Virus record (IMG/VR): IMGVR_UViG_3300032156_000014
Coordinates: 1 to 52,498 of that record
Length of the DNA stretch: 52,498 nt
Reading direction: 5' to 3' (one strand)
Source: a virus
Made by a program: the position numbers and the translations under genes. This document shows, piece by piece, positions 1 to 52,498 of this stretch; positions within the stretch are counted from its first letter, which is position 1; each line of letters begins with the position of its first letter. The notes below the pieces were generated by a model that saw nothing but the letters and a program-made list of their open reading frames with translations, searched no databases and had not been told where the DNA came from.

Positions 1-224
1 GCTTTGGCAATTGAAATGATGGTCTTGTTTATCTCGCTGGTTTTCCTGGCTCTCAGTATCTTCTTTGCCTTTGCAAGCATTTCACCTGAACGGGACATGT
101 AAGACATCAGGGTAGATATTCTTTCTGACATCTCTTCCGGGTCCCCTGATACGGTTATATCAAGATAGGCCTGTATTTGCTCGGCTTCTTTCTTCAGTTC
201 GTCCATTGGATTATTCTTTATCAT
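1..224 (-). CDS. 5' part of a 133-residue protein gene that crosses the window ends
   Basis: On the minus strand an ATG at 224 opens a frame (MIKNNPMDELKKEA...) that runs off base 1 and continues in frame at 52254, ending with a stop at 52077. Joined, it is 402 bases, 133 residues. The protein is helical and charged, with no motif I recognise. Its start lies 14 bases inside the end of the HNH gene at 211-825, so it is probably in the same transcript as the nuclease-translocase gene and leads on to the HU-like gene. Function unknown. Confidence 0.8.
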   Translation of the reverse strand, partial: MIKNNPMDELKKEAEQIQAYLDITVSGDPEEMSERISTLMSYMSRSGEMLAKAKKILRARKTSEINKTIISIAK

Positions 225-245
225 ATCTCCATAGAAATCCGTATG
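1..245. repeat. Left copy of the terminal direct repeat
   Basis: Bases 1-245 are repeated at the other end of the window (52255-52498). The copies differ by one base: after CTTTCT the left copy reads GACATC and the right copy ACATC. The reading frame that crosses the join is open in the left copy and shifted in the right one, so the left copy is probably correct. This is most simply an assembly overlap of a circular or circularly permuted molecule; a true packaged terminal repeat is less likely but not excluded. Confidence 0.95.
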
Positions 246-825
246 CAGATTTTATGTCGCCCCGCGTTACCTTCCCAATGTTTCCGTGAGGGTATCCCAA
301 TTCTCTTTCAATATCAGAAAGCGATCCCCATTCTTGAATAAAATTGCCGTTTTTATCGTATTGATAAACTTTCTTAGCATACGGGCTCAATTCTCCTCGT
401 TTTGCTATCCTTTTTTGACTTTCGGACATTTTCTTCTTTGATGTGAGAGTATATCTGAACCCTTTTCTTAATTCAGATTTCCTTTGCGGAAGAGTTCCGT
501 AATTCACATTATACTTTGCCGTACACCACTCAAGATTATCAGCGGAATTGTTTAATTTATCCTCGTCTTTGTGGTTTACTTGTTTTAAGTTGTGTGGATT
601 AGGAATAAATGACAATGCGACTATTCTGTTTATTCGCCAGTCCTTGCGAGTATTCTTAGAATATAAAAGCACATGCTTATATCCCTGTTTTGAGACTGAT
701 CCTACTAAAATGCCTCCAAGCGTACCATTTCTTGGCAATGATTTAATAACGCCAAAATTGCTAACTTGATATAGCCCTTTATATCCAGGCACGTCTTTCC
801 AAATTTCTATTTCTGACTCTATCAT
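211..825 (-). CDS. HNH homing endonuclease (NUMOD4-HNH-NUMOD1)
   Basis: The 204-residue protein starts with a NUMOD4-type segment (WKDVPGYKGLYQVSNFG, residues about 9-25). An HNH core follows (QVNHKDEDKLNNSADNLEW, about 82-100), then a C-terminal NUMOD1-like segment (KVYQYDKNGNFIQEW, about 151-165). Such proteins are free-standing or intron-borne DNA endonucleases that spread their own genes. It sits 2 bases downstream of the nuclease-FtsK gene and overlaps the next gene by 14 bases, and no broken gene flanks it, so it looks free-standing. Confidence 0.9.
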   Translation of the reverse strand: MIESEIEIWKDVPGYKGLYQVSNFGVIKSLPRNGTLGGILVGSVSKQGYKHVLLYSKNTRKDWRINRIVALSFIPNPHNLKQVNHKDEDKLNNSADNLEWCTAKYNVNYGTLPQRKSELRKGFRYTLTSKKKMSESQKRIAKRGELSPYAKKVYQYDKNGNFIQEWGSLSDIERELGYPHGNIGKVTRGDIKSAYGFLWRYDKE

Positions 826-827
826 GA

Positions 828-2906
828 TTATTTCAAATAAAAACCCTGTGCCCGGACCACAAATAGATATTCTGGAGATTTAATTAAAAAATCTCCCCTG
901 CCATTTAAAGATTCAGCGCCGGGCTCGTCTATCACGACCATAGAATCGATATCTTTGGGCACCCTGAAGCATACTTGTACCGGGAAATTAACCTTCGCAT
1001 CACCGGTTATTACTTTTGTCGACGCCCTCTGTGTGGCAGCTATGATCCTGAATCCCGATGAACGACCTTTTTGAAGCAGGATCCTCAGGTTCTCTTCCAG
1101 TGACTTGTCAACACTCTTGACCACTCTTTTGGTCTTGGCCCTGCCGTCGCTGTATGCTCCGACAACTTCGTTAGCATAGTTTTTCAGCTTCTCTCCCTTG
1201 CGTGAATTGGCAACAGCATCAGCAAACTCATCAAAGACTATCAGCATTTTCTTAATTGATTGCGTCCTGATCCTCTTCTCCATTTCTTCAACCAGCATCA
1301 TCATCTGCAGCTCAATCTCACTGATATCGCTGACAACAGTGACCCCGTTCACAGATTTATAGCTCAGGAATTCATGCTTAGGATCAAATATGTAAACCTC
1401 ATTGACCCCCGCTGTTAATGCGTATTCGATTGTAGATCTCAGAAATACTGACTTCCCCGAACCTGTCGCCCCACAAACCAGCATGTGCGGTGTTGAGTGA
1501 TTGTCAAGGTCCCAGAATATTGTTTGCTGAAAATTGTTGATTCCAAGCGGCAGCTTGTGGTCCGCAAGCCGGGACCTGTCCCATACCAGTGTTGAAAAGC
1601 CTTTTTTACCTGACTCAACGGCCAGATACGACTTACCTTCGTAAACATAAAGGTCTTTCTGTATCCTTACATTTGAGACATTAAGTGCATTGGCGATATC
1701 CAACTTGTAACGCTGGATGGTTGATATAGGAACTCCGGCATTAATCTCAAGCAGGTATGATGCACTTGAATAACCGTCAAAGATGTGCTGTACCTTCGCG
1801 ACGATCCCGAAAGATCGAAGGATATGTTCAATTTTCTCCTGGTTTGTCATATTTTTATTGCTAAAGTCATAGGGTATAAACTGCTCTGTGAAATGCTTGA
1901 AGTTCCTGATAACGTTTGGTGTGACCGAGGTAAGGGATGCATCCCTGATCTTCCGCATACGCTCGCGCATGAGCGGTTTTTTTGATTCCTGGATATTGAA
2001 ATCCTCTACTTCTGCAATCATTGTCTTGGCCCAGAAGTCATATACCTCGGCTTTGTCGGTCAGGTTATCATTGTCATTGATCATATATACATAATCAGGA
2101 TCACCGACGGCCTCAATCATTCTTTTCAGCGGTTCATATAAAAGCGCCTCATACAACTTCCTGGTATTCTCATCCATTATTGCTTTGTGCGGAACCAGCT
2201 GGGGTGAGTTGTCTTTATTCTTTGAAAGTTTATTTTCAATGAACCAGACCTCATCAACCCTTTCGCCGTTTTCTTCTTCATACCCGAGGACATAAGTAAT
2301 TGCCTGCTTGCCAATCGAGAACTTGATCTCATCCTCATCACTAAACGACTTCTTTGATTTATGGTCAATGATTACCAGCTTGTTATCATTTGTCCTGATA
2401 ATAAGATCAATAACCAGAACGCAAGGCAGGGGAATATCCACGCCGTTTACTGTCAGCCATGCTTTTATCCTGACCTCGGTCCCAATAATCTCTTTAATCT
2501 CAGATTCATAAACCTGGATTTCCTTCATGAAGTTGTTTATGAACTGAGAGACCGACTTAACGGCTGTATTCTTGCACTCTTCAACCGTCGGTGTTGTTTT
2601 CTGGATCTTCCATGCATTTGCAGGTACCTCTTCAATATAGCTAAACGCCACCTGTTCAAGATTAACCAGGTCGGGGGTTCGTCCCTCTTTCTTATTCAGA
2701 AAATACGAACTGAGCGCTGCATGATAAGCCTGCCCGGCTACTGATGCTGATGATGACTTCTCACTGCAGCCATACAGGTATTTCATCTCGAATTCCTTCT
2801 CGTTTCGTGAAAAGGTGTTCACCCTCGAAAACGACCACGTATCTACCAAGTAATTCGAGAGCAATGTATTTAGCTGCTCCGGGGATAGCTGTTTGTATTT
2901 GTTCAT
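828..2906 (-). CDS. PD-(D/E)XK nuclease fused to an FtsK/HerA-type DNA translocase
   Basis: The 692-residue protein has two parts. Residues about 1-300 form a RecB/Cas4-like nuclease: His62 in GQAYHAAL, Asp167, the D-H-K triad at 181-183, and a QxxxY motif at 201-205. Residues about 355-440 resemble the FtsK alpha domain. Residues about 470-692 form the RecA-fold motor, with Walker A GATGSGKS (479-486) and Walker B LIVFDEFAD (555-563), and match FtsK closely through ATQR and the C-terminal segment. No membrane segments or gamma domain are seen. The start lies 2 bases after the previous gene. By analogy with HerA-NurA and AddAB it may resect or process DNA ends during phage recombination or packaging; that role is inferred. 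Confidence 0.88.
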   Translation of the reverse strand: MNKYKQLSPEQLNTLLSNYLVDTWSFSRVNTFSRNEKEFEMKYLYGCSEKSSSASVAGQAYHAALSSYFLNKKEGRTPDLVNLEQVAFSYIEEVPANAWKIQKTTPTVEECKNTAVKSVSQFINNFMKEIQVYESEIKEIIGTEVRIKAWLTVNGVDIPLPCVLVIDLIIRTNDNKLVIIDHKSKKSFSDEDEIKFSIGKQAITYVLGYEEENGERVDEVWFIENKLSKNKDNSPQLVPHKAIMDENTRKLYEALLYEPLKRMIEAVGDPDYVYMINDNDNLTDKAEVYDFWAKTMIAEVEDFNIQESKKPLMRERMRKIRDASLTSVTPNVIRNFKHFTEQFIPYDFSNKNMTNQEKIEHILRSFGIVAKVQHIFDGYSSASYLLEINAGVPISTIQRYKLDIANALNVSNVRIQKDLYVYEGKSYLAVESGKKGFSTLVWDRSRLADHKLPLGINNFQQTIFWDLDNHSTPHMLVCGATGSGKSVFLRSTIEYALTAGVNEVYIFDPKHEFLSYKSVNGVTVVSDISEIELQMMMLVEEMEKRIRTQSIKKMLIVFDEFADAVANSRKGEKLKNYANEVVGAYSDGRAKTKRVVKSVDKSLEENLRILLQKGRSSGFRIIAATQRASTKVITGDAKVNFPVQVCFRVPKDIDSMVVIDEPGAESLNGRGDFLIKSPEYLFVVRAQGFYLK

Positions 2907-2908
2907 GA

Positions 2909-3781
2909 CTATAACAGCTTGCCCGGCTCTGCCTGTGCCTGGTTCTGTTCTGAATTCTGAACCCGGGTTGTCTCCGTCTTTTGTTTGTCTCTCAGGGTTT
3001 TCTTCTTCTCATCAATGGTTTTCCCTTTCGGGGCACCCTTATTAATGATGTCCTCCGGGGTGAGCTCCTTATCTTTAAGCGCCTGCAGATAGCCTTGCAG
3101 GTCAGCAATATGTTCGGCTCTGATCGCTGTTTTTGTTTTGAGGCCAATGCACAGGATAACAGCCTCTTCGTTTATCCCATAATCATTCTTGAATGTTTTC
3201 AATATGCGGTCGCGTTCTTTCAGTAGTTTTGCACTATCAGAAAGATCGCCAACGGCACACTTGAAGGCCTCATCATATACCTTGTCTGTGATAGACTTGG
3301 GAACTACTTTCAGAATCGCATTTCTCTCAGCTACGGCCAGAATCGCCATTGCATTTGTCTCAATTACCGAATCAGAATAACGCTTGCCGCTGCGGTCAAT
3401 GATCGACCTCCGGGCCTCTACACATACCGCATAGTTTGTCTCAAGATCAAATGCAACCGCTTCAGCCACAACTGAGCGGGCATCAATTTGTTTCACCCGC
3501 TGCTGAACGCGGATATTGCCATATTGCTGGCAGATGATCCTTGCCAGGTGAACACTTGGCCCGGTAACATTTTGTCCCCCCACCGGCTTGGCATAACGGC
3601 AGCTTTTTGCTGTCTCTTTGTCAAGGGTAGCAATGACAATACTGTTTTCAAGGACCCTCCTTAGATCCCTGGGATAACGTTTTGCCGTTGCTACCTGTAT
3701 GTCAATCGCAGCACGTTCCTGGGCTTCAAAAACTTCGAGGCCCTGTGTTTCAAATACCTGTACTTCATTTGGTTCATTCAT
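2909..3781 (-). CDS. Conserved phage protein, possible ssDNA-annealing recombinase
   Basis: The 290-residue protein has an N-terminal region (about 25-165) with the pattern I associate with a widespread phage family that often sits beside RecB/Cas4-like nucleases: IQVATAKRYPRD, then VTGPSVHLARI, then an Ala-rich AILAVAERNAILKVVP. The C-terminal 60 residues are Lys/Glu/Gln-rich and probably disordered. It lies directly upstream of the nuclease-FtsK gene, which would suit an annealing partner for a resection enzyme. I cannot show annealase activity from sequence, so the assignment rests on context and family memory. Confidence 0.5.
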   Translation of the reverse strand: MNEPNEVQVFETQGLEVFEAQERAAIDIQVATAKRYPRDLRRVLENSIVIATLDKETAKSCRYAKPVGGQNVTGPSVHLARIICQQYGNIRVQQRVKQIDARSVVAEAVAFDLETNYAVCVEARRSIIDRSGKRYSDSVIETNAMAILAVAERNAILKVVPKSITDKVYDEAFKCAVGDLSDSAKLLKERDRILKTFKNDYGINEEAVILCIGLKTKTAIRAEHIADLQGYLQALKDKELTPEDIINKGAPKGKTIDEKKKTLRDKQKTETTRVQNSEQNQAQAEPGKLL

Positions 3782-3793
3782 TTTCGTATATAT

Positions 3794-3949
3794 TTAAGGG
3801 TTATCTGTTTTGTTCTCATCATCTTCTCCCTGGTATAAAAGAGAATCAGGATCATTTCTGTCGAGATTAGATTCTTCGACCTCAAGCAAAACCTTTGTGG
3901 CCTCTGCCCGCTTTTTGAATTTATCGTAATAATCTTGTACCAGTCCCAT
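3794..3949 (-). CDS. Small acidic protein (51 residues)
   Basis: A short frame starts at ATG 3949 (MGLVQDYYDKFKKRAEATK) and stops at 3794, 12 bases before the next gene. It has an amphipathic N-terminal helix and an acidic C-terminus. It is the first gene after the promoter and palindrome at 3972-3996, so it heads the recombination operon. Function unknown. Confidence 0.65.
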   Translation of the reverse strand: MGLVQDYYDKFKKRAEATKVLLEVEESNLDRNDPDSLLYQGEDDENKTDNP

Positions 3950-3971
3950 ATTAATTAGTGATTATCAACTG

Positions 3972-3996
3972 TAAATGTAAAGTATTACTGTAATAC
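3972..3996 (-). promoter_or_regulatory. Promoter -7 element with a 15-bp palindrome
   Basis: Read on the plus strand, TAAATGTA (3972-3979; one change from CAAAnnTA, the complement of the Bacteroidota -7 box) is followed after two bases by GTATTACTGTAATAC (3982-3996), a perfect palindrome around one central base. No clear TTTG -33 box is seen. It lies in the only gap upstream of the 51-residue gene. Related elements are at 11405, 33406, 41566, 42353 and 50850. Confidence 0.65.
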
Positions 3997-4009
3997 TACC
4001 TAATTATTT

Positions 4010-4261
4010 TTAAAGTATTTTTGATGATATTGGCACGATAAATGTATCAGGGTCAAAAAAGTCTGCTTCCAGGATCGTCTCCCCGTACCCGTAAAGCTCC
4101 ATGACCACCTTGCCATCTGGTTGAATATTCACAATAGCAAAGTCGCATGACTTAGAAGAGGATTCTCCAAGTACGGGTTCGTCCTTTATCACCAGCTGAT
4201 AATCAAACTTGCCGTCAACAGCCGTTCTGGTTACTGATATGTCTTTCTGGAGAATGGTCAT
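4010..4261 (-). CDS. Hypothetical protein (83 residues)
   Basis: The protein is predicted beta-rich, acidic and soluble, with no known motif and no cysteine cluster. It starts 4 bases after the end of the methyltransferase-like gene upstream and is the last gene of the 7.8-4.0 kb transcript, just before the promoter at 3972-3996. Function unknown. Confidence 0.65.
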   Translation of the reverse strand: MTILQKDISVTRTAVDGKFDYQLVIKDEPVLGESSSKSCDFAIVNIQPDGKVVMELYGYGETILEADFFDPDTFIVPISSKIL

Positions 4262-4265
4262 ATTA

Positions 4266-4829
4266 CTATTTTAAAAAATCCATTGTTCTGCCATTGCCTG
4301 AGCTATGCCTGAATATGTCCGGCTTCTTTCTTTCCAGCGATCCGGCCGGGGGGGGGCATTTCCAGACCCTTCCCTCTCTGCCGTCAACTATGTTTGTCGG
4401 TTTTAATAGCGGAAGATTTGTAAGCCACAAACAGGTCGCCTTTGTTTCTCCATGTCCGAACATCCAGGGCTGAATAATCTGATCCGGCTTCCGGTAAAAT
4501 CCTGACATGACTCCGATAGGATTCTCTATTGATTTTTTAGGGATATCCGATAGTGCCAGTTTTAAGAAAAATTCGGCTGCTTTTAATCTTAACCAATATC
4601 TTTCAGGATTAATTTTATAATGTTTGTTTGCACTGACAGTTAGATAAGGACAGGGCGGAAAAGCGATTAATCCCTCCCATCCATCTTCTAAGTGTCTCAA
4701 AATGTCGTCCTGAATATGATTGCCCGGAATCTCAGAAGAGAGTAAATCACAGCTCCACGCATCAACCCCATTTGTCCGGAAGGCTTCACGAACAATGCCC
4801 GAAAACTCGCAACCAATTAAAATGCTCAT
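4266..4829 (-). CDS. CEFSG-type phage methyltransferase-like protein, frameshifted at a C9 tract
   Basis: The N-terminus GCEFSGIVREAF, the FPPCPYLTVS segment, SIENPIGVMSG and QPWMFGHGETKATCLWL are hallmarks of a common phage protein annotated as DNA cytosine methyltransferase-like. It resembles a shortened C5-methyltransferase, and its activity is uncertain. At a run of nine C (minus strand, about 4350-4358) the frame gives an unfamiliar C-terminus ending at 4266. With one C fewer, the family C-terminus appears (PDRWKERSRTYSGIAQAMAE) and ends at 4271. The shift is either a homopolymer sequencing error or slippage. The start overlaps the previous gene by 4 bases. Confidence 0.8.
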   Translation of the reverse strand: MSILIGCEFSGIVREAFRTNGVDAWSCDLLSSEIPGNHIQDDILRHLEDGWEGLIAFPPCPYLTVSANKHYKINPERYWLRLKAAEFFLKLALSDIPKKSIENPIGVMSGFYRKPDQIIQPWMFGHGETKATCLWLTNLPLLKPTNIVDGREGRVWKCPPPAGSLERKKPDIFRHSSGNGRTMDFLK

Positions 4830-4975
4830 ATCTTTTCTCTTACCCCTATTAATCTCAATATTCTTTCTTTCGCTCTTGCTTCTGCCAGATCTTTCTCCAT
4901 GCAGTCAATAATTTGCTGTCTTGAATAGTGAAGGCGAAAACATAATGGGCAATATCTATCTGGTTTTATTTTCAT
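4826..4975 (-). CDS. Small CxxC protein (49 residues)
   Basis: The frame starts at ATG 4975 (MKIKPDRYCPLCFRLHYSR) and stops in an ATGA overlap with the next gene. A CPLC pair near the N-terminus suggests half of a zinc-binding site, followed by one charged helix. It overlaps the end of the HNH gene at 4956-5456 by 20 bases. Function unknown. Confidence 0.6.
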   Translation of the reverse strand: MKIKPDRYCPLCFRLHYSRQQIIDCMEKDLAEARAKERILRLIGVREKI

Positions 4976-5456
4976 CGATTTCATCTAATTGATTAATTAA
5001 ATTAATTTGTTCTTTTGCATATTCATCTCTAATCTTAATTGCCAATTCTAAATTCCTAAATGTTCCAAGGCATTTTTCTGTATTTTTTCCTCTGACCTGC
5101 CAGCCATTGCCTCGTTTTCTTATTCCAGTCATTGGAAATATTCTGCGATTTTTGGAGTTTATTTGTTGTGTTACCCACCGACAGTTATCGGGGCAATAAT
5201 CTTTATCGTTATCTATTCTATCGATGGTTAAATTATCAGAATATCCGTGAGATATCGCCCAATCTTTAAATACTGAAAAATCACGCCATTGCCCAAAAAG
5301 ACAAATACCCCTTCCTCCATAATCAGAATACCTTGTATTTGATTTATTATCAATACGGCTCTTTATATTTGTCCAGATTTTATAAATTCTTGTATAACTC
5401 ATATCATGAGTCACACAGATCCTTTCTCCAATCTGAAATCCTTTTTTGCCTTTCAT
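4956..5456 (-). CDS. HNH endonuclease with C-terminal AP2-like domain
   Basis: The 166-residue protein carries the HNH core of the AP2-linked homing family (YSDNLTIDRIDNDKDYCP, then NCRWVTQQ, residues about 73-100), followed by an AP2-like DNA-binding segment (GIRKRGNGWQVRGK, about 113-126). It interrupts the early operon between a 39-residue and a 49-residue gene and is more AT-rich than its neighbours, as expected for a mobile free-standing homing gene. Confidence 0.88.
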   Translation of the reverse strand: MKGKKGFQIGERICVTHDMSYTRIYKIWTNIKSRIDNKSNTRYSDYGGRGICLFGQWRDFSVFKDWAISHGYSDNLTIDRIDNDKDYCPDNCRWVTQQINSKNRRIFPMTGIRKRGNGWQVRGKNTEKCLGTFRNLELAIKIRDEYAKEQINLINQLDEIDENKTR

Positions 5457-5508
5457 TTCTTTCTTTTCTTAATTGTCATAGAGGTTGCCCGATTGAACCC
5501 ACGTCCAT

Positions 5509-5628
5509 CTATTCGGCTATCTTGGTTTCATTTACGGTCTCGTCTATTGGTCCATAAATTGCCTCCGGAGAGAATTCGTCGATCTCATCATCTTCCGGGA
5601 CGGGTGTTATAATTTCTTCCATTGTCAT
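5509..5628 (-). CDS. Small acidic protein (39 residues)
   Basis: The frame begins in an ATGA overlap with the upstream HTH gene (ATG at 5628) and ends at TAG 5509. It is strongly acidic (VPEDDEIDEFSPEAIYGPID) with no known motif. The HNH gene lies just downstream, so this could be the end of the original operon segment before the HNH insertion. Function unknown. Confidence 0.55.
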   Translation of the reverse strand: MTMEEIITPVPEDDEIDEFSPEAIYGPIDETVNETKIAE

Positions 5629-5909
5629 TTATGTATTTGGTTATAAATCCTTTCAAAGCGGACAGACACACCTACCCTGATCCTCTTGAATCCCTTATCC
5701 TCCAGTTCTTCATCTGTCAGTCTATCAATGGTCTGTTGCGATACCTGGTACATCTCAGCCATCTGCTTGCGTGTGAATGATTGTTCTGACTTCATGGCCT
5801 GCAGTTTCTGTTCAGCCCTCTGGTCAATAATAGCGAGCCCTTCCGGCGACTGCAGATAGTCCCTGATCTCGTTTCTGAAAACTTCTTTTATGCTTTCCGG
5901 ACCTGGCAT
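5625..5909 (-). CDS. Helix-turn-helix DNA-binding protein (94 residues)
   Basis: The C-terminal half has an HTH signature (SFTRKQMAEMYQVSQQTIDR, residues about 44-63), followed by a short wing-like segment (FKRIRVGVSVRFER), as in the HTH_17/excisionase-like proteins common in Bacteroidota mobile elements. The N-terminal 40 residues are a charged helix. It starts 2 bases after the LuxR-type gene and overlaps the next gene by 4 bases. A regulatory role is likely; its target is unknown. Confidence 0.75.
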   Translation of the reverse strand: MPGPESIKEVFRNEIRDYLQSPEGLAIIDQRAEQKLQAMKSEQSFTRKQMAEMYQVSQQTIDRLTDEELEDKGFKRIRVGVSVRFERIYNQIHK

Positions 5910-5911
5910 GG

Positions 5912-6376
5912 CTATATATTTGGTATATAGTCAAAATCAATACTTTCCGTCCTGCGCCCCCCGGAGCACCTTGCCTCAGTTCTGGCCGTCTTGCTTCTGA
6001 GAGCCCTGGTTCTGATAACCTCATGTCCGGGAATAAGGTCAAAGACAAGGAAGAGCGCTATCATTGCAACGGTCATGATCTTACGCCTGCCCTCCGATAT
6101 GATCAGCGTGACATTGAATTCTTTGCACCAGAGCCATGCGGAGAACTCGGCGATGTTACGGGCTCCGACTTTGCGAAAAGCGTTTCTGAGTGTATTGGCT
6201 ATGGTCAGGGGACTGCGAAAGAAGATCGTCGCGGCTTCTCTCTGTGTATAGCCAAAAGCGACCTGCTTGCCTATCTCAAGTTCCCTGTCTGTCAGTTCTG
6301 CATCCCATTTAAGATGAAGCCCTGCCGAGGCCTCAAAAGCAGCCCTTATTGGTGATATGGTTAAGGTGTCGCTCAT
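5912..6376 (-). CDS. LuxR/GerE-type HTH protein with a hydrophobic segment
   Basis: Residues about 25-80 match a LuxR-family HTH: LTDRELEIGKQVAFGYTQRE, then AATIFFRSPLTIANTLRN. After it comes one hydrophobic stretch (MTVAMIALFLVFDLI, about 100-114), possibly a membrane anchor, then a basic tail. Families with this layout (HTH plus helix, no receiver domain) are common in Bacteroidota phages. It overlaps the antirepressor gene by 4 bases and the HTH gene follows 2 bases later, making a regulatory block of three genes. Confidence 0.75.
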   Translation of the reverse strand: MSDTLTISPIRAAFEASAGLHLKWDAELTDRELEIGKQVAFGYTQREAATIFFRSPLTIANTLRNAFRKVGARNIAEFSAWLWCKEFNVTLIISEGRRKIMTVAMIALFLVFDLIPGHEVIRTRALRSKTARTEARCSGGRRTESIDFDYIPNI

Positions 6377-7179
6377 AACGGATGGGTTTTGTTGTATATG
6401 AATTTATTGACGAAATAAACCTGTCCCCTGCCGGTTACTTTTGAAGTTCTGGAAATAAGGACCTTACCGCCCGGCTGGTTTATGGTTGTCTCTTTGATCT
6501 CAAATAGCCCGAGCTCCATTGCTTTTTGTGTCGGCATGTTGTAATAATCACCCCTGACTCCCAGATAGCCCTTTTGACGGAGCCATATATAAAGCCTGTT
6601 CTGGCCTATCTCTATGTCATTCTGATTGAGTATTTTGGCAAACTCACCTATCAGGATGCTTTTATCGCTGGTTGCCACCGCATCAGCAAAAAGCACTTTT
6701 GGGGCCTGGTCCTTTGCAGTCTCCTCTAATAGTTCAACTTTCTTTTCAAGCGATTGCGCCCGCTGCCTGGATTCTTTTAGTTCTGTGAGCACCCTGATTG
6801 CATTGTCAGGATCAGCAAGAATGCTGTCGATTGTCTGTGGCATGGCGGTGATACCATGCTTTAAGAGTTCTTTAATCCTGTCATTACACCATATAGCAAA
6901 AGCAGGAGAAAGCCATCTGGCAAATTCAAGAGCGATATCTTCATGCATCCATGTTCCGAAATCAGAGCCGCCGTTTCTAACTATCACTAAATCAGGCGGT
7001 GTGCATTTCCTCACAGCGGACATGGTTTCAATAAATTCGGAAGCTGAATTAGTTCTTAAGAAATCAACCGGTCTTTTTCCGAACGGTCTTGCCATCTCGG
7101 TTGCATTGACCATAACGCTGTCACCTTCTGTCTGGAAACATATTTCAGCGCCTTTATAGACAAAAATCTGGTTATTCAT
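6373..7179 (-). CDS. KilA-N domain antirepressor with C-terminal KilAC (ANT) domain
   Basis: The 268-residue protein has an N-terminal KilA-N domain (VNATEMARPFGKRPVDFLR, about 24-42; DIALEFARWLSPAFAIWCND, about 81-100). A coiled coil follows (about 130-155), then a C-terminal phage antirepressor domain (KILNQNDIEIGQNRLYIWLR, about 183-202). KilA-N proteins bind DNA, and ANT domains usually counter a repressor. Its leader carries a long hairpin (7199-7251). No integrase is seen, so it may control lytic timing rather than prophage induction. Confidence 0.9.
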   Translation of the reverse strand: MNNQIFVYKGAEICFQTEGDSVMVNATEMARPFGKRPVDFLRTNSASEFIETMSAVRKCTPPDLVIVRNGGSDFGTWMHEDIALEFARWLSPAFAIWCNDRIKELLKHGITAMPQTIDSILADPDNAIRVLTELKESRQRAQSLEKKVELLEETAKDQAPKVLFADAVATSDKSILIGEFAKILNQNDIEIGQNRLYIWLRQKGYLGVRGDYYNMPTQKAMELGLFEIKETTINQPGGKVLISRTSKVTGRGQVYFVNKFIYNKTHPL

Positions 7180-7198
7180 TATTGTTAGTTTTTTATTT

Positions 7199-7251
7199 GC
7201 AGCGAAAGCGCGGGTTTAAACAGTCATTTTAGACTGCCCGCGCTCCACTGC
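7199..7251 (-). promoter_or_regulatory. Nested hairpin in the leader of the antirepressor gene
   Basis: Three nested inverted repeats share one axis: GCAG (7199-7202) with CTGC (7248-7251), AGCGCGGG (7207-7214) with CCCGCGCT (7237-7244), and CAGTC (7221-7225) with GACTG (7232-7236). It ends about 20 bases before the antirepressor ATG. On the minus strand no long T run follows directly, so it may be a translational or stability element rather than a terminator. Confidence 0.6.
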
Positions 7252-7260
7252 AAAGCTTCT

Positions 7261-7455
7261 TTAGTTCACTTGATATTTAAGCATAACTACCAGGTGTGCC
7301 CTTAGCGCGGCACCCACAAATTGAGAGAGTCTTAACTTCCCTGGTGCTATTGATGAATGATCTTCAATGTATTTGCGGATACATTCAGCATCTTCCCTGT
7401 CGCACCCGGTTACTTCCCGGATTACCTGTAACTGTAAATTGCTTGTTTTGGTCAT
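7261..7455 (-). CDS. Hypothetical protein (64 residues)
   Basis: The protein is soluble and helical, beginning MTKTSNLQLQVIREVTGCDR; residues 12-30 resemble a small helical domain (VIREVTGCDREDAECIRKY). No catalytic or metal-binding motif is visible. It lies between the 86-residue gene and the antirepressor, in the first transcript from the promoter at 7813-7844. Function unknown. Confidence 0.7.
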   Translation of the reverse strand: MTKTSNLQLQVIREVTGCDREDAECIRKYIEDHSSIAPGKLRLSQFVGAALRAHLVVMLKYQVN

Positions 7456-7475
7456 GGCCTTGCAGTGTTATGTGA

Positions 7476-7736
7476 TTAATTGTCAATTGATTTGGCTTTC
7501 TTCTTTGACTTCCCGGGGCCCCAGATATCAGTTATGCCGTGCTGCCTGAATATCTTCTCGAGTAATTGAGCCTCTGAAACAGTCGGCTCCACAATTCCCC
7601 TGAGCCTTTTCAACCAGGCAGCCCTTGTCTTTATATTAAGGCCCTTCATGATTTTAGCCCTTACACTTGCCTGTTCGCCTCCGGGGATCTTATCAAACCC
7701 CTTTCTGAATGGATATTTTTTATCAGCTTTTAACAT
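7476..7736 (-). CDS. Hypothetical early protein (86 residues)
   Basis: A basic protein (MLKADKKYPFRKGFDKIPGG) with Arg/Lys-rich helices and a basic tail (GPGKSKKKAKS), which suggests nucleic-acid or DNA-bound protein binding. The central segment (NIKTRAAWLKRLRGIVEPTV) looks like a short HTH-like pair of helices, but not convincingly. It is the first gene after the promoter at 7813-7844. Function unknown. Confidence 0.7.
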   Translation of the reverse strand: MLKADKKYPFRKGFDKIPGGEQASVRAKIMKGLNIKTRAAWLKRLRGIVEPTVSEAQLLEKIFRQHGITDIWGPGKSKKKAKSIDN

Positions 7737-7812
7737 ATTTGCGTTATTGATTTGTGTATCTTTGTAGGTTATATTTGTTCTCTGTTAGCGTTCATATTGT
7801 TTTCTGACACGA

Positions 7813-7844
7813 CAAATGTATAGTATTGCTATGTAATAAACAAA
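7813..7844 (-). promoter_or_regulatory. Bacteroidota-type promoter for the early/regulatory operon
   Basis: On the plus strand CAAATGTA (7813-7820) is the complement of TACATTTG, a perfect TAnnTTTG -7 box. CAAA (7841-7844) gives TTTG at -33, with 20 bases between. A degenerate copy of the phage palindrome (GTATTGCTATGTAATA, 7823-7838) fills the spacer, two bases from the -7 box. The first ATG is at 7736, giving a leader of about 70 bases. Confidence 0.75.
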
Positions 7845-7971
7845 TATTTTGCATAATATTTTTATACAAAAATCAAATTATTGTCAAACTTACAATAAAT
7901 GCCAGATATACAAAAATATAATTACCTGCAGTCATCTACGATTATCAGGGTTGGGATTCCTTCGGGATCAC
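7845..7971. other. AT-rich spacer without a gene
   Basis: Between the early promoter and the distal terminator lie about 125 AT-rich bases. I see no credible reading frame, only scattered stops and short A/T runs and a small GATTCC/GGATC stem near 7955. It could hold upstream promoter (UP-like) sequence. Confidence 0.4.
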
Positions 7972-8019
7972 AAAAAGGCATTGATAATCAAACATATAAT
8001 GATTTTTAGTGCCTTTTTT
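7972..8019. terminator. Possible bidirectional terminator hairpin
   Basis: AAAAAGGCA (7972-7980) pairs with TGCCTTTTT (8010-8018), so each strand shows a stem ending in a T run. A smaller TTGAT/ATCAA stem sits inside. It lies just beyond the stronger terminator at 8054-8087, so the late transcript would meet two in tandem. Confidence 0.5.
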
Positions 8020-8053
8020 GGCCTATATCTGGACGGCAGGAGCGAAAACTCGC

Positions 8054-8087
8054 AAAAAAATCCCCGGAACATTGCGGACCGGGGATC
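8054..8087 (-). terminator. Intrinsic terminator of the late operon
   Basis: On the minus strand ATCCCCGG pairs with CCGGGGAT around an 11-base loop and is followed directly by seven T. It lies about 45 bases after the stop of the GIY-YIG gene, the last gene of the tail-lysis block, and separates the late operon from the early promoter at 7813. Confidence 0.88.
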
Positions 8088-8133
8088 GATAACCCAAAAC
8101 TAACCAAACCTATGACAAATCAGCAAAAGCTAC

Positions 8134-8637
8134 TTAATAGTGTTTATGTTTTAATATTTTAAATCCATTAAGGTCAATCGTTCCATAATTAATTTTATAC
8201 ATGATTGTAGATAATTTTGAATAGCTAAATCCTATGTAGATAGATAATTCCCTTAAAGTATTAAAGACAATATTATCAACTGTGTAATCATATTTTATTA
8301 TATTATGATTCTTCTTCGATACATATTTTATGTTATTCTTCACTTCTTTGTGCTCTAAATAATGAGGATCTATTTTTATTCTTTCGAGAACTTCATGTAT
8401 CTTCTCAATGGCATATTCAGGAGAACAGTTATACCATTCATATCCATTATTTTTAATGAAATTATCAAAATAAACCTCTATGCTATAGTAATATTTCGTC
8501 TCTATAGAGAAATCTATCTTGAATTCTCTTAACGGACAATGGGTTTGATAATCATCAAGTCTGTTTTTTAGATCATTTGTTCTTCCGATCTTAACCCAAC
8601 CAGGAAATTTCGGGTGTGTTATTATATAAATATACAT
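8134..8637 (-). CDS. GIY-YIG endonuclease (T5orf172/MUG113 type)
   Basis: The N-terminus YIYIITHPKFPGWVKIGRT, then the Arg in NRLDDYQ, gives the GIY-YIG core of the T5orf172-like group (residues about 2-85). The C-terminal 50 residues (LRELSIYIGFSYSKLSTIM) resemble a NUMOD-type DNA-binding repeat. It is very AT-rich compared with the lysis genes before it and sits alone at the end of the operon, so it is probably a free-standing mobile nuclease gene. Confidence 0.82.
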   Translation of the reverse strand: MYIYIITHPKFPGWVKIGRTNDLKNRLDDYQTHCPLREFKIDFSIETKYYYSIEVYFDNFIKNNGYEWYNCSPEYAIEKIHEVLERIKIDPHYLEHKEVKNNIKYVSKKNHNIIKYDYTVDNIVFNTLRELSIYIGFSYSKLSTIMYKINYGTIDLNGFKILKHKHY

Positions 8638-8641
8638 AAAT

Positions 8642-9295
8642 TTATTGAAATTTCAATAGCGGTAGCCCTATTTTAAACGATCCAGTTTTAGATATTGGTG
8701 CGTAGCCAAAACCTATCTGTCCCCGCCTGAACGCAAGCAAAGCGGTAATCTCGGCATTCTCCATTTTGTAAAAAGGAAGATCCATGCCGACATACAGATA
8801 TTTGTTGTAATGCACTGAATTATCGACAGAATTATTGGTAATAGTCTGAGGCTTCAGCCATTGATAACTAAGGTCGTACACGAGCGGCTTATTCTGCGAG
8901 ATAGTCGTGTTGAGCTTAATCCTGATGCTGTCTCCGGGAGTGAACTTCTCAGGGTACTGCCAGTAATACCGGTAAGTAGTATAATATCTGGCAAGTATAG
9001 CTGCGGTATCAATGTCTGCAGGAATAGGGACGGGCTCGCCGGGCAGATAGACTATAACCGGATCGGGCTGTGGTTGGTTCTTCAATGAATCGACGATATG
9101 ATTCAGGGAATCAACTACCCGGTGCCAGGCTGTATCATGTATAATAACAGTATTGGTCGTTATCTCAGGACAAAGATGCCGGTGTTTATGATAGTTGCAC
9201 CCGGAAACAAAACATGCGACCATCACAAAGAGTGCAAGTCCTCCGAGAATGAAAGCAATGTTTTTCCGGATCCAGTCAACCACCATTTTTAGCAT
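8642..9295 (-). CDS. Membrane-anchored periplasmic protein, possible spanin
   Basis: The 217-residue protein has an N-terminal membrane segment (IAFILGGLALFVMVACFVSG, about 13-32), a helical stretch (DSLNHIVDSLKN), a Pro-rich linker (QPDPVIVYLPGEPVPIPAD), and a beta-rich C-terminal half. It overlaps the holin-like gene by 20 bases. Bacteroidota phages often carry such a protein after the holin and amidase. Disruption of the outer membrane (spanin role) is inferred from position and topology only. Confidence 0.6.
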   Translation of the reverse strand: MLKMVVDWIRKNIAFILGGLALFVMVACFVSGCNYHKHRHLCPEITTNTVIIHDTAWHRVVDSLNHIVDSLKNQPQPDPVIVYLPGEPVPIPADIDTAAILARYYTTYRYYWQYPEKFTPGDSIRIKLNTTISQNKPLVYDLSYQWLKPQTITNNSVDNSVHYNKYLYVGMDLPFYKMENAEITALLAFRRGQIGFGYAPISKTGSFKIGLPLLKFQ

Positions 9296-9614
9296 TCTTT
9301 CCTTTTTTGAATGTTTTCTGGATCATCTCATAACCAATATGGCCGAACCCCAGCCCGCAGAGAGCAGAGAATATGAGCTTAGAGGGAACAACAAGACCAG
9401 CGGGCAATTTCTCTGTCAGCCACACTGTTATGTTTGTATCTGCATCCATGAGTATTATCATGGCAATCAGATCCAGAAGGAAAGTGAACAGAAGTTCCGG
9501 CCAGTTATCTTTGAACCAGAAGCTTATGCTGAAATTGCTTTTGTCCTTACGCTTCATAAAGCGAAGGTCAAAATAAGCAAGGGTGCCGATAAGAAAAAGT
9601 AACCAGGATTTCAT
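9276..9614 (-). CDS. Holin-like membrane protein (112 residues)
   Basis: I place the start at ATG 9614 (MKSWLLFLIGTLAYFD) because the longer frame to 9677 runs through the upstream small gene. Hydrophobic stretches lie at about 3-15, 38-55 and 68-90 (LLFTFLLDLIAMIILM and a later Gly-rich segment), and the C-terminus is basic (KTFKKGKNAKNGG), as in holins. The amidase and a small membrane protein lie just upstream. Confidence 0.65.
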   Translation of the reverse strand: MKSWLLFLIGTLAYFDLRFMKRKDKSNFSISFWFKDNWPELLFTFLLDLIAMIILMDADTNITVWLTEKLPAGLVVPSKLIFSALCGLGFGHIGYEMIQKTFKKGKNAKNGG

Positions 9615-9616
9615 CT

Positions 9617-9718
9617 TTATATGTTTGAAATTATGTAAATCAAAATTGCGAGCACCAGACAAATCGCAAAGGGCCACCAGGGAAAAACGTCTTTAAAGAA
9701 CTTAATAATCCCTTTCAT
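9617..9718 (-). CDS. Small single-pass membrane protein (33 residues)
   Basis: The frame starts in an ATGA overlap with the amidase stop (ATG 9718) and ends at 9617, two bases before the holin-like gene. MKGIIKFFKDVFPWWPFAIC leads into a membrane segment (FAICLVLAILIYIISNI). Its place between amidase and holin suggests a holin partner or antiholin; this is inferred. Confidence 0.6.
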   Translation of the reverse strand: MKGIIKFFKDVFPWWPFAICLVLAILIYIISNI

Positions 9719-10167
9719 TTTCTGTTTAATACATTCATTTGTAAATAAGTAAGTCCTGCACAATGAGGCTTCTTAGTATCTACGTCAGAATGTTGCATGA
9801 CTTTTATCTCATTAAACTGAGCGCGTAACCGATTAACGAGATGATTTAGCGCCCTTAATTGTGAATCGGTAAATGTTCCGGATAGTCCGATCAGACAGAT
9901 TCCTACTGCATTATTATATCCAAACGCATGGGACCCTTTTTCATCGAGTTCCATATCTGAATCATCATCCAGAGGACGGCCTGTTTCAATATGGCCATCA
10001 AAATAAGAGTTCATCTTATAAGGACCCAACCGCCCATTAAGGATGACATAGTGATAACCTATTGCATCCCACCCCCGGCCTTTAGGATCCGGCTGTGTGT
10101 GCCATTTGCTGATTAATGCAGCATTCCCGAAGGAACTATCGCTACAATGAACAATTACATTAGTCAT
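9715..10167 (-). CDS. N-acetylmuramoyl-L-alanine amidase (endolysin)
   Basis: The 150-residue protein has the amidase_2/PGRP layout: IVHCSDSSFG at the N-terminus (first zinc His), GWDAIGYHYVILNGR (second site), the GYNNAVGICLIG core, and a C-terminal QHSDVDTKKPHCAG with the last zinc ligands. It cleaves the lactyl-amide bond of peptidoglycan. No signal peptide is seen, so it needs the holin to reach the wall. It overlaps its neighbours by 4 bases on both sides. Confidence 0.92.
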   Translation of the reverse strand: MTNVIVHCSDSSFGNAALISKWHTQPDPKGRGWDAIGYHYVILNGRLGPYKMNSYFDGHIETGRPLDDDSDMELDEKGSHAFGYNNAVGICLIGLSGTFTDSQLRALNHLVNRLRAQFNEIKVMQHSDVDTKKPHCAGLTYLQMNVLNRK

Positions 10168-10526
10168 TGATTCTTTTGATTACCAGGACCGCCCCCGCCT
10201 CTTTTTGACAGCGCCGCCCTGTTTAGTATCTCTCGCTGAAACTCTGTTCTTTCCTTAATCGCATCCACATAACGGGGATCATCTTTGGTCGTCTGGGAAA
10301 GAACATTCAGAATATTTATCAGCTTATCATTTGAGCCGACAATCCCTTCCATAACAAAAAGCGGAGTATAGTCATCATTGATTGTCTGAACCCGCTTCTC
10401 AAGATCATTGGCCTTCACCTCAGCCCTTATTGCACCACCGGCCAGGATCATCATGAAGGGAACCATAATTCCCAAAATCCAACGCAAGAAAGAAGCCATT
10501 TTTTTAAGTTCGCTTTCGGGGGCCAT
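10164..10526 (-). CDS. Membrane-anchored coiled-coil protein of the lysis block (120 residues)
   Basis: A hydrophobic segment (WILGIMVPFMMILAGGAI, about 16-33) is followed by a predicted helix and a basic Gly-rich end (SKRGGGGPGNQK). It overlaps the amidase by 4 bases. The layout would fit an inner-membrane spanin-like or holin-like accessory. I do not recognise the family. Confidence 0.6.
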   Translation of the reverse strand: MAPESELKKMASFLRWILGIMVPFMMILAGGAIRAEVKANDLEKRVQTINDDYTPLFVMEGIVGSNDKLINILNVLSQTTKDDPRYVDAIKERTEFQREILNRAALSKRGGGGPGNQKNQ

Positions 10527-10550
10527 GATCTATTGTTTAAAACCAGAACC

Positions 10551-10721
10551 CTACTTTTCCTTATCTGCCGGCTTTTCGAAGATATCAACCCCGACTTCTT
10601 TGATCATCTGGAGCTGTTCCTGTGTTGCCTCTTTCAGCTTTACCCTGTAAGAGCTGTTATTATAAGAGAAGTGAACTTCACTCTCGAGGCATTCCTGTCT
10701 GACTTTAAGTTTCTGTGCCAT
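10551..10721 (-). CDS. Hypothetical protein (56 residues)
   Basis: I choose ATG 10721 (MAQKLKVRQECLESEVHFSY), just after the upstream stop at 10724; an ATG at 10733 inside the upstream gene is possible. The protein is small, beta then helix, with an acidic-basic end (IFEKPADKEK). It follows the 223-residue gene and precedes the lysis block. Function unknown. Confidence 0.6.
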   Translation of the reverse strand: MAQKLKVRQECLESEVHFSYNNSSYRVKLKEATQEQLQMIKEVGVDIFEKPADKEK

Positions 10722-10723
10722 GA

Positions 10724-11395
10724 TTAACTCCATTTACAAATTGTCGATGTTCCTGCAAGTACAGCGGCTGTAAGTGTTGAATCCAGTGGAAGGGCTAGTC
10801 CTGAACATTCATTTGCGAGTGCTACCGGAATTGTGTTTCCTGATGCTTCACCAAGACCCTTACCGGTCTTGCGGTCGGTCTTGTCAAGCCTCAATGGCCG
10901 TTCTCTCACATCTGTTGCATTATGGCCGACTACCCAGCATTTCCCATTGCCGTCAACAATGAGGGCAAAGAAACCACAGGGAGAGCCGTCAATAAGCGCC
11001 TGGAGAAAGGTGTTTGTGGCTTTTGCCGGAGGCATGACGTCAAAACCAACTTCATTGGCTACCTTCCAGTTATTAAGTCCAACCCTTGACCCGACTTCGT
11101 TCCAGTACACGGAATCCTGAATGGCGTCCACGCGCATAAATGGAGTAGTGCCGGTTACTGCTGAAATCTCATCAGATGTGATGGTGAAGGCCGTTGCTAC
11201 GGCTTTATCAGCAATAAAGATCTTCGAAGCTCCCGAAACGTTCTTTGAGCACGTTTGCGTAAAGATAGCGAGCGCAAAAGCGCCGGTTATCCCTGCCGGA
11301 AGAAACAGATCGGGAAAGATAAATGCTAACAGCAAGACTATCCCGATGAGATAACCGCTGTATTTAAGAATTCTTTTCATATTTCCTGATTTCAT
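10724..11395 (-). CDS. Phage protein with two N-terminal membrane segments
   Basis: A 223-residue frame; a second ATG at 11380 (MKRILKYSGYL) may be the true start because the first lies only 9 bases from the palindrome at 11405. Two hydrophobic stretches (LIGIVLLLAFIFPDLFL and ITGAFALAIF) precede a soluble 170-residue domain (FMRVDAIQDSVYWNEVG, GFDVMPPAKATNTF, CWVVGHNATD). The domain looks like a family often seen near tape measures in Bacteroidota phages, but I cannot name a function; tail tube, tail accessory and lysis roles are all possible. Confidence 0.6.
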   Translation of the reverse strand: MKSGNMKRILKYSGYLIGIVLLLAFIFPDLFLPAGITGAFALAIFTQTCSKNVSGASKIFIADKAVATAFTITSDEISAVTGTTPFMRVDAIQDSVYWNEVGSRVGLNNWKVANEVGFDVMPPAKATNTFLQALIDGSPCGFFALIVDGNGKCWVVGHNATDVRERPLRLDKTDRKTGKGLGEASGNTIPVALANECSGLALPLDSTLTAAVLAGTSTICKWS

Positions 11396-11404
11396 TCGTT
11401 ATGT

Positions 11405-11419
11405 GTGTTACTATGACAC
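11405..11419 (-). promoter_or_regulatory. Copy of the phage palindrome upstream of the 223-residue gene
   Basis: GTGTTACTATGACAC (plus strand) is an imperfect 15-bp palindrome with GTGT/ACAC ends, related to the copies at 3982 and 41566. It lies in the 75-base gap between the 78-residue gene (stop at 11471) and the 223-residue gene. No good -7 or -33 box is visible, so if it is a promoter it may need an activator. Confidence 0.6.
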
Positions 11420-11470
11420 ATAAAATTAAACCAGAAAAATGAACGATATTCCTAAATTTCGTAGGTGACC

Positions 11471-11707
11471 TTACAAGACAATCTTTTCAATCAACTTGAC
11501 TGAGACACAATAGTTTTGGGACAACTCATTTCTTAATCTTTGTTTCCCGTTCTGCTGAACTCTTTGCTTATACTCTTCTTTTATCAGCACTTTTCTCATG
11601 ATATCTTCCCGCAGTATGCCTTTCTCAAAAAGCATCTCCGTTATCCTCTCATCGATCCGATAATCTTCTTTGAGTAGTTTGGCTGTCCGGGAACGAATGT
11701 CTATCAT
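11471..11707 (-). CDS. Small protein following the tape measure (78 residues)
   Basis: It starts MIDIRSRTAKLLKEDYRIDE in a 4-base overlap with the tape-measure stop. The first 13 residues are identical to those of the 68-residue protein at 14522-14728, and the rest is clearly related. The fold looks like small helices with a C-terminal segment (NYCVSVKLIEKIV). Its fixed place after both tape-measure copies suggests a tail assembly role. Family not recognised. Confidence 0.75.
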   Translation of the reverse strand: MIDIRSRTAKLLKEDYRIDERITEMLFEKGILREDIMRKVLIKEEYKQRVQQNGKQRLRNELSQNYCVSVKLIEKIVL

Positions 11708-13884
11708 ATCCTTTGTGCTTCGGTTATTATTTGAACCTCTTTTTGAGCAGCATTGACTTTATGAATGTTAAGGCTGACCTCGATCTGATTCATCCGTTCT
11801 CCAATTAGGTCAGCGAATTCCCTCATATTAAAAGCCGCCGAAGGTATTGAGGGGGCAATTTGCCCGACATAACCACCATTAGCATAACCAGGAACCCCTA
11901 TGTTCTTTAGAACTCCGGAACCGCCAAGCATAGCAACCTGCTTTTCGGTGAGAATAGTTTCGGATTTATTTGCAAGGATCAATGTATCATCTTTGCCACC
12001 TGTGTTGACATACATGCCATCCGTTATTCTCCCTCCATATTCATATCCAGTGACTTTTTGTTTTTGTTTATATGCACTATTGATCTCTTTGGCAGACCTT
12101 GCTGTTTCGGCAATTATACCAGCTATTGTAATACCTCCGAGAACTGAATTAAGTGTCACCCAGGGCTGCCCTGCTGTTAATGGCGAAACTGCTATTGCCT
12201 TGGCATTTGCTATACCAACATTAGCCACAACCTGCCCTATGGCCGTAGCCTTCTCTCCAATAAGAGCAGCGTATTGCATCTCCCGGTTTTCTCCTGCAAT
12301 CTGATATAAGATATTGGCAACTCCGGCAGCAATTGAGATCTTTGCATTTGCAATTTCCTGTTCGGCATTAATCTCACTCAATTTAATCTCAATCAATTCC
12401 TGGGATTGTCGCGCTGCAAGTTCTTTGTTTCTCAGATAGTTTTCCCGAGCCTTTTGCATCCCCTCCTCCCATGCCTGGTCAAGTAATTCCTGTTTTTTCT
12501 TTTCAGCTTCAACTTCAGGATATGTTTCTTCACCCGTTGGAGCCATATATTTTACAGACTTTTCGGCAGCACTCATAATATCTTCCAGAGCAGTACCTTC
12601 GTAAACTTCACCCCCTCCTTTCCCGGCCCTGCCTTGCAGCCGGTTTATTTTAAGCTGATTAGAATAATATTGCCTCTGAATACTCTCCCTTTCCCTATAG
12701 AGGCCATTGATGGCTTCTTCATGTACTTCCTGGGTAGCTGTCATCTCAGACATGGCCTCCATGTTGGTTATCTGCCTGTTGACAAACTCTGTTTTCTCCT
12801 CTGCGAGCTGATTAGCGATTATTTCTGCTTCGAGTGAAGCCTTTATCTGTTCTGTAGTTGTCGATGCCTGATCGGTGACAATGACACGCTGTTTCATTAG
12901 CTGGGCTTGCAGGGATTCCCACTCGGTCTCTTTTGCAAGCCTTTCATCATTAAGCCTTTCCTGTTCCTGTAAAAGCAGGTTGTATTTGACTTGCCAATCG
13001 AGCTTGTTCTTTGTGTGTTTACTGGTAAGATCGTATGCACTGACTTGGTTATAAAGCTCCTGCCCTGCTTTCCTTATCTCCTCCCCTCCTGCCTTTAGCC
13101 CATTCAGGAATTCTTTCTGTTCATCATTAAGGTCCTCTTGTAATGAAAGCTGACGCAAAGCATATTCAATCTGCTTCTCTCCTTCAGCTATCTGTCCCAG
13201 GGCTCTCTTCTGAGTGTCTTTCCTGGCCTTCTCGACATCAGTCTCAAAACCGGCTGCCCCATATAGAAGCTTATCTGCAGATTCGAGATATAGTTCCATA
13301 TTCTCATGGGCCTGCTTCCACGCTGTCACCAGGAGACCCACCCCTGCAGTAAACCCTCCCATCATTCCCCCTGTAGTCATAAATGATGTGAAAAGATTAC
13401 CTAACTGTCCGGTAACACCCCCTATTGCTCCCGTAACTGCATCAAACCCAGAAACCAACGAATCTTTATAATTTCCGACGTTGCGGGTATGAACACCGAT
13501 AGCCTCTTCGGATGCTTTAATCTCATCATTGAGCTTATTAACAGCGGGGGCCATTTTCTCACGCACAGCTGCACTGGCATTGGCATATTCCTGTTTGAGT
13601 TTTGAAAGTTCTACCCGCATACGACTTAATGAGTCGGGTGCAGAGTCAATGACTTTCTTTAATTCCCTCTGTCTGGATGTTTGGGTCTCAATCTCTTTAG
13701 TATATGCAGCCAGCTTCAACTTTTCTTCGTTCGAAGCTATATGGCCCGGCTGTGAAGCCTGCTTCATGAGTTCGGCACGTTCCTTCTTTAAAGCCTGTAA
13801 CTGAATCGTGAGTTTCGAAATCTCTGTGGCCTCATTACTGATTCCTTCAATACTGATACTAAATGATAATTCCTTGTCTGCCAT
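11704..13884 (-). CDS. Tape measure protein
   Basis: The 726-residue protein has long N-terminal coiled coils (about 20-125), a Gly/Met-rich hydrophobic region (MTTGGMMGGFTAGVGLLVTA, about 168-187), a second long coiled coil (about 210-510), an Ala-rich membrane-like region (about 525-610), and a Gly-rich C-terminus (YANGGYVGQIAPS). This is the composition of a siphovirus tape measure, which sets tail length and enters the cell envelope. Without one of the usual named domains, the call rests on layout, size and position. Confidence 0.85.
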   Translation of the reverse strand: MADKELSFSISIEGISNEATEISKLTIQLQALKKERAELMKQASQPGHIASNEEKLKLAAYTKEIETQTSRQRELKKVIDSAPDSLSRMRVELSKLKQEYANASAAVREKMAPAVNKLNDEIKASEEAIGVHTRNVGNYKDSLVSGFDAVTGAIGGVTGQLGNLFTSFMTTGGMMGGFTAGVGLLVTAWKQAHENMELYLESADKLLYGAAGFETDVEKARKDTQKRALGQIAEGEKQIEYALRQLSLQEDLNDEQKEFLNGLKAGGEEIRKAGQELYNQVSAYDLTSKHTKNKLDWQVKYNLLLQEQERLNDERLAKETEWESLQAQLMKQRVIVTDQASTTTEQIKASLEAEIIANQLAEEKTEFVNRQITNMEAMSEMTATQEVHEEAINGLYRERESIQRQYYSNQLKINRLQGRAGKGGGEVYEGTALEDIMSAAEKSVKYMAPTGEETYPEVEAEKKKQELLDQAWEEGMQKARENYLRNKELAARQSQELIEIKLSEINAEQEIANAKISIAAGVANILYQIAGENREMQYAALIGEKATAIGQVVANVGIANAKAIAVSPLTAGQPWVTLNSVLGGITIAGIIAETARSAKEINSAYKQKQKVTGYEYGGRITDGMYVNTGGKDDTLILANKSETILTEKQVAMLGGSGVLKNIGVPGYANGGYVGQIAPSIPSAAFNMREFADLIGERMNQIEVSLNIHKVNAAQKEVQIITEAQRI

Positions 13885-13958
13885 AGTGTTTTAATCTTTA
13901 TTCTATATTATCTCAATCTCTTGTCGCTGCGTACCGGCTCCATGTATTTCGGAATTGT

Positions 13959-14196
13959 TCATAGTTTATAAATTAAATGAGTTTTAAATGCACTCAAATA
14001 ATATGAATTAATCCTGCACTTCATAAAAAATGCAAGTTGATCTGATTCCGGTGCATTGGGAGTAAACCAACCGACAGGATTATAGAAATAATCATAATCT
14101 GATTCAGATAATACAACCTCTGTCCATCCAGTACTGGCTCCAACTAAATGACCCGGTTCGTGCTCCGGCTACTCCTATGCCTACACCTATTTCCAT
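13959..14196 (-). pseudogene. Small tail-region gene with a frameshift
   Basis: ATG 14196 follows a strong Shine-Dalgarno (AAAGGAGG) and opens MEIGVGIGVAGARTGSFSW, but this frame stops at 14104. A second frame through the same stretch continues (GASTGWTEVVLSESDYDYF, then NPVGWFTPNAPESDQ) to a stop at 13959. Joined they would give about 78 residues. Either one base has been gained or lost around 14110-14160 or the real product is the 30-residue first frame. Family not recognised. Confidence 0.5.
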
Positions 14197-14285
14197 AATA
14201 AACCTCCTTTATTATCAAGTTGTCGTGTTTTACATAAAGAACAAAGAGGACAAAGCATGCCTCTGTCATATTTAGGCAGAGACAT
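14187..14285 (-). CDS. Cys-rich small protein (32 residues)
   Basis: MSLPKYDRGMLCPLCSLCKT, ATG 14285 to stop 14187, overlaps the following start by 10 bases, so the two are probably translationally coupled. CPLCSLC carries three cysteines in six residues. It is short, but the coupling and composition make it credible. Function unknown. Confidence 0.5.
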   Translation of the reverse strand: MSLPKYDRGMLCPLCSLCKTRQLDNKGGLLWK

Positions 14286-14290
14286 ACCTA

Positions 14291-14334
14291 TCCCTTATCA
14301 GCTGATTACTGATCCCTTATCAGCTGAATACTGA
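14291..14334. repeat. Tandem 22-bp direct repeat
   Basis: TCCCTTATCAGCTGA followed by one variable base and TACTGA occurs twice head to tail (14291-14312 and 14313-14334) with one mismatch. The second copy supplies the stop codon of the 63-residue gene. It looks like a recent slippage duplication. Confidence 0.8.
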
Positions 14335-14511
14335 AATCAGGATACAAACCGCGGCAGTTAATACAGCAAACAGCACGGCTGTATTCACATCAAGATACCG
14401 TACATTCACTCTGCTGTAGGTTTTGATTCCCTTTCCCTTACAGGCTTCAACAGCCTGAAAATAATCGTTTGGTTCTACCCAAACAGCCTGACCTTTTTTT
14501 CTTTTTGCCAT
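14320..14511 (-). CDS. Small membrane protein (63 residues)
   Basis: A basic N-terminus (MAKRKKGQAVWVEPNDYFQA) is followed by one C-terminal membrane segment (AVLFAVLTAAVCILISVFS). The stop lies in the tandem repeat at 14313-14334. It sits between the degenerate tape-measure pair and the working tape measure. Function unknown. Confidence 0.6.
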   Translation of the reverse strand: MAKRKKGQAVWVEPNDYFQAVEACKGKGIKTYSRVNVRYLDVNTAVLFAVLTAAVCILISVFS

Positions 14512-14521
14512 TTCAAAAAAA

Positions 14522-14728
14522 TTAAATTAAACAATAATTATTTATAGAGCATATACTCATCTGCTTTCCTGCTATGTCAACACGTGAATTGTATTCTTCA
14601 ACAATCAAAATCTTCTTGCAATTATGCTCTTCCAACAGCCCCGAATCAAACAACGAAAAAGTAATCTTCTCTTCAATGTCGTAGTTTTTCTTCAAGAGCT
14701 TAGCAGTCCGACTTCTTATGTCAATCAT
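14522..14728 (-). CDS. Paralogue of the small post-tape-measure protein (68 residues)
   Basis: MIDIRSRTAKLLKKNYDIEE shares its first 13 residues and much of residues 14-50 with the protein at 11471-11707, but diverges and ends early. It overlaps the stop of the degenerate tape measure by 4 bases, exactly as its paralogue overlaps the working tape measure. It is the second half of a duplicated two-gene module. Confidence 0.75.
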   Translation of the reverse strand: MIDIRSRTAKLLKKNYDIEEKITFSLFDSGLLEEHNCKKILIVEEYNSRVDIAGKQMSICSINNYCLI

Positions 14729-15086
14729 ATTCTCTGCGTTTCAGTAATCACATTAAGCTCCCTCTGAGCTGAGCCGTACCCCTGTTGGCTGCCTCTTTCA
14801 TGGCAATCAACTTGGCTCTCATTCTCTCAAGACTGTCTTCAGCAGTACCAACGACCTTCTTAAGATTACCTTGTTCTCTCCGGTTCTCTTCAATGGCTTT
14901 GGAATACGCAGCAAGTTTCGTGGCATTCTCTTTTGACAATATGCCTTCCCTTTGTGCAAGTTTCTCCAACTCTCTCTTCTCAGCAGTGAGATTCTTCAAC
15001 TGCACATCAAGCTTAGCAAGTTCCTGCTCTTCAGCAGAAACACCCTTGACATCTATTCGCCATGTTAATACTTTTTCCTCAGCCAT
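14725..15086 (-). pseudogene. Degenerate second tape measure gene (internal deletion and frameshift)
   Basis: The N-terminal about 100 residues (MAEEKVLTWRIDVKGVS... SLERMRAKLIAMKEAA) align with residues 1-105 of the tape measure. In another frame the last bases before 14725 encode SAQRELNVITETQRI, matching the tape-measure end NAAQKEVQIITEAQRI. About 600 codons between are missing and the junction is out of frame, so the open frame now stops at 14748 after 112 residues. It may still express an N-terminal fragment. Confidence 0.82.
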
Positions 15087-15097
15087 TGTAGTAATAT

Positions 15098-15427
15098 TTA
15101 TTTCTCATCCTTCGGCAATTTCACCGTTCCCTCAAGCATCTCAAATGCCTGTCCCATAACGAGTGGCGGGTGAATACGTGCAAGCCCTTTCTTAATAACA
15201 GTAATCTCTTCAGCAGAGAGTTCAACTTCTCCACCTTTTACATCACGAATCTTCTTAAAGATTTCGTACTTCTCCCACTTCTCCTTCTGTTGGTCTTTCT
15301 CATCAGGAACAAGTAAAGCACCATAAATAACATCACGGAGAGTAAGTTTCTTACCTGCTTCATCCATGTTCAGCAAGGATGTCTTGCCGTCTACACCTAT
15401 AAGGTTTACATTAATTTTGACTTTCAT
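15098..15427 (-). CDS. Hypothetical tail-region protein (109 residues)
   Basis: Starts MKVKINVNLIGVDGKTSLLN; a beta N-terminus is followed by charged helices (KDQQKEKWEKYEIFKKIRD) and a segment VELSAEEITVIKKGLA. It precedes the degenerate tape measure by 12 bases. In many siphoviruses small chaperone-like genes precede the tape measure, so an assembly role is possible but unproven. Confidence 0.65.
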   Translation of the reverse strand: MKVKINVNLIGVDGKTSLLNMDEAGKKLTLRDVIYGALLVPDEKDQQKEKWEKYEIFKKIRDVKGGEVELSAEEITVIKKGLARIHPPLVMGQAFEMLEGTVKLPKDEK

Positions 15428-15435
15428 AATTTTAG

Positions 15436-15705
15436 TTATTCTGTTAATACTTCAGGCACATCTGTAATATCTACCTCAACTGCCTGTGCTAAGATAGCTT
15501 TTATAAATTTACGAACGGTAGTCTTTTGCGTTGCTGTCATTTCAGCCATAAGAGCATCAAGGCTAACACTTCTGTTATAACTTTTCTCCGGAGTATGTAT
15601 CATCACAAAAGCAAGTTTTGATTCTATGTTGATAACAATATCTCCGGTTGTGTGTGCAACGGCTGTCTTAGCCGGAATATCCTTTATAAAATCCATGACA
15701 CTCAA
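15436..15705 (-). CDS. Hypothetical tail-region protein (89 residues)
   Basis: MSVMDFIKDIPAKTAVAHTT begins a small alpha/beta protein with a helical segment (LDALMAEMTATQKTTVRKF) and an acidic end (EVDITDVPEVLTE). It overlaps the preceding membrane-protein gene by 4 bases and is followed by the 109-residue gene after 8 bases. No family recognised. Confidence 0.65.
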   Translation of the reverse strand: MSVMDFIKDIPAKTAVAHTTGDIVINIESKLAFVMIHTPEKSYNRSVSLDALMAEMTATQKTTVRKFIKAILAQAVEVDITDVPEVLTE

Positions 15706-15884
15706 TTTAATGCGTTAACGATAAGGATTACAGCAATCCATCCTATACAGGTAAGCACAAATGTCAGACCGTGGAAATACAAAGCACCTACGACACCTTT
15801 GGTCGGAATCCCTGCATCATTCAGCAGTCTGTTTGCACGTACGTAATCATCGCCCGATACAAATAAAGCTCTTAATTTTTTCAT
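15702..15884 (-). CDS. Small membrane protein (60 residues)
   Basis: MKKLRALFVSGDDYVRANRL is followed by one or two hydrophobic stretches (GVVGALYFHGLTFVLTCIG and WIAVILIVNAL). It overlaps the lipoprotein gene by 38 bases. Function unknown. Confidence 0.55.
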   Translation of the reverse strand: MKKLRALFVSGDDYVRANRLLNDAGIPTKGVVGALYFHGLTFVLTCIGWIAVILIVNALN

Positions 15885-16152
15885 CTCTTTTTGTTTTTAA
15901 GTTAATACTATGACGTTGTTTGCATTCTACTTCACAAACCTCTCCGGTTATCTTAAACATTTGATACCTCAATTCATTTTCATAGTCTATTATTGAAGCT
16001 GTGGTCATTTCACACACGGTAATTACATCTGACAAACAATAAATATTCTCAGGACATTTGAACTTAGCCTGACATTCATAACAGAATGTATCTGTATGCT
16101 TCTCACACGAAAATACACTTAACAAAACTACTATAAATAATATTTTTCTCAT
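15847..16152 (-). CDS. Small Cys-rich lipoprotein
   Basis: ATG 16152 gives a classic lipoprotein signal: MRKILFIVVLLSVFSC, with the lipobox Cys at residue 16. A longer frame to 16191 would bury this signal, so I reject it. The mature part (CYECQAKFKCPEN, CLSDVITVCE, GEVCEVECKQ) has many cysteines. It follows the fibre gene by 4 bases. Phage lipoproteins often block superinfection at the envelope; that role here is inferred. Confidence 0.75.
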   Translation of the reverse strand: MRKILFIVVLLSVFSCEKHTDTFCYECQAKFKCPENIYCLSDVITVCEMTTASIIDYENELRYQMFKITGEVCEVECKQRHSINLKTKRDEKIKSFICIGR

Positions 16153-16156
16153 TATA

Positions 16157-19100
16157 CTAAGGCGTTGATATACTGCTTCCTGATGCCTCATTTACAGGAG
16201 TAATATGACTTCCACATACCCTGAAATTATAAACCTCAGCATAAGTTCCTGATGATGCAGTATAAGCATATAATTGAATGCTTTCACCTGAGCTTACACC
16301 TGTTATATCTTCAGAATATTCTGTCCCTCCTGCTGAGTTTGTACTTCTCAATGTCCCTACGGCTGTTCCATTTACATATATCTGTGCATATACATAAACA
16401 CCTGAATATACTTTTGCTTCCAATGTAAACTTAACTCTTATTGTTTTATCACCTATAAGATATGAACCCATAGTTATAGTCTTCATTTTCGTAGCAGAAG
16501 TAGCATTTGTTTCTGCCAAAGCATCATGTGAAATATAAACAGTATTGTCAACCTGATATGCGTAAATTAATGTAGTAACCTTAACTCTTCCTAATTGGTC
16601 GGCAACAAAAGAAGCAGCAGAAGTTGCTTCCCCTCCACACATAAATCCACCACTATTAAGTTCAACTCTACTACTTCCAGACCCATAGTATATTTGAGTT
16701 GCACTTAGAGAAAAACCTCCTATTGTTCCCCCTTTGGCATATAAATTTCCTCCTGTATCAATATAAAAATTATATCCATGTATAGAGGCATCAGAACCAT
16801 CAGAATAAATTGTCAAATCTCCTGCTGCCCCTGTATAAGCTGAATGGTCTTCCGTTCCTGTATAGATAGATGTGCTATTAATATTCCATGTACCTATCTT
16901 CCCTGACGAAGCCTCAATTTTCCCTTTCAAATAAACATTATCACAATACAGACCATATCCGGGCGAAGCAGGAACAATATCATACGAAGCCAACGAAGCA
17001 AGGTTGCCAAGCTGAACCCTGATTGTGGTCTTATCGGTCAAGCTCCATTTAGCCCAAGAGCTTACCCCTGAGTATATCCGCATGAACGGATTATCAGTAT
17101 CAATGGCACTGAAATAAATGCTATTCTGCAACGAAGCCGTTGAGGTATGACCGATAGTGCAGACCTCATCCCCTGCCTCAAAAACACCAACGTCACTGCC
17201 CGTAGTCCATCCGGTAGTCGTAGTCATATCAACTCTTTGGTCGCCCTGAATTGCACTTACCTGACGTACAATCTTCTTAACAACCGTTGACCTGTTAATA
17301 TCAACTCTCCACACTATAACTATCGCCCCGGCTGAAAACGGACTCATAGCAGTTCCTTCGGGAGTTTCAAAATACAACTGCTCTGAACCTACTGTTGATG
17401 AATATACAGACTTAACCTTCCCTGCTCCTGCTCCTATTACAAGCCCCCCGTTCTGATAATGCAGTTGGTTGATTATCATTTCATATACCTGCATCCCTCC
17501 CCTGACAAGAACATTATTGAACTCAGCATTACCTGATGTATCTATCATCCATCCTGAACCTGAGTTCCACCCTGACGTAAATCCATAGTTCCTTGTAAAC
17601 CCCGTACTGCCGTCAATATAAAGAATAGGATTACCCTTACCGTCCCCGATTCTTAAATCTCTGAAATTTGAATATGTATCATTATAGCCACGATGATTAA
17701 TATATATAGCTGCATCATCTACGGCAGTCCCTCTGTACCACATTTCATTACTTCCCCCAAAAGTAACCCCTACCGTACCAATTACAAATGTACTTGCAGC
17801 CCCATCAAAATAAGCAACAGCACTTCCCTTACCATTATAGACGTACAAATTTCTATACTGTGAATTACCTCCCTGATAACCATGATAATTTATATAACCG
17901 TTAGCCGTAGCGTTTGTGGTCGTATCAAATGTCAATTCATTGGAACAAGCTATATTACCATACACATCTAACACTTCATAAGCAGTAGTCTTATTAACAG
18001 CAATCCACCCATCACTCTGAATTGTAATCCTTTCTGTGTCATTTGTGTAAAAGCACATAGCAGCATTTTCCCTCTGCCTTATGTAAAATGTATAATCACC
18101 TGCTCCACCGTCATACCCCATTATTGTCCCATCGGTAGCAGCCGAACCCGTCCCTGCTTTTGTTATCTGAAAATATGAAGCACCTGAACCATGCAGTTGC
18201 ATTTGGAAATTAGGGGCAGTAGTTCCAATACTCAATCCGGCATCGCTAAGTGTCATTCTTGCAGAGCCTCCGGTTTCAAATGAAATAGCAGGAGTATTTT
18301 TCAACACTATTTTTGAACTCGTTCCCCTGTTACAAAAAAGATTCAGCCAATAGTCGTTATCAACATATAATGAACATCCACCCCGAACCCCTGTCGTATC
18401 AAAGTACAAATGATTTCCTACTCCACCGACAGCAATATCTCCTGTAACATCAAATTTATAATCAGGAACAGTAATCCCAACACCAACCCTACCACTACTA
18501 CCATCAAAGAATGCAAATATATTATGCTTACCATCACAAATCGCCAAATCTCTGAATTGTGTTATTCCATTATTATATCCGACATAATTGATATAACCTA
18601 AATGATTTGCATTATCAGCATACCCAAAGTTAAGTGTATCATCATAAAAATAAGATTGACCTTGAGAAGTACCAAATAATGACAATGCCCCTCTTACATC
18701 TAAAGCACCTCCGGGTGCAGAAGTGTTAATACCTACATAGCCTGTAGTTTTTTTGACAACTAATCTATAATCTACACCTGTCTCATAAATATAATACCCT
18801 ACAGCATTTGTCCCAACTTGCCAGTTTTGTGTATTTGTTGTATCGATGTAATTTATATCAGATTCACCCGCATTGGTTATGGTAACTGACCCCGTGAGAG
18901 TAGGAGTTGCAAACATTGTCGCTTTTGATTCATTGGTGACGTTCTCCAATGATAATGCTCCCTTAAAATTTACAGCCGATAAAGCAGAAACAGAGTTATC
19001 CGCATTAACTCTTAAAAATGTTATCGCACCCGGATTGGCAAGCATGAATAAGCTGGCCCCTGCTGTTGTGGCTCCAAGACTTGTCCTTCCTGTAGCAGCA

Positions 19101-19396
19101 ACAAGATCGGTGCTGCCCCCGTCCCATTTCAGTCTATCTGTATAAGCCGTGTTCCAATTTGCCGAGTTATTGGTTATTGAACCAAGCCACGCACCGCCAT
19201 CCGATAGGGCAATTCCTGCTGCAGGATAAGTCATCCCTGCTCCACCGTCCGTTATTCCATAACCGGCTAACGTTGTTGGTGTGTCTGTAATCGTTGACCA
19301 TGCCTGATCATGTGCAGCGACACCACCGGTAGGAAGTGCTACATATTCCTCATATCCGTTCTTGGTTACTGTCTTAATATATTGAGTGTCTGCCAT
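16157..19396 (-). CDS. Large tail fibre/host-recognition protein (1079 residues)
   Basis: Residues 20-160 look like a tail-fibre N-terminal shaft (AWSTITDTPTTLAGYGITDG). The middle has three copies of a module FRDLxIxDGKGNxxxxFDGS (about 281-303, 514-536, 578-600), each linked to fibre-like phrases such as VGINTSAPGGALDVRG and VGITVPDYKFDVTGD. The C-terminal 150 residues are beta-rich (VYAQIYVNGTAVGTLRSTN), likely the receptor-binding tip. No clear peptidase S74 chaperone motif is seen. It starts 3 bases after the baseplate gene and is the best candidate for host range. Confidence 0.85.
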   Translation of the reverse strand: MADTQYIKTVTKNGYEEYVALPTGGVAAHDQAWSTITDTPTTLAGYGITDGGAGMTYPAAGIALSDGGAWLGSITNNSANWNTAYTDRLKWDGGSTDLVAATGRTSLGATTAGASLFMLANPGAITFLRVNADNSVSALSAVNFKGALSLENVTNESKATMFATPTLTGSVTITNAGESDINYIDTTNTQNWQVGTNAVGYYIYETGVDYRLVVKKTTGYVGINTSAPGGALDVRGALSLFGTSQGQSYFYDDTLNFGYADNANHLGYINYVGYNNGITQFRDLAICDGKHNIFAFFDGSSGRVGVGITVPDYKFDVTGDIAVGGVGNHLYFDTTGVRGGCSLYVDNDYWLNLFCNRGTSSKIVLKNTPAISFETGGSARMTLSDAGLSIGTTAPNFQMQLHGSGASYFQITKAGTGSAATDGTIMGYDGGAGDYTFYIRQRENAAMCFYTNDTERITIQSDGWIAVNKTTAYEVLDVYGNIACSNELTFDTTTNATANGYINYHGYQGGNSQYRNLYVYNGKGSAVAYFDGAASTFVIGTVGVTFGGSNEMWYRGTAVDDAAIYINHRGYNDTYSNFRDLRIGDGKGNPILYIDGSTGFTRNYGFTSGWNSGSGWMIDTSGNAEFNNVLVRGGMQVYEMIINQLHYQNGGLVIGAGAGKVKSVYSSTVGSEQLYFETPEGTAMSPFSAGAIVIVWRVDINRSTVVKKIVRQVSAIQGDQRVDMTTTTGWTTGSDVGVFEAGDEVCTIGHTSTASLQNSIYFSAIDTDNPFMRIYSGVSSWAKWSLTDKTTIRVQLGNLASLASYDIVPASPGYGLYCDNVYLKGKIEASSGKIGTWNINSTSIYTGTEDHSAYTGAAGDLTIYSDGSDASIHGYNFYIDTGGNLYAKGGTIGGFSLSATQIYYGSGSSRVELNSGGFMCGGEATSAASFVADQLGRVKVTTLIYAYQVDNTVYISHDALAETNATSATKMKTITMGSYLIGDKTIRVKFTLEAKVYSGVYVYAQIYVNGTAVGTLRSTNSAGGTEYSEDITGVSSGESIQLYAYTASSGTYAEVYNFRVCGSHITPVNEASGSSISTP

Positions 19397-19399
19397 GGG

Positions 19400-21415
19400 T
19401 TATTGCTTTAAGGGAAGTTCTAACTCAGTTTTAAAACCGTCACTGATCACTTTTTGTAAAAAGAAATAATTATCAATATCCTTAATTGTGATTTTGTATG
19501 TTGGCCTGAACCCTTCATTTGCAGCAACCGCAATGACCGTAAAAAACTGCATCAAAAACGTAGGACTTGTCTTTATCTTAGCAGTCAATATCTTTCCCTT
19601 ATCTATATAATGAAAGAACTTCATCCAATAAGTTGTGTAAAGAGTCGCGAAGTCCAGCCCCTGAATCTTTGGATAATTGGATTGAGTATCGGTATCGTAG
19701 TACCATGTAAACCCGGCTGTCAGTCCCTTCCATTCCACGATGCGGGTATTGAATCCCACCTTACGGTCAAAGATCATAAAGGGTGATACGAGTTCGGAAT
19801 TAAGTATCCGCGGAACGGCTGTTGATGTATCGCCGATAGTATGATTATAACCTGTTATAAGCGACGAGAAAGGATGTTCTCGTATATCCTCCCCTTTCTT
19901 TGTGTAAATGCTTGTGAGGGTAATATCCTTTGAGCCGGGACCAATAGAATAAAGCTTGAGATAATCTTTATAAGCCAGGTCCGAGGTATCCTCCTTCCAT
20001 TTTAACCGGATAGTCTTGTTATAATTCTGAGAAATGATCTCAGTGTTTATGCTTTCAAAGGCCACGTAAGAAGTAAGGTTAACAACCGTGGAAGAAAGAA
20101 ATGAATCCCATGGCTCAATATAGATTGTCCGTTTCATCTTATCGAACCAAAAACGAAGATTGAAAATATCCCTTATTGCAGCAAGGAAATCAATTTGTGT
20201 CATATCCGGCAGCATCTCTTCCAGACTTATATTCTTATTTAACCCCGGATATTTATTTGCATTCCCCCATGTAGTATAAAGGCGGGTAGTATCAATTGCA
20301 AAGTTCATGGTAATTGTCTTAGTCACCCCTGTATTGGTAAGATTCTGGGTCATATAGCGTGTGGCAAATACCTTATCCCCGGCTGTCAGATGAACATAAC
20401 CTGTGCTTATTGTGTAATTTGTATTAAGAAATATATTTGCAGCCACGTAATTAGTTGTTTGAGTCGCTAATGTTATCGTCGTGACGCCTGTTGTTTTTTT
20501 AATGGCAATAATCAGCTGTTGAGAATTGATTGTTATTCCTACGGGCATTGTGGTTGTTGGCCGGGCAACAAATGTAAAATGATAAGTCCCTGTTTCCGGT
20601 ACTACATACCAGTTATTAGGGCCACTATAATCTGATCCCTCATCGGTTCCTTCATTAAGATCAATATTACCATCAGTAAGAGTGAAATCTTTGGTAACTC
20701 CATTATCAATAGTGTCGCTGAATTGATTATCTGAAGCTGTCTGGACATTCATATCAAAAGCTTTGTCCTTTATAAAGTCGTCATCAGCCACGAACTCGCG
20801 GCACAGGATAAACAGATCCTTAACAAATGAAGTTGCTATCCATGCGGAACTGATAGTATAAGGGGAGAGTATCTTATTTATTAGTGTCACTATACTGACC
20901 ATTGGAATAAAATCTGTAGGATACCATTTGGCTGTCGATCCTGATTCGCCACTTTGCAACCCGCCAAAATAGATCATAGGATAACGGTATGCAGGATATG
21001 CAGCCGACCAGCTATTTTCGACGTTGGTATGGGTAAGCGCATGATCATGTGCCGATAGATCAAGAGCGGTCATTTTCAGGTCTTTCAGGGCATTGATCCA
21101 GTCATCGGAGTCTATTATAACTTTTGCGAAATAATCAGAGATACTTTGAACGGATACTGTCCCGGAGATGATAAGTTGCTCGCCTATATAAAGCCTTCCT
21201 GTTGCTGACGGTTCACTCTTGACATCTACCTGAGAAATAAATTTTAATAATTTCTTATTTGTGCGGGTCAATGGAAGGTTAAGGGTGAATGATTTATTGC
21301 AATTACCAAAGCCCATGTTCCGGATGTCGCCAATGGAAAACATGACATTGAACGGCTCGTTAAAATCAGCTTGATCCGATCCTATATATAATTTAATATT
21401 CGTATTCAATGTCAA
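19400..21415 (-). CDS. Baseplate/tail tip protein (671 residues)
   Basis: Starts MTLNTNIKLYIGSDQADFNE; the N-terminal 130 residues look like a tail-tip hub domain (SFTLNLPLTRTNKKLLKFIS). A Thr/Asn-rich beta region follows, then a domain with IDFLAAIRDIFNLRFWFDKM. It overlaps the upstream gene by 23 bases and precedes the fibre gene. Position and size match tail-associated lysin/hub proteins of siphoviruses, but no lysin motif is visible. Confidence 0.7.
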   Translation of the reverse strand: MTLNTNIKLYIGSDQADFNEPFNVMFSIGDIRNMGFGNCNKSFTLNLPLTRTNKKLLKFISQVDVKSEPSATGRLYIGEQLIISGTVSVQSISDYFAKVIIDSDDWINALKDLKMTALDLSAHDHALTHTNVENSWSAAYPAYRYPMIYFGGLQSGESGSTAKWYPTDFIPMVSIVTLINKILSPYTISSAWIATSFVKDLFILCREFVADDDFIKDKAFDMNVQTASDNQFSDTIDNGVTKDFTLTDGNIDLNEGTDEGSDYSGPNNWYVVPETGTYHFTFVARPTTTMPVGITINSQQLIIAIKKTTGVTTITLATQTTNYVAANIFLNTNYTISTGYVHLTAGDKVFATRYMTQNLTNTGVTKTITMNFAIDTTRLYTTWGNANKYPGLNKNISLEEMLPDMTQIDFLAAIRDIFNLRFWFDKMKRTIYIEPWDSFLSSTVVNLTSYVAFESINTEIISQNYNKTIRLKWKEDTSDLAYKDYLKLYSIGPGSKDITLTSIYTKKGEDIREHPFSSLITGYNHTIGDTSTAVPRILNSELVSPFMIFDRKVGFNTRIVEWKGLTAGFTWYYDTDTQSNYPKIQGLDFATLYTTYWMKFFHYIDKGKILTAKIKTSPTFLMQFFTVIAVAANEGFRPTYKITIKDIDNYFFLQKVISDGFKTELELPLKQ

Positions 21416-22487
21416 TCTGATTAGTAAACATATCGGAATTACTGATCTTTACAGTGTCGGTTAATACCGTCACTTCTGTCGGTGTGGCATAGGAGGCTTC
21501 CAGTTTTTTAACAGTATCAGAGATTAATAGGCTCTTTAGGTAGTCAGCATTGTTAATATCGTTAAACCTGGTTTCAAGTTTCTGACGGTTAATCCCGGTA
21601 AATGAAATTCCTTTACGATTCTTTTTTGCTGCCGTATAATATTCCCTGATGGTAGCAAACTCAATATTTTTCATCCCTTCAAATGAGAGATATTCCTTTC
21701 CCCCCAGCAATCCGTCATATTCCAATACTGTCCGCGCGTCATTTTCAGTAGTATCGACCCTTATCGTTATGATCTCTGAGATCTTTGCTCCCCCGGCTAT
21801 TCCTATCTGTATTTTCAGGTCTGTGACCACAGAAGCCATCAGCTCGTCTATGTTTATTATTATCGCTCCCCAGCAATCAGTGACGGTAAAATGCTGCGCA
21901 TGATCATACGCCCCGCTGTCTTTTGAATAGAATAGTTCAAGTTCGCCTGCCTCTGCTGTAAAAAACACGAGCCATAACTCATAAGGAACAGCGGTATAGA
22001 ATTTTGTTATATTATTTCTTAATGTCTTATTCGCGAACAGACAAGTTGAATCATGCAATACGAGTTTAGTAAATGCCGTTCCGTCACCTTTGGCGGGTAC
22101 GAACCTGTAAGTGGTGCCGAAAGCATTATTTGTGTCGCCTGTCTGAGTGGCCCCGGCTGCATCCTCATATACCTCGGTAAAAAGAATAGTATAAGCCACA
22201 AGAGGGCTGCCATCAGTGGCAGAAGTATATTTAACATAAACCCCTGTGTTTCTTGCAAACGACAAACCTGTAACCAGCGACTTGAGGATGTCTGCAAAAT
22301 CAAATATATTAAGATTTTTAGGTTTTTCAACAGTCGCAACAATAACAGCAGAAACAGTTATCTCAGCCCTCACCCTTAAATTAACTATATCGTATGGAGG
22401 GGTTATATCTTCAACCAAAGAAGTCGTGACGTTGTAGGCTCCTGAGTTAGAGATTGCTGCGGGATATGTATTACAAGTTAAGGCCAT
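21393..22487 (-). CDS. Distal tail or tail structural protein (364 residues)
   Basis: A beta-rich protein (MALTCNTYPAAISNSGAYNV; TVEKPKNLNIFDFADILKSL; LEYDGLLGGKEYLSFEGMKN) with no catalytic motif. It sits directly before the baseplate gene, where distal tail proteins usually are. Its C-terminal 23 bases overlap the next start. Assignment is by position and composition. Confidence 0.6.
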   Translation of the reverse strand: MALTCNTYPAAISNSGAYNVTTSLVEDITPPYDIVNLRVRAEITVSAVIVATVEKPKNLNIFDFADILKSLVTGLSFARNTGVYVKYTSATDGSPLVAYTILFTEVYEDAAGATQTGDTNNAFGTTYRFVPAKGDGTAFTKLVLHDSTCLFANKTLRNNITKFYTAVPYELWLVFFTAEAGELELFYSKDSGAYDHAQHFTVTDCWGAIIINIDELMASVVTDLKIQIGIAGGAKISEIITIRVDTTENDARTVLEYDGLLGGKEYLSFEGMKNIEFATIREYYTAAKKNRKGISFTGINRQKLETRFNDINNADYLKSLLISDTVKKLEASYATPTEVTVLTDTVKISNSDMFTNQIDIEYEY

Positions 22488-22494
22488 TTTATAA

Positions 22495-23055
22495 TTAACT
22501 TTTAGAGAGTTCTATTTGCCATTGCGCCAGAAAAACATCAAGATTCACTTTCAGAAACTCATGGGACATCCCTCTGACAGCTTCAGTGATCTTATCTTCG
22601 TTATTCTTAAATGCTTCTTCAACCCAATCTTTGCGCTTGCCACTACTGGAATACCTGTAACTTCCCGGGGTCGGCATCCCTGATCTCTTTTGAACAGTTG
22701 CTATCGCAAAGGCAACACTCAGGCTTTTTTTCGGGTCCGTTATTCCCATCTTCCACTGTGCATATCTCTGAAGGGCCTCAATGTACTTACTTACCCCACC
22801 CCTGCCCGATCGTCCTGAATACGGGATCTTGTGTTCCGGTGTTCCGGATGCAATGATATTGCCGTAAAAAGGCATATATCCTGAGAGCGTCAGGGTATCA
22901 ACGGTCTGCTTTATCTTATACTCAATCTCTTTATAGACGGCGCCAGTCATCTTATGACCCTGGGCCTCCCATTCATCCATCAGGGCTTCATTGAGTATAT
23001 TCTCAAGTTTCTCTACCTCGTTGAAAGTAATACTATCCACTGCAATAGGCTTCAA
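22495..23055 (-). CDS. Tail-completion protein, HK97 gp10-like (186 residues)
   Basis: Helical N-terminus (EVEKLENILNEALMDEW), a central YSGRSGRGGVSKYIEALQRY segment, and a C-terminal KDWVEEAFKNNEDKITEAVR resemble the ends of HK97 gp10-type proteins, which join head and tail. It overlaps the upstream tail-terminator-like gene by 23 bases. Similarity is weak, so the call leans on position. Confidence 0.55.
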   Translation of the reverse strand: MKPIAVDSITFNEVEKLENILNEALMDEWEAQGHKMTGAVYKEIEYKIKQTVDTLTLSGYMPFYGNIIASGTPEHKIPYSGRSGRGGVSKYIEALQRYAQWKMGITDPKKSLSVAFAIATVQKRSGMPTPGSYRYSSSGKRKDWVEEAFKNNEDKITEAVRGMSHEFLKVNLDVFLAQWQIELSKS

Positions 23056-23467
23056 TTATAATCTTCGGGTACATTATTCCAATCTCTTTATCTGCAGAGT
23101 TCTCTCCTTCATGCAGATACACACCTTTTATATTGTCAATATTGACTATCTTAACATTGCTCAATGCATTGATTTTGTTCAGGTAAGTATCAAAATACCC
23201 TTCAATTGTGTCCCAAACGGTTATCCTGCTCTGCGTGTCAGGGTCAAATTTCTGAACGGCAAAGGCTGTGAGAGTCAATATCTTCTTGATCTGAATAGTC
23301 GTGCTCCGGTTATCTTTTTCAAATGGAGCCCCGTCCATAGCCCAGAGTACGTAAGGATAGGTCTTTTCACGTTGCGAGTTAAAGTACAGCGATGAGTCCA
23401 TAACTATCTTTCCGAAGCTAGTCCCGGCGATTGATTCGAGAAGTGTTTGCAGTGCAGCAAGTGTCAT
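23033..23467 (-). CDS. Tail terminator-like protein (144 residues)
   Basis: MTLAALQTLLESIAGTSFGK, YPYVLWAMDGAPFEKDNRST and the helix-beta pattern suit a phage tail-terminator/connector (about 140 residues is typical). It follows the 50-residue gene with an ATGA overlap and precedes the gp10-like gene, the usual order. No catalytic motif. Confidence 0.55.
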   Translation of the reverse strand: MTLAALQTLLESIAGTSFGKIVMDSSLYFNSQREKTYPYVLWAMDGAPFEKDNRSTTIQIKKILTLTAFAVQKFDPDTQSRITVWDTIEGYFDTYLNKINALSNVKIVNIDNIKGVYLHEGENSADKEIGIMYPKIIIEAYCSG

Positions 23468-23616
23468 GTCAATTTCTTTTCAAGTTTAATCTTAAGTTTC
23501 TTAAGGAATACCCTGCCGGCATTCCTTAACTCACAGTCACAAAGAGCAATGAGCAGATGGTCAATTAATTTGATCTGGGCTCTTGTCTCAATATTCTTTT
23601 TTTCATTACCTGTCAT
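23464..23616 (-). CDS. Small basic protein (50 residues)
   Basis: ATG 23616 (MTGNEKKNIETRAQIKLIDH) to the stop at 23464, overlapping the next start by 4 bases and the -1 extension of the chaperone frame by 11 bases. It is helical and basic (GRVFLKKLKIKLEKKLT). The tight overlaps support it as real. Function unknown. Confidence 0.6.
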   Translation of the reverse strand: MTGNEKKNIETRAQIKLIDHLLIALCDCELRNAGRVFLKKLKIKLEKKLT

Positions 23617-24510
23617 CCCTGGTTCGCTTAAAAGCTAGAAAATCGTAGAACTCATAAATACCTATCTGTTCAACCTCCTTTATTTTATCAATAGTCTCTG
23701 CCAGTTCATATATCAGCCCGCGGCTGCCATATCGCGATAAGTCCGGGCCGCCGACACGGTTTCCTGAAGTGTTTTTGGGAGGCTTCCAAATAATCGAATA
23801 GCTGTTGAATAATCTGGAAGCTGTCTCAGAGTGTAAAAAAAAACCGTCCACACTGTTGACATTGATACTCTCATGAACAGATCCTTGCGCCGGAGGACCA
23901 TCTTCTCATCATACTTCTCTTTTCGCCTCCGGCAATATATCGCCATGAAATATACCAGGCGGTTAACGTCATCACGAGAAATCTTAATGCCACGGAATAT
24001 ATCAGAGGCTTCCGAGTAAGCAACGATAGTTTCTTTTTTCAACGGTATGTCCTGCTCCATGATACGCACAGTCTCCGGCAGATAATATCTTCGGAGCCCT
24101 ATCCGGAATTCCTTAATATTCTCAGGCTGGTATTTTCTCAGCTTCCCCATGAAGCTGATTACAGGTATATGGTATATAAGGCTGGCTACGAAAGGCTTGA
24201 AATAAAAATCATACAGTTCATGCACCTGTTCCCCTGTTAATACCACACTTGCCGGGATATTTGAAAGACAGGTGATGACTTCACGGTAATAAGCAGGGAA
24301 TTCTTCATGTATCTGCTTATCTGTGAGCTTGCTGACCTCTTCTGCATATTCTTTGATATTTTCGACCGTGAACTTCCCGTCAGCAATGATATAGGCCTCA
24401 TACCCTTCAGGCATAGGAATAGCAGCGAGAGCGCAGAACTGCTTCAGGGTTATGTCTTTCCAACTATAGACACCCCTGTATTTACGTCGGTTAATCTTAA
24501 TGGTTATCAT
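23606..24510 (-). CDS. Tail assembly chaperone-like protein with a -1 frame extension
   Basis: The zero frame (23713-24510, 265 residues) is helical (ITLKQFCALAAIPMPEGYEA; LTDKQIHEEFPAYYREVI) and stops at MAAAG. The -1 frame is open across the end and continues LIYELAETIDKIKEVEQIGI YEFYDFLAF to 23606 without an ATG of its own. A slippery heptamer C CCA AAA lies at 23773-23779, 20 codons before the zero-frame stop, and a T9 run at 23835-23843. A lambda G/GT-like -1 frameshift would give a longer chaperone; a one-base deletion in GGGCTG near 23717 would look the same. Confidence 0.55.
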
Positions 24511-24707
24511 CTCAACATCCTTTCAAATTGACTGGCAAAGACCTTTAGTTCATTATGGAACACGTAAAAATGGAGATAAGGATGGCCCCTTGCCTTTGCG
24601 AAAGACTCCAACTCTGCAAGCTTATCGATGATCTTATCAGTGTCAGATATTATCTCTTCGCCTCGCTGCCGGATATCTTTCTTTATCGATAGCCGTTTTT
24701 CAGCCAT
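24507..24707 (-). CDS. Small helical protein (66 residues)
   Basis: MAEKRLSIKKDIRQRGEEII, then LAELESFAKARGHPYLHFYV, is a charged two-helix protein. It overlaps the chaperone-like gene start by 4 bases, so the two are probably translated together. Function unknown. Confidence 0.65.
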   Translation of the reverse strand: MAEKRLSIKKDIRQRGEEIISDTDKIIDKLAELESFAKARGHPYLHFYVFHNELKVFASQFERMLR

Positions 24708-24708
24708 C

Positions 24709-25050
24709 TCATGACGATATCTGTGACTTAATCTTATAGCAATGCAAGGTCCCGGATGTGAGTTTTATGTTCGTGATGATATACCCATCAACCCGGTAGA
24801 ACTTTGCAAGCAGAGGATCCGTGAGTGTCGTCAATAAGATAGCTCCCAGGTCAACCTCTGCAGCTGTTATCTGTGCAAGCGTCGCCACACTGGTTTTCAA
24901 AGGAATCCCTTTCAGCACCGACAGGACCGCCCCACCAGAAGCATCAAAGCCAAAGAATTGCTTGTTTGTCACTGCCGTTGTGCCGGTAATATCAAATGTC
25001 CCTCCCCTGGCCACAATCTCATCAGTCTGACTGTCATAATTTGCATACAT
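24709..25050 (-). CDS. Small structural protein (113 residues)
   Basis: A beta-rich, low-charge protein (MYANYDSQTDEIVARGGTFD; VDLGAILLTTLTDPLLAKFY) resembling small virion proteins. It starts 29 bases after the 283-residue gene. No family is recognised; a head decoration or adaptor role is possible from position. Confidence 0.55.
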   Translation of the reverse strand: MYANYDSQTDEIVARGGTFDITGTTAVTNKQFFGFDASGGAVLSVLKGIPLKTSVATLAQITAAEVDLGAILLTTLTDPLLAKFYRVDGYIITNIKLTSGTLHCYKIKSQISS

Positions 25051-25079
25051 AATTTCAGTTATTAATTAATGTTTCTATC

Positions 25080-25931
25080 CTAAATTACTCTCATCCATCT
25101 TAAAATTGCACCCGCCTTTGCTGTGATAGCCGAACTTGCTACTTCTGAAGCAAACCGGGCTATAACATTTCCATTTCCTGAAGGCTGAATTATGCCCCAG
25201 ATAGTCGTCACGCTACCTACTGCTAAAGACGTAGAATTACTGGCTGCCGGAATATCATAAGCATTGGAATTATTAATAGTTGTTGTTGTAGCTGCCAAAG
25301 TACATTCACTTCTATAAGCAAGTTGGGTAGGTGATCCTGGCCCGTTTATAGCCCATCTTGATCCAGTAGTGGTAGCTTGTGCCGTATAAGGTATCAAAAA
25401 CTCAAACCAATAAGTCTCTCCTGCAGTTACGGGGAATGATAATCCAGTCACGTCTGCTATTGTATTAGCAACAGCATTATTATTCACCACATCTGCCGCC
25501 AAAACAACCACATTTAGTGCATTAATGGCCGCATTATTTGCACCCAGCATCTGGCTTTGTTTGATAGCTCCGGCAATCGTAGCAACGGTAAAACCAGATT
25601 TGTCGCTATACTGGAGCATTTCACCAGTTGCTAATATCCCTTTCCAAAGAATATATTCATTTGCATTTGCATCTAACTTTAAAGTTACCGTTGCGTTGAC
25701 AGTATCCTTATTATAGATAGCCAGAAAATCAATGATCCTCTGAGTGCTGTCAGCCGGACTTCCGACAATATCCACATTAGTTGTATTGTTAGTATTTGTG
25801 AGCGTCCGTCCCGGAGTGAATGCTGTAATCGTTATATCACGCCAAAATGCAGAACATTGCAGCTGGTCAGTTGTAATATTACCAGCTAATACCGCCTGTA
25901 GTTTATCTGTTGTTTCAGTTAAGATTATCAT
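25080..25931 (-). CDS. Virion surface-like protein (283 residues)
   Basis: A Thr/Ala/Asn-rich beta protein. The C-terminal half (TYWFEFLIPYTAQATTTGSR; ASSAITAKAGAILRWMRVI) has the pattern of a jelly-roll domain found on phage head fibres and decorations. It overlaps the collagen-like gene by 4 bases, suggesting that the two form a joint surface structure. No catalytic motif. Confidence 0.55.
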   Translation of the reverse strand: MIILTETTDKLQAVLAGNITTDQLQCSAFWRDITITAFTPGRTLTNTNNTTNVDIVGSPADSTQRIIDFLAIYNKDTVNATVTLKLDANANEYILWKGILATGEMLQYSDKSGFTVATIAGAIKQSQMLGANNAAINALNVVVLAADVVNNNAVANTIADVTGLSFPVTAGETYWFEFLIPYTAQATTTGSRWAINGPGSPTQLAYRSECTLAATTTTINNSNAYDIPAASNSTSLAVGSVTTIWGIIQPSGNGNVIARFASEVASSAITAKAGAILRWMRVI

Positions 25932-26287
25932 AATTGTCTTGATAATATTTGCGCTTGCGTTAAACCTCCTGATGGATCATTCCATTTTGTATCATAATTA
26001 TCGTTTGAATTTTTTATTAATACCTGGTTAATAGTTCCACCTGTAGGTACCCCAACTCCGGGACTTCCTTGTATCCCCTGTATTCCTTGGATGCCTTGCG
26101 CCCCGTCAACATAATCCACGCCCTTAACCGGAGTTTTACCGTCAATCCCGTATTTCTCTTCGACTGTAACCGCTATATTAATGCTTTCGTCAACAACAGA
26201 TATAGAAACATCATCAATATTCTCATTGACTGAAATGGCTGTATTGTCAATAATCTCCTCAATTGTTATGTTTACAAAACCACTCAT
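25928..26287 (-). CDS. Collagen-like head fibre protein (119 residues)
   Basis: Residues about 55-85 hold a collagen-like Gly-X-Y run (GAQGIQGIQGIQGSPGVGVP). The N-terminus is a beta/acidic segment (DDVSISVVDESINIAVTVEE). Short collagen runs trimerise phage fibres. It overlaps the genes on both sides by 4 bases. The call as head fibre rests on position between head genes. Confidence 0.65.
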   Translation of the reverse strand: MSGFVNITIEEIIDNTAISVNENIDDVSISVVDESINIAVTVEEKYGIDGKTPVKGVDYVDGAQGIQGIQGIQGSPGVGVPTGGTINQVLIKNSNDNYDTKWNDPSGGLTQAQILSRQL

Positions 26288-26586
26288 AGTATGTTCCAGC
26301 TACCTCGTATAAATGTTTTCACTATTCCTGTTGAACTCTTTATTGTTATGCCATAGGTAAGATTTCCTGGATTCCAATTTATAACCTGCTGGTCAATGAC
26401 AAATACCCAATTCACAGCATCGGTTATTGTTATTCCTGATCCAGACCTCAGTATGTCACCCCTGTTTGTTTTGAGTTCAACTTTTACCAGCGTCCCCGGA
26501 GGATGAGTGTTAAAAGTAAATGTCTTGGCATTTAGGGAGTCGCCTGATTTCAAGTCCGGGAAATTATATGTACCGTAATCTGCCAT
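26284..26586 (-). CDS. Small beta-rich virion protein (100 residues)
   Basis: MADYGTYNFPDLKSGDSLNA and the strongly beta-rich remainder (LVKVELKTNRGDILRSGSGI) suggest an immunoglobulin-like or adaptor domain. It is typical of short accessory virion genes next to collagen-like fibres. No named family recognised. Confidence 0.6.
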   Translation of the reverse strand: MADYGTYNFPDLKSGDSLNAKTFTFNTHPPGTLVKVELKTNRGDILRSGSGITITDAVNWVFVIDQQVINWNPGNLTYGITIKSSTGIVKTFIRGSWNIL

Positions 26587-26589
26587 TGT

Positions 26590-27207
26590 TTATATTCCAA
26601 AAGCATTTATATTCCAAAGAGGCGTAAAAACCCATTCAGTGTAAGTGGCCTTATTCGCGTACAGGAAGTTGTAAGCCGAAGGATCCATGTTGAAAGTATC
26701 CGGTAAGTCATCAGCAAGGACAGGATGCAGAAAATAGCTTTTATACTCAGGGGGTATCTTTCCATAAAGCTCTCTCATCCGGTTCCAGACATCACATAAT
26801 TTAAACGTAGGGTTAGCTTTCTCCCAATCTTTACCCTTTGGAAGCACGGTAAGGGCTTTGCCATGTAACTCAACAAGATGACGCTCGACATATTTGTAAA
26901 AGACATAATATGCTATAAGCGAAATCTTTGCAGAGTTCTTCAGCCCTTCCCATTTAAGTGTATAGCTTTTTCCTAAGAATATATGAGTGAATTCCTTGCC
27001 GTCAACCAGGTCAATATATTTCTGGGTAACGGGTATGCCTCCCTCTCCGGTACAATCGGCAATAAGAGCCGTATAAAGCGGATACCCAAGTAATTTGACA
27101 AGCACTTCTTTCTCATACTGAGTGATTGCCTGGGATAATTGAGTATCCGTAGATGCACCAGGAATAAGGATCTCTCCTGTGAAATATGTACTGTCAATAA
27201 AGGCCAT
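26590..27207 (-). CDS. Head-tail connector-like protein (205 residues)
   Basis: MAFIDSTYFTGEILIPGAST, then AITQYEKEVLVKLLGYPLY and KISLIAYYVFYKYVERHLVE, give the helical layout of a family found between capsid and tail genes in Bacteroidota phages. I recall it as a connector-type protein but cannot name it firmly. Confidence 0.6.
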   Translation of the reverse strand: MAFIDSTYFTGEILIPGASTDTQLSQAITQYEKEVLVKLLGYPLYTALIADCTGEGGIPVTQKYIDLVDGKEFTHIFLGKSYTLKWEGLKNSAKISLIAYYVFYKYVERHLVELHGKALTVLPKGKDWEKANPTFKLCDVWNRMRELYGKIPPEYKSYFLHPVLADDLPDTFNMDPSAYNFLYANKATYTEWVFTPLWNINAFGI

Positions 27208-27212
27208 CAGCG

Positions 27213-27623
27213 TTATTTCTTAGCTTTCCGTACTGCTTTCTTCGCTGCAGGCTTTTTGCCTTTCTTAGCTTTCGACTTAATAGCACTTTTTGCCAGCTTA
27301 ACCTTTTCAAGCTCAGCCTTCTTCTCGGCTTCAAGGCGCTCCCTTTCTGCTACCCCTGCCTTCTCTTTCTCTTCTTTCTCAAGGCGTTCAGCCTCTAACC
27401 TGGCCTGTTCATCAGCATCATTCCCCTCATTTGCTCTCTGTTCATCCGTGCTTTCACCCGCAGACGCATCTCCCTGCTGTCCAGATTCGCCTGAAGTGGA
27501 TGCAGGGATTTCTCCCTGCTCCTGTTCTTCAGTATCTTCAAAGGGAGTTGCGGAACCCTTTTTTAAGAGGATCTCCGCAATCTTCCCATGAAGTCTCTTT
27601 CCTGTCTTAGAAATAACTTCCAT
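27213..27623 (-). CDS. Low-complexity coiled-coil protein with a histone-like tail (136 residues)
   Basis: After a short N-terminus (MEVISKTGKRLHGKIAEILL) the protein has an acidic disordered stretch (EEQEQGEIPAST), a Glu/Lys helix of about 50 residues, and a Lys/Ala end (KGKKPAAKKAVRKAKK) like H1 histone tails. The basic end could bind DNA. It lies just after the exported repeat protein. Function unknown. Confidence 0.65.
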   Translation of the reverse strand: MEVISKTGKRLHGKIAEILLKKGSATPFEDTEEQEQGEIPASTSGESGQQGDASAGESTDEQRANEGNDADEQARLEAERLEKEEKEKAGVAERERLEAEKKAELEKVKLAKSAIKSKAKKGKKPAAKKAVRKAKK

Positions 27624-27624
27624 G

Positions 27625-29358
27625 TCAGTACGTTACTAATATAGGTCCCTTATCTGCAGTAAATGTGGTGCCAGGTGTTATATCAGCCTTTGTACCCCAT
27701 GTTCCCGCAGTCGTTCCTGTAATGAACTTACTGCCAGGAATAGGATAAGCCCTGAATTTAGCAGTAGTACCATTAAACTGAAGCACTGCATAATATTTCC
27801 CGGCAACAGCCGCATAAGTAGTTGTAAATGGAACGCTTTGAAAATTTGCAGCAGTACCAACTATTGCAGCAGCTCCGCCAACAGCCCTTGATGTGGCAAC
27901 CTGAGTGCCGGCTGAATTGCATAGCTGAACAACAACCGAATCAGTTGCTCCAACAGAACCGATGAGATAAGTAATACCTGTCAGTGTTACATTATAAGGT
28001 ATATCAAGTTCCACCCACCAGCGCGCACCATTTGAACAAGCCACATCAGTACCAGAAGTAGCCAGGACAGTCGAGCCTCCTTTAGACCAGATGACTGGCG
28101 ACGGATTCGGAATGGTATAACCGCCAGTAAATGTTACATTCTTATCAAACGCATACCCGGCTGACTGAGTAGAAGTAATTCCCCATGTTGCCAGCGTTGG
28201 AGTAGCATTAGGTGTTAAAGTAACTGTCAATGCTTCCTGAGTGTCACCACCAGCGTCGCTATCTGCATCACCCTGAACTATAAGAGTAGGTTGCACGTCA
28301 TCTGCTGTCGCTGGTCCTACCCTAAGCGTTTTATCAAAACGATAACCATTTGATTGTGTTGATGTAATATCCCATACGGCGCTTGTAGGTGTAGCATTTG
28401 GAGTTAAAACAATAGCCAGGGCATCGTTTGTGTCACCTCCTGCATCACTATCCGCGTCGCCGCGTATTGAAAATACAGGTAATGTCTCATTTGTTGTGGC
28501 CAGGCCAATGGTTAATGACTTATCAAATCTGTATCCTGCGCTTTGTGTACTCGTTATGTCCCAAACCGCACTCGTCGGTGTTGCATTAGCCGTAAGATCA
28601 ATTGTAAGGGCCTCATCGGTATCACCCCCCGCATCGCTGTCAGCATCTGCAATAATAGCCAGTGCCGGAGTTGTTTCATTTGCCGAAGTCGCTCCAATAT
28701 TGACATTTGATGCTGTTATTGCAACTGTCCCGCTTGAAGTGATTGTAGTTGAACTGCCAACATCACCCAGGGTCAGGGCCCCGGTTCCTCCGGCACCGAT
28801 AGTCAGGGCAGCATCTGTATTATTATCTTTAGATGTTAAAGTGACAGTGCCTGAAGTTGCCCTGGAGAATGTTACCGTTCCTGAATTTGCTGCGATATCA
28901 TAACAATAAGAAGTCCTTACATCAAACGAGGCTATCTTAGTTTTCTGAGTGGCCCCGCTTGCAACATATTCCAGTTTAAGCCAGTTATAATTGGCCGGCG
29001 TGGTTGATGATATTGTAACGGGATTATTAGCCGAGCTGGTCCATACCACTGAATCGCTTATCTGAACCCATGAACTTGCCGAAGTCACCCGTCCATAGGC
29101 CTTTATCTTAACGCTCGGAGTCCCCGATACAGCTGTCAGCGTTGTAGTAAACGTCTGATGCTGGTAGTATTTCTGGATATTCGTAATGGTAATTGTCGAC
29201 GTGTCACTGGTTACGGTCGTGTCATTAGCTGTAAAAGCCATTGGCGCCGTCAGCATATTACCACCTGTACGAATTATCCCTGTCCGTGCTGTCTGTGCAA
29301 TGCTGACCGCTGTTAAAGCGATCAGCATTAATACAATAGTGAATAACTTTTTCATCAT
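27625..29358 (-). CDS. Exported-looking repeat protein next to the capsid gene (577 residues)
   Basis: The N-terminus is a Sec-type signal peptide (MKKLFTIVLMLIALTAVSIA, then QTA). The middle carries three repeats of about 63 residues (near 228-285, 291-348 and 354-408), each with DADSDAGGDT, NATPT and ITSTQS. The C-terminal 160 residues are beta-rich. No enzyme motif is visible. A signal peptide is unusual for a gene lying between the major capsid and connector genes. It may be a surface-displayed adhesin, a decoration protein or a secreted factor; none is proven. Confidence 0.65.
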   Translation of the reverse strand: MMKKLFTIVLMLIALTAVSIAQTARTGIIRTGGNMLTAPMAFTANDTTVTSDTSTITITNIQKYYQHQTFTTTLTAVSGTPSVKIKAYGRVTSASSWVQISDSVVWTSSANNPVTISSTTPANYNWLKLEYVASGATQKTKIASFDVRTSYCYDIAANSGTVTFSRATSGTVTLTSKDNNTDAALTIGAGGTGALTLGDVGSSTTITSSGTVAITASNVNIGATSANETTPALAIIADADSDAGGDTDEALTIDLTANATPTSAVWDITSTQSAGYRFDKSLTIGLATTNETLPVFSIRGDADSDAGGDTNDALAIVLTPNATPTSAVWDITSTQSNGYRFDKTLRVGPATADDVQPTLIVQGDADSDAGGDTQEALTVTLTPNATPTLATWGITSTQSAGYAFDKNVTFTGGYTIPNPSPVIWSKGGSTVLATSGTDVACSNGARWWVELDIPYNVTLTGITYLIGSVGATDSVVVQLCNSAGTQVATSRAVGGAAAIVGTAANFQSVPFTTTYAAVAGKYYAVLQFNGTTAKFRAYPIPGSKFITGTTAGTWGTKADITPGTTFTADKGPILVTY

Positions 29359-29420
29359 GTATAAGATTTTAATTGATATTATATCGATCTTTTCTCAGTT
29401 GCTGTCAATCAAAATCCTGA

Positions 29421-30761
29421 TTATGTAGTTATTGCAGCCACGGCAGCATCAAGGTCAGAGCAGTATATAACTGCAGCTTTGTCTCTCACACCAAAAGCAA
29501 GACGGACCTTGATAACAACAGTTTTTTGTCCTTCAGTAAAGTCAGTGCCGTTGTATCCTACCTCAAGGGTCATATCCTTGCGTTTCCCGATCATCAGCTG
29601 CTTGCTGTCAAGCACGACTGCTATGTTTGCTGCCATGACAGTTGAGGTCGTTTTGATGATCCTCATGCCACAAACATAAGTCGGCTCTCCCAGAACGTCA
29701 AAAACAACCCTGCGGTCAATCTTACTGTTATCCAGTTGATCTTTTTCAGAAGCCAGTTCATTAATCTCCTGTGCAGCAAGAAGAACCACATCGGGGCGAT
29801 AGTTACTTGCCTCTGCCTGTAGCTTCATTGTGGCAATACAATCTACCTTGTTTGCGTTTGCTATTGTTGATGCATAGGTCGTAGCACTTGCAAAGTTGGT
29901 CTTTTTGTTACTGGTGAGCAATCCTGCGAGTGCAGAAGAGTCATCACCTGCCGTTCCGAGCATCTGATAATCAACATTGTCGAGAATCTTGCTCGGGCCC
30001 GTGACTGCGATTTCTTCCATTGCTTCTTCCAGGTCGTCAAGAGTCTCGTCCGATAACGTGAAATATGTTGCAATGAAGAAAGCCTTGAATTCAACAGTCT
30101 TAAGCAGGAAGCTTGACTTACTAGAAGCCGAACCTTCAGTCTTAGTGCCTGCCCCCTCCTCATAGGTGTAAACAACCAATAGGCTCATATAGGGTCTGCC
30201 GATGGTTTTTGAAGGCATCCAGTCAGTAACATGCGGGTATATGGTCAGCGGGATCCCTACCCTCTGGGGATCGAGTTCGGTGAGCCGTATTGTTGCGACG
30301 TTGCTCTGGACAATGTTGCTTTCAAGCATATCGACAGCTACCTTAACAGTCATTTCCGGGCTGACTTTATTGCCTTTCTTTGAGAAGTATTCTTTCAGCG
30401 ACTTACGCTGTCCGAAATCATCATTCTTATCAGTGAGCAGTCCCGGGGCATCTTTCGAAGCTTCCATGACAGCATTGATAAGGGCCTGCTTGAACATTTC
30501 CTTGAAATTCTTGGGTTTTTCAACCTCTTTATTCCCCTGTTCTTTCAGGGCATTGATAGCTGCAGCATTGGCAGCAGCTTCGGTAACGAGCTTGTCAACA
30601 CTCTCCTTGAGAGCCTTGATATCTTCGTTAGTGAGTTTGTCTGCGATGGCTTTGTTTATTCCATCGACGCGAGTTTCAAGGTCCGTTTTCTTCACATTAT
30701 CTTTCTGTGAATCAGCGATAAGTCCCTTTATCTCTTGTAGCAAAAGTTCTTTTTCGTTCAT
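29421..30761 (-). CDS. Major capsid protein, HK97 fold
   Basis: The 446-residue protein has an N-terminal coiled-coil scaffold-like delta region (about 1-100). The HK97-type body follows (IVQSNVATIRLTELDPQRVG; FKAFFIATYFTLSDETLDDL; DVVLLAAQEINELASEKDQL) and a C-terminal beta segment (GQKTVVIKVRLAFGVRD). It lies after portal and protease, the standard head order. The delta region would be removed by the protease during maturation. Confidence 0.88.
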   Translation of the reverse strand: MNEKELLLQEIKGLIADSQKDNVKKTDLETRVDGINKAIADKLTNEDIKALKESVDKLVTEAAANAAAINALKEQGNKEVEKPKNFKEMFKQALINAVMEASKDAPGLLTDKNDDFGQRKSLKEYFSKKGNKVSPEMTVKVAVDMLESNIVQSNVATIRLTELDPQRVGIPLTIYPHVTDWMPSKTIGRPYMSLLVVYTYEEGAGTKTEGSASSKSSFLLKTVEFKAFFIATYFTLSDETLDDLEEAMEEIAVTGPSKILDNVDYQMLGTAGDDSSALAGLLTSNKKTNFASATTYASTIANANKVDCIATMKLQAEASNYRPDVVLLAAQEINELASEKDQLDNSKIDRRVVFDVLGEPTYVCGMRIIKTTSTVMAANIAVVLDSKQLMIGKRKDMTLEVGYNGTDFTEGQKTVVIKVRLAFGVRDKAAVIYCSDLDAAVAAITT

Positions 30762-30767
30762 TTTGAA

Positions 30768-31733
30768 TTAATTTTTTAAGTTTGACAATAAAAATTTGTA
30801 ATCGATCTGAGTGGGCTTATCCGGTTCAGATATAATATGAGTGCCCTGCACGGGCGGGTCATCTTGTTTTTTTCGTGATACTGGCTTGTGACATTTCGGA
30901 CAGTCGACATATCCCATACCAGCTTCAGATACAGAGTTATAGTCGAATTCATGTCCGCAAGACGGGCAAACAACCATATCTTTGCTTATCCCGTTATCAA
31001 GTGTCGGAGTGGCAGTATTGCTTCCAAGCGGTACTGCAGATCCTTCAACCAGCTTCGCTTCGAGAACATACCAGAAATAACCTCTCTCGTCAGCAACTTC
31101 CGGGTTTGCTATCTGAGGATAATATTTCTTCCAGGCTTCATATTCATTCGGGTACTCTTCATCATTGATGGCAAAATCCATCTTGACATAGTACATCCCA
31201 ACGGAATGATTTCTTACCCAGCTGTTTGCATACTGGTTGAACATATACTCATTACGCTTCTTAAGAATTTCCGATTCAAAAAGAAGTGCTTCAGTGGTTC
31301 CCTGGTAAGAATAACCAAGCTCGGACCATTTGAAGTTCTTAACATAGGCTTTCAGCTGGTCGCCGTCGGCAATGATTTTTTCAAATTCCATGTCGTGCTC
31401 CTGCAGGTGCATGATCATCTTATTGTTCTGAAGGCTTCTGTTCCAGAGGCCTGGCAAATGCAGGTCATTATGATTGTCAAGGAAATTTGTCGTGTTGATC
31501 ACACAGACAACTTTAAGCGAATCCATGTTCGGCAGGTCGGCAATAGTACTTCCTTCTGCCTTCATTGCTTTTGCTTTCTCCGGGTCCAGAACAAGGGTCG
31601 GCTTAATAATAACCGGACAGTCAGCATCCTTCTTAACAGCTTTTTTCTGAGCTATTAACTTATCCCTGTTCTCAACCAGAAATTTGAACAGATCTTTTTT
31701 GGTCGCAAATTCCATGTTACCATAATGTTCCAT
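30768..31733 (-). CDS. Prohead protease with C-terminal zinc ribbon
   Basis: A 321-residue protein. HLQEHDMEFEKIIADGDQLK and KLVEGSAVPLGSNTATPT are the His and Ser regions of phage prohead proteases, with a long insert between. Unusually, a C-terminal zinc ribbon follows (CPSCGHEFDY, about 256-265, and YVDCPKCHKPV, about 275-285). An inner ATG at 31715 (MEFATKKDLFKF) could also be the start. Position between portal and capsid gene supports the call. Confidence 0.72.
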   Translation of the reverse strand: MEHYGNMEFATKKDLFKFLVENRDKLIAQKKAVKKDADCPVIIKPTLVLDPEKAKAMKAEGSTIADLPNMDSLKVVCVINTTNFLDNHNDLHLPGLWNRSLQNNKMIMHLQEHDMEFEKIIADGDQLKAYVKNFKWSELGYSYQGTTEALLFESEILKKRNEYMFNQYANSWVRNHSVGMYYVKMDFAINDEEYPNEYEAWKKYYPQIANPEVADERGYFWYVLEAKLVEGSAVPLGSNTATPTLDNGISKDMVVCPSCGHEFDYNSVSEAGMGYVDCPKCHKPVSRKKQDDPPVQGTHIISEPDKPTQIDYKFLLSNLKN

Positions 31734-31737
31734 TGCC

Positions 31738-31905
31738 TTATTCCTTTATAAGTTCTTTCTCAATCAAAAACGCCATTAGCCTCATCATGAAATAATCTTT
31801 CATGCAGTTCACTGAGCAGTACCCGAAAATCCTTGCCTTGTGCCAATTACAGAAATGACATCTCGGCATTGTTTCGTAATTAATATGTCCGTTCGATAGT
31901 GACAT
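31738..31905 (-). CDS. Small zinc-binding protein (55 residues)
   Basis: ATG 31905 to stop 31738: MSLSNGHINYETMPRCHFCN, then YCSVNCMKDYFMM. CxxC and CxxxC pairs about 11 residues apart suggest a treble-clef or MYND-like zinc site. It precedes the protease gene by 4 bases. Function unknown. Confidence 0.65.
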   Translation of the reverse strand: MSLSNGHINYETMPRCHFCNWHKARIFGYCSVNCMKDYFMMRLMAFLIEKELIKE

Positions 31906-31907
31906 CC

Positions 31908-32003
31908 TTACTTCTTAATAAGCTCTTTATCATCAAGTTTCTTCTGCTTTAGTTCCCGGAGCTTCTTAATCTCTTCCGGGGTTAGTTTTTTCTTTGTGCT
32001 CAT
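31908..32003 (-). CDS. Very small basic protein (31 residues)
   Basis: ATG 32003 overlaps the portal stop by 4 bases; it ends at 31908. The peptide (MSTKKKLTPEEIKKLRELKQ) is a Lys-rich helix. The overlap and the tight fit with the next start at 31905 argue for a real gene. Function unknown. Confidence 0.5.
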   Translation of the reverse strand: MSTKKKLTPEEIKKLRELKQKKLDDKELIKK

Positions 32004-33364
32004 TCTGTTACTGTTTGGGTTTGTTCAACTGGTTTGTTTGCAGCATCGCGCTGATATTTATAAACATCGCCTCCGTCAACCGGATCCATATCAAGCAGTC
32101 CGAGATACTGGTTCCATGTTATGATATTGTTATTATAAGATTTTTCTGCTGTACTTGCATTAAGGGACAGGGCTGCAGCTTTCTCCTTAAATGCATCCTG
32201 AAGGGCCTCGATGTGCGAGAAGTCGGTTCTCAGTTCAAAGCCATAGTCGCGCATTTTAAGGCGCTCGGTATAATACAGGTCCTCATTCTCGACCATAGGA
32301 ATGATCGTGTCCTGGTAGAGCCGCCTTACAGCCTGTACCTGATTCTCAAAGGTTGCACCAGCGATATAGGTTTTATAAATCTCCGGGGGAATACGGAAGC
32401 CATTCGATATGATCATGGCATTGTTTGAGAAGTCACTGTAAATGCCAAGTTCGCTGGGAGACATCACGGTTCGGATGAAGTCAATGTCCGAATGGCTGAT
32501 AAGAAACTGTTTCTGCTTTGCCCTCAGTCCATATTCCGACTTGAATACCGAATCGATCTCGTCTTTCTGATCTTTCTGCAGTGGTATCTGGGTACCGGTG
32601 GCATCTTTATTGTTGGCCTTTATTATTCCCTGCATACCCCTGTGCTCCAGAAGCACATTCATTGCCTCAAATGCAAGCTGGGTATTGGTAATTGGCATTC
32701 TGAGATTTTCAAGACGAGACGTCCCGATTATTGAGTTCCCGGCATCAGATAGGTTAAGATCATTGAAATGAATAATATTGTCAGGATCAAAGTCTTTTAC
32801 CGGGTTATAATTGGTAAGGCAGTATTTCTCAATGATCCCTTTTAATTCAACCTGGTCATAAAGCTTGCCGGTTTGCCTGACAGTAACATATTCCGAAGGC
32901 AGATTAAATAATGTCCGGACAGTTGTTATGTCGGTCTGAAATGTCTTAAGGGGATTGTTGGTATAAACATAATTATTGCCAAAGGTGTAAAACATGAAAT
33001 ACCTCTCAAGATTATACTCCTTTGCACTCTGCAGGGGGTTGGGCCTTTCAACAAATAGCTTTCGTGCATTCTGAACAGCCGGTCGTTTAGAGTTCCAGGG
33101 AATCTCTTTCTCATTAAGATCCACCAGGTATTTCTTACCCCTCGCTGCACAGCTGGCGAGTATGTCTATACAACCGAACAGAACGGGATTCTCTGCCACG
33201 GCCTGCCTGTACTGATGCGAATTTGACAGCGCGAGCCATGCGGGTTTATCTACAAGGAACTGATAATTAGAGGCGTTGATAGTAGAGCGCGATACTCCTG
33301 AGAACTTCGCAAATAACTGAGATAGTGAGTAGAATGTTCTTTCAAGAACGTTACCGTCAGCCAT
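32000..33364 (-). CDS. Portal protein (HK97 type)
   Basis: The 454-residue protein starts at ATG 33364 (MADGNVLERTFYSLSQLFAK). VFGCIDILASCAARG-like and FVERPNPLQSAKEYNLERY segments, then LENLRMPITNTQLAFEAMNV and ISNGFRIPPEIYKTYIAGAT, match HK97-family portals. It forms the dodecameric channel for DNA packaging. The palindrome at 33406-33420 lies just upstream and it heads the head-gene transcript. Confidence 0.93.
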   Translation of the reverse strand: MADGNVLERTFYSLSQLFAKFSGVSRSTINASNYQFLVDKPAWLALSNSHQYRQAVAENPVLFGCIDILASCAARGKKYLVDLNEKEIPWNSKRPAVQNARKLFVERPNPLQSAKEYNLERYFMFYTFGNNYVYTNNPLKTFQTDITTVRTLFNLPSEYVTVRQTGKLYDQVELKGIIEKYCLTNYNPVKDFDPDNIIHFNDLNLSDAGNSIIGTSRLENLRMPITNTQLAFEAMNVLLEHRGMQGIIKANNKDATGTQIPLQKDQKDEIDSVFKSEYGLRAKQKQFLISHSDIDFIRTVMSPSELGIYSDFSNNAMIISNGFRIPPEIYKTYIAGATFENQVQAVRRLYQDTIIPMVENEDLYYTERLKMRDYGFELRTDFSHIEALQDAFKEKAAALSLNASTAEKSYNNNIITWNQYLGLLDMDPVDGGDVYKYQRDAANKPVEQTQTVTE

Positions 33365-33390
33365 CAAAAAAGCTTTCCGGTAAATTTACA

Positions 33391-33420
33391 AGAGTAAATC
33401 CTATTGTGCTATTCTGACAC
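33391..33420 (-). promoter_or_regulatory. Palindrome-type promoter for portal and head genes
   Basis: On the plus strand a TAAATCCTA stretch (a weak CAAAnnTA relative) is followed after two bases by GTGCTATTCTGACAC (33406-33420), a copy of the phage palindrome. It lies about 40 bases upstream of the portal ATG, in an 85-base gap after the stop at 33451. No -33 box is visible. Confidence 0.6.
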
Positions 33421-33450
33421 GTTAATACTGTCTGTTAAGCGGACATAATA

Positions 33451-33747
33451 TTAAACCGGGGGTATTTGAACTTTAAGGTATTCGCCTTTCTTTAGATCGA
33501 CTTCAACGACTCCTTCGTTTCCTGATCCTGCTTTGTACTGACATTTATATTCGCCTGGCTTTAATGTGATTGTTAGTATATTACCGTAATTAAAGAGATA
33601 TGTATTTATTAACTCTTCGCCCCTGTAGAGCCAGACTGTCGTGCTGTTTTCCTGAGAGCAAATTGAAATCTTTCCTATGTCGGGAATAAGGGCATTGAGG
33701 ATTAACCAGATTACTATTAAACCAATTCCGATCCAGAATAGAGTCAC
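33451..33747 (-). CDS. Membrane-anchored small protein (98 residues)
   Basis: An N-terminal membrane segment (MTLFWIGIGLIVIWLILNAL) is followed by a beta-rich domain of about 70 residues (STTVWLYRGEELINTYLFNY; GEYLKVQIPPV). The first 25 residues could also be a signal anchor. The gene ends the packaging transcript before the portal promoter. Function unknown. Confidence 0.6.
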   Translation of the reverse strand: MTLFWIGIGLIVIWLILNALIPDIGKISICSQENSTTVWLYRGEELINTYLFNYGNILTITLKPGEYKCQYKAGSGNEGVVEVDLKKGEYLKVQIPPV

Positions 33748-33817
33748 TTAGAATGATTTTACCTGAGCCAAGTTATGCAATATTTGCCAGTGTTGAAATA
33801 GCAGGAATTTGCTATCA

Positions 33818-33982
33818 TTATTTTTCTTTTATCTCAATGGCCCATACCCCGCCGGGCAGTTTCCTTGCTTTATGGCCTCCTGGGAGCATGTTCTTCATGC
33901 ACCTGCGAATAACTGTCTTTGCAGATACCTTTTTGCCTGCTATCTTAAATGACTTGCTATATTCGTCCGGGGTGAGGATCAT
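33818..33982 (-). CDS. Small HTH-like protein (54 residues)
   Basis: ATG 33982 overlaps the upstream stop by 4 bases. MILTPDEYSKSFKIAGKKVS, then AKTVIRRCMKN and LPGGVWAIEI, resemble small excisionase/HTH DNA-binding proteins. About 70 bases without a gene follow before the next start at 33747. Regulatory role inferred. Confidence 0.55.
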   Translation of the reverse strand: MILTPDEYSKSFKIAGKKVSAKTVIRRCMKNMLPGGHKARKLPGGVWAIEIKEK

Positions 33983-34197
33983 CTGCAAAAGAATAATTGA
34001 ATCCTAAGCCACATCCTGCGGAATAGGGTTACTTTAGGATAGCGCGAATCAATCCAGAAACATCTGGGATGCTCGTCTTTGAATTGTAGGGTACAACCAT
34101 TGATGTTTTTTATGAACCATTCTCTGAGCGCAAATGATTCCAGTTTGTTTTCGGCAAACACTCTCAAGGTTCCTGATTCGTCTATTTCTGCTTTCAT
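33979..34197 (-). CDS. Hypothetical protein (72 residues)
   Basis: MKAEIDESGTLRVFAENKLE begins a soluble alpha/beta protein with REWFIKNINGCTLQFKDEHP and a basic aromatic end (FRRMWLRIQLFFCR). It overlaps the SEC-C gene before it and the HTH-like gene after it by 4 bases each. The layout recalls small phage adaptor proteins, but no function can be named. Confidence 0.6.
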   Translation of the reverse strand: MKAEIDESGTLRVFAENKLESFALREWFIKNINGCTLQFKDEHPRCFWIDSRYPKVTLFRRMWLRIQLFFCR

Positions 34198-34373
34198 ATA
34201 GTTAGCTTTGATCTTACTTGCTCGGCTACTGACTTACTATGAAAATACTTCGTCTCGGCTCCACAACAGTTTTTGGCCTTTCTGCCAGATCCACAACTGC
34301 AAAGCGCATTTCTTTGCTTCTTTATAGCCATTATCGGAGAGCCATTTCCTTTATAAATAGTTACTTTGCTCAT
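34194..34373 (-). CDS. SEC-C motif small protein (59 residues)
   Basis: ATG 34373 to stop 34194: MSKVTIYKGNGSPIMAIKKQ, followed by LCSCGSGRKAKNCCG, a clear SEC-C zinc-binding motif. It overlaps the HNH gene stop before it and the next start after it by 4 bases each. SEC-C motifs bind zinc in SecA and many other proteins; here the function is unknown. Confidence 0.75.
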   Translation of the reverse strand: MSKVTIYKGNGSPIMAIKKQRNALCSCGSGRKAKNCCGAETKYFHSKSVAEQVRSKLTI

Positions 34374-34849
34374 GCGGTTTTGAAATTTAAATTTGCAAAC
34401 TGACCAAAAATCTCTTTTGCTTTACTATCATAAGCGCGTGCGGCGGCCTCTTCTGTTTTGAAATAACCAAGTCGAATGTGTTTGCCATTAATTTGTATTC
34501 CGGCTTTTATATATTCATATCTCTTGCCTCCATTAATAAATGATGCATGGCGCACTCCTTTATACTTGCGATTATCTCTTATTCTGCAATTCATTTGATT
34601 TTCGCTATTAGTGCACAAACGAAGATTACATTTTTGATTATTGAGGCCATTATGATCAACAAATTTATTGGCTGGGGCGTTTAATATTAACCTATGCATT
34701 TTTATAATTTTATTTTTATTAGGTGCCCTTCTTCCTGCATAATAAAATCTTTCAACCCCTATTACAAACCACTTCCATTGATTTAAATAATCATAATCTT
34801 CATCATCAACTAATGCAATCTGTCCTTTTGTTAATTTTATCTCTTTCAT
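34370..34849 (-). CDS. HNH endonuclease with AP2 domain next to the large terminase
   Basis: The 159-residue protein has an HNH_3-type core (KMHRLILNAPANKFVDHNGL, then NLRLCTNSENQMN, about 50-87). A C-terminal AP2-type domain follows (YKGVRHASFINGGKRY, then RLGYFKTEEAAARAYDSKA). It lies 19 bases after the terminase gene and is AT-rich. Some phages use an HNH protein in packaging, but the AP2 domain points to a free-standing homing gene. Confidence 0.87.
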   Translation of the reverse strand: MKEIKLTKGQIALVDDEDYDYLNQWKWFVIGVERFYYAGRRAPNKNKIIKMHRLILNAPANKFVDHNGLNNQKCNLRLCTNSENQMNCRIRDNRKYKGVRHASFINGGKRYEYIKAGIQINGKHIRLGYFKTEEAAARAYDSKAKEIFGQFANLNFKTA

Positions 34850-34868
34850 TATATAAAATATCTAAGTA

Positions 34869-36980
34869 TTAATCTGATTCATTCCGAAACATCCCATAAT
34901 ATCTCTCCAGATAAGATGCCAGTCCGGTCAATGCGTCCGCGGCGTCATCTTCCTTCGTGCTGGTTTTCATCAGCCTGCAGGTTTGATTCATGAAAGACTG
35001 CAAAGTCGGGTTAGGGTTCTCCGGAAATAGGAAATACATCTTCACAAATCCGGCATTGGCAAGTATGCGGGCCATTTCTCTTTTATTTGATTTGGCATAT
35101 TGGCCAAAGATCTCAACGCCCTGAAGCAGCGTTCTTGTCCTGCGCATGAAATTGATTCCCTCCCTGTTTGTCTCTAAAACAAGTTTCTTAATACCGTGTT
35201 CTTTAACTTTATCCTTAAGCTGTTCTATCTGAACTGTGAGGTTATTAAGCTCAAAGATCGCATCGGTTACATAAACCCTGTTCCCGGGATAGACCCTTGT
35301 TACCGGCATGGCAAAGTAATCCATGCTTTCATCAGCTGCCCGCGCAAAGGCAATGGTGAAATAATTGATTACCGTCTCTCCCTTTTCGTTCTTCTCATCC
35401 GGGGGTAGCTCTTTATATGTTTTCAGGCTCCCTTCCGGGAATACTCTTGTCTGGCTCTGTATATACGGATAAAATGTATTTGCAAGTGAATCAAAGCGGT
35501 CTGTTGAACGGCTCAGGCGGGTCTTTATATCTTCTTTTGGTTCAATGATTATTTTGCCATTGCTCTGAATGACATACCTAACCTCAATCAGCTCCTGGGT
35601 CAGCAATTGGTCCGGAGGCAGGCATGACTCTATTTTATTGATAGGATTAAGCCAGTCCCTGACGGCCCAGAACAGATAGGCTCTCATATTGGCAAACTCA
35701 AGTTGTCCTGTAAGATCATGCAAGTTCTGAGCAGACTCAGAAAACTTGACTGAATAGACCTTGCTCTCAAATCCAAGTTCAACCAGCCGGCTGTAAACCC
35801 CGGATCCTTCGCCTATCGTATCAATGAATACCTCTTCAAGTGTCCCTATATCCTTTGTAATGTTCCCGGCAACCTGCATGTGATCAGCCTTACCCGCTGA
35901 CTGATGTACGTCAAAGCCCTTTACCACATCGCCAACCCTGTCACATGATACGGTACTGTCGCGTCCCATCCCGGCCACATCCACACCCCTGCGATATTTA
36001 CCTTTCGGTGCTTCTCCCGATTCTCTCCATTTGTTCCATCTTTCATTTGCCAGTTCAACCCATCGAAGAGGTATCAATGAATCTTCTGATACTTCCGGGA
36101 ACATCCCACGGACCTTAACCCGGAACAGGTCATTTGGTCTGTACCATCCTCTTTCAAATTCAAAATCTCCTTTGTCAAGGTCAATATCGCTGTCATGAAT
36201 AACTGTGCACCAGGTCTCTACCTTGTCTTTCACCCAATCATAATCGACCTGCCCGGGAATGATATTCTGCTTACTGATCACATTAGGCGCTGTAAGGTCG
36301 TCAAGGCGAAAGGACTTCCATCTTGGAGAGTTCATTGACCTGGCAGCATAACCGACTGATGAATTCGGGTTAAAGACTATGAGTATCTTTGAATTGGCCT
36401 GCAGGTTGCCCTCTATGGCTGCAAATGTCTCTTCGCTGATCCCTGATGCCTCAGTGACAATAAACATGGTATTGACAGCATGAAAGCCGGACCATACCTC
36501 TGTCTTGTTATCTTCAGCCTTGAATCCTGTCAGGAACCATTCTGCATAATCGGTCCTGATGTCGCACGATACAAGCCTGCCCGGCAGTACCTTCGCAGAA
36601 TTAAAGAGCCTCACAATCTCAGGGTGCATAATATTTTTTACCTGACGTCCGGTCGGAGCTGTCATTGCAACCTTCGTATTTTCAACGAGTTCCCCCTTTG
36701 AATTGAATTTCGGAGTCAGGTATAAGAAACAAAGGGCCGCGACAGCTGCAACAAAGTCTTTTCCCCTAGCTGTACCGGATGCCACCGATACCATCTTGTG
36801 TGTCTGTACTGCCCGAAGTATTTCCTGCTGTTCCGGATCCAAGTTGACACTAAAGACATCTTTTGCGAACTTGCACCAGTCCTGCTGCCAGATCTTGAAA
36901 ACATTTATCTCCCTCTCTGTTATCTCAATCTTTTTTGGAATCACCTGGTCCATCAGATGTGGCTTTTTGAATGAGTTCAA
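34869..36980 (-). CDS. terL: Terminase large subunit, long form (703 residues)
   Basis: Residues about 30-330 are the packaging ATPase: an atypical Walker A SGTARGKD (68-75) and VNTMFIVTEASG as the likely Walker B region. An RNase H-fold nuclease follows (RGVDVAGMGRDSTVSCDRVG, then VFIDTIGEGSGVY). A second segment (ARAADESMDYFAMPV, LVLETNREGINFMRRTR, KEDDAADALTGLASY) also looks like a terminase nuclease. At 703 residues it is longer than usual. It overlaps the small terminase by 56 bases. Confidence 0.9.
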   Translation of the reverse strand: MNSFKKPHLMDQVIPKKIEITEREINVFKIWQQDWCKFAKDVFSVNLDPEQQEILRAVQTHKMVSVASGTARGKDFVAAVAALCFLYLTPKFNSKGELVENTKVAMTAPTGRQVKNIMHPEIVRLFNSAKVLPGRLVSCDIRTDYAEWFLTGFKAEDNKTEVWSGFHAVNTMFIVTEASGISEETFAAIEGNLQANSKILIVFNPNSSVGYAARSMNSPRWKSFRLDDLTAPNVISKQNIIPGQVDYDWVKDKVETWCTVIHDSDIDLDKGDFEFERGWYRPNDLFRVKVRGMFPEVSEDSLIPLRWVELANERWNKWRESGEAPKGKYRRGVDVAGMGRDSTVSCDRVGDVVKGFDVHQSAGKADHMQVAGNITKDIGTLEEVFIDTIGEGSGVYSRLVELGFESKVYSVKFSESAQNLHDLTGQLEFANMRAYLFWAVRDWLNPINKIESCLPPDQLLTQELIEVRYVIQSNGKIIIEPKEDIKTRLSRSTDRFDSLANTFYPYIQSQTRVFPEGSLKTYKELPPDEKNEKGETVINYFTIAFARAADESMDYFAMPVTRVYPGNRVYVTDAIFELNNLTVQIEQLKDKVKEHGIKKLVLETNREGINFMRRTRTLLQGVEIFGQYAKSNKREMARILANAGFVKMYFLFPENPNPTLQSFMNQTCRLMKTSTKEDDAADALTGLASYLERYYGMFRNESD

Positions 36981-37329
36981 GGAATAGATTTAGAGAGCCG
37001 GTATGTTCTACCTCAGTTTTGTCGGCCCATTTTGCACGGTTCTTTAACCAGAATATCCTATCAATTCCACCTTTCTCAATAGAGTCTTTAAAGATCGTAC
37101 CCTCAACCAGGGCGACGCCCTCTTCTGTTTTTTGTGTGCGGTAAGCCGAAAAATCTTTTTTATATTTCCGCTTAACTGCATTATAAAGAGTGTCAGGATG
37201 ATAATTCAAGAGCCTTGCCACTGCAGCGCCATTACAACCAGCTTTAAGGTAAAAATCAACTTTCTGCCAATCAATTACGATTTTCTTCCTTCCGGATCTT
37301 CGTTTATGTTTCTTCTTGATGTAAGCCAT
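36925..37329 (-). CDS. terS: Terminase small subunit
   Basis: A 134-residue protein with a basic N-terminus (MAYIKKKHKRRSGRKK), an HTH-like region (AGCNGAAVARLLNYHPDTLY, about 31-50), and a C-terminal helical tail ending GPGDSKKD. It lies directly before the large subunit, the standard order, and overlaps both neighbours. Its HTH would select the packaging site. Confidence 0.83.
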   Translation of the reverse strand: MAYIKKKHKRRSGRKKIVIDWQKVDFYLKAGCNGAAVARLLNYHPDTLYNAVKRKYKKDFSAYRTQKTEEGVALVEGTIFKDSIEKGGIDRIFWLKNRAKWADKTEVEHTGSLNLFLELIQKATSDGPGDSKKD

Positions 37330-38048
37330 TATGTATTCAGTTTCTCAAAAAACTCTTCGCCTTTGATCATAATACTATCAGGCCGGAATCCAAATGTATC
37401 AAGGAATTGGGCCTTATTCTCGTATTTATCAAAACTTAGGGTGACATAGGCCGCGCTCTGCTGGTACATCAGGCCCTTCTTCATATCTTTCTTGACCTGC
37501 TGCATTTGCTTCTTCCGATCTTCATAGCTCCTGCCAAGATCTGCAAAGTCGTTTTTAATATCGCTGGCTTCTCCGGTCAATACAGGTATTTCAATATTCA
37601 TCAGCTTCAGGTCATTATCTTCAAGGCCTGCAAGCTTATAATCTATTTCCGGAATAAGGTTCGCGAGCAGGTCCAGGTCCTGGGGCGTGTTTGTTGCCTG
37701 GGCGTCCATGAATATGTTCTGCTCAATCTCCTGCTTTCGTGTCAGGTTTATCTTTTCAACCTTCACATCATAATCGACGGGGTGATCTTTGGTATTATTG
37801 AAGATCATATCGAGTGCATACAAGCGTTTGTGCCCTGAGATCAGGTTGCCAGTGCCCTCGTTCCAGATCAGGCCTCCCAAGAAAGCCACGTTCTTAAAGT
37901 TTCTGAGCTGCTTCTGAATAGCCTCTTGTGTGTGCCTCTTCGGGTTGCCCGGCATGAAATTTATCTGCGACCGTTTTATGATCACGGTTTCGCTCTGCTT
38001 AAATTTCTCTTTCTTCTCAGGCTGTTTTTTGGCTTTCGGTGTACTCAT
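37329..38048 (-). CDS. ParB-like nuclease-domain protein
   Basis: ATG 38048 gives MSTPKAKKQPEKKEKFKQSE. The ParB/Srx fold follows: NFMPGNPKRHTQEAIQKQL, GGLIWNEGTGNLISGHKRL, then NIFMDAQATNTPQDLDLLA. Such proteins often sit between PP-loop proteins and terminases in phages; several act as nucleases or modification factors. An ATG at 38081 lies inside the upstream gene and is less likely. Exact role unknown. Confidence 0.8.
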   Translation of the reverse strand: MSTPKAKKQPEKKEKFKQSETVIIKRSQINFMPGNPKRHTQEAIQKQLRNFKNVAFLGGLIWNEGTGNLISGHKRLYALDMIFNNTKDHPVDYDVKVEKINLTRKQEIEQNIFMDAQATNTPQDLDLLANLIPEIDYKLAGLEDNDLKLMNIEIPVLTGEASDIKNDFADLGRSYEDRKKQMQQVKKDMKKGLMYQQSAAYVTLSFDKYENKAQFLDTFGFRPDSIMIKGEEFFEKLNT

Positions 38049-38691
38049 AAAGCAAATGATTGACGGCCGGGTACTGAGCAATTACTTTCTTAAGATCTTC
38101 AGGATACTTCTCATATAGCCAGCCGATATATTGTTTATTGTTTATTTCAACACATTGCGAATGGTCATTATTATAACTTACCGGCAGGGGTAGTTTATAA
38201 TACCTTATCAAGTCAATGACCTGCTTGTTATTAAGATTTGCCAGAGGGTAAACCCTTTTAGCTGCCCGGTTTATTGAATGATCTTCAAGCTCTTTCAGTT
38301 CAAACATGCGGTGAACAGAATCATATTTTTTCATGCCAAGACAGACCCAGCCAATTTTGACCTTTGCCCGCACCTGGTTTATGATATCTTCAAGCTGAAC
38401 ATGTTTCATGGTACGGTCCTGCTTAATGCCATAAAAGCCGGTTCTGATATGTCGCGACAAAGAAAAATGAGGTACCTGAATGAATTCTATGTTCTTATAC
38501 CTGTCAGCAAAATAAACCTGGTACTTTCGTACATGGTCCAGATCTTTAACCACGTACATGTAAACAGAGATAACACGGTCAAAGATCATGCTGCAGTAAT
38601 GAGTCATCAAAATTGAATCTTTGCCGGTCAATGAACTGAATAGTATAATACTATCAGCCTCTTGTCTTATCTTTTCGAGCGGCCCGTTCAT
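38017..38691 (-). CDS. PP-loop ATPase, PAPS reductase-like (224 residues)
   Basis: The N-terminus has the PP-loop signature (ILFSSLTGKDSILMTHYC, about 16-33). A downstream GWVCLGMKKYDSVHRMF and INRAAKRVYPLANLNNKQV match phage proteins annotated as phosphoadenosine phosphosulfate reductase. These use ATP or PAPS chemistry; the phage role is unknown and could be DNA modification. The start codon lies 2 bases after the terminator T run at 38694-38719. Confidence 0.8.
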   Translation of the reverse strand: MNGPLEKIRQEADSIILFSSLTGKDSILMTHYCSMIFDRVISVYMYVVKDLDHVRKYQVYFADRYKNIEFIQVPHFSLSRHIRTGFYGIKQDRTMKHVQLEDIINQVRAKVKIGWVCLGMKKYDSVHRMFELKELEDHSINRAAKRVYPLANLNNKQVIDLIRYYKLPLPVSYNNDHSQCVEINNKQYIGWLYEKYPEDLKKVIAQYPAVNHLLYEYTESQKTA

Positions 38692-38693
38692 AC

Positions 38694-38719
38694 AAAAAAG
38701 CCCCCGCGCCGGGGGCTTT
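38694..38719 (-). terminator. Strong intrinsic terminator before the PP-loop gene
   Basis: On the minus strand AGCCCCCG pairs with CGGGGGCT and is followed by six T, then GT and the ATG of the PP-loop gene. The plus strand also ends with TTTGTT. It ends the ASCH-gene transcript. Any expression of the packaging genes must read through or start here. Confidence 0.88.
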
Positions 38720-38739
38720 GTTCATCTCTGGGGGTGCTT

Positions 38740-38796
38740 TTATCTTACCGGTGCATTCCAGGTTTCAGCACTTTCCCATCCGCTTTCGTCTGCCAT
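38740..38796 (-). CDS. Possible 18-residue peptide
   Basis: ATG 38796 opens MADESGWESAETWNAPVR and stops at 38740, just before the terminator. It is acidic and Trp-rich. Its length allows no firm claim, but the Trp spacing and position in an otherwise empty 105-base gap are suggestive. Confidence 0.25.
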   Translation of the reverse strand: MADESGWESAETWNAPVR

Positions 38797-38826
38797 GACA
38801 TTTCGTATTAAGTTCAACAATAAAAA

Positions 38827-39873
38827 TCAGGGTTTATGTTCAACAACCTTACCCAGAATTATCTCGATCGCGATATCGCCTTTCTTCAGACCCTCAGGTA
38901 TCTCATTAATGAAAGTATAACAGCCGACTTCTTTACATTCAGCAACAAGCATGGGACTGTCAGCCCTGTAGCCATTTATAAATCGAATATGGGTGATGTC
39001 TTTACGCGGCGAATATTTGCCGTTATCATCTTTGAAGCCTAAAAGCCTGGCATTGAATCTCGAAGGGGCGCGGTATTCTTTTGTCTTTTCGCCTGAGAGG
39101 ATCTGATCATAAAACTTCTTTTTGATAATCAGATTAACAATTACCGGGTATTTGCTGTTATCATGCATCACACAAAGATACTCATATTTGTTTTTCGGTG
39201 TTTCGGTAGCATCTTTATTTTTCAACTCTGCGGGCTTATTTATTAACAGGGTTTGTTTTGAGGCCCGGGCCTCAGTGGTACGCACCTGGCTCTTGAGTTT
39301 TTCGATCTCATGTTCGCGCTTATTGTCTGCGTCTGTTTTTCTGCCCCAGACAAGGCCGCGCTTATTGCCGTATAAATACCGGGCTGTCTCTTCTTTTTTC
39401 TGGATCTCTGCTTTCAGTTCAGGTATTGAGGGCCGGGGTTCTGCTGGTTTCATTGGCCTGGCTTTAATGGCTTTCTTTGTGAATGACTCGACGGCCCTGA
39501 ATGATTTTTCAACCATGTTTCTAATATGACATATTTGCTGGGGTGCGAATGTATAACCAAAGTCAGGCCCGGCTATTTCAATTAAAACCTCGTCGTTTTT
39601 ATAAACCGGGGCGCCCCATTCAAAATCTGGCTTGTCAGTATGCTTAGGGTGATCAGGATGCAACCGCTGCCCTTCAGTGGTTATATTCACCGCGCAAAAT
39701 TCAGAGCTTATCAAATCGGTGCTTTTTGCCAGCCGCTCGAGGTTGAATGTATTGAAATTCAGCAAATCATATTTGCCCGTACCGGTGTGAATAGGTGCCA
39801 AAATACTCTCGACCTGGTTAAAGGTTCTTAGTATTGCGTTCTGTCTGTCTTGGATCTGTGTCAGTGTGTTCAT
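38827..39873 (-). CDS. ASCH-domain protein (348 residues)
   Basis: Residues about 240-335 form an ASCH/PUA-like domain (LIIKKKFYDQILSGEKTKEY, then RFINGYRADSPMLVAECKEV), which binds RNA or modified nucleotides. The N-terminal 230 residues are helical, with a coiled coil near 150-200. Its start overlaps a possible 60-residue gene. An RNA-linked role is inferred from the domain only. Confidence 0.75.
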   Translation of the reverse strand: MNTLTQIQDRQNAILRTFNQVESILAPIHTGTGKYDLLNFNTFNLERLAKSTDLISSEFCAVNITTEGQRLHPDHPKHTDKPDFEWGAPVYKNDEVLIEIAGPDFGYTFAPQQICHIRNMVEKSFRAVESFTKKAIKARPMKPAEPRPSIPELKAEIQKKEETARYLYGNKRGLVWGRKTDADNKREHEIEKLKSQVRTTEARASKQTLLINKPAELKNKDATETPKNKYEYLCVMHDNSKYPVIVNLIIKKKFYDQILSGEKTKEYRAPSRFNARLLGFKDDNGKYSPRKDITHIRFINGYRADSPMLVAECKEVGCYTFINEIPEGLKKGDIAIEIILGKVVEHKP

Positions 39874-40000
39874 TGCTTTGCAGTGTTAAATTGTTAATAA
39901 TCAGGATTGTCTTTGTGGCCTCTTCAATGTCTTGCGACAATGCGGCGACCCTTACAAGCGAGCGCCGGGGCCGTGCCGGGTGTTTATTTGCGGGTTTCAT
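39818..40000 (-). CDS. Possible small basic protein (60 residues)
   Basis: MKPANKHPARPRRSLVRVAA runs from 40000 to 39818 and overlaps the ASCH gene by 56 bases. It is basic at the N-terminus and polar at the end (TDTDPRQTERNTKNL). The overlap is long and there is no recognised motif, so it may be a chance frame. Confidence 0.35.
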   Translation of the reverse strand: MKPANKHPARPRRSLVRVAALSQDIEEATKTILIINNLTLQSNEHTDTDPRQTERNTKNL

Positions 40001-40084
40001 TATATAAAATATTTAAGGGTTTCATTTTTAAAACTTTCGCCCGGGCCTTTGAAGTGATCGCCAGCCCTGGGCAAATAGTTTGAT

Positions 40085-41305
40085 TTAATTAACTATTGAT
40101 TCAAGCATTGCGCGCTTACTCTTCGGGAAGATCCAGCCCGGGACTCTTTCGCCGTTCAAAGTCAGTGCCGGGTTGAAACGACCGCCCATCTCTTTCAGGC
40201 TGTCTTTTATCGGCTTGGTATTGCCAAACAGGGCAAGGGCTTTATCTGAATAGTCAACCAGCTGCAGGCCGTCAATATTTACGGGTGCTGCCGGTTCTGG
40301 CTTGCTGTTCTTAAGTGCAAAGAAGTTGCCGCGCCCGGTCTCATAATAAAGATCTTCAAGATGCCATTTCAGGGATTGTTTACGGACTATCCAGCCTGCA
40401 TAATGCGAACGGCCTAAATAGTACCCGGCCCCCATGCTGTATTTTTCGCGGTGCTCTATAGTCTCTTCATGTATGCCAGTGGTAAAATTTACCGGGGTGT
40501 TATCGGCTGTTATCGGCTCAAGAGCGCCGAGGCCGTTAATATATTTCTGGCAGTCTTCGCGGGTTTGAAATTCTTTGTTATCTGTTAATTCACGATGCCA
40601 GGGCGACCGTTGGCCCTTGTGATAATAAGAGCCATTACTACAGAAATCGGTATCTATTAATACTAAGGGTTCAAAAATACCCTTTTCTGGACCCAGGTGC
40701 TGGGTATGTTCAAATTTAACAGCGGCCTTTCTCATTTCGCTGAATAGGTCGCGCTCATGACTGCTAAATGCAAGTATCACGGTTTTATCATCATGGCTTG
40801 CAAAATAGTCTGTCATGCTGTCACTGTCGTCGACCATGTGTTCGGCAATTATTACAGCCTTAGCATCGCCGGGCCTGTTTGCTTCAAATATTTCGCGGCC
40901 TTTTGCTATTAATGCGGTGCGCTCTTCGCTTGCTATTCTTGCAGCCTCTTTTTGCTCGCCCTCTCTTTTGTTTGCCTTACTCAGGGCCTCGACTATCTCT
41001 TCAGTCTTGCAAATGTCGCCCGGGGTGTAATATATGCCAATGCCAAATATTTCACTTCCGGGCCGTATGCCGTAAGCCTGCTCGATGCCTTTGGCTGGGT
41101 CATCAAGATTAACCCATCTGTAATTTAACCGCCCGTCAAAGTCTGAATTGTAGGTCTCATATATGGCCCGGCGGTCGTGGCTGTGGCTGTCTTGCCCGTA
41201 ACCATTAAGCCAAATTATTTGGCCTATCGGTAAAACAACATCTTTTAGCTCTTGCATGATGCCCGGCTTCATTTCGTCTTTAAAATCTGTCTTTACTGTT
41301 TTCAT
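40085..41305 (-). CDS. Large accessory protein with a C-terminal FGNTKPIKDSLK motif (406 residues)
   Basis: The C-terminal segment (ALFGNTKPIKDSLKEMGGRF, then NGERVPGWIFPKSKRAMLES) is a short module I have seen at the end of many Bacteroidota mobile-element proteins, including antirestriction-like and helicase proteins. The rest is soluble and unfamiliar (IWLNGYGQDSHSHDRRAIYE; GAGYYLGRSHYAGWIVRKQS). Function unknown. Confidence 0.65.
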   Translation of the reverse strand: MKTVKTDFKDEMKPGIMQELKDVVLPIGQIIWLNGYGQDSHSHDRRAIYETYNSDFDGRLNYRWVNLDDPAKGIEQAYGIRPGSEIFGIGIYYTPGDICKTEEIVEALSKANKREGEQKEAARIASEERTALIAKGREIFEANRPGDAKAVIIAEHMVDDSDSMTDYFASHDDKTVILAFSSHERDLFSEMRKAAVKFEHTQHLGPEKGIFEPLVLIDTDFCSNGSYYHKGQRSPWHRELTDNKEFQTREDCQKYINGLGALEPITADNTPVNFTTGIHEETIEHREKYSMGAGYYLGRSHYAGWIVRKQSLKWHLEDLYYETGRGNFFALKNSKPEPAAPVNIDGLQLVDYSDKALALFGNTKPIKDSLKEMGGRFNPALTLNGERVPGWIFPKSKRAMLESIVN

Positions 41306-41327
41306 TTGCTTTGCGGTTTATGATTAA

Positions 41328-41543
41328 TTACAACATAATAACACAAGTAAAAAAAGATTTACCTGCATGAATACCATGTTCAATTTTACATGTTTCTGTA
41401 ATTTCAGCGCTATAATGACGACCTGCCCTTAATGCCCCGCTTAGCGCTTTCTTAGATACTTCACAACAATCTATAGTTGTGTGCCATAGAAAAAACCTAC
41501 AGTGAGTAGTTTTTAAGATCTCTGATTTTGTTAGTGCTTTCAT
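41328..41543 (-). CDS. Hypothetical protein (71 residues)
   Basis: MKALTKSEILKTTHCRFFLW leads the transcript from the promoter region at 41566. It has five cysteines (THC, DCC, ETC, FTC) and a small HTH-like helical N-terminus. The following spacer to 41305 is short. Function unknown. Confidence 0.55.
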   Translation of the reverse strand: MKALTKSEILKTTHCRFFLWHTTIDCCEVSKKALSGALRAGRHYSAEITETCKIEHGIHAGKSFFTCVIML

Positions 41544-41565
41544 CTTTGCAGTATTGGTTTATAAT

Positions 41566-41580
41566 GTGTTACTGTGATAC
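41566..41580 (-). promoter_or_regulatory. Copy of the phage palindrome upstream of the 71-residue gene
   Basis: GTGTTACTGTGATAC (plus strand) shares 12 of 15 bases with the copy at 3982. It lies 22 bases upstream of the ATG at 41543, with TA two bases away as in the other copies. No good -33 box is visible. Confidence 0.6.
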
Positions 41581-41712
41581 TGCAATATTACGCCGGGTTT
41601 TGGTGTAAAAACATGATTTTTGTCATGTTTTGACGTTTATTGACTATTTATAATTAGTCTAAATTAATACAATATTGCCTTAACTTATTTTTTAGTTGTG
41701 CTTTTTGACATC

Positions 41713-41737
41713 AAAAAAAGCCCTGAAATGACAGGGC
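41713..41737 (-). terminator. Intrinsic terminator of the HTH regulator gene
   Basis: On the minus strand GCCCTG pairs with CAGGGC across a six-base loop and is followed by seven T (41713-41719). It lies about 95 bases after the HTH gene stop at 41831. The remaining gap to 41566 has no credible gene and is AT-rich. Confidence 0.87.
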
Positions 41738-41830
41738 CGGGGGTCTGGCCGGGTAGATTATACCTTTTTGGCCTTTTGACGTGTTAGGGGGGTGTTTCTT
41801 GTTGAATTCTGGCAGGTTTTCGGGCCCGGT

Positions 41831-42238
41831 TTACTTTGGGTTTATAATTATCTGGACATTTGACGGCACCAGTTTTGAAAGCTGTTTTAACAGATCTATG
41901 ATCTGGCTGCCTGGTTCTGGTCCGGGTTCGGGGGTTTCATTCTCTTTTTTACTACTATCTGCAGAATAATCAGAAAGGTTTTTTCTCATACGTTCGACTT
42001 CTCTCGGATCCGGCCTGATCCCTGCATAATTCAAATCGCTGATGTGTTTCTTTATGAAGTCCTGGACGGTACCCAAGACTGAGGGCCTGATCTTTAATTC
42101 AGCCGGGTTATCCTTAAGGAGCTTGCTGACCGTGGGTTCTGATAATCCTGTCTCAGCTATAATCTGTTTAACTGAATATTTCTTCTCTGATTTCAGGACC
42201 CCGCAGAGCTTACGGAACTTCAGAACATCTTCGTACAT
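41831..42238 (-). CDS. HTH regulator (135 residues)
   Basis: The N-terminus has an HTH region (YSVKQIIAETGLSEPTVSKL, residues about 21-40), followed by a helical middle and a Pro/Glu linker (ETPEPGPEPGSQ). The C-terminal helix could dimerise (IDLLKQLSKLVPSN). It stands alone, with its own promoter, upstream palindromes and terminator, the layout of a phage regulator. It is the first candidate for the protein that binds the recurrent palindrome. Confidence 0.75.
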   Translation of the reverse strand: MYEDVLKFRKLCGVLKSEKKYSVKQIIAETGLSEPTVSKLLKDNPAELKIRPSVLGTVQDFIKKHISDLNYAGIRPDPREVERMRKNLSDYSADSSKKENETPEPGPEPGSQIIDLLKQLSKLVPSNVQIIINPK

Positions 42239-42342
42239 AACTAACTGATATATTTTGAAAAGAACCCTTTTTTACGAGTCCCGGCCGACTGACCTTCATT
42301 TGTTTCGGGTGCTTTCAGCCGGGATTAAACCAATAGCTGAAA

Positions 42343-42394
42343 CAAAGATAAGATGTTTCTGTAACACATGTCAAATATTGTTATTAACAATATT
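42343..42394 (-). promoter_or_regulatory. Promoter of the HTH regulator with two palindromes
   Basis: CAAAGATA (42343-42350, complement TATCTTTG) is a perfect -7 box and CAAA (42372-42375) gives TTTG at -33, with 21 bases between. The phage palindrome (ATGTTTCTGTAACAC, 42353-42367) fills the spacer, two bases from the -7 box. A second, different palindrome, AATATTGTT-ATT-AACAATATT (42374-42394), overlaps the -33 box. This suits an autoregulated promoter. Confidence 0.75.
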
Positions 42395-42409
42395 ATCAAC
42401 AATATGAAA

Positions 42410-42610
42410 TCAGAAAGGAGAGTTGGCCGGATCAAAACTCTTAATGTCGGTTCGTTTTGGCAGGTACTCAATATCGTCATTATCCCGGAGCAGGATGTAT
42501 TTACCGTCAATCTCAATAACCCTGGCGCAAAGGTTAAAGGGGGTCACTATGCCTTTCCTGCGAAGGACAAAATCAAAACGGCCATAGTCGGATGGCTTCA
42601 GATCAGTCAT
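42410..42610 (-). CDS. Hypothetical protein (66 residues)
   Basis: MTDLKPSDYGRFDFVLRRKG begins a small beta-rich protein (FNLCARVIEIDGKYILLRDN), which looks like a small SH3-like or OB-like barrel. It overlaps the gene before it by 4 bases and is the last gene of the modification transcript. Function unknown. Confidence 0.65.
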   Translation of the reverse strand: MTDLKPSDYGRFDFVLRRKGIVTPFNLCARVIEIDGKYILLRDNDDIEYLPKRTDIKSFDPANSPF

Positions 42611-42846
42611 TTCTCTTTATCTTTATTCTCAGGCATTGCGAGCCAAAACTTATATAATTTATTGAGATTCCCAAATCTGATATATAAATCTTTTTGTAGC
42701 ATTGCCCATTCCACAAACTCCCCTTCATACATATTCTCAAAGAGGTCAGCGATTTCTTTGGCAAGCATCTTCTTGTAGGAATAAGGCAGATTCACCAAGT
42801 TTTCATGACTGCAAAGTATCTCCAGTATCTTATCTTCTTTTGTCAT
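42607..42846 (-). CDS. Hypothetical helical protein (79 residues)
   Basis: MTKEDKILEILCSHENLVNL, then MLAKEIADLFENMYEGEFVE, is a wholly helical acidic protein, without a motif I know. It overlaps the following gene by 4 bases. Function unknown. Confidence 0.65.
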   Translation of the reverse strand: MTKEDKILEILCSHENLVNLPYSYKKMLAKEIADLFENMYEGEFVEWAMLQKDLYIRFGNLNKLYKFWLAMPENKDKEK

Positions 42847-42859
42847 AGTTCTGAAATTA

Positions 42860-43042
42860 TTATTTCCAATTTAAAATTATTCCATTCTCACATTGAAAAC
42901 ATTTCATCCTTAGAGTATCATTACTAAAACCAACACATTCTGTATGGCAAAATGGACAAATAACACTGTTCCTTGTACCTGTATAAATTGTCATAATAAC
43001 TTTTGCCTTACGTGGTTTTTTATATTTTTTATAATTTTTCAT
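42860..43042 (-). CDS. Small zinc-ribbon protein (60 residues)
   Basis: Two cysteine pairs, CPFCHTEC (about 29-36) and CFQC (48-51), form a zinc ribbon after a very basic N-terminus (MKNYKKYKKPRKAKV). Such proteins bind nucleic acids or other proteins. Function unknown. Confidence 0.7.
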   Translation of the reverse strand: MKNYKKYKKPRKAKVIMTIYTGTRNSVICPFCHTECVGFSNDTLRMKCFQCENGIILNWK

Positions 43043-43052
43043 AGCTCAATGG

Positions 43053-43340
43053 TTAGGGGTTAATCAAATTAGGATTATAAGCATTTCCTCCGAGTCCATT
43101 TGATCCGGCTATATATAAACCATCATCGGAATCTTTTTCAAGTCCATCCACAATATCATCTGTATGGGCTGATATGTTCCATATTTTGTAAGCCGGGAAT
43201 AAAAATTCTTTTACAAGTTTTCCGTCTTTAAAAATTTCAATTAAAGCGTCACCCTTTGGTTTAATTAAATAACTTGCTCTAAAATGATAATTTCTAACAT
43301 CACCTTCAAATGCAATTTTTTCAATAATAATGTCTTTCAT
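43053..43340 (-). CDS. Hypothetical protein (95 residues)
   Basis: MKDIIIEKIAFEGDVRNYHF begins a beta-sandwich-like protein with an acidic middle and a Gly/Asn-rich end (GSNGLGGNAYNPNLINP). No motif recognised. It lies between two zinc-ribbon genes. Confidence 0.65.
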   Translation of the reverse strand: MKDIIIEKIAFEGDVRNYHFRASYLIKPKGDALIEIFKDGKLVKEFLFPAYKIWNISAHTDDIVDGLEKDSDDGLYIAGSNGLGGNAYNPNLINP

Positions 43341-43375
43341 CTCTTTCCGTTTTAAGTTTATTTATCTTTTGCGGG

Positions 43376-44098
43376 TTATCTGAATTGTGGGTTAAGAATA
43401 TCACAGGTATTGCAGTTCTCGGAGTTCTGATGTCCGCACTCTCTACATTCGGCTGCCTGGTCTGCATTATTAAGGTCATGCATAGTAACTGATTTTGGTT
43501 CTATTGACTCCCTAACCACTTCAATAACACCTTCTCCATGACAAATTCTACAATTATTATTATCGTCATAATGATTAACACCAGTTCCATTACAGGTTGG
43601 GCATTTAGTATATTCTTTTTTAGGAGTCCATAAATGATGTTCCACACATTCGGGGCAAGAATCATCTAACATACAACCACTTTCTGAAAACATTTGGCAT
43701 CTATCACAGGTTTTATGTTCTTCTTTCTCTGCTTTGTCAAACCAGGTATATGCACAATCACTACACTGTTTAAATTTCTGCACACTAACCCAATTTTCAT
43801 GTTTACATTTTGTCGTCCCCTCTGCTTTGTCTGATTGCAGTGCGGAAAGTTCGGTATATAATTTTAGTCTGATATCCCATTCCTCTTTGCTAATGGGCAG
43901 CTCAACATTTAAACAGTTATCAAGATGTTCAATCAGCTCTCTCTGCTTCTCAATGATTAAGTCCCTATTGTCGGGGACGGGAAGCGTCTGGTCTCTTGCC
44001 CAACAAGCAATATCAAATAAATCTTCTCTTTCTTTTGATGTTCTGATATTAAGGGAATCCAATTTAATGCTTATCATTTCATCAGTTAGTGTTTTCAT
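43376..44098 (-). CDS. Multi-zinc-ribbon protein (240 residues)
   Basis: After an N-terminal helical part, residues about 100-240 carry many cysteine pairs: CKHENW, CSDCAYTW, CDRCQMF, CPECVEHH, CPTCNGTG, CRICHGEG and CRECGH. The CPTCNGTG and CRICHGEG pair is the repeat of the DnaJ zinc finger. No J domain is present. It probably binds protein or nucleic acid; the role is unknown. Confidence 0.7.
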   Translation of the reverse strand: MKTLTDEMISIKLDSLNIRTSKEREDLFDIACWARDQTLPVPDNRDLIIEKQRELIEHLDNCLNVELPISKEEWDIRLKLYTELSALQSDKAEGTTKCKHENWVSVQKFKQCSDCAYTWFDKAEKEEHKTCDRCQMFSESGCMLDDSCPECVEHHLWTPKKEYTKCPTCNGTGVNHYDDNNNCRICHGEGVIEVVRESIEPKSVTMHDLNNADQAAECRECGHQNSENCNTCDILNPQFR

Positions 44099-44108
44099 AT
44101 CTTATCTT

Positions 44109-44522
44109 TTATAAATGGCTATTATCTCCCGACTGGGTTCTTTGCAGTACGACAAGCTCCCTTGCTGTTTTGTCATTGTTCATCTTTGACTGGTATTTCC
44201 GCTGGATAGGATATTTCCCCATGTACTCAATGATCAGGTAGCGGTCTATCGCAAAGTGAAGCGAGTCGCAAAGCCCCCGGTTCACAAAGCTGATGATCGC
44301 CCTCTCGTGGCGGAACTCAAAGAAAGCCGTCTCCCTGATGAAATAATCCTCCGGTTTGATTATTCCTTTCTCTCTCATCTCCTCGTACAGATACATCGGT
44401 ATCTCAAGGCTGTGAATGTATTTCGCCGGGCGGATATGTCCACGCTGAACAGCCTCGGTTATGAAGCCGAAGTCATTCTTGCGGCGTTCTGTATTAATCA
44501 GTTCTTTCGTTTCGGGTTTCAT
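44109..44522 (-). CDS. Hypothetical protein (137 residues)
   Basis: MKPETKELINTERRKNDFGF, then HIRPAKYIHSLEIPMYLYEE and RHERAIISFVNRGLCDSLHF, looks like a small helical enzyme-like fold, but without known catalytic residues. It begins 3 bases after the cytosine methyltransferase stop. Function unknown. Confidence 0.6.
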   Translation of the reverse strand: MKPETKELINTERRKNDFGFITEAVQRGHIRPAKYIHSLEIPMYLYEEMREKGIIKPEDYFIRETAFFEFRHERAIISFVNRGLCDSLHFAIDRYLIIEYMGKYPIQRKYQSKMNNDKTARELVVLQRTQSGDNSHL

Positions 44523-44525
44523 GAT

Positions 44526-46202
44526 TTATCCTGCTTTATGTATTAAAACATCGGGTAATAATTGTTTGATAACAGGCTCTAAAAGAGCCTTCGCCATACC
44601 GACCGGCACAGAATTGCCGACCATTTTGATTATCGCTTTTCGTGAAAGTTTTAATCCGGGCCTGCGAAAATACCCATCCGGAAATCCCATTATCGCAGAC
44701 AGCTCCCAATCATATAAAAACCTCATCTTAATGTCAAAGTCAACAATATCACCAAGCAAAGCCGTTACAAGGGCTTTTTTGTTTTCTGCGGTAAGTATTG
44801 ACCCTAACGGCTTTTCAAGACTCTGATTCTGTGATCCCGGATTACCACCTGAATTGAAGTAAGTTGTTATGAATTGGAATTTATCCTTTGTCGTCATAGA
44901 CCCAAGTGGATTATCAATGCTTTGATTGTTTATCTCAGGGTGTCCGGAGCTGTTATATACAGAACTTATAAATTGAGCCCTTGCTGTTATAAGAGAGTCG
45001 CCTCCAAAAGTGGTTATTGTAGGAGCCGGTTTTTCAAGAGGCTGGTTTGCATAATCATTCGTCAGGGGGCGAGTATAGAATTGCATCTTCGCCGTGACTA
45101 TGGCAGAGCCATCCCGGCACGTGATTGTCGGAGCGGGCTGATCAATACCCTGACAATGATTCTGTTTCCTGCCTCCTTCTTTTGTATTACTGAAATACTT
45201 TGATATAAACTTATTCTCAATAGTTATCAGTTGCTTTGTCTGTCTTGTCAGTTGTGTCTTTAATGGTTCGTCCGGCAGGTTATAACTATCCATGTGGCAA
45301 TGGTCCTGGATATATTGCATCTTTTCAACTTTTATAAGACATTGCCGGTCTTTTGTGGTGATCGTATTTAACGGTTTGTTTATTGACTGGCAGTTGTCTC
45401 CATTGCCATAGTATGACATGATATAATACACCTCCGGGGCAAACTTCCTGATCCCTCCGGCAATTCTTTTCAGGGTGTTCTCTGAAAGCGGGTGCCGTCT
45501 CTGTTTGGCTACATTTTCATTGAGGGCCCTGCCAAATATAGAATTACCCTCGTCACTTAAGTCAATATAATCCTTACAGGGCTTCCATTTCAGGAGTCCG
45601 AACATATTCTCTTTCTCTGCATGGGTGGGCTGTGGCCATATTATCGGACATGCCTCTTTTGAGAATATCCCAAAATATCGTATTCGCCGGGTCGGACAGC
45701 CATAATCAGCTGCATTCAAAAACCGTCGTCCGTAATTAGCATAACCGAGATCCTTGATCGCCTTTACCCATCTCAGGTATTCAAGGCCCTCTTTGCCCTT
45801 GACTCTCTTGCCGTTCTTAAGCTCTCCCCAGCGGATGAACTCCGTTACATTCTCGATATAGAGATAATCAGGTTGACAATGTACTAGGTAGCGCAGAAGC
45901 TCCCAGCCAAGTGTGAATGACCCCTCGTCTTTGTCCTTACCGCCCTTTGCCTTGCTGTGCTGGGTACATTCCAGCGAAGCCCAGAGAACATCAACCGGAT
46001 CAAGCTCTTTAACGTCCTGAGTCCTGATGTCTGCCTGGTAGTGTTTTGTCTCCGGGTGATTCGCTGCGTGTGTCTTGATCGCAATAGGATCGTGATTAAG
46101 GGCCCACGAGACATGCAGTCCGGGAACCATAAAAGCACCCGTCGAAGTCCCTCCTCCTCCTGCGAACAGATCTGCAAATTTTATATTATCTAAGAAGTCC
46201 AT
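44526..46202 (-). CDS. C5-cytosine DNA methyltransferase with repeated recognition region
   Basis: The 558-residue protein has motif I (FADLFAGGGGTSTGAF, 9-24), a catalytic Cys79 in an unusual motif IV (ASLECTQHSKAKGG rather than PPC), motif VI ENV (117-119), motif VIII (CPTRRIRYFGI), and a C-terminal KMVGNSVPVGMAKAL (motif X). Residues about 280-480 hold five copies of a segment like PAPTITTxxxxxLIT, spaced 35-50 residues, in the target-recognition region. The motifs needed for methyl transfer are present. It may modify phage DNA against host restriction. Confidence 0.88.
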   Translation of the reverse strand: MDFLDNIKFADLFAGGGGTSTGAFMVPGLHVSWALNHDPIAIKTHAANHPETKHYQADIRTQDVKELDPVDVLWASLECTQHSKAKGGKDKDEGSFTLGWELLRYLVHCQPDYLYIENVTEFIRWGELKNGKRVKGKEGLEYLRWVKAIKDLGYANYGRRFLNAADYGCPTRRIRYFGIFSKEACPIIWPQPTHAEKENMFGLLKWKPCKDYIDLSDEGNSIFGRALNENVAKQRRHPLSENTLKRIAGGIRKFAPEVYYIMSYYGNGDNCQSINKPLNTITTKDRQCLIKVEKMQYIQDHCHMDSYNLPDEPLKTQLTRQTKQLITIENKFISKYFSNTKEGGRKQNHCQGIDQPAPTITCRDGSAIVTAKMQFYTRPLTNDYANQPLEKPAPTITTFGGDSLITARAQFISSVYNSSGHPEINNQSIDNPLGSMTTKDKFQFITTYFNSGGNPGSQNQSLEKPLGSILTAENKKALVTALLGDIVDFDIKMRFLYDWELSAIMGFPDGYFRRPGLKLSRKAIIKMVGNSVPVGMAKALLEPVIKQLLPDVLIHKAG

Positions 46203-46252
46203 ATATTTTATCTTAATAGTCTTTCAAGGTTGGTTTTTTGTTTTACCACCGT

Positions 46253-47895
46253 TTAAACAAACATTCCAAGTTCTTTACGGATTCGTCTTTCTGTAATTTT
46301 TATATATTCCGGATTCAATTCAAATCCTATATAATTTCTTTCTAATTTTCTGGCAACAATGGCAGTGGTTCCGGCCCCCATAAAAGTATCCAAAACAATA
46401 CCGCCTTCAGGACATCCTGCTTTAATCATATCAACTATTAACTTCTCAGGGAACGTGGCAAAATGAGCTTCTGAATAAGGCATAGTATTTACTGTCCATA
46501 CGCTTCGTTTGTTTCTTATAGGATAATTTTCATCAGTTTTCCCCTCTGTCCTTTTAATATGCATTGTATTTGGTTGCTGTCCATCCGATTGAAGATTTTT
46601 ATATTTCCATCTTTCATGACCCCTTGATAGCATTGTCTGTTGGTTAAATCCCTTATACTTTACACCTCCCTTAAACATTGTATCTTTTCTCCCATCATAT
46701 CCTGTTGCTATTTCCTGTATTGCTTCCGCATCAAAATAATATTTACCGGATTTACTCAATAAGAAAATATACTCATGCGCCTTAGTACATCTATCGGTAA
46801 CACTTTCCGGCATGGGATTAGGTTTGTGCCAGATAATATCCTGTCTTAGATACCATCCGTCAGCACGTAAAGCAAAGGCAACCATCCAGGGTATTCCGAT
46901 TAAGTCTTTGGGCTTTAACATGGCACGATTATTGATGGTACATTGTGGTTGAATATCTAACTTAAAGTATGACAAGATTTCGTTATAATACTCAGAAACC
47001 ATATCAATGTATTGATTGTGGTAATCCTGTTGAACGAAGGGTAATGCGATGTCCTGATTGTGCCAATATTGCATTAACTCATCGAAAGACTTATGAAAGG
47101 ACTGAGGAACATTGTAAGTTAATGAGCGACCGCACAAAAAACAAGAAGAAGAATTACCCCTCTGCAAGCACAAGGCCAGAAGTTGCTGATAAAATTCGGA
47201 AGGCATGGACTTGTAAAATGAAAGAAGATGCTCGGTTGAGAGGTATTGAGAATGCAAAAAATCCGAAATGGAGATTAGAATGTGGTTCACCTGATGAGAA
47301 AAATCCAATGTGGGAAAACGGTCGATCAAAAATTCCATATTCTCGTGGTTGGGCGAGAAAAGTGAAGCAATTAGCATGGGAGAAAGCTGGTCATGTGTGT
47401 GAGATTTGTGGCGGGAAGCCTGTTGACACACACCACAAAGATTTTCAAAAGAATAATCATGATTTAGATAATTTACAGGTTCTTTGTCGGAAGTGCCACA
47501 AGGCTTTGCACGTTGTACATTTAAAGATGGCATAGCAGATTCTTCCCTTTTTTTATTTCCAACAAAACCAGACCATTTACTTCCTTCGGGATTACCACCT
47601 TTCCCGCTACCAAAATAAGAATCTCCGAGATTTAAAAACAGCGTCCCGTCTTTTTTCAGGATGCGTTTAACTTCAGAAAATACTTTAACAAGTTTTGAAA
47701 CGTATAACTCCGGCGTTTCTTCTAATCCTATTTGTCCGGCACAACCATAGTCTCTGAGGCCGTTCAGTAATACGGAGGTGACGTCACGACACAATCAATT
47801 ATGTCGGACGGCATCTGCCTTAATAAACTTAAGGCATCGCCACAATGAATTTTATTAATCCATCGTGCCATCTCCGTATTTAAAATGTTTTGCAT
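46253..47895 (-). pseudogene. Amino-methyltransferase (N4-cytosine/N6-adenine) gene with frameshift and antisense HNH insertion
   Basis: ATG 47895 (or 47871) opens a typical beginning (INKIHCGDALSLLRQMPSD, then VVTSPPYY) that hits TGA at 47764. Two bases fewer would restore the frame (GLRDYGCAGQIGLEETPEL). The C-terminal part (LKPKDLIGIPWMVAFALRAD; VLDTFMGAGTTAIVARKLER) holds the FxGxG SAM motif. The middle, about 46935-47540, is the antisense of the HNH gene but has no stop. Without the shift and insert it would be about 350 residues. Probably inactive unless the frameshift is an error. Confidence 0.75.
46969..47535 (+). CDS. HNH endonuclease nested antisense in the methyltransferase gene
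   Basis: The 188-residue plus-strand protein has an N-terminal zinc ribbon (YQCIDCGNPVERRVMRCPDC), NUMOD-like helical repeats (STRPEVADKIRKAWTCKMKE), and a C-terminal HNH (GHVCEICGGKPVDTHHKDFQ, then LQVLCRKCHKALH). It is one of only two good plus-strand genes. It replaces a variable linker of the methyltransferase between GFVGNKKREE and LKPKDLIG. No intron core is evident. Confidence 0.88.
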   Translation: MTRFRYNTQKPYQCIDCGNPVERRVMRCPDCANIALTHRKTYERTEEHCKLMSDRTKNKKKNYPSASTRPEVADKIRKAWTCKMKEDARLRGIENAKNPKWRLECGSPDEKNPMWENGRSKIPYSRGWARKVKQLAWEKAGHVCEICGGKPVDTHHKDFQKNNHDLDNLQVLCRKCHKALHVVHLKMA

Positions 47896-47944
47896 AATTA
47901 AATTAAGTTTGTATATTTACCCCCGTAATTAAGGATATATTATT

Positions 47945-48469
47945 ATGAAAAAAGAACTCATTGCTTATCTTGCTGGAATTATGGATGCTGATGGTTACTT
48001 TACTATCAAAAGGCAAACCTATGGTGTCAGGATTATTAAAGACGCCAAAAATCCTACTTATTATGAAAGAGTGGGCATTAAGCAAATATCTCCAATCGCA
48101 ATTGATATTATTAAAACTAATTTTGGTGGATATAGAAATATCCAAAAACCCAATACAAAAAATGGCAAACCACTCTTTGGAGTTGAACTTAGGAATAAGA
48201 TAGCGCATGAGTTTGTTAAGACCATTGCTCCATATATTCAAATTAAAAAAAGACAAGTTGAAATACTCTTGGATCTTAGAAAAGAACTTAATAAACCCAG
48301 AGAAATGAAACATATCGTCAAGCAGAAAAATCCTCATGGTTATATAAGCGATTTTATTAAATATTCTTTGAGTGATAGTCAGATAGATAAAAGAGAGAGT
48401 ATGTTGGCAGAAATTAAATCGCTCAATGATTCCAGAAACGATCTGTTTCATCAACCCAAGCCGTGGTGA
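47945..48469 (+). CDS. LAGLIDADG-type homing endonuclease
   Basis: The 174-residue plus-strand protein starts MKKELIAYLAGIMDADGYFT, where LAGIMDADG is the single LAGLIDADG motif, so it probably works as a homodimer. A basic second half follows (EMKHIVKQKNPHGY). AAGG lies about 15 bases upstream of the ATG. The 3' end covers the start of a methyltransferase fragment on the other strand, and its stop lies 5 bases past the TSP codons of that fragment. Confidence 0.87.
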   Translation: MKKELIAYLAGIMDADGYFTIKRQTYGVRIIKDAKNPTYYERVGIKQISPIAIDIIKTNFGGYRNIQKPNTKNGKPLFGVELRNKIAHEFVKTIAPYIQIKKRQVEILLDLRKELNKPREMKHIVKQKNPHGYISDFIKYSLSDSQIDKRESMLAEIKSLNDSRNDLFHQPKPW

Positions 48470-48553
48470 AGTAACGCAACAATTAACTGACTCATCAGGT
48501 AGCCTGGTTAATCCCATTAAACAATCTTCATTATATATTACATTCAATTCCAT
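48464..48553 (-). pseudogene. N-terminal fragment of another amino-methyltransferase
   Basis: MELNVIYNEDCLMGLTRLPD, then ESVNCCVTSP, is the standard start of an N4/N6 methyltransferase. It breaks off at the catalytic TSPP motif, where the antisense LAGLIDADG gene begins. The second start at 47895 is only a divergent relative, so this is the stump of a separate or recombined gene, not a duplicate. Confidence 0.8.
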
Positions 48554-48801
48554 TATTTCTTCTTCAGTCCTTTCACAAACCCCTCCAGCTCCGGGTTTGC
48601 CTTCATGTATTCTTTGGCAGCTGCCCTTATTGCTTCATCAAACATTTTATCTTCAGTAAACTTCTTTCTCCATTTTATCCTCATCTGGATTGCATCAACC
48701 GGCTGACCACAGGCCATGACTTTGATATCAGCCCTGAGCCGGCGGTTCTCTGCCTGTAATTTGGCATAGACGGAGCGGGAGACATGGGTTCCTGGTTTCA
48801 T
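48553..48801 (-). CDS. Hypothetical coiled-coil protein (82 residues)
   Basis: MKPGTHVSRSVYAKLQAENR starts a helical protein with RRLRADIKVMACGQPVDAIQ and a basic end (GFVKGLKKK). Its stop overlaps the start of the methyltransferase fragment by 3 bases, showing that the fragment was once expressed from this operon. Function unknown. Confidence 0.65.
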   Translation of the reverse strand: MKPGTHVSRSVYAKLQAENRRLRADIKVMACGQPVDAIQMRIKWRKKFTEDKMFDEAIRAAAKEYMKANPELEGFVKGLKKK

Positions 48802-48992
48802 TTCTGATCGTCGGATTGTTTGTCTGGTTCCTTTCCGGTTATCTTCTCAATCCGTACATTATTCAGATCCCTGACCACTCCTATCATCTTAATATTGATG
48901 GTGTCAAGATTCTTATTGTCTTTCATCTCGCTGTTTATTCGCTCGAGTAGGTCAACAGCATCTTCATACATTGTGCTTTCCTTTTTATCCAT
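48798..48992 (-). CDS. Hypothetical protein (64 residues)
   Basis: I take ATG 48992 (MDKKESTMYEDAVDLLERIN) because the longer frame to 49043 covers the end of the upstream 40-residue membrane-protein gene, which stops 1 base earlier. It is helical and charged, ending KITGKEPDKQSDDQK. It overlaps the next gene by 4 bases. Function unknown. Confidence 0.6.
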   Translation of the reverse strand: MDKKESTMYEDAVDLLERINSEMKDNKNLDTINIKMIGVVRDLNNVRIEKITGKEPDKQSDDQK

Positions 48993-48993
48993 G

Positions 48994-49116
48994 TTATTTG
49001 AGATTAGCCAGACAGAAAATAAAGATTGAAATTCCAATGGCAATAATCACCATCCCGGCATAGATCACAGCTTTGAGTTCGCAAAGCTCTTTGAATGATT
49101 CAGGCTCATTTTTCAT
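48994..49116 (-). CDS. Small single-pass membrane protein (40 residues)
   Basis: ATG 49116 to stop 48994: MKNEPESFKELCELKAVIYA leads into a membrane segment (GMVIIAIGISIFILCLANL). One base separates it from the next ATG. Phages of this type often carry such small membrane proteins near replication genes; function unknown. Confidence 0.6.
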   Translation of the reverse strand: MKNEPESFKELCELKAVIYAGMVIIAIGISIFIFCLANLK

Positions 49117-49117
49117 A

Positions 49118-49285
49118 TCAATTAAATATTTGAATAAAAAAACAGATCACTCCGATAAATACCGAAAGACCGGACAGGACCACTATAATAAAGATCGCCC
49201 AGGGCTTCCATCTATAATCTTCCGTCATCTCGCTCTCGAGGTATTCGCGGGAGACAGGAATTGGATATTCATTTGTCAGTTTCAT
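49118..49285 (-). CDS. Small single-pass membrane protein (55 residues)
   Basis: ATG 49285 to stop 49118: MKLTNEYPIPVSREYLESEM, then a C-terminal membrane segment (AIFIIVVLSGLSVFIGVICF). It starts 2 bases after the loader gene stop and ends 1 base before the next ATG. Function unknown. Confidence 0.62.
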   Translation of the reverse strand: MKLTNEYPIPVSREYLESEMTEDYRWKPWAIFIIVVLSGLSVFIGVICFFIQIFN

Positions 49286-49287
49286 AA

Positions 49288-49959
49288 TTAAGATCTTCTA
49301 AAGTCTTTATCCCTCACAACTATAAAATTGAACAGTGAATACATCCGGCTGACAATCCTGTCGCCGTATTTTTCCTCTAAAAACCTGATAGGGTAATTTG
49401 ACGTGGCAAACGTCAGTAACCCCCGGGCCTGTCTTTCAGAAATGATATGGCTGATGACATCCAGTTTATTGCCGTAATACTTGACTTCTTCAATCTCAGT
49501 ACCGATATCGTCCATACAAAGGACATACCGGTTAGAATATATTTGGATCCCCTCAAATGCGTTATCAAGGAATCCACCAACCATATCATTTACATGAATA
49601 ACATCATAATTCATCCGATAAGTCTGCCCGTTCATAAAGTACCTGACATTATCTATTTTCTGATATATCGCCATTACCTTCATTGCAAGGGTTTTACCAC
49701 ATCCAGTAGTGCCATTAAGCATTATTCCTTTTGTCAGATCGCCAGGGAAGGCACTGTCTCCATGAAAATATTGAATCAGTTTCGTGTATAAATTAAGTGC
49801 TTCGTCGGTATATTTAAACCTTTCGTCAATGCCTTTTGCAATCCGCTCAGTGACTTCTAGGGCAAAGCTCATCTTATAAGGCACGTAACTAATTCTCTTT
49901 ATCCCAGAGGTGGTTAACTGACTTAGTTCCTTGCTGATTATTTCTGATATTGTTTTCAT
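49288..49959 (-). CDS. DnaC-like replicative helicase loader (AAA+ ATPase)
   Basis: ATG 49959 (MKTISEIISKELSQLTTSGI) is the likely start; the frame to 50022 lies inside the upstream gene. GIMLNGTTGCGKTLAMKVMA holds Walker A (GTTGCGKT) and VLCMDDIGTE Walker B. LLTFATSNYPIRFLEEKYGD is the sensor region of DnaC/IstB-like ATPases. It follows the DUF1376-like gene with a 71-base overlap, the common order. It would load the host helicase. Confidence 0.85.
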   Translation of the reverse strand: MKTISEIISKELSQLTTSGIKRISYVPYKMSFALEVTERIAKGIDERFKYTDEALNLYTKLIQYFHGDSAFPGDLTKGIMLNGTTGCGKTLAMKVMAIYQKIDNVRYFMNGQTYRMNYDVIHVNDMVGGFLDNAFEGIQIYSNRYVLCMDDIGTEIEEVKYYGNKLDVISHIISERQARGLLTFATSNYPIRFLEEKYGDRIVSRMYSLFNFIVVRDKDFRRS

Positions 49960-50692
49960 ATTTTTCTTTAAAAAGACCACTATAATTTTTTGACATTGAA
50001 TAGTCAAGCATCTCACGACCAATATCCTTATTAAGTTCAGAATCTTTTAGAAATTTCTTAATGAATGATTTGAGTCCTGTCTCTTTATAAGATTGTCCCT
50101 TTTCAGATTTATATTTTAACCATTCAAAAACCAAAACTTCAAATCCCTCTGGAAGGACAATTTCATTTTCTGACAAAACTTTTGAAAGCATACCTTTATA
50201 ATTATTATCTTCATTTCCATTTCCATTTCCATTTCCAATGCTTTTTAAGCAAAGCACTAACCATTCGGTTAACCGTTCGGTTATTTCTTCTTTAGGATAT
50301 TGATAAAAATCAGTAGCTTTAAAACTCTTTTTAAGATGTATATACTGTTTGCGAGTGTACCCGCCAAAGCGTAATAGTCCTGCAAAAGTTCCTGTAATTG
50401 TGTTTATTCTCCCTTTTTCGGTGCGCTCTTCTATCAAATTCTGTAACTTTTTATTAATTAATCTTCCATTTTCATCAACAAAATGACACGAAATGACCGA
50501 CCATATCTTTAAAAAATGATCATGCGAAATTCCTACCATTTTAGCCAAGCGTTCTGTTTCTTGTGGAAGACCTTTTCTTTGTTGCTGATAACATAAAAGG
50601 TCAATATATACACCCTTTTCTTCCGGCATATATTCAGCGGTTCCTTCTAACCAGTCTTTCGAATAAAACAAAAATGCAGGATCTTTACTCAT
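49889..50692 (-). CDS. Replication protein with N-terminal DUF1376-type domain (267 residues)
   Basis: The N-terminal 90 residues (PAFLFYSKDWLEGTAEYMPE; RGVYIDLL-like core; WSVISCHFVDENGRLINKKL) match the DUF1376 replisome-organiser family. A repeat-coded linker (GNGNGNGNED, about 153-162) joins it to a C-terminal DnaD-like helical domain (LPEGFEVLVFEWLKYKSEKG). With the DnaC-like gene it forms the origin-recognition and loading pair. Confidence 0.82.
   Translation of the reverse strand: MSKDPAFLFYSKDWLEGTAEYMPEEKGVYIDLLCYQQQRKGLPQETERLAKMVGISHDHFLKIWSVISCHFVDENGRLINKKLQNLIEERTEKGRINTITGTFAGLLRFGGYTRKQYIHLKKSFKATDFYQYPKEEITERLTEWLVLCLKSIGNGNGNGNEDNNYKGMLSKVLSENEIVLPEGFEVLVFEWLKYKSEKGQSYKETGLKSFIKKFLKDSELNKDIGREMLDYSMSKNYSGLFKEKYENNIRNNQQGTKSVNHLWDKEN
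50213..50236. repeat. Hexanucleotide microsatellite in the replication gene
   Basis: ATTTCC occurs four times in tandem (plus strand), coding for Gly-Asn repeats in the linker of the replication protein. Hexamers change length without shifting the frame, so copy number may vary. Confidence 0.85.
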
Positions 50693-50705
50693 GGTTTAAA
50701 TAAAA

Positions 50706-50784
50706 GCCCCGCCAGTAACAAAAAAACCACCGGTCACCCTGGAGTGTAGTCTCCGACCGATGGAATTAATGCCCTGTGCGGGGT
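50706..50784 (-). promoter_or_regulatory. Structured leader of the replication operon, possible attenuator
   Basis: On the minus strand CCATCGGTC (ending 50763) pairs with GACCGGTGG (starting 50735) and is followed by a run of seven T: a terminator-like hairpin, with an inner GGAG/CTCC stem. CCCCGC (complement of 50778-50783) and GCGGGG (complement of 50707-50712) can pair across it, giving an alternative outer stem. It lies between the promoter at 50840 and the ATG at 50692. Transcription attenuation is inferred from the fold. Confidence 0.65.
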
Positions 50785-50839
50785 ATTTTTTGTAAGTTAA
50801 TAAATCAAAATAACTCATTCTACAATTAATTTGGTACTA

Positions 50840-50864
50840 CAAATGTATGATATCACTCTGACAC
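50840..50864 (-). promoter_or_regulatory. Replication operon promoter with palindrome
   Basis: CAAATGTA (50840-50847) is a perfect complement of the -7 box TACATTTG. Two bases later ATATCACTCTGACAC (50850-50864) matches the phage palindrome at 11 of 15 positions. No TTTG -33 box is clear. The element precedes the structured leader and the DUF1376-type gene. Confidence 0.72.
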
Positions 50865-50882
50865 TTCCTAATAATTTAACCA

Positions 50883-51056
50883 TTATTTTTTCTTCAGCAG
50901 TTCTTTGAGCAGATCAATCTGAATTTCAATGTGATGTATCTTTCTCTGTATCTTCCCGTCGATCTTTGGGAATGATAAAGAGCTTTCACGGACAGCCTGA
51001 AGCTCCGTGAGCCTGGCTTCACAGCGCCGACGAAGCGGTGATTTTAGAATGTTCAT
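50883..51056 (-). CDS. Small basic coiled-coil protein (57 residues)
   Basis: ATG 51056 overlaps the nuclease stop by 4 bases and the frame ends at 50883. MNILKSPLRRRCEARLTELQ, then KIQRKIHHIEIQIDLLKELL, is a basic N-terminus and leucine-rich helix. Function unknown. Confidence 0.65.
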   Translation of the reverse strand: MNILKSPLRRRCEARLTELQAVRESSLSFPKIDGKIQRKIHHIEIQIDLLKELLKKK

Positions 51057-51460
51057 AGTTTCATGTATTTATCAATGGTTTGTATTGCACTTTCAAGGCC
51101 GACACTGAATTCAGCCACAAATCCCCGGCTTCTAAGTCCTTTAAGCATGTTATCCTGTTCCCGGATATGATCATCTGCCGGCTCTCCGTTTTTCTTAAAT
51201 AACCTGGTTCCTTCTGCTTTAAGCTCAATGAATAAGCCGTGATATTTAAACCGCTTACCGGGTTCCGCAATAAATAGGTCCGGCCATCCTCTCTGTCCCT
51301 GGATTACCTTCATTAGCCCTGCCTGGGTTTTAGTGTGATGTAACCCGGCATAGTCGAAATGAAACTGAACATGCGGGTACTGAGCCCTGAGATAATAAGC
51401 AATCTGCCTGCAAAGAATATACTCAGGTGAATAGCCTCTTGATCTGAATGAATTAGCCAT
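51053..51460 (-). CDS. VRR-NUC-type PD-(D/E)XK nuclease (135 residues)
   Basis: The motif GWPDLFIAEPGKRFKYHGLF followed by IELKAEG gives the PD and ExK catalytic residues of VRR-NUC nucleases, with a basic N-terminus. Phage members act on branched or structured DNA. It follows the tRNA-like gene closely and precedes a small coiled-coil gene, so it is probably in the replication group. Confidence 0.85.
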   Translation of the reverse strand: MANSFRSRGYSPEYILCRQIAYYLRAQYPHVQFHFDYAGLHHTKTQAGLMKVIQGQRGWPDLFIAEPGKRFKYHGLFIELKAEGTRLFKKNGEPADDHIREQDNMLKGLRSRGFVAEFSVGLESAIQTIDKYMKL

Positions 51461-51480
51461 ATAATCAATTTTACAATTTG

Positions 51481-51687
51481 TGATCCGGGCAGGACTCGAA
51501 CCTGCAAAGATTTATTGTGACAGGGGCGCGTAAGACAAAACCTAATTTTTTCAGTTCCGGACTCAGCAAGAGCTAAATGCATTTAGCATTTATATTGCTC
51601 GGGTGCTTAGAGTCGGGTTATTCTCAGGTGCCATTCGGCTTGTAAAATCCTTACATCCTAATCGTTTACCAATTCCGCCACCGGATC
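51481..51687 (-). tRNA. tRNA-like gene with an internal insertion of about 120 bases (Leu-type, anticodon uncertain)
   Basis: 5' acceptor GATCCGG (from 51687) pairs perfectly with 3' CCGGATC (to 51482), followed by A and no CCA. TG, then GCGGAATTGGTAAACG, is a Leu-type D arm. GCAGG-TTCGAGT-CCTGC is a perfect T arm. A normal tRNA would be about 85 bases; this spans 207. The loop GTAAGG could hold an AAG (Leu) anticodon, with AGGAT pairing to GTCTT beyond the insertion. The insert is too short for a normal group I intron and shows AGCAA/TTGCT and GACTC/GAGTC stems. Confidence 0.6.
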
Positions 51688-51692
51688 GTTTT

Positions 51693-51713
51693 GCCCCGGT
51701 CCTTTGCCGGGGC
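51693..51713. other. GC-rich hairpin between the tRNA-like and HU genes
   Basis: GCCCCGG (51693-51699) pairs with CCGGGGC (51707-51713). The plus strand continues TGTATTT, and the minus strand continues with AAAA, so neither side is a textbook terminator. It may separate the HU-like transcript from the tRNA-like one or mark a processing site. Confidence 0.6.
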
Positions 51714-51758
51714 TGTATTTAGGGTTTAAAGAACGCACTGCCATAACCGGCAGCAGGG

Positions 51759-52031
51759 TTATCTCAGCAGGGCCTTGAATTCAGGCGACGGCTTGAAATA
51801 AGGGACCTTATGAGCAGGGACAGCAACCTGTGTTCCTGCCTTAATGTTCCGTGCCAGCTTCGCCTTTCTCAGTTTAGAACCGAGACTTCCGAAGCCTCTC
51901 AGGTGAATCGTGTCGCCTCCCTTAACAGCACCTTTGGCTGCCTCGATAAGCGCATCAATGGTTTTTTCAACATCAGCCGGTTTCATTCCCAGCTGCGATG
52001 CTGCTACGTTTGCCAATTCTTTTTTTGTCAT
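51759..52031 (-). CDS. HU/IHF family DNA-binding protein (90 residues)
   Basis: MTKKELANVAASQLGMKPAD begins the family, followed by the core GGDTIHLRGFGSLGSKLRKA and AGTQVAVPAHKVPYFKPSPE at residues 45-85. It bends DNA and binds without strong sequence need; phage versions assist replication, packaging or integration. It is 90 residues, the family size. Confidence 0.93.
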   Translation of the reverse strand: MTKKELANVAASQLGMKPADVEKTIDALIEAAKGAVKGGDTIHLRGFGSLGSKLRKAKLARNIKAGTQVAVPAHKVPYFKPSPEFKALLR

Positions 52032-52076
52032 GATTTTTCAAGTGTTAATGGTTAGTAATAATTGTTTATAACTGTG

Positions 52077-52361
52077 TTAATATCCTGTCTTCGACAATCT
52101 CATTTCCTCTTTCTCGTAAGAAAGCAGTGATCTCAGGCCGTCGATCTGATGGGTGCATGTCTTATTTATCCTTTCGGTCCAGTCAACCAGGTATGATTCT
52201 TCCTCGCATATTGAGTCCAGAAGTGCATTTTGAACGGATGCAGAAAGATGTGAGGCTTTGGCAATTGAAATGATGGTCTTGTTTATCTCGCTGGTTTTCC
52301 TGGCTCTCAGTATCTTCTTTGCCTTTGCAAGCATTTCACCTGAACGGGACATGTAAGACAT
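52077..52361 (-). CDS. 3' part of the gene that crosses the window ends
   Basis: This is the 3' part of the 133-residue gene whose start is at 224. In this right-hand copy a missing G near 52381 shifts the frame upstream, so an apparent start appears at 52361 (MSYMSRSGEMLAKAKKILRA). The correct start comes from the left copy. No motif is recognised; it is helical and charged. Confidence 0.75.
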   Translation of the reverse strand: MSYMSRSGEMLAKAKKILRARKTSEINKTIISIAKASHLSASVQNALLDSICEEESYLVDWTERINKTCTHQIDGLRSLLSYEKEEMRLSKTGY

Positions 52362-52498
52362 CAGGGTAGATATTCTTTCTACATCTCTTCCGGGTCCCCT
52401 GATACGGTTATATCAAGATAGGCCTGTATTTGCTCGGCTTCTTTCTTCAGTTCGTCCATTGGATTATTCTTTATCATATCTCCATAGAAATCCGTATG
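52255..52498. repeat. Right copy of the terminal direct repeat
   Basis: These 244 bases repeat 1-245 with one base missing. See the left copy at 1-245. If the overlap is removed, the circular genome is about 52,254 bases. Confidence 0.95.

Follow-up and report, generated by a model that had tools for sequence, protein, structure and literature searches.

What does a phage do with a nuclease and an FtsK-type DNA motor in one polypeptide? The question is raised by the window analysed here, by which we mean the whole stretch of 52,498 bases that forms one virus record. Two neighbouring minus-strand genes, with 2 bases between them, encode a 692-residue protein, P0001 (828..2906), and, upstream of it, a 290-residue protein, P0002 (2909..3781). 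Both open reading frames had been pointed out in a sequence-only reading of this DNA and were confirmed. According to that reading, P0001 joins a nuclease to the FtsK alpha and motor domains, and the pair could be either a resection-plus-annealing module for recombination or a motor for packaging.

Domains and predicted fold of P0001

P0001 was delimited using the ORF list, Pfam, an alignment and an AlphaFold2 model, and all its features lie on the minus strand. Residues 23-229 (2220..2840) form a PD-(D/E)XK nuclease domain of the RecB/AdnA kind (Pfam PDDEXK_1, E 3.7e-11), followed by an FtsK alpha domain at residues 352-431 (1614..1853; FtsK_alpha, E 3.9e-9) and by the beta, RecA-like motor at residues 445-692 (831..1574), placed by its fold match to 2ius. 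Pfam FtsK_SpoIIIE matched from residue 461 (E 6.5e-12), and all these Pfam matches exceed the curated cut-offs. The alpha and beta motor domains, which P0001 has in common with FtsK/SpoIIIE translocases, come with a Walker A motif, GATGSGKS (residues 479-486, 1449..1472), and a Walker B motif, LIVFDE (residues 555-560, 1227..1244). P0001 lacks the gamma domain and the membrane part of cellular FtsK: the Pfam scan found no gamma domain, the protein stops where the motor stops, and the nuclease occupies the N-terminus in place of the membrane part. No YqaJ/lambda-Exo family exonuclease domain (PF09588) was found in P0001 by Pfam.

The catalytic residues are conserved in an alignment of 97 P0001 homologues. 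The nuclease residues D167, D181, K183 and Q201 do not vary, and H62, H182 and Y205 reach at least 90% conservation. The core, with its metal-binding residues D167 and D181-H182-K183 (2358..2408), displays the motifs of RecB, AddB and AdnA (G-H, D, D-x-K and QxxxY). In Walker A, no variation is seen at G479, G484 and K485, and conservation is 90% or more at G482 and S483; Walker B has an invariant E560 and a D559 conserved to at least 90%. The residues picked out beforehand from the letters (His62, Asp167, DHK 181-183, QxxxY and both Walker motifs) were correct. One homologue (L014:3784-6684) carries an intein-like insert of about 275 residues exactly inside Walker A (CGATG|C...HN|SGKS).

The AlphaFold2 model of P0001, built with 97 sequences, reached a pLDDT of 88.7. 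Because its pTM is 0.52, the model does not define how nuclease and motor are arranged. Each half was recognised by VIA-align: residues 352-692 matched the E. coli FtsK motor 2ius (Z 33.4, 2.2 A, 305 residues) and residues 12-295 the AdnA nuclease 9np6 (Z 16.6, 239 residues). Cellular FtsK and AdnA are the best structural matches of motor and nuclease, respectively. Foldseek concurs, adding the Cas4-like ACE1. Pfam, predicted folds and alignment therefore agree that a nuclease is joined to the FtsK alpha and motor domains.

The fusion in phages and bacteria

A first scan of IMG/VR gave 22 relatives of P0001. Profile scans brought the fusion to about 38 bacterial loci, mostly of Bacteroidota, and 80 viral loci. 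In total, 139 ORFs are hit by the nuclease profile as well as by the motor profile, 108 after clustering at 95%, and nearly all of these 108 non-redundant copies are full length. No ORF in the profile scans matched the nuclease profile alone, and a tblastn search with the nuclease half of P0001 gave no match in 50,697 phage records. The fusion being an assembly artefact is ruled out by the 139 ORFs that match both halves. Phages of Bacteroidota carry a P0001-type single-chain nuclease-FtsK protein. Of 395 genomes sampled from the phylum, the seed genome alone carries the fusion, which is thus rare in chromosomes.

A distant protein of Verrucomicrobiota (L097:2904-4787) shows PDDEXK_1, FtsK alpha and FtsK in the same order as P0001. 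It adjoins a gene for an AAA_16 ATPase and matches the SspH and mad8 motors. It probably belongs to a HerA/FtsK capture defence system.

Genome setting

The first and last 245 bases of the record (1-245 and 52254-52498) overlap, being 99.6% identical with a single gap, which makes a complete, circularly permuted genome probable despite its classification as linear. Directly downstream of P0001 lies a homing endonuclease gene (211..825, minus strand; Pfam NUMOD4/HNH_3/NUMOD1), a mobile insert that is probably outside the P0001-P0002 module. Following the genes past P0001 through the joined ends, this HNH homing endonuclease is succeeded by a conserved small protein, an HU-like protein, a VRR-NUC nuclease, and DUF1376 and AAA replication genes. 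The VRR-NUC protein, which resembles Holliday-junction resolvases (51053..51460, minus strand; phrog_5702, E 1.1e-6), falls in the early operon of P0001 once the genome is closed to a circle. Such an arrangement is typical of phage recombination-replication operons. A separate late module of the window encodes the two terminase subunits (large and small), the portal and the capsid.

Two further observations concern the window. A 187-residue protein encoded at 4266-4829 matches phrog_757 (DNA methyltransferase) and has no Pfam match. At 37329-38691, just upstream of the terminase genes, a PAPS-reductase-like gene is followed by a gene that is ParB-like by eye; the two are a possible DNA-modification pair.

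Annealing proteins upstream of the fusion

P0002 belongs to phrog_3657, a family annotated as of unknown function. Its predicted model (pLDDT 85) was compared with the PDB by VIA-align, and the best 12 rows are all RAD52, Mgm101 or Sak, that is, annealases of the Rad52 superfamily. The Z scores were 7.7 for human RAD52, 6.5 for yeast Mgm101 and 6.1 for Sak of phage 80a, followed by lambda Redbeta at 5.3. Foldseek with the same model gave no match with E below 1e-3. P0002 is thus predicted to be a Rad52-fold annealing protein, by a fold match that is middling (Z below 8).

The same fusion and neighbour pair recurs at other loci. Considering the 105 fusion loci that have an upstream gene, the gene directly upstream encodes a proven or likely annealase in 102. 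Most of these annealases (87/102) are RecT, phrog_561 RecT-like, Sak4-like (AAA_24), ERF, Rad52/22 or P0002-type proteins, with E values of about 1e-44 for RecT (PF03837), 2e-20 for ERF and 2e-8 for Rad52/22; the remaining 15 carry no family assignment. At least six annealase families, Rad52/Sak among them, alternate upstream of the fusion. Along the tree of the nuclease-motor, the family switches no fewer than 33 times, yet the C-terminal tail described below persists. At two loci, L114 and L144, the annealase lies one gene further upstream; the intervening ORF in L114 is of HNH type.

A YqaJ exonuclease was found in none of 46 records with the fusion vs 19 of 46 sister-annealase records without it (Fisher 3.6e-7). 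Where P0002-type genes occur without the fusion, a YqaJ exonuclease of the Red/RecE type comes next in 8 of the 10 scanned. The fusion and YqaJ exonucleases are mutually exclusive. Since YqaJ is absent beside the fusion and the fusion is paired with annealases, the fusion most likely takes the place of the exonuclease in a two-component recombinase resembling Red/RecET, with an ATP-driven pump.

A C-terminal tail common to the neighbouring annealases

The last part of P0002 (2912..3016, minus strand) is a candidate docking tail, consisting of a helix with EKKKTLRDK, a disordered linker and a GKLL-COOH end. The consensus for annealases beside the fusion is K-x-[DE]-[LM]-P-COOH, with LL and LM as variants: among the 102 upstream annealases, the last two residues are MP or LP in 75 and LL in 14. 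An end of the form [LMIVF][PLM]-COOH is found in 75/83 annealases beside the fusion vs 7/193 relatives without it, the controls being taken from four families and the rows not being independent. Within each family the difference holds, at 32/35 with the fusion vs 4/41 without it for the P0002 type, 13/15 vs 1/49 for RecT, 14/16 vs 0/47 for Sak4-like proteins and 16/17 vs 2/56 for phrog_561. In the P0002 tree, 5.5 of the 6 independent pairs on starred branches have the tail tracking the fusion, and none has it opposing the fusion; for RecT the figure is 2.4 of 3. Within their last 45 residues, 43/83 annealases beside the fusion have a second motif, KKxx[LM][KR], vs 4/193 relatives without the fusion.

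Of 1045 other proteins encoded at the fusion loci, 6 have an [LM]P end, two of the six being displaced annealases. Both of these (L114:3764-4477 and L144:2623-3411) keep an MP tail. Two upstream genes that appear to be tail-less, in L140 and L041, have broken reading frames, with [DE]MP encoded just past the break. Three annealases from different groups (L029:4843-5772, L057:3298-4416 and L108:3992-4981) have a C-terminal extension of about 75 residues in common, at 56-71% identity, ending in SPTLM or SPTLL; the tail region can thus move as a unit. P0001 columns that vary with tail type (P vs L/M/K/A) gave weak, phylogeny-like signals and no clear site. Judging from its distribution, we think that the tail is probably a docking tag that would bind P0001 directly, although it may have a different partner.

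Four P0002-type proteins at loci without the nuclease-motor gene (L284, L289, L294 and L312, near 6000-6870) end in ELPL, ELPLN, KLPLA and ELPLE, respectively. No exonuclease gene lies directly downstream of them. These ends are possibly a related tail for another partner.

Discussion

Taken with the predicted folds, the annealase neighbours and the exclusion of YqaJ argue strongly for the resection-plus-annealing module proposed earlier. We consider it probable that P0001 and P0002 make up a two-component phage recombinase similar to lambda Red or RecET, in which the nuclease is driven by a motor and the tail docks the annealase. P0001 would be the arm that resects DNA ends. FtsK forms a ring on double-stranded DNA, and the alpha-beta domains of P0001 probably do likewise, pumping the DNA at the expense of ATP; the RecB/AdnA-like nuclease domain would meanwhile degrade one strand and thereby leave a single-stranded tail. 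P0002 would coat this single strand and pair it with a homologous one. The C-terminal tail of the annealase most likely docks it on P0001, so that the strand would be handed over as it is made. In this scheme we infer the hexamer, ATP-driven resection and its polarity, the annealing activity and direct binding of the tail to P0001. The nuclease of HerA-NurA is a dimer; by that analogy, six nuclease domains per ring would be unusual, which speaks against the scheme.

The alternative of a packaging or DNA-processing motor, in which the FtsK domain would fill the head with phage DNA and the nuclease would trim the ends, finds an echo in a weak match of the motor profile to phrog_2666, annotated 'terminase large subunit' (E 4.4e-10), and in the FtsK/HerA-like ATPases that package the DNA of some membrane-containing viruses (PMC7824862). 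We regard it as highly improbable, given that the window encodes its own terminase subunits, portal and capsid in the separate late module, that the P0001 gene stands among recombination genes, paired with annealases and excluding YqaJ, and that its motor is closest to cellular FtsK. A captured defence effector of the DndH or Orc/CDC6-HerA/FtsK kind, borne by the phage to destroy competing DNA of the host or of rival phages, is improbable too, if somewhat less so. Single-chain nuclease-HerA/FtsK proteins are known in defence systems (PMC10853773), and the Verrucomicrobiota protein L097, with the domain order of P0001, its AAA_16 neighbour and its SspH and mad8 motor matches, is in line with this idea. 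However, the partner in phages is an annealing protein and not a sensor or modification gene, the PADLOC matches of P0001 are at the level of the motor only, and exclusion of YqaJ would not be expected of such an effector. No annealase-free defence context was found around the fusion in phages.

It could also be argued that P0001 and the annealase cooperate but that the tail has nothing to do with P0001, being a trace of the start of the overlapping gene or a hook for a host protein, in the manner of proteins that bind the SSB tip. An ATGA overlap does join the genes in 61/102 pairs, and the tail resembles the tip of Bacteroidota SSB (...NDLPF in the SSB of L004) minus its last Phe. Nevertheless, the tail is kept in 34/41 pairs without the ATGA overlap, in 23/30 without any short overlap, and in L114 and L144 despite the intervening gene. 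Furthermore, all four Pro codons are used, only 2/36 control annealases whose genes end in ATGA carry the tail, and the tail tracks the nuclease-motor and not the annealase family. As a gene-overlap effect, the tail is rejected by these gap, codon and control tests; overall, we judge a tail unrelated to P0001 rather unlikely.

The docked two-component recombinase resembles known systems in part. In lambda Red and RecE-RecT, too, the early region of the phage pairs a PD-(D/E)XK nuclease gene with that of an annealase, and the annealases overlap with those of the fusion, namely the P0002 and RecT types. Their nuclease is of the YqaJ/lambda-Exo family, whereas P0001 combines a RecB/AdnA-like nuclease with an FtsK motor in one chain. 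The link between partners differs as well: the folded C-terminal domain of Redbeta has been implicated in contact with the exonuclease (PMC7496540), while at fusion loci it would be a short C-terminal tail common to unrelated annealases. HerA-NurA likewise couples a ring motor of the HerA/FtsK clade to a nuclease for end resection, and its motor-fed resection leaves a 3' tail (PMC9960219). It is nevertheless made of two chains, a HAS-barrel HerA and a NurA nuclease, and serves cellular repair, while P0001 is one chain with FtsK alpha and a RecB-like PDDEXK_1 domain and has a phage recombination partner. AddAB, RecBCD and AdnAB share the RecB-family nuclease fold with P0001, but their motor is an SF1 helicase and not FtsK-type. 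The FtsK-like proteins of Bacillus phage Troll (gp226) and Mycobacterium phage Optimus (gp193) share the alpha-beta motor with P0001 but have no Pfam nuclease domain.

The idea that this is an undescribed system holds in part. The combination of a nuclease with a HerA/FtsK ATPase, within a single polypeptide or operon, has already been described for DndH and for 'HerA/FtsK capture' defence (PMC10853773). Those are large multidomain restriction proteins with sensor partners and without an annealase, DndH having a type II-like REase; the neighbours of P0001 are annealases and phage early genes, not sensor, modification or Orc/CDC6 partners. What appears to be new is that such a fusion would serve a phage recombinase as its exonuclease arm, together with the shared candidate docking tail, which the sequence-only reading had not picked up. 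The literature on FtsK, nuclease and RecT/annealing, searched with bioRxiv and most subscription papers out of reach, does not describe the pair, and within the same scope no report of a tail common to unrelated annealases was found. The known partners of phage annealases are, to our knowledge, stand-alone exonucleases of the YqaJ/lambda-Exo, RecE or DUF3799 kinds.

It is tempting to propose, and we lean slightly towards this view, that P0001 is an engine into which annealases plug: its docking site would recognise one short C-terminal peptide, and any annealase gaining that peptide, be it RecT, Erf, Sak, Sak4 or the P0002 type, would become its loading partner. If so, ATP-driven resection would be coupled to loading of the annealase, much as RecBCD loads RecA, and the peptide could be transferred to further annealases. 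Alongside Red/RecET and RecBCD/AddAB, a nuclease that resects ends and carries its own pump for double-stranded DNA would represent a third design. The tail would provide a simple rule for how an exonuclease chooses its annealase, and bears on the failure of mixed or transplanted Red-like pairs; recombination of dsDNA by transplanted exonuclease-RecT pairs has been reported to be inefficient (PMC8093625). The module could also yield recombineering tools for Bacteroidota.
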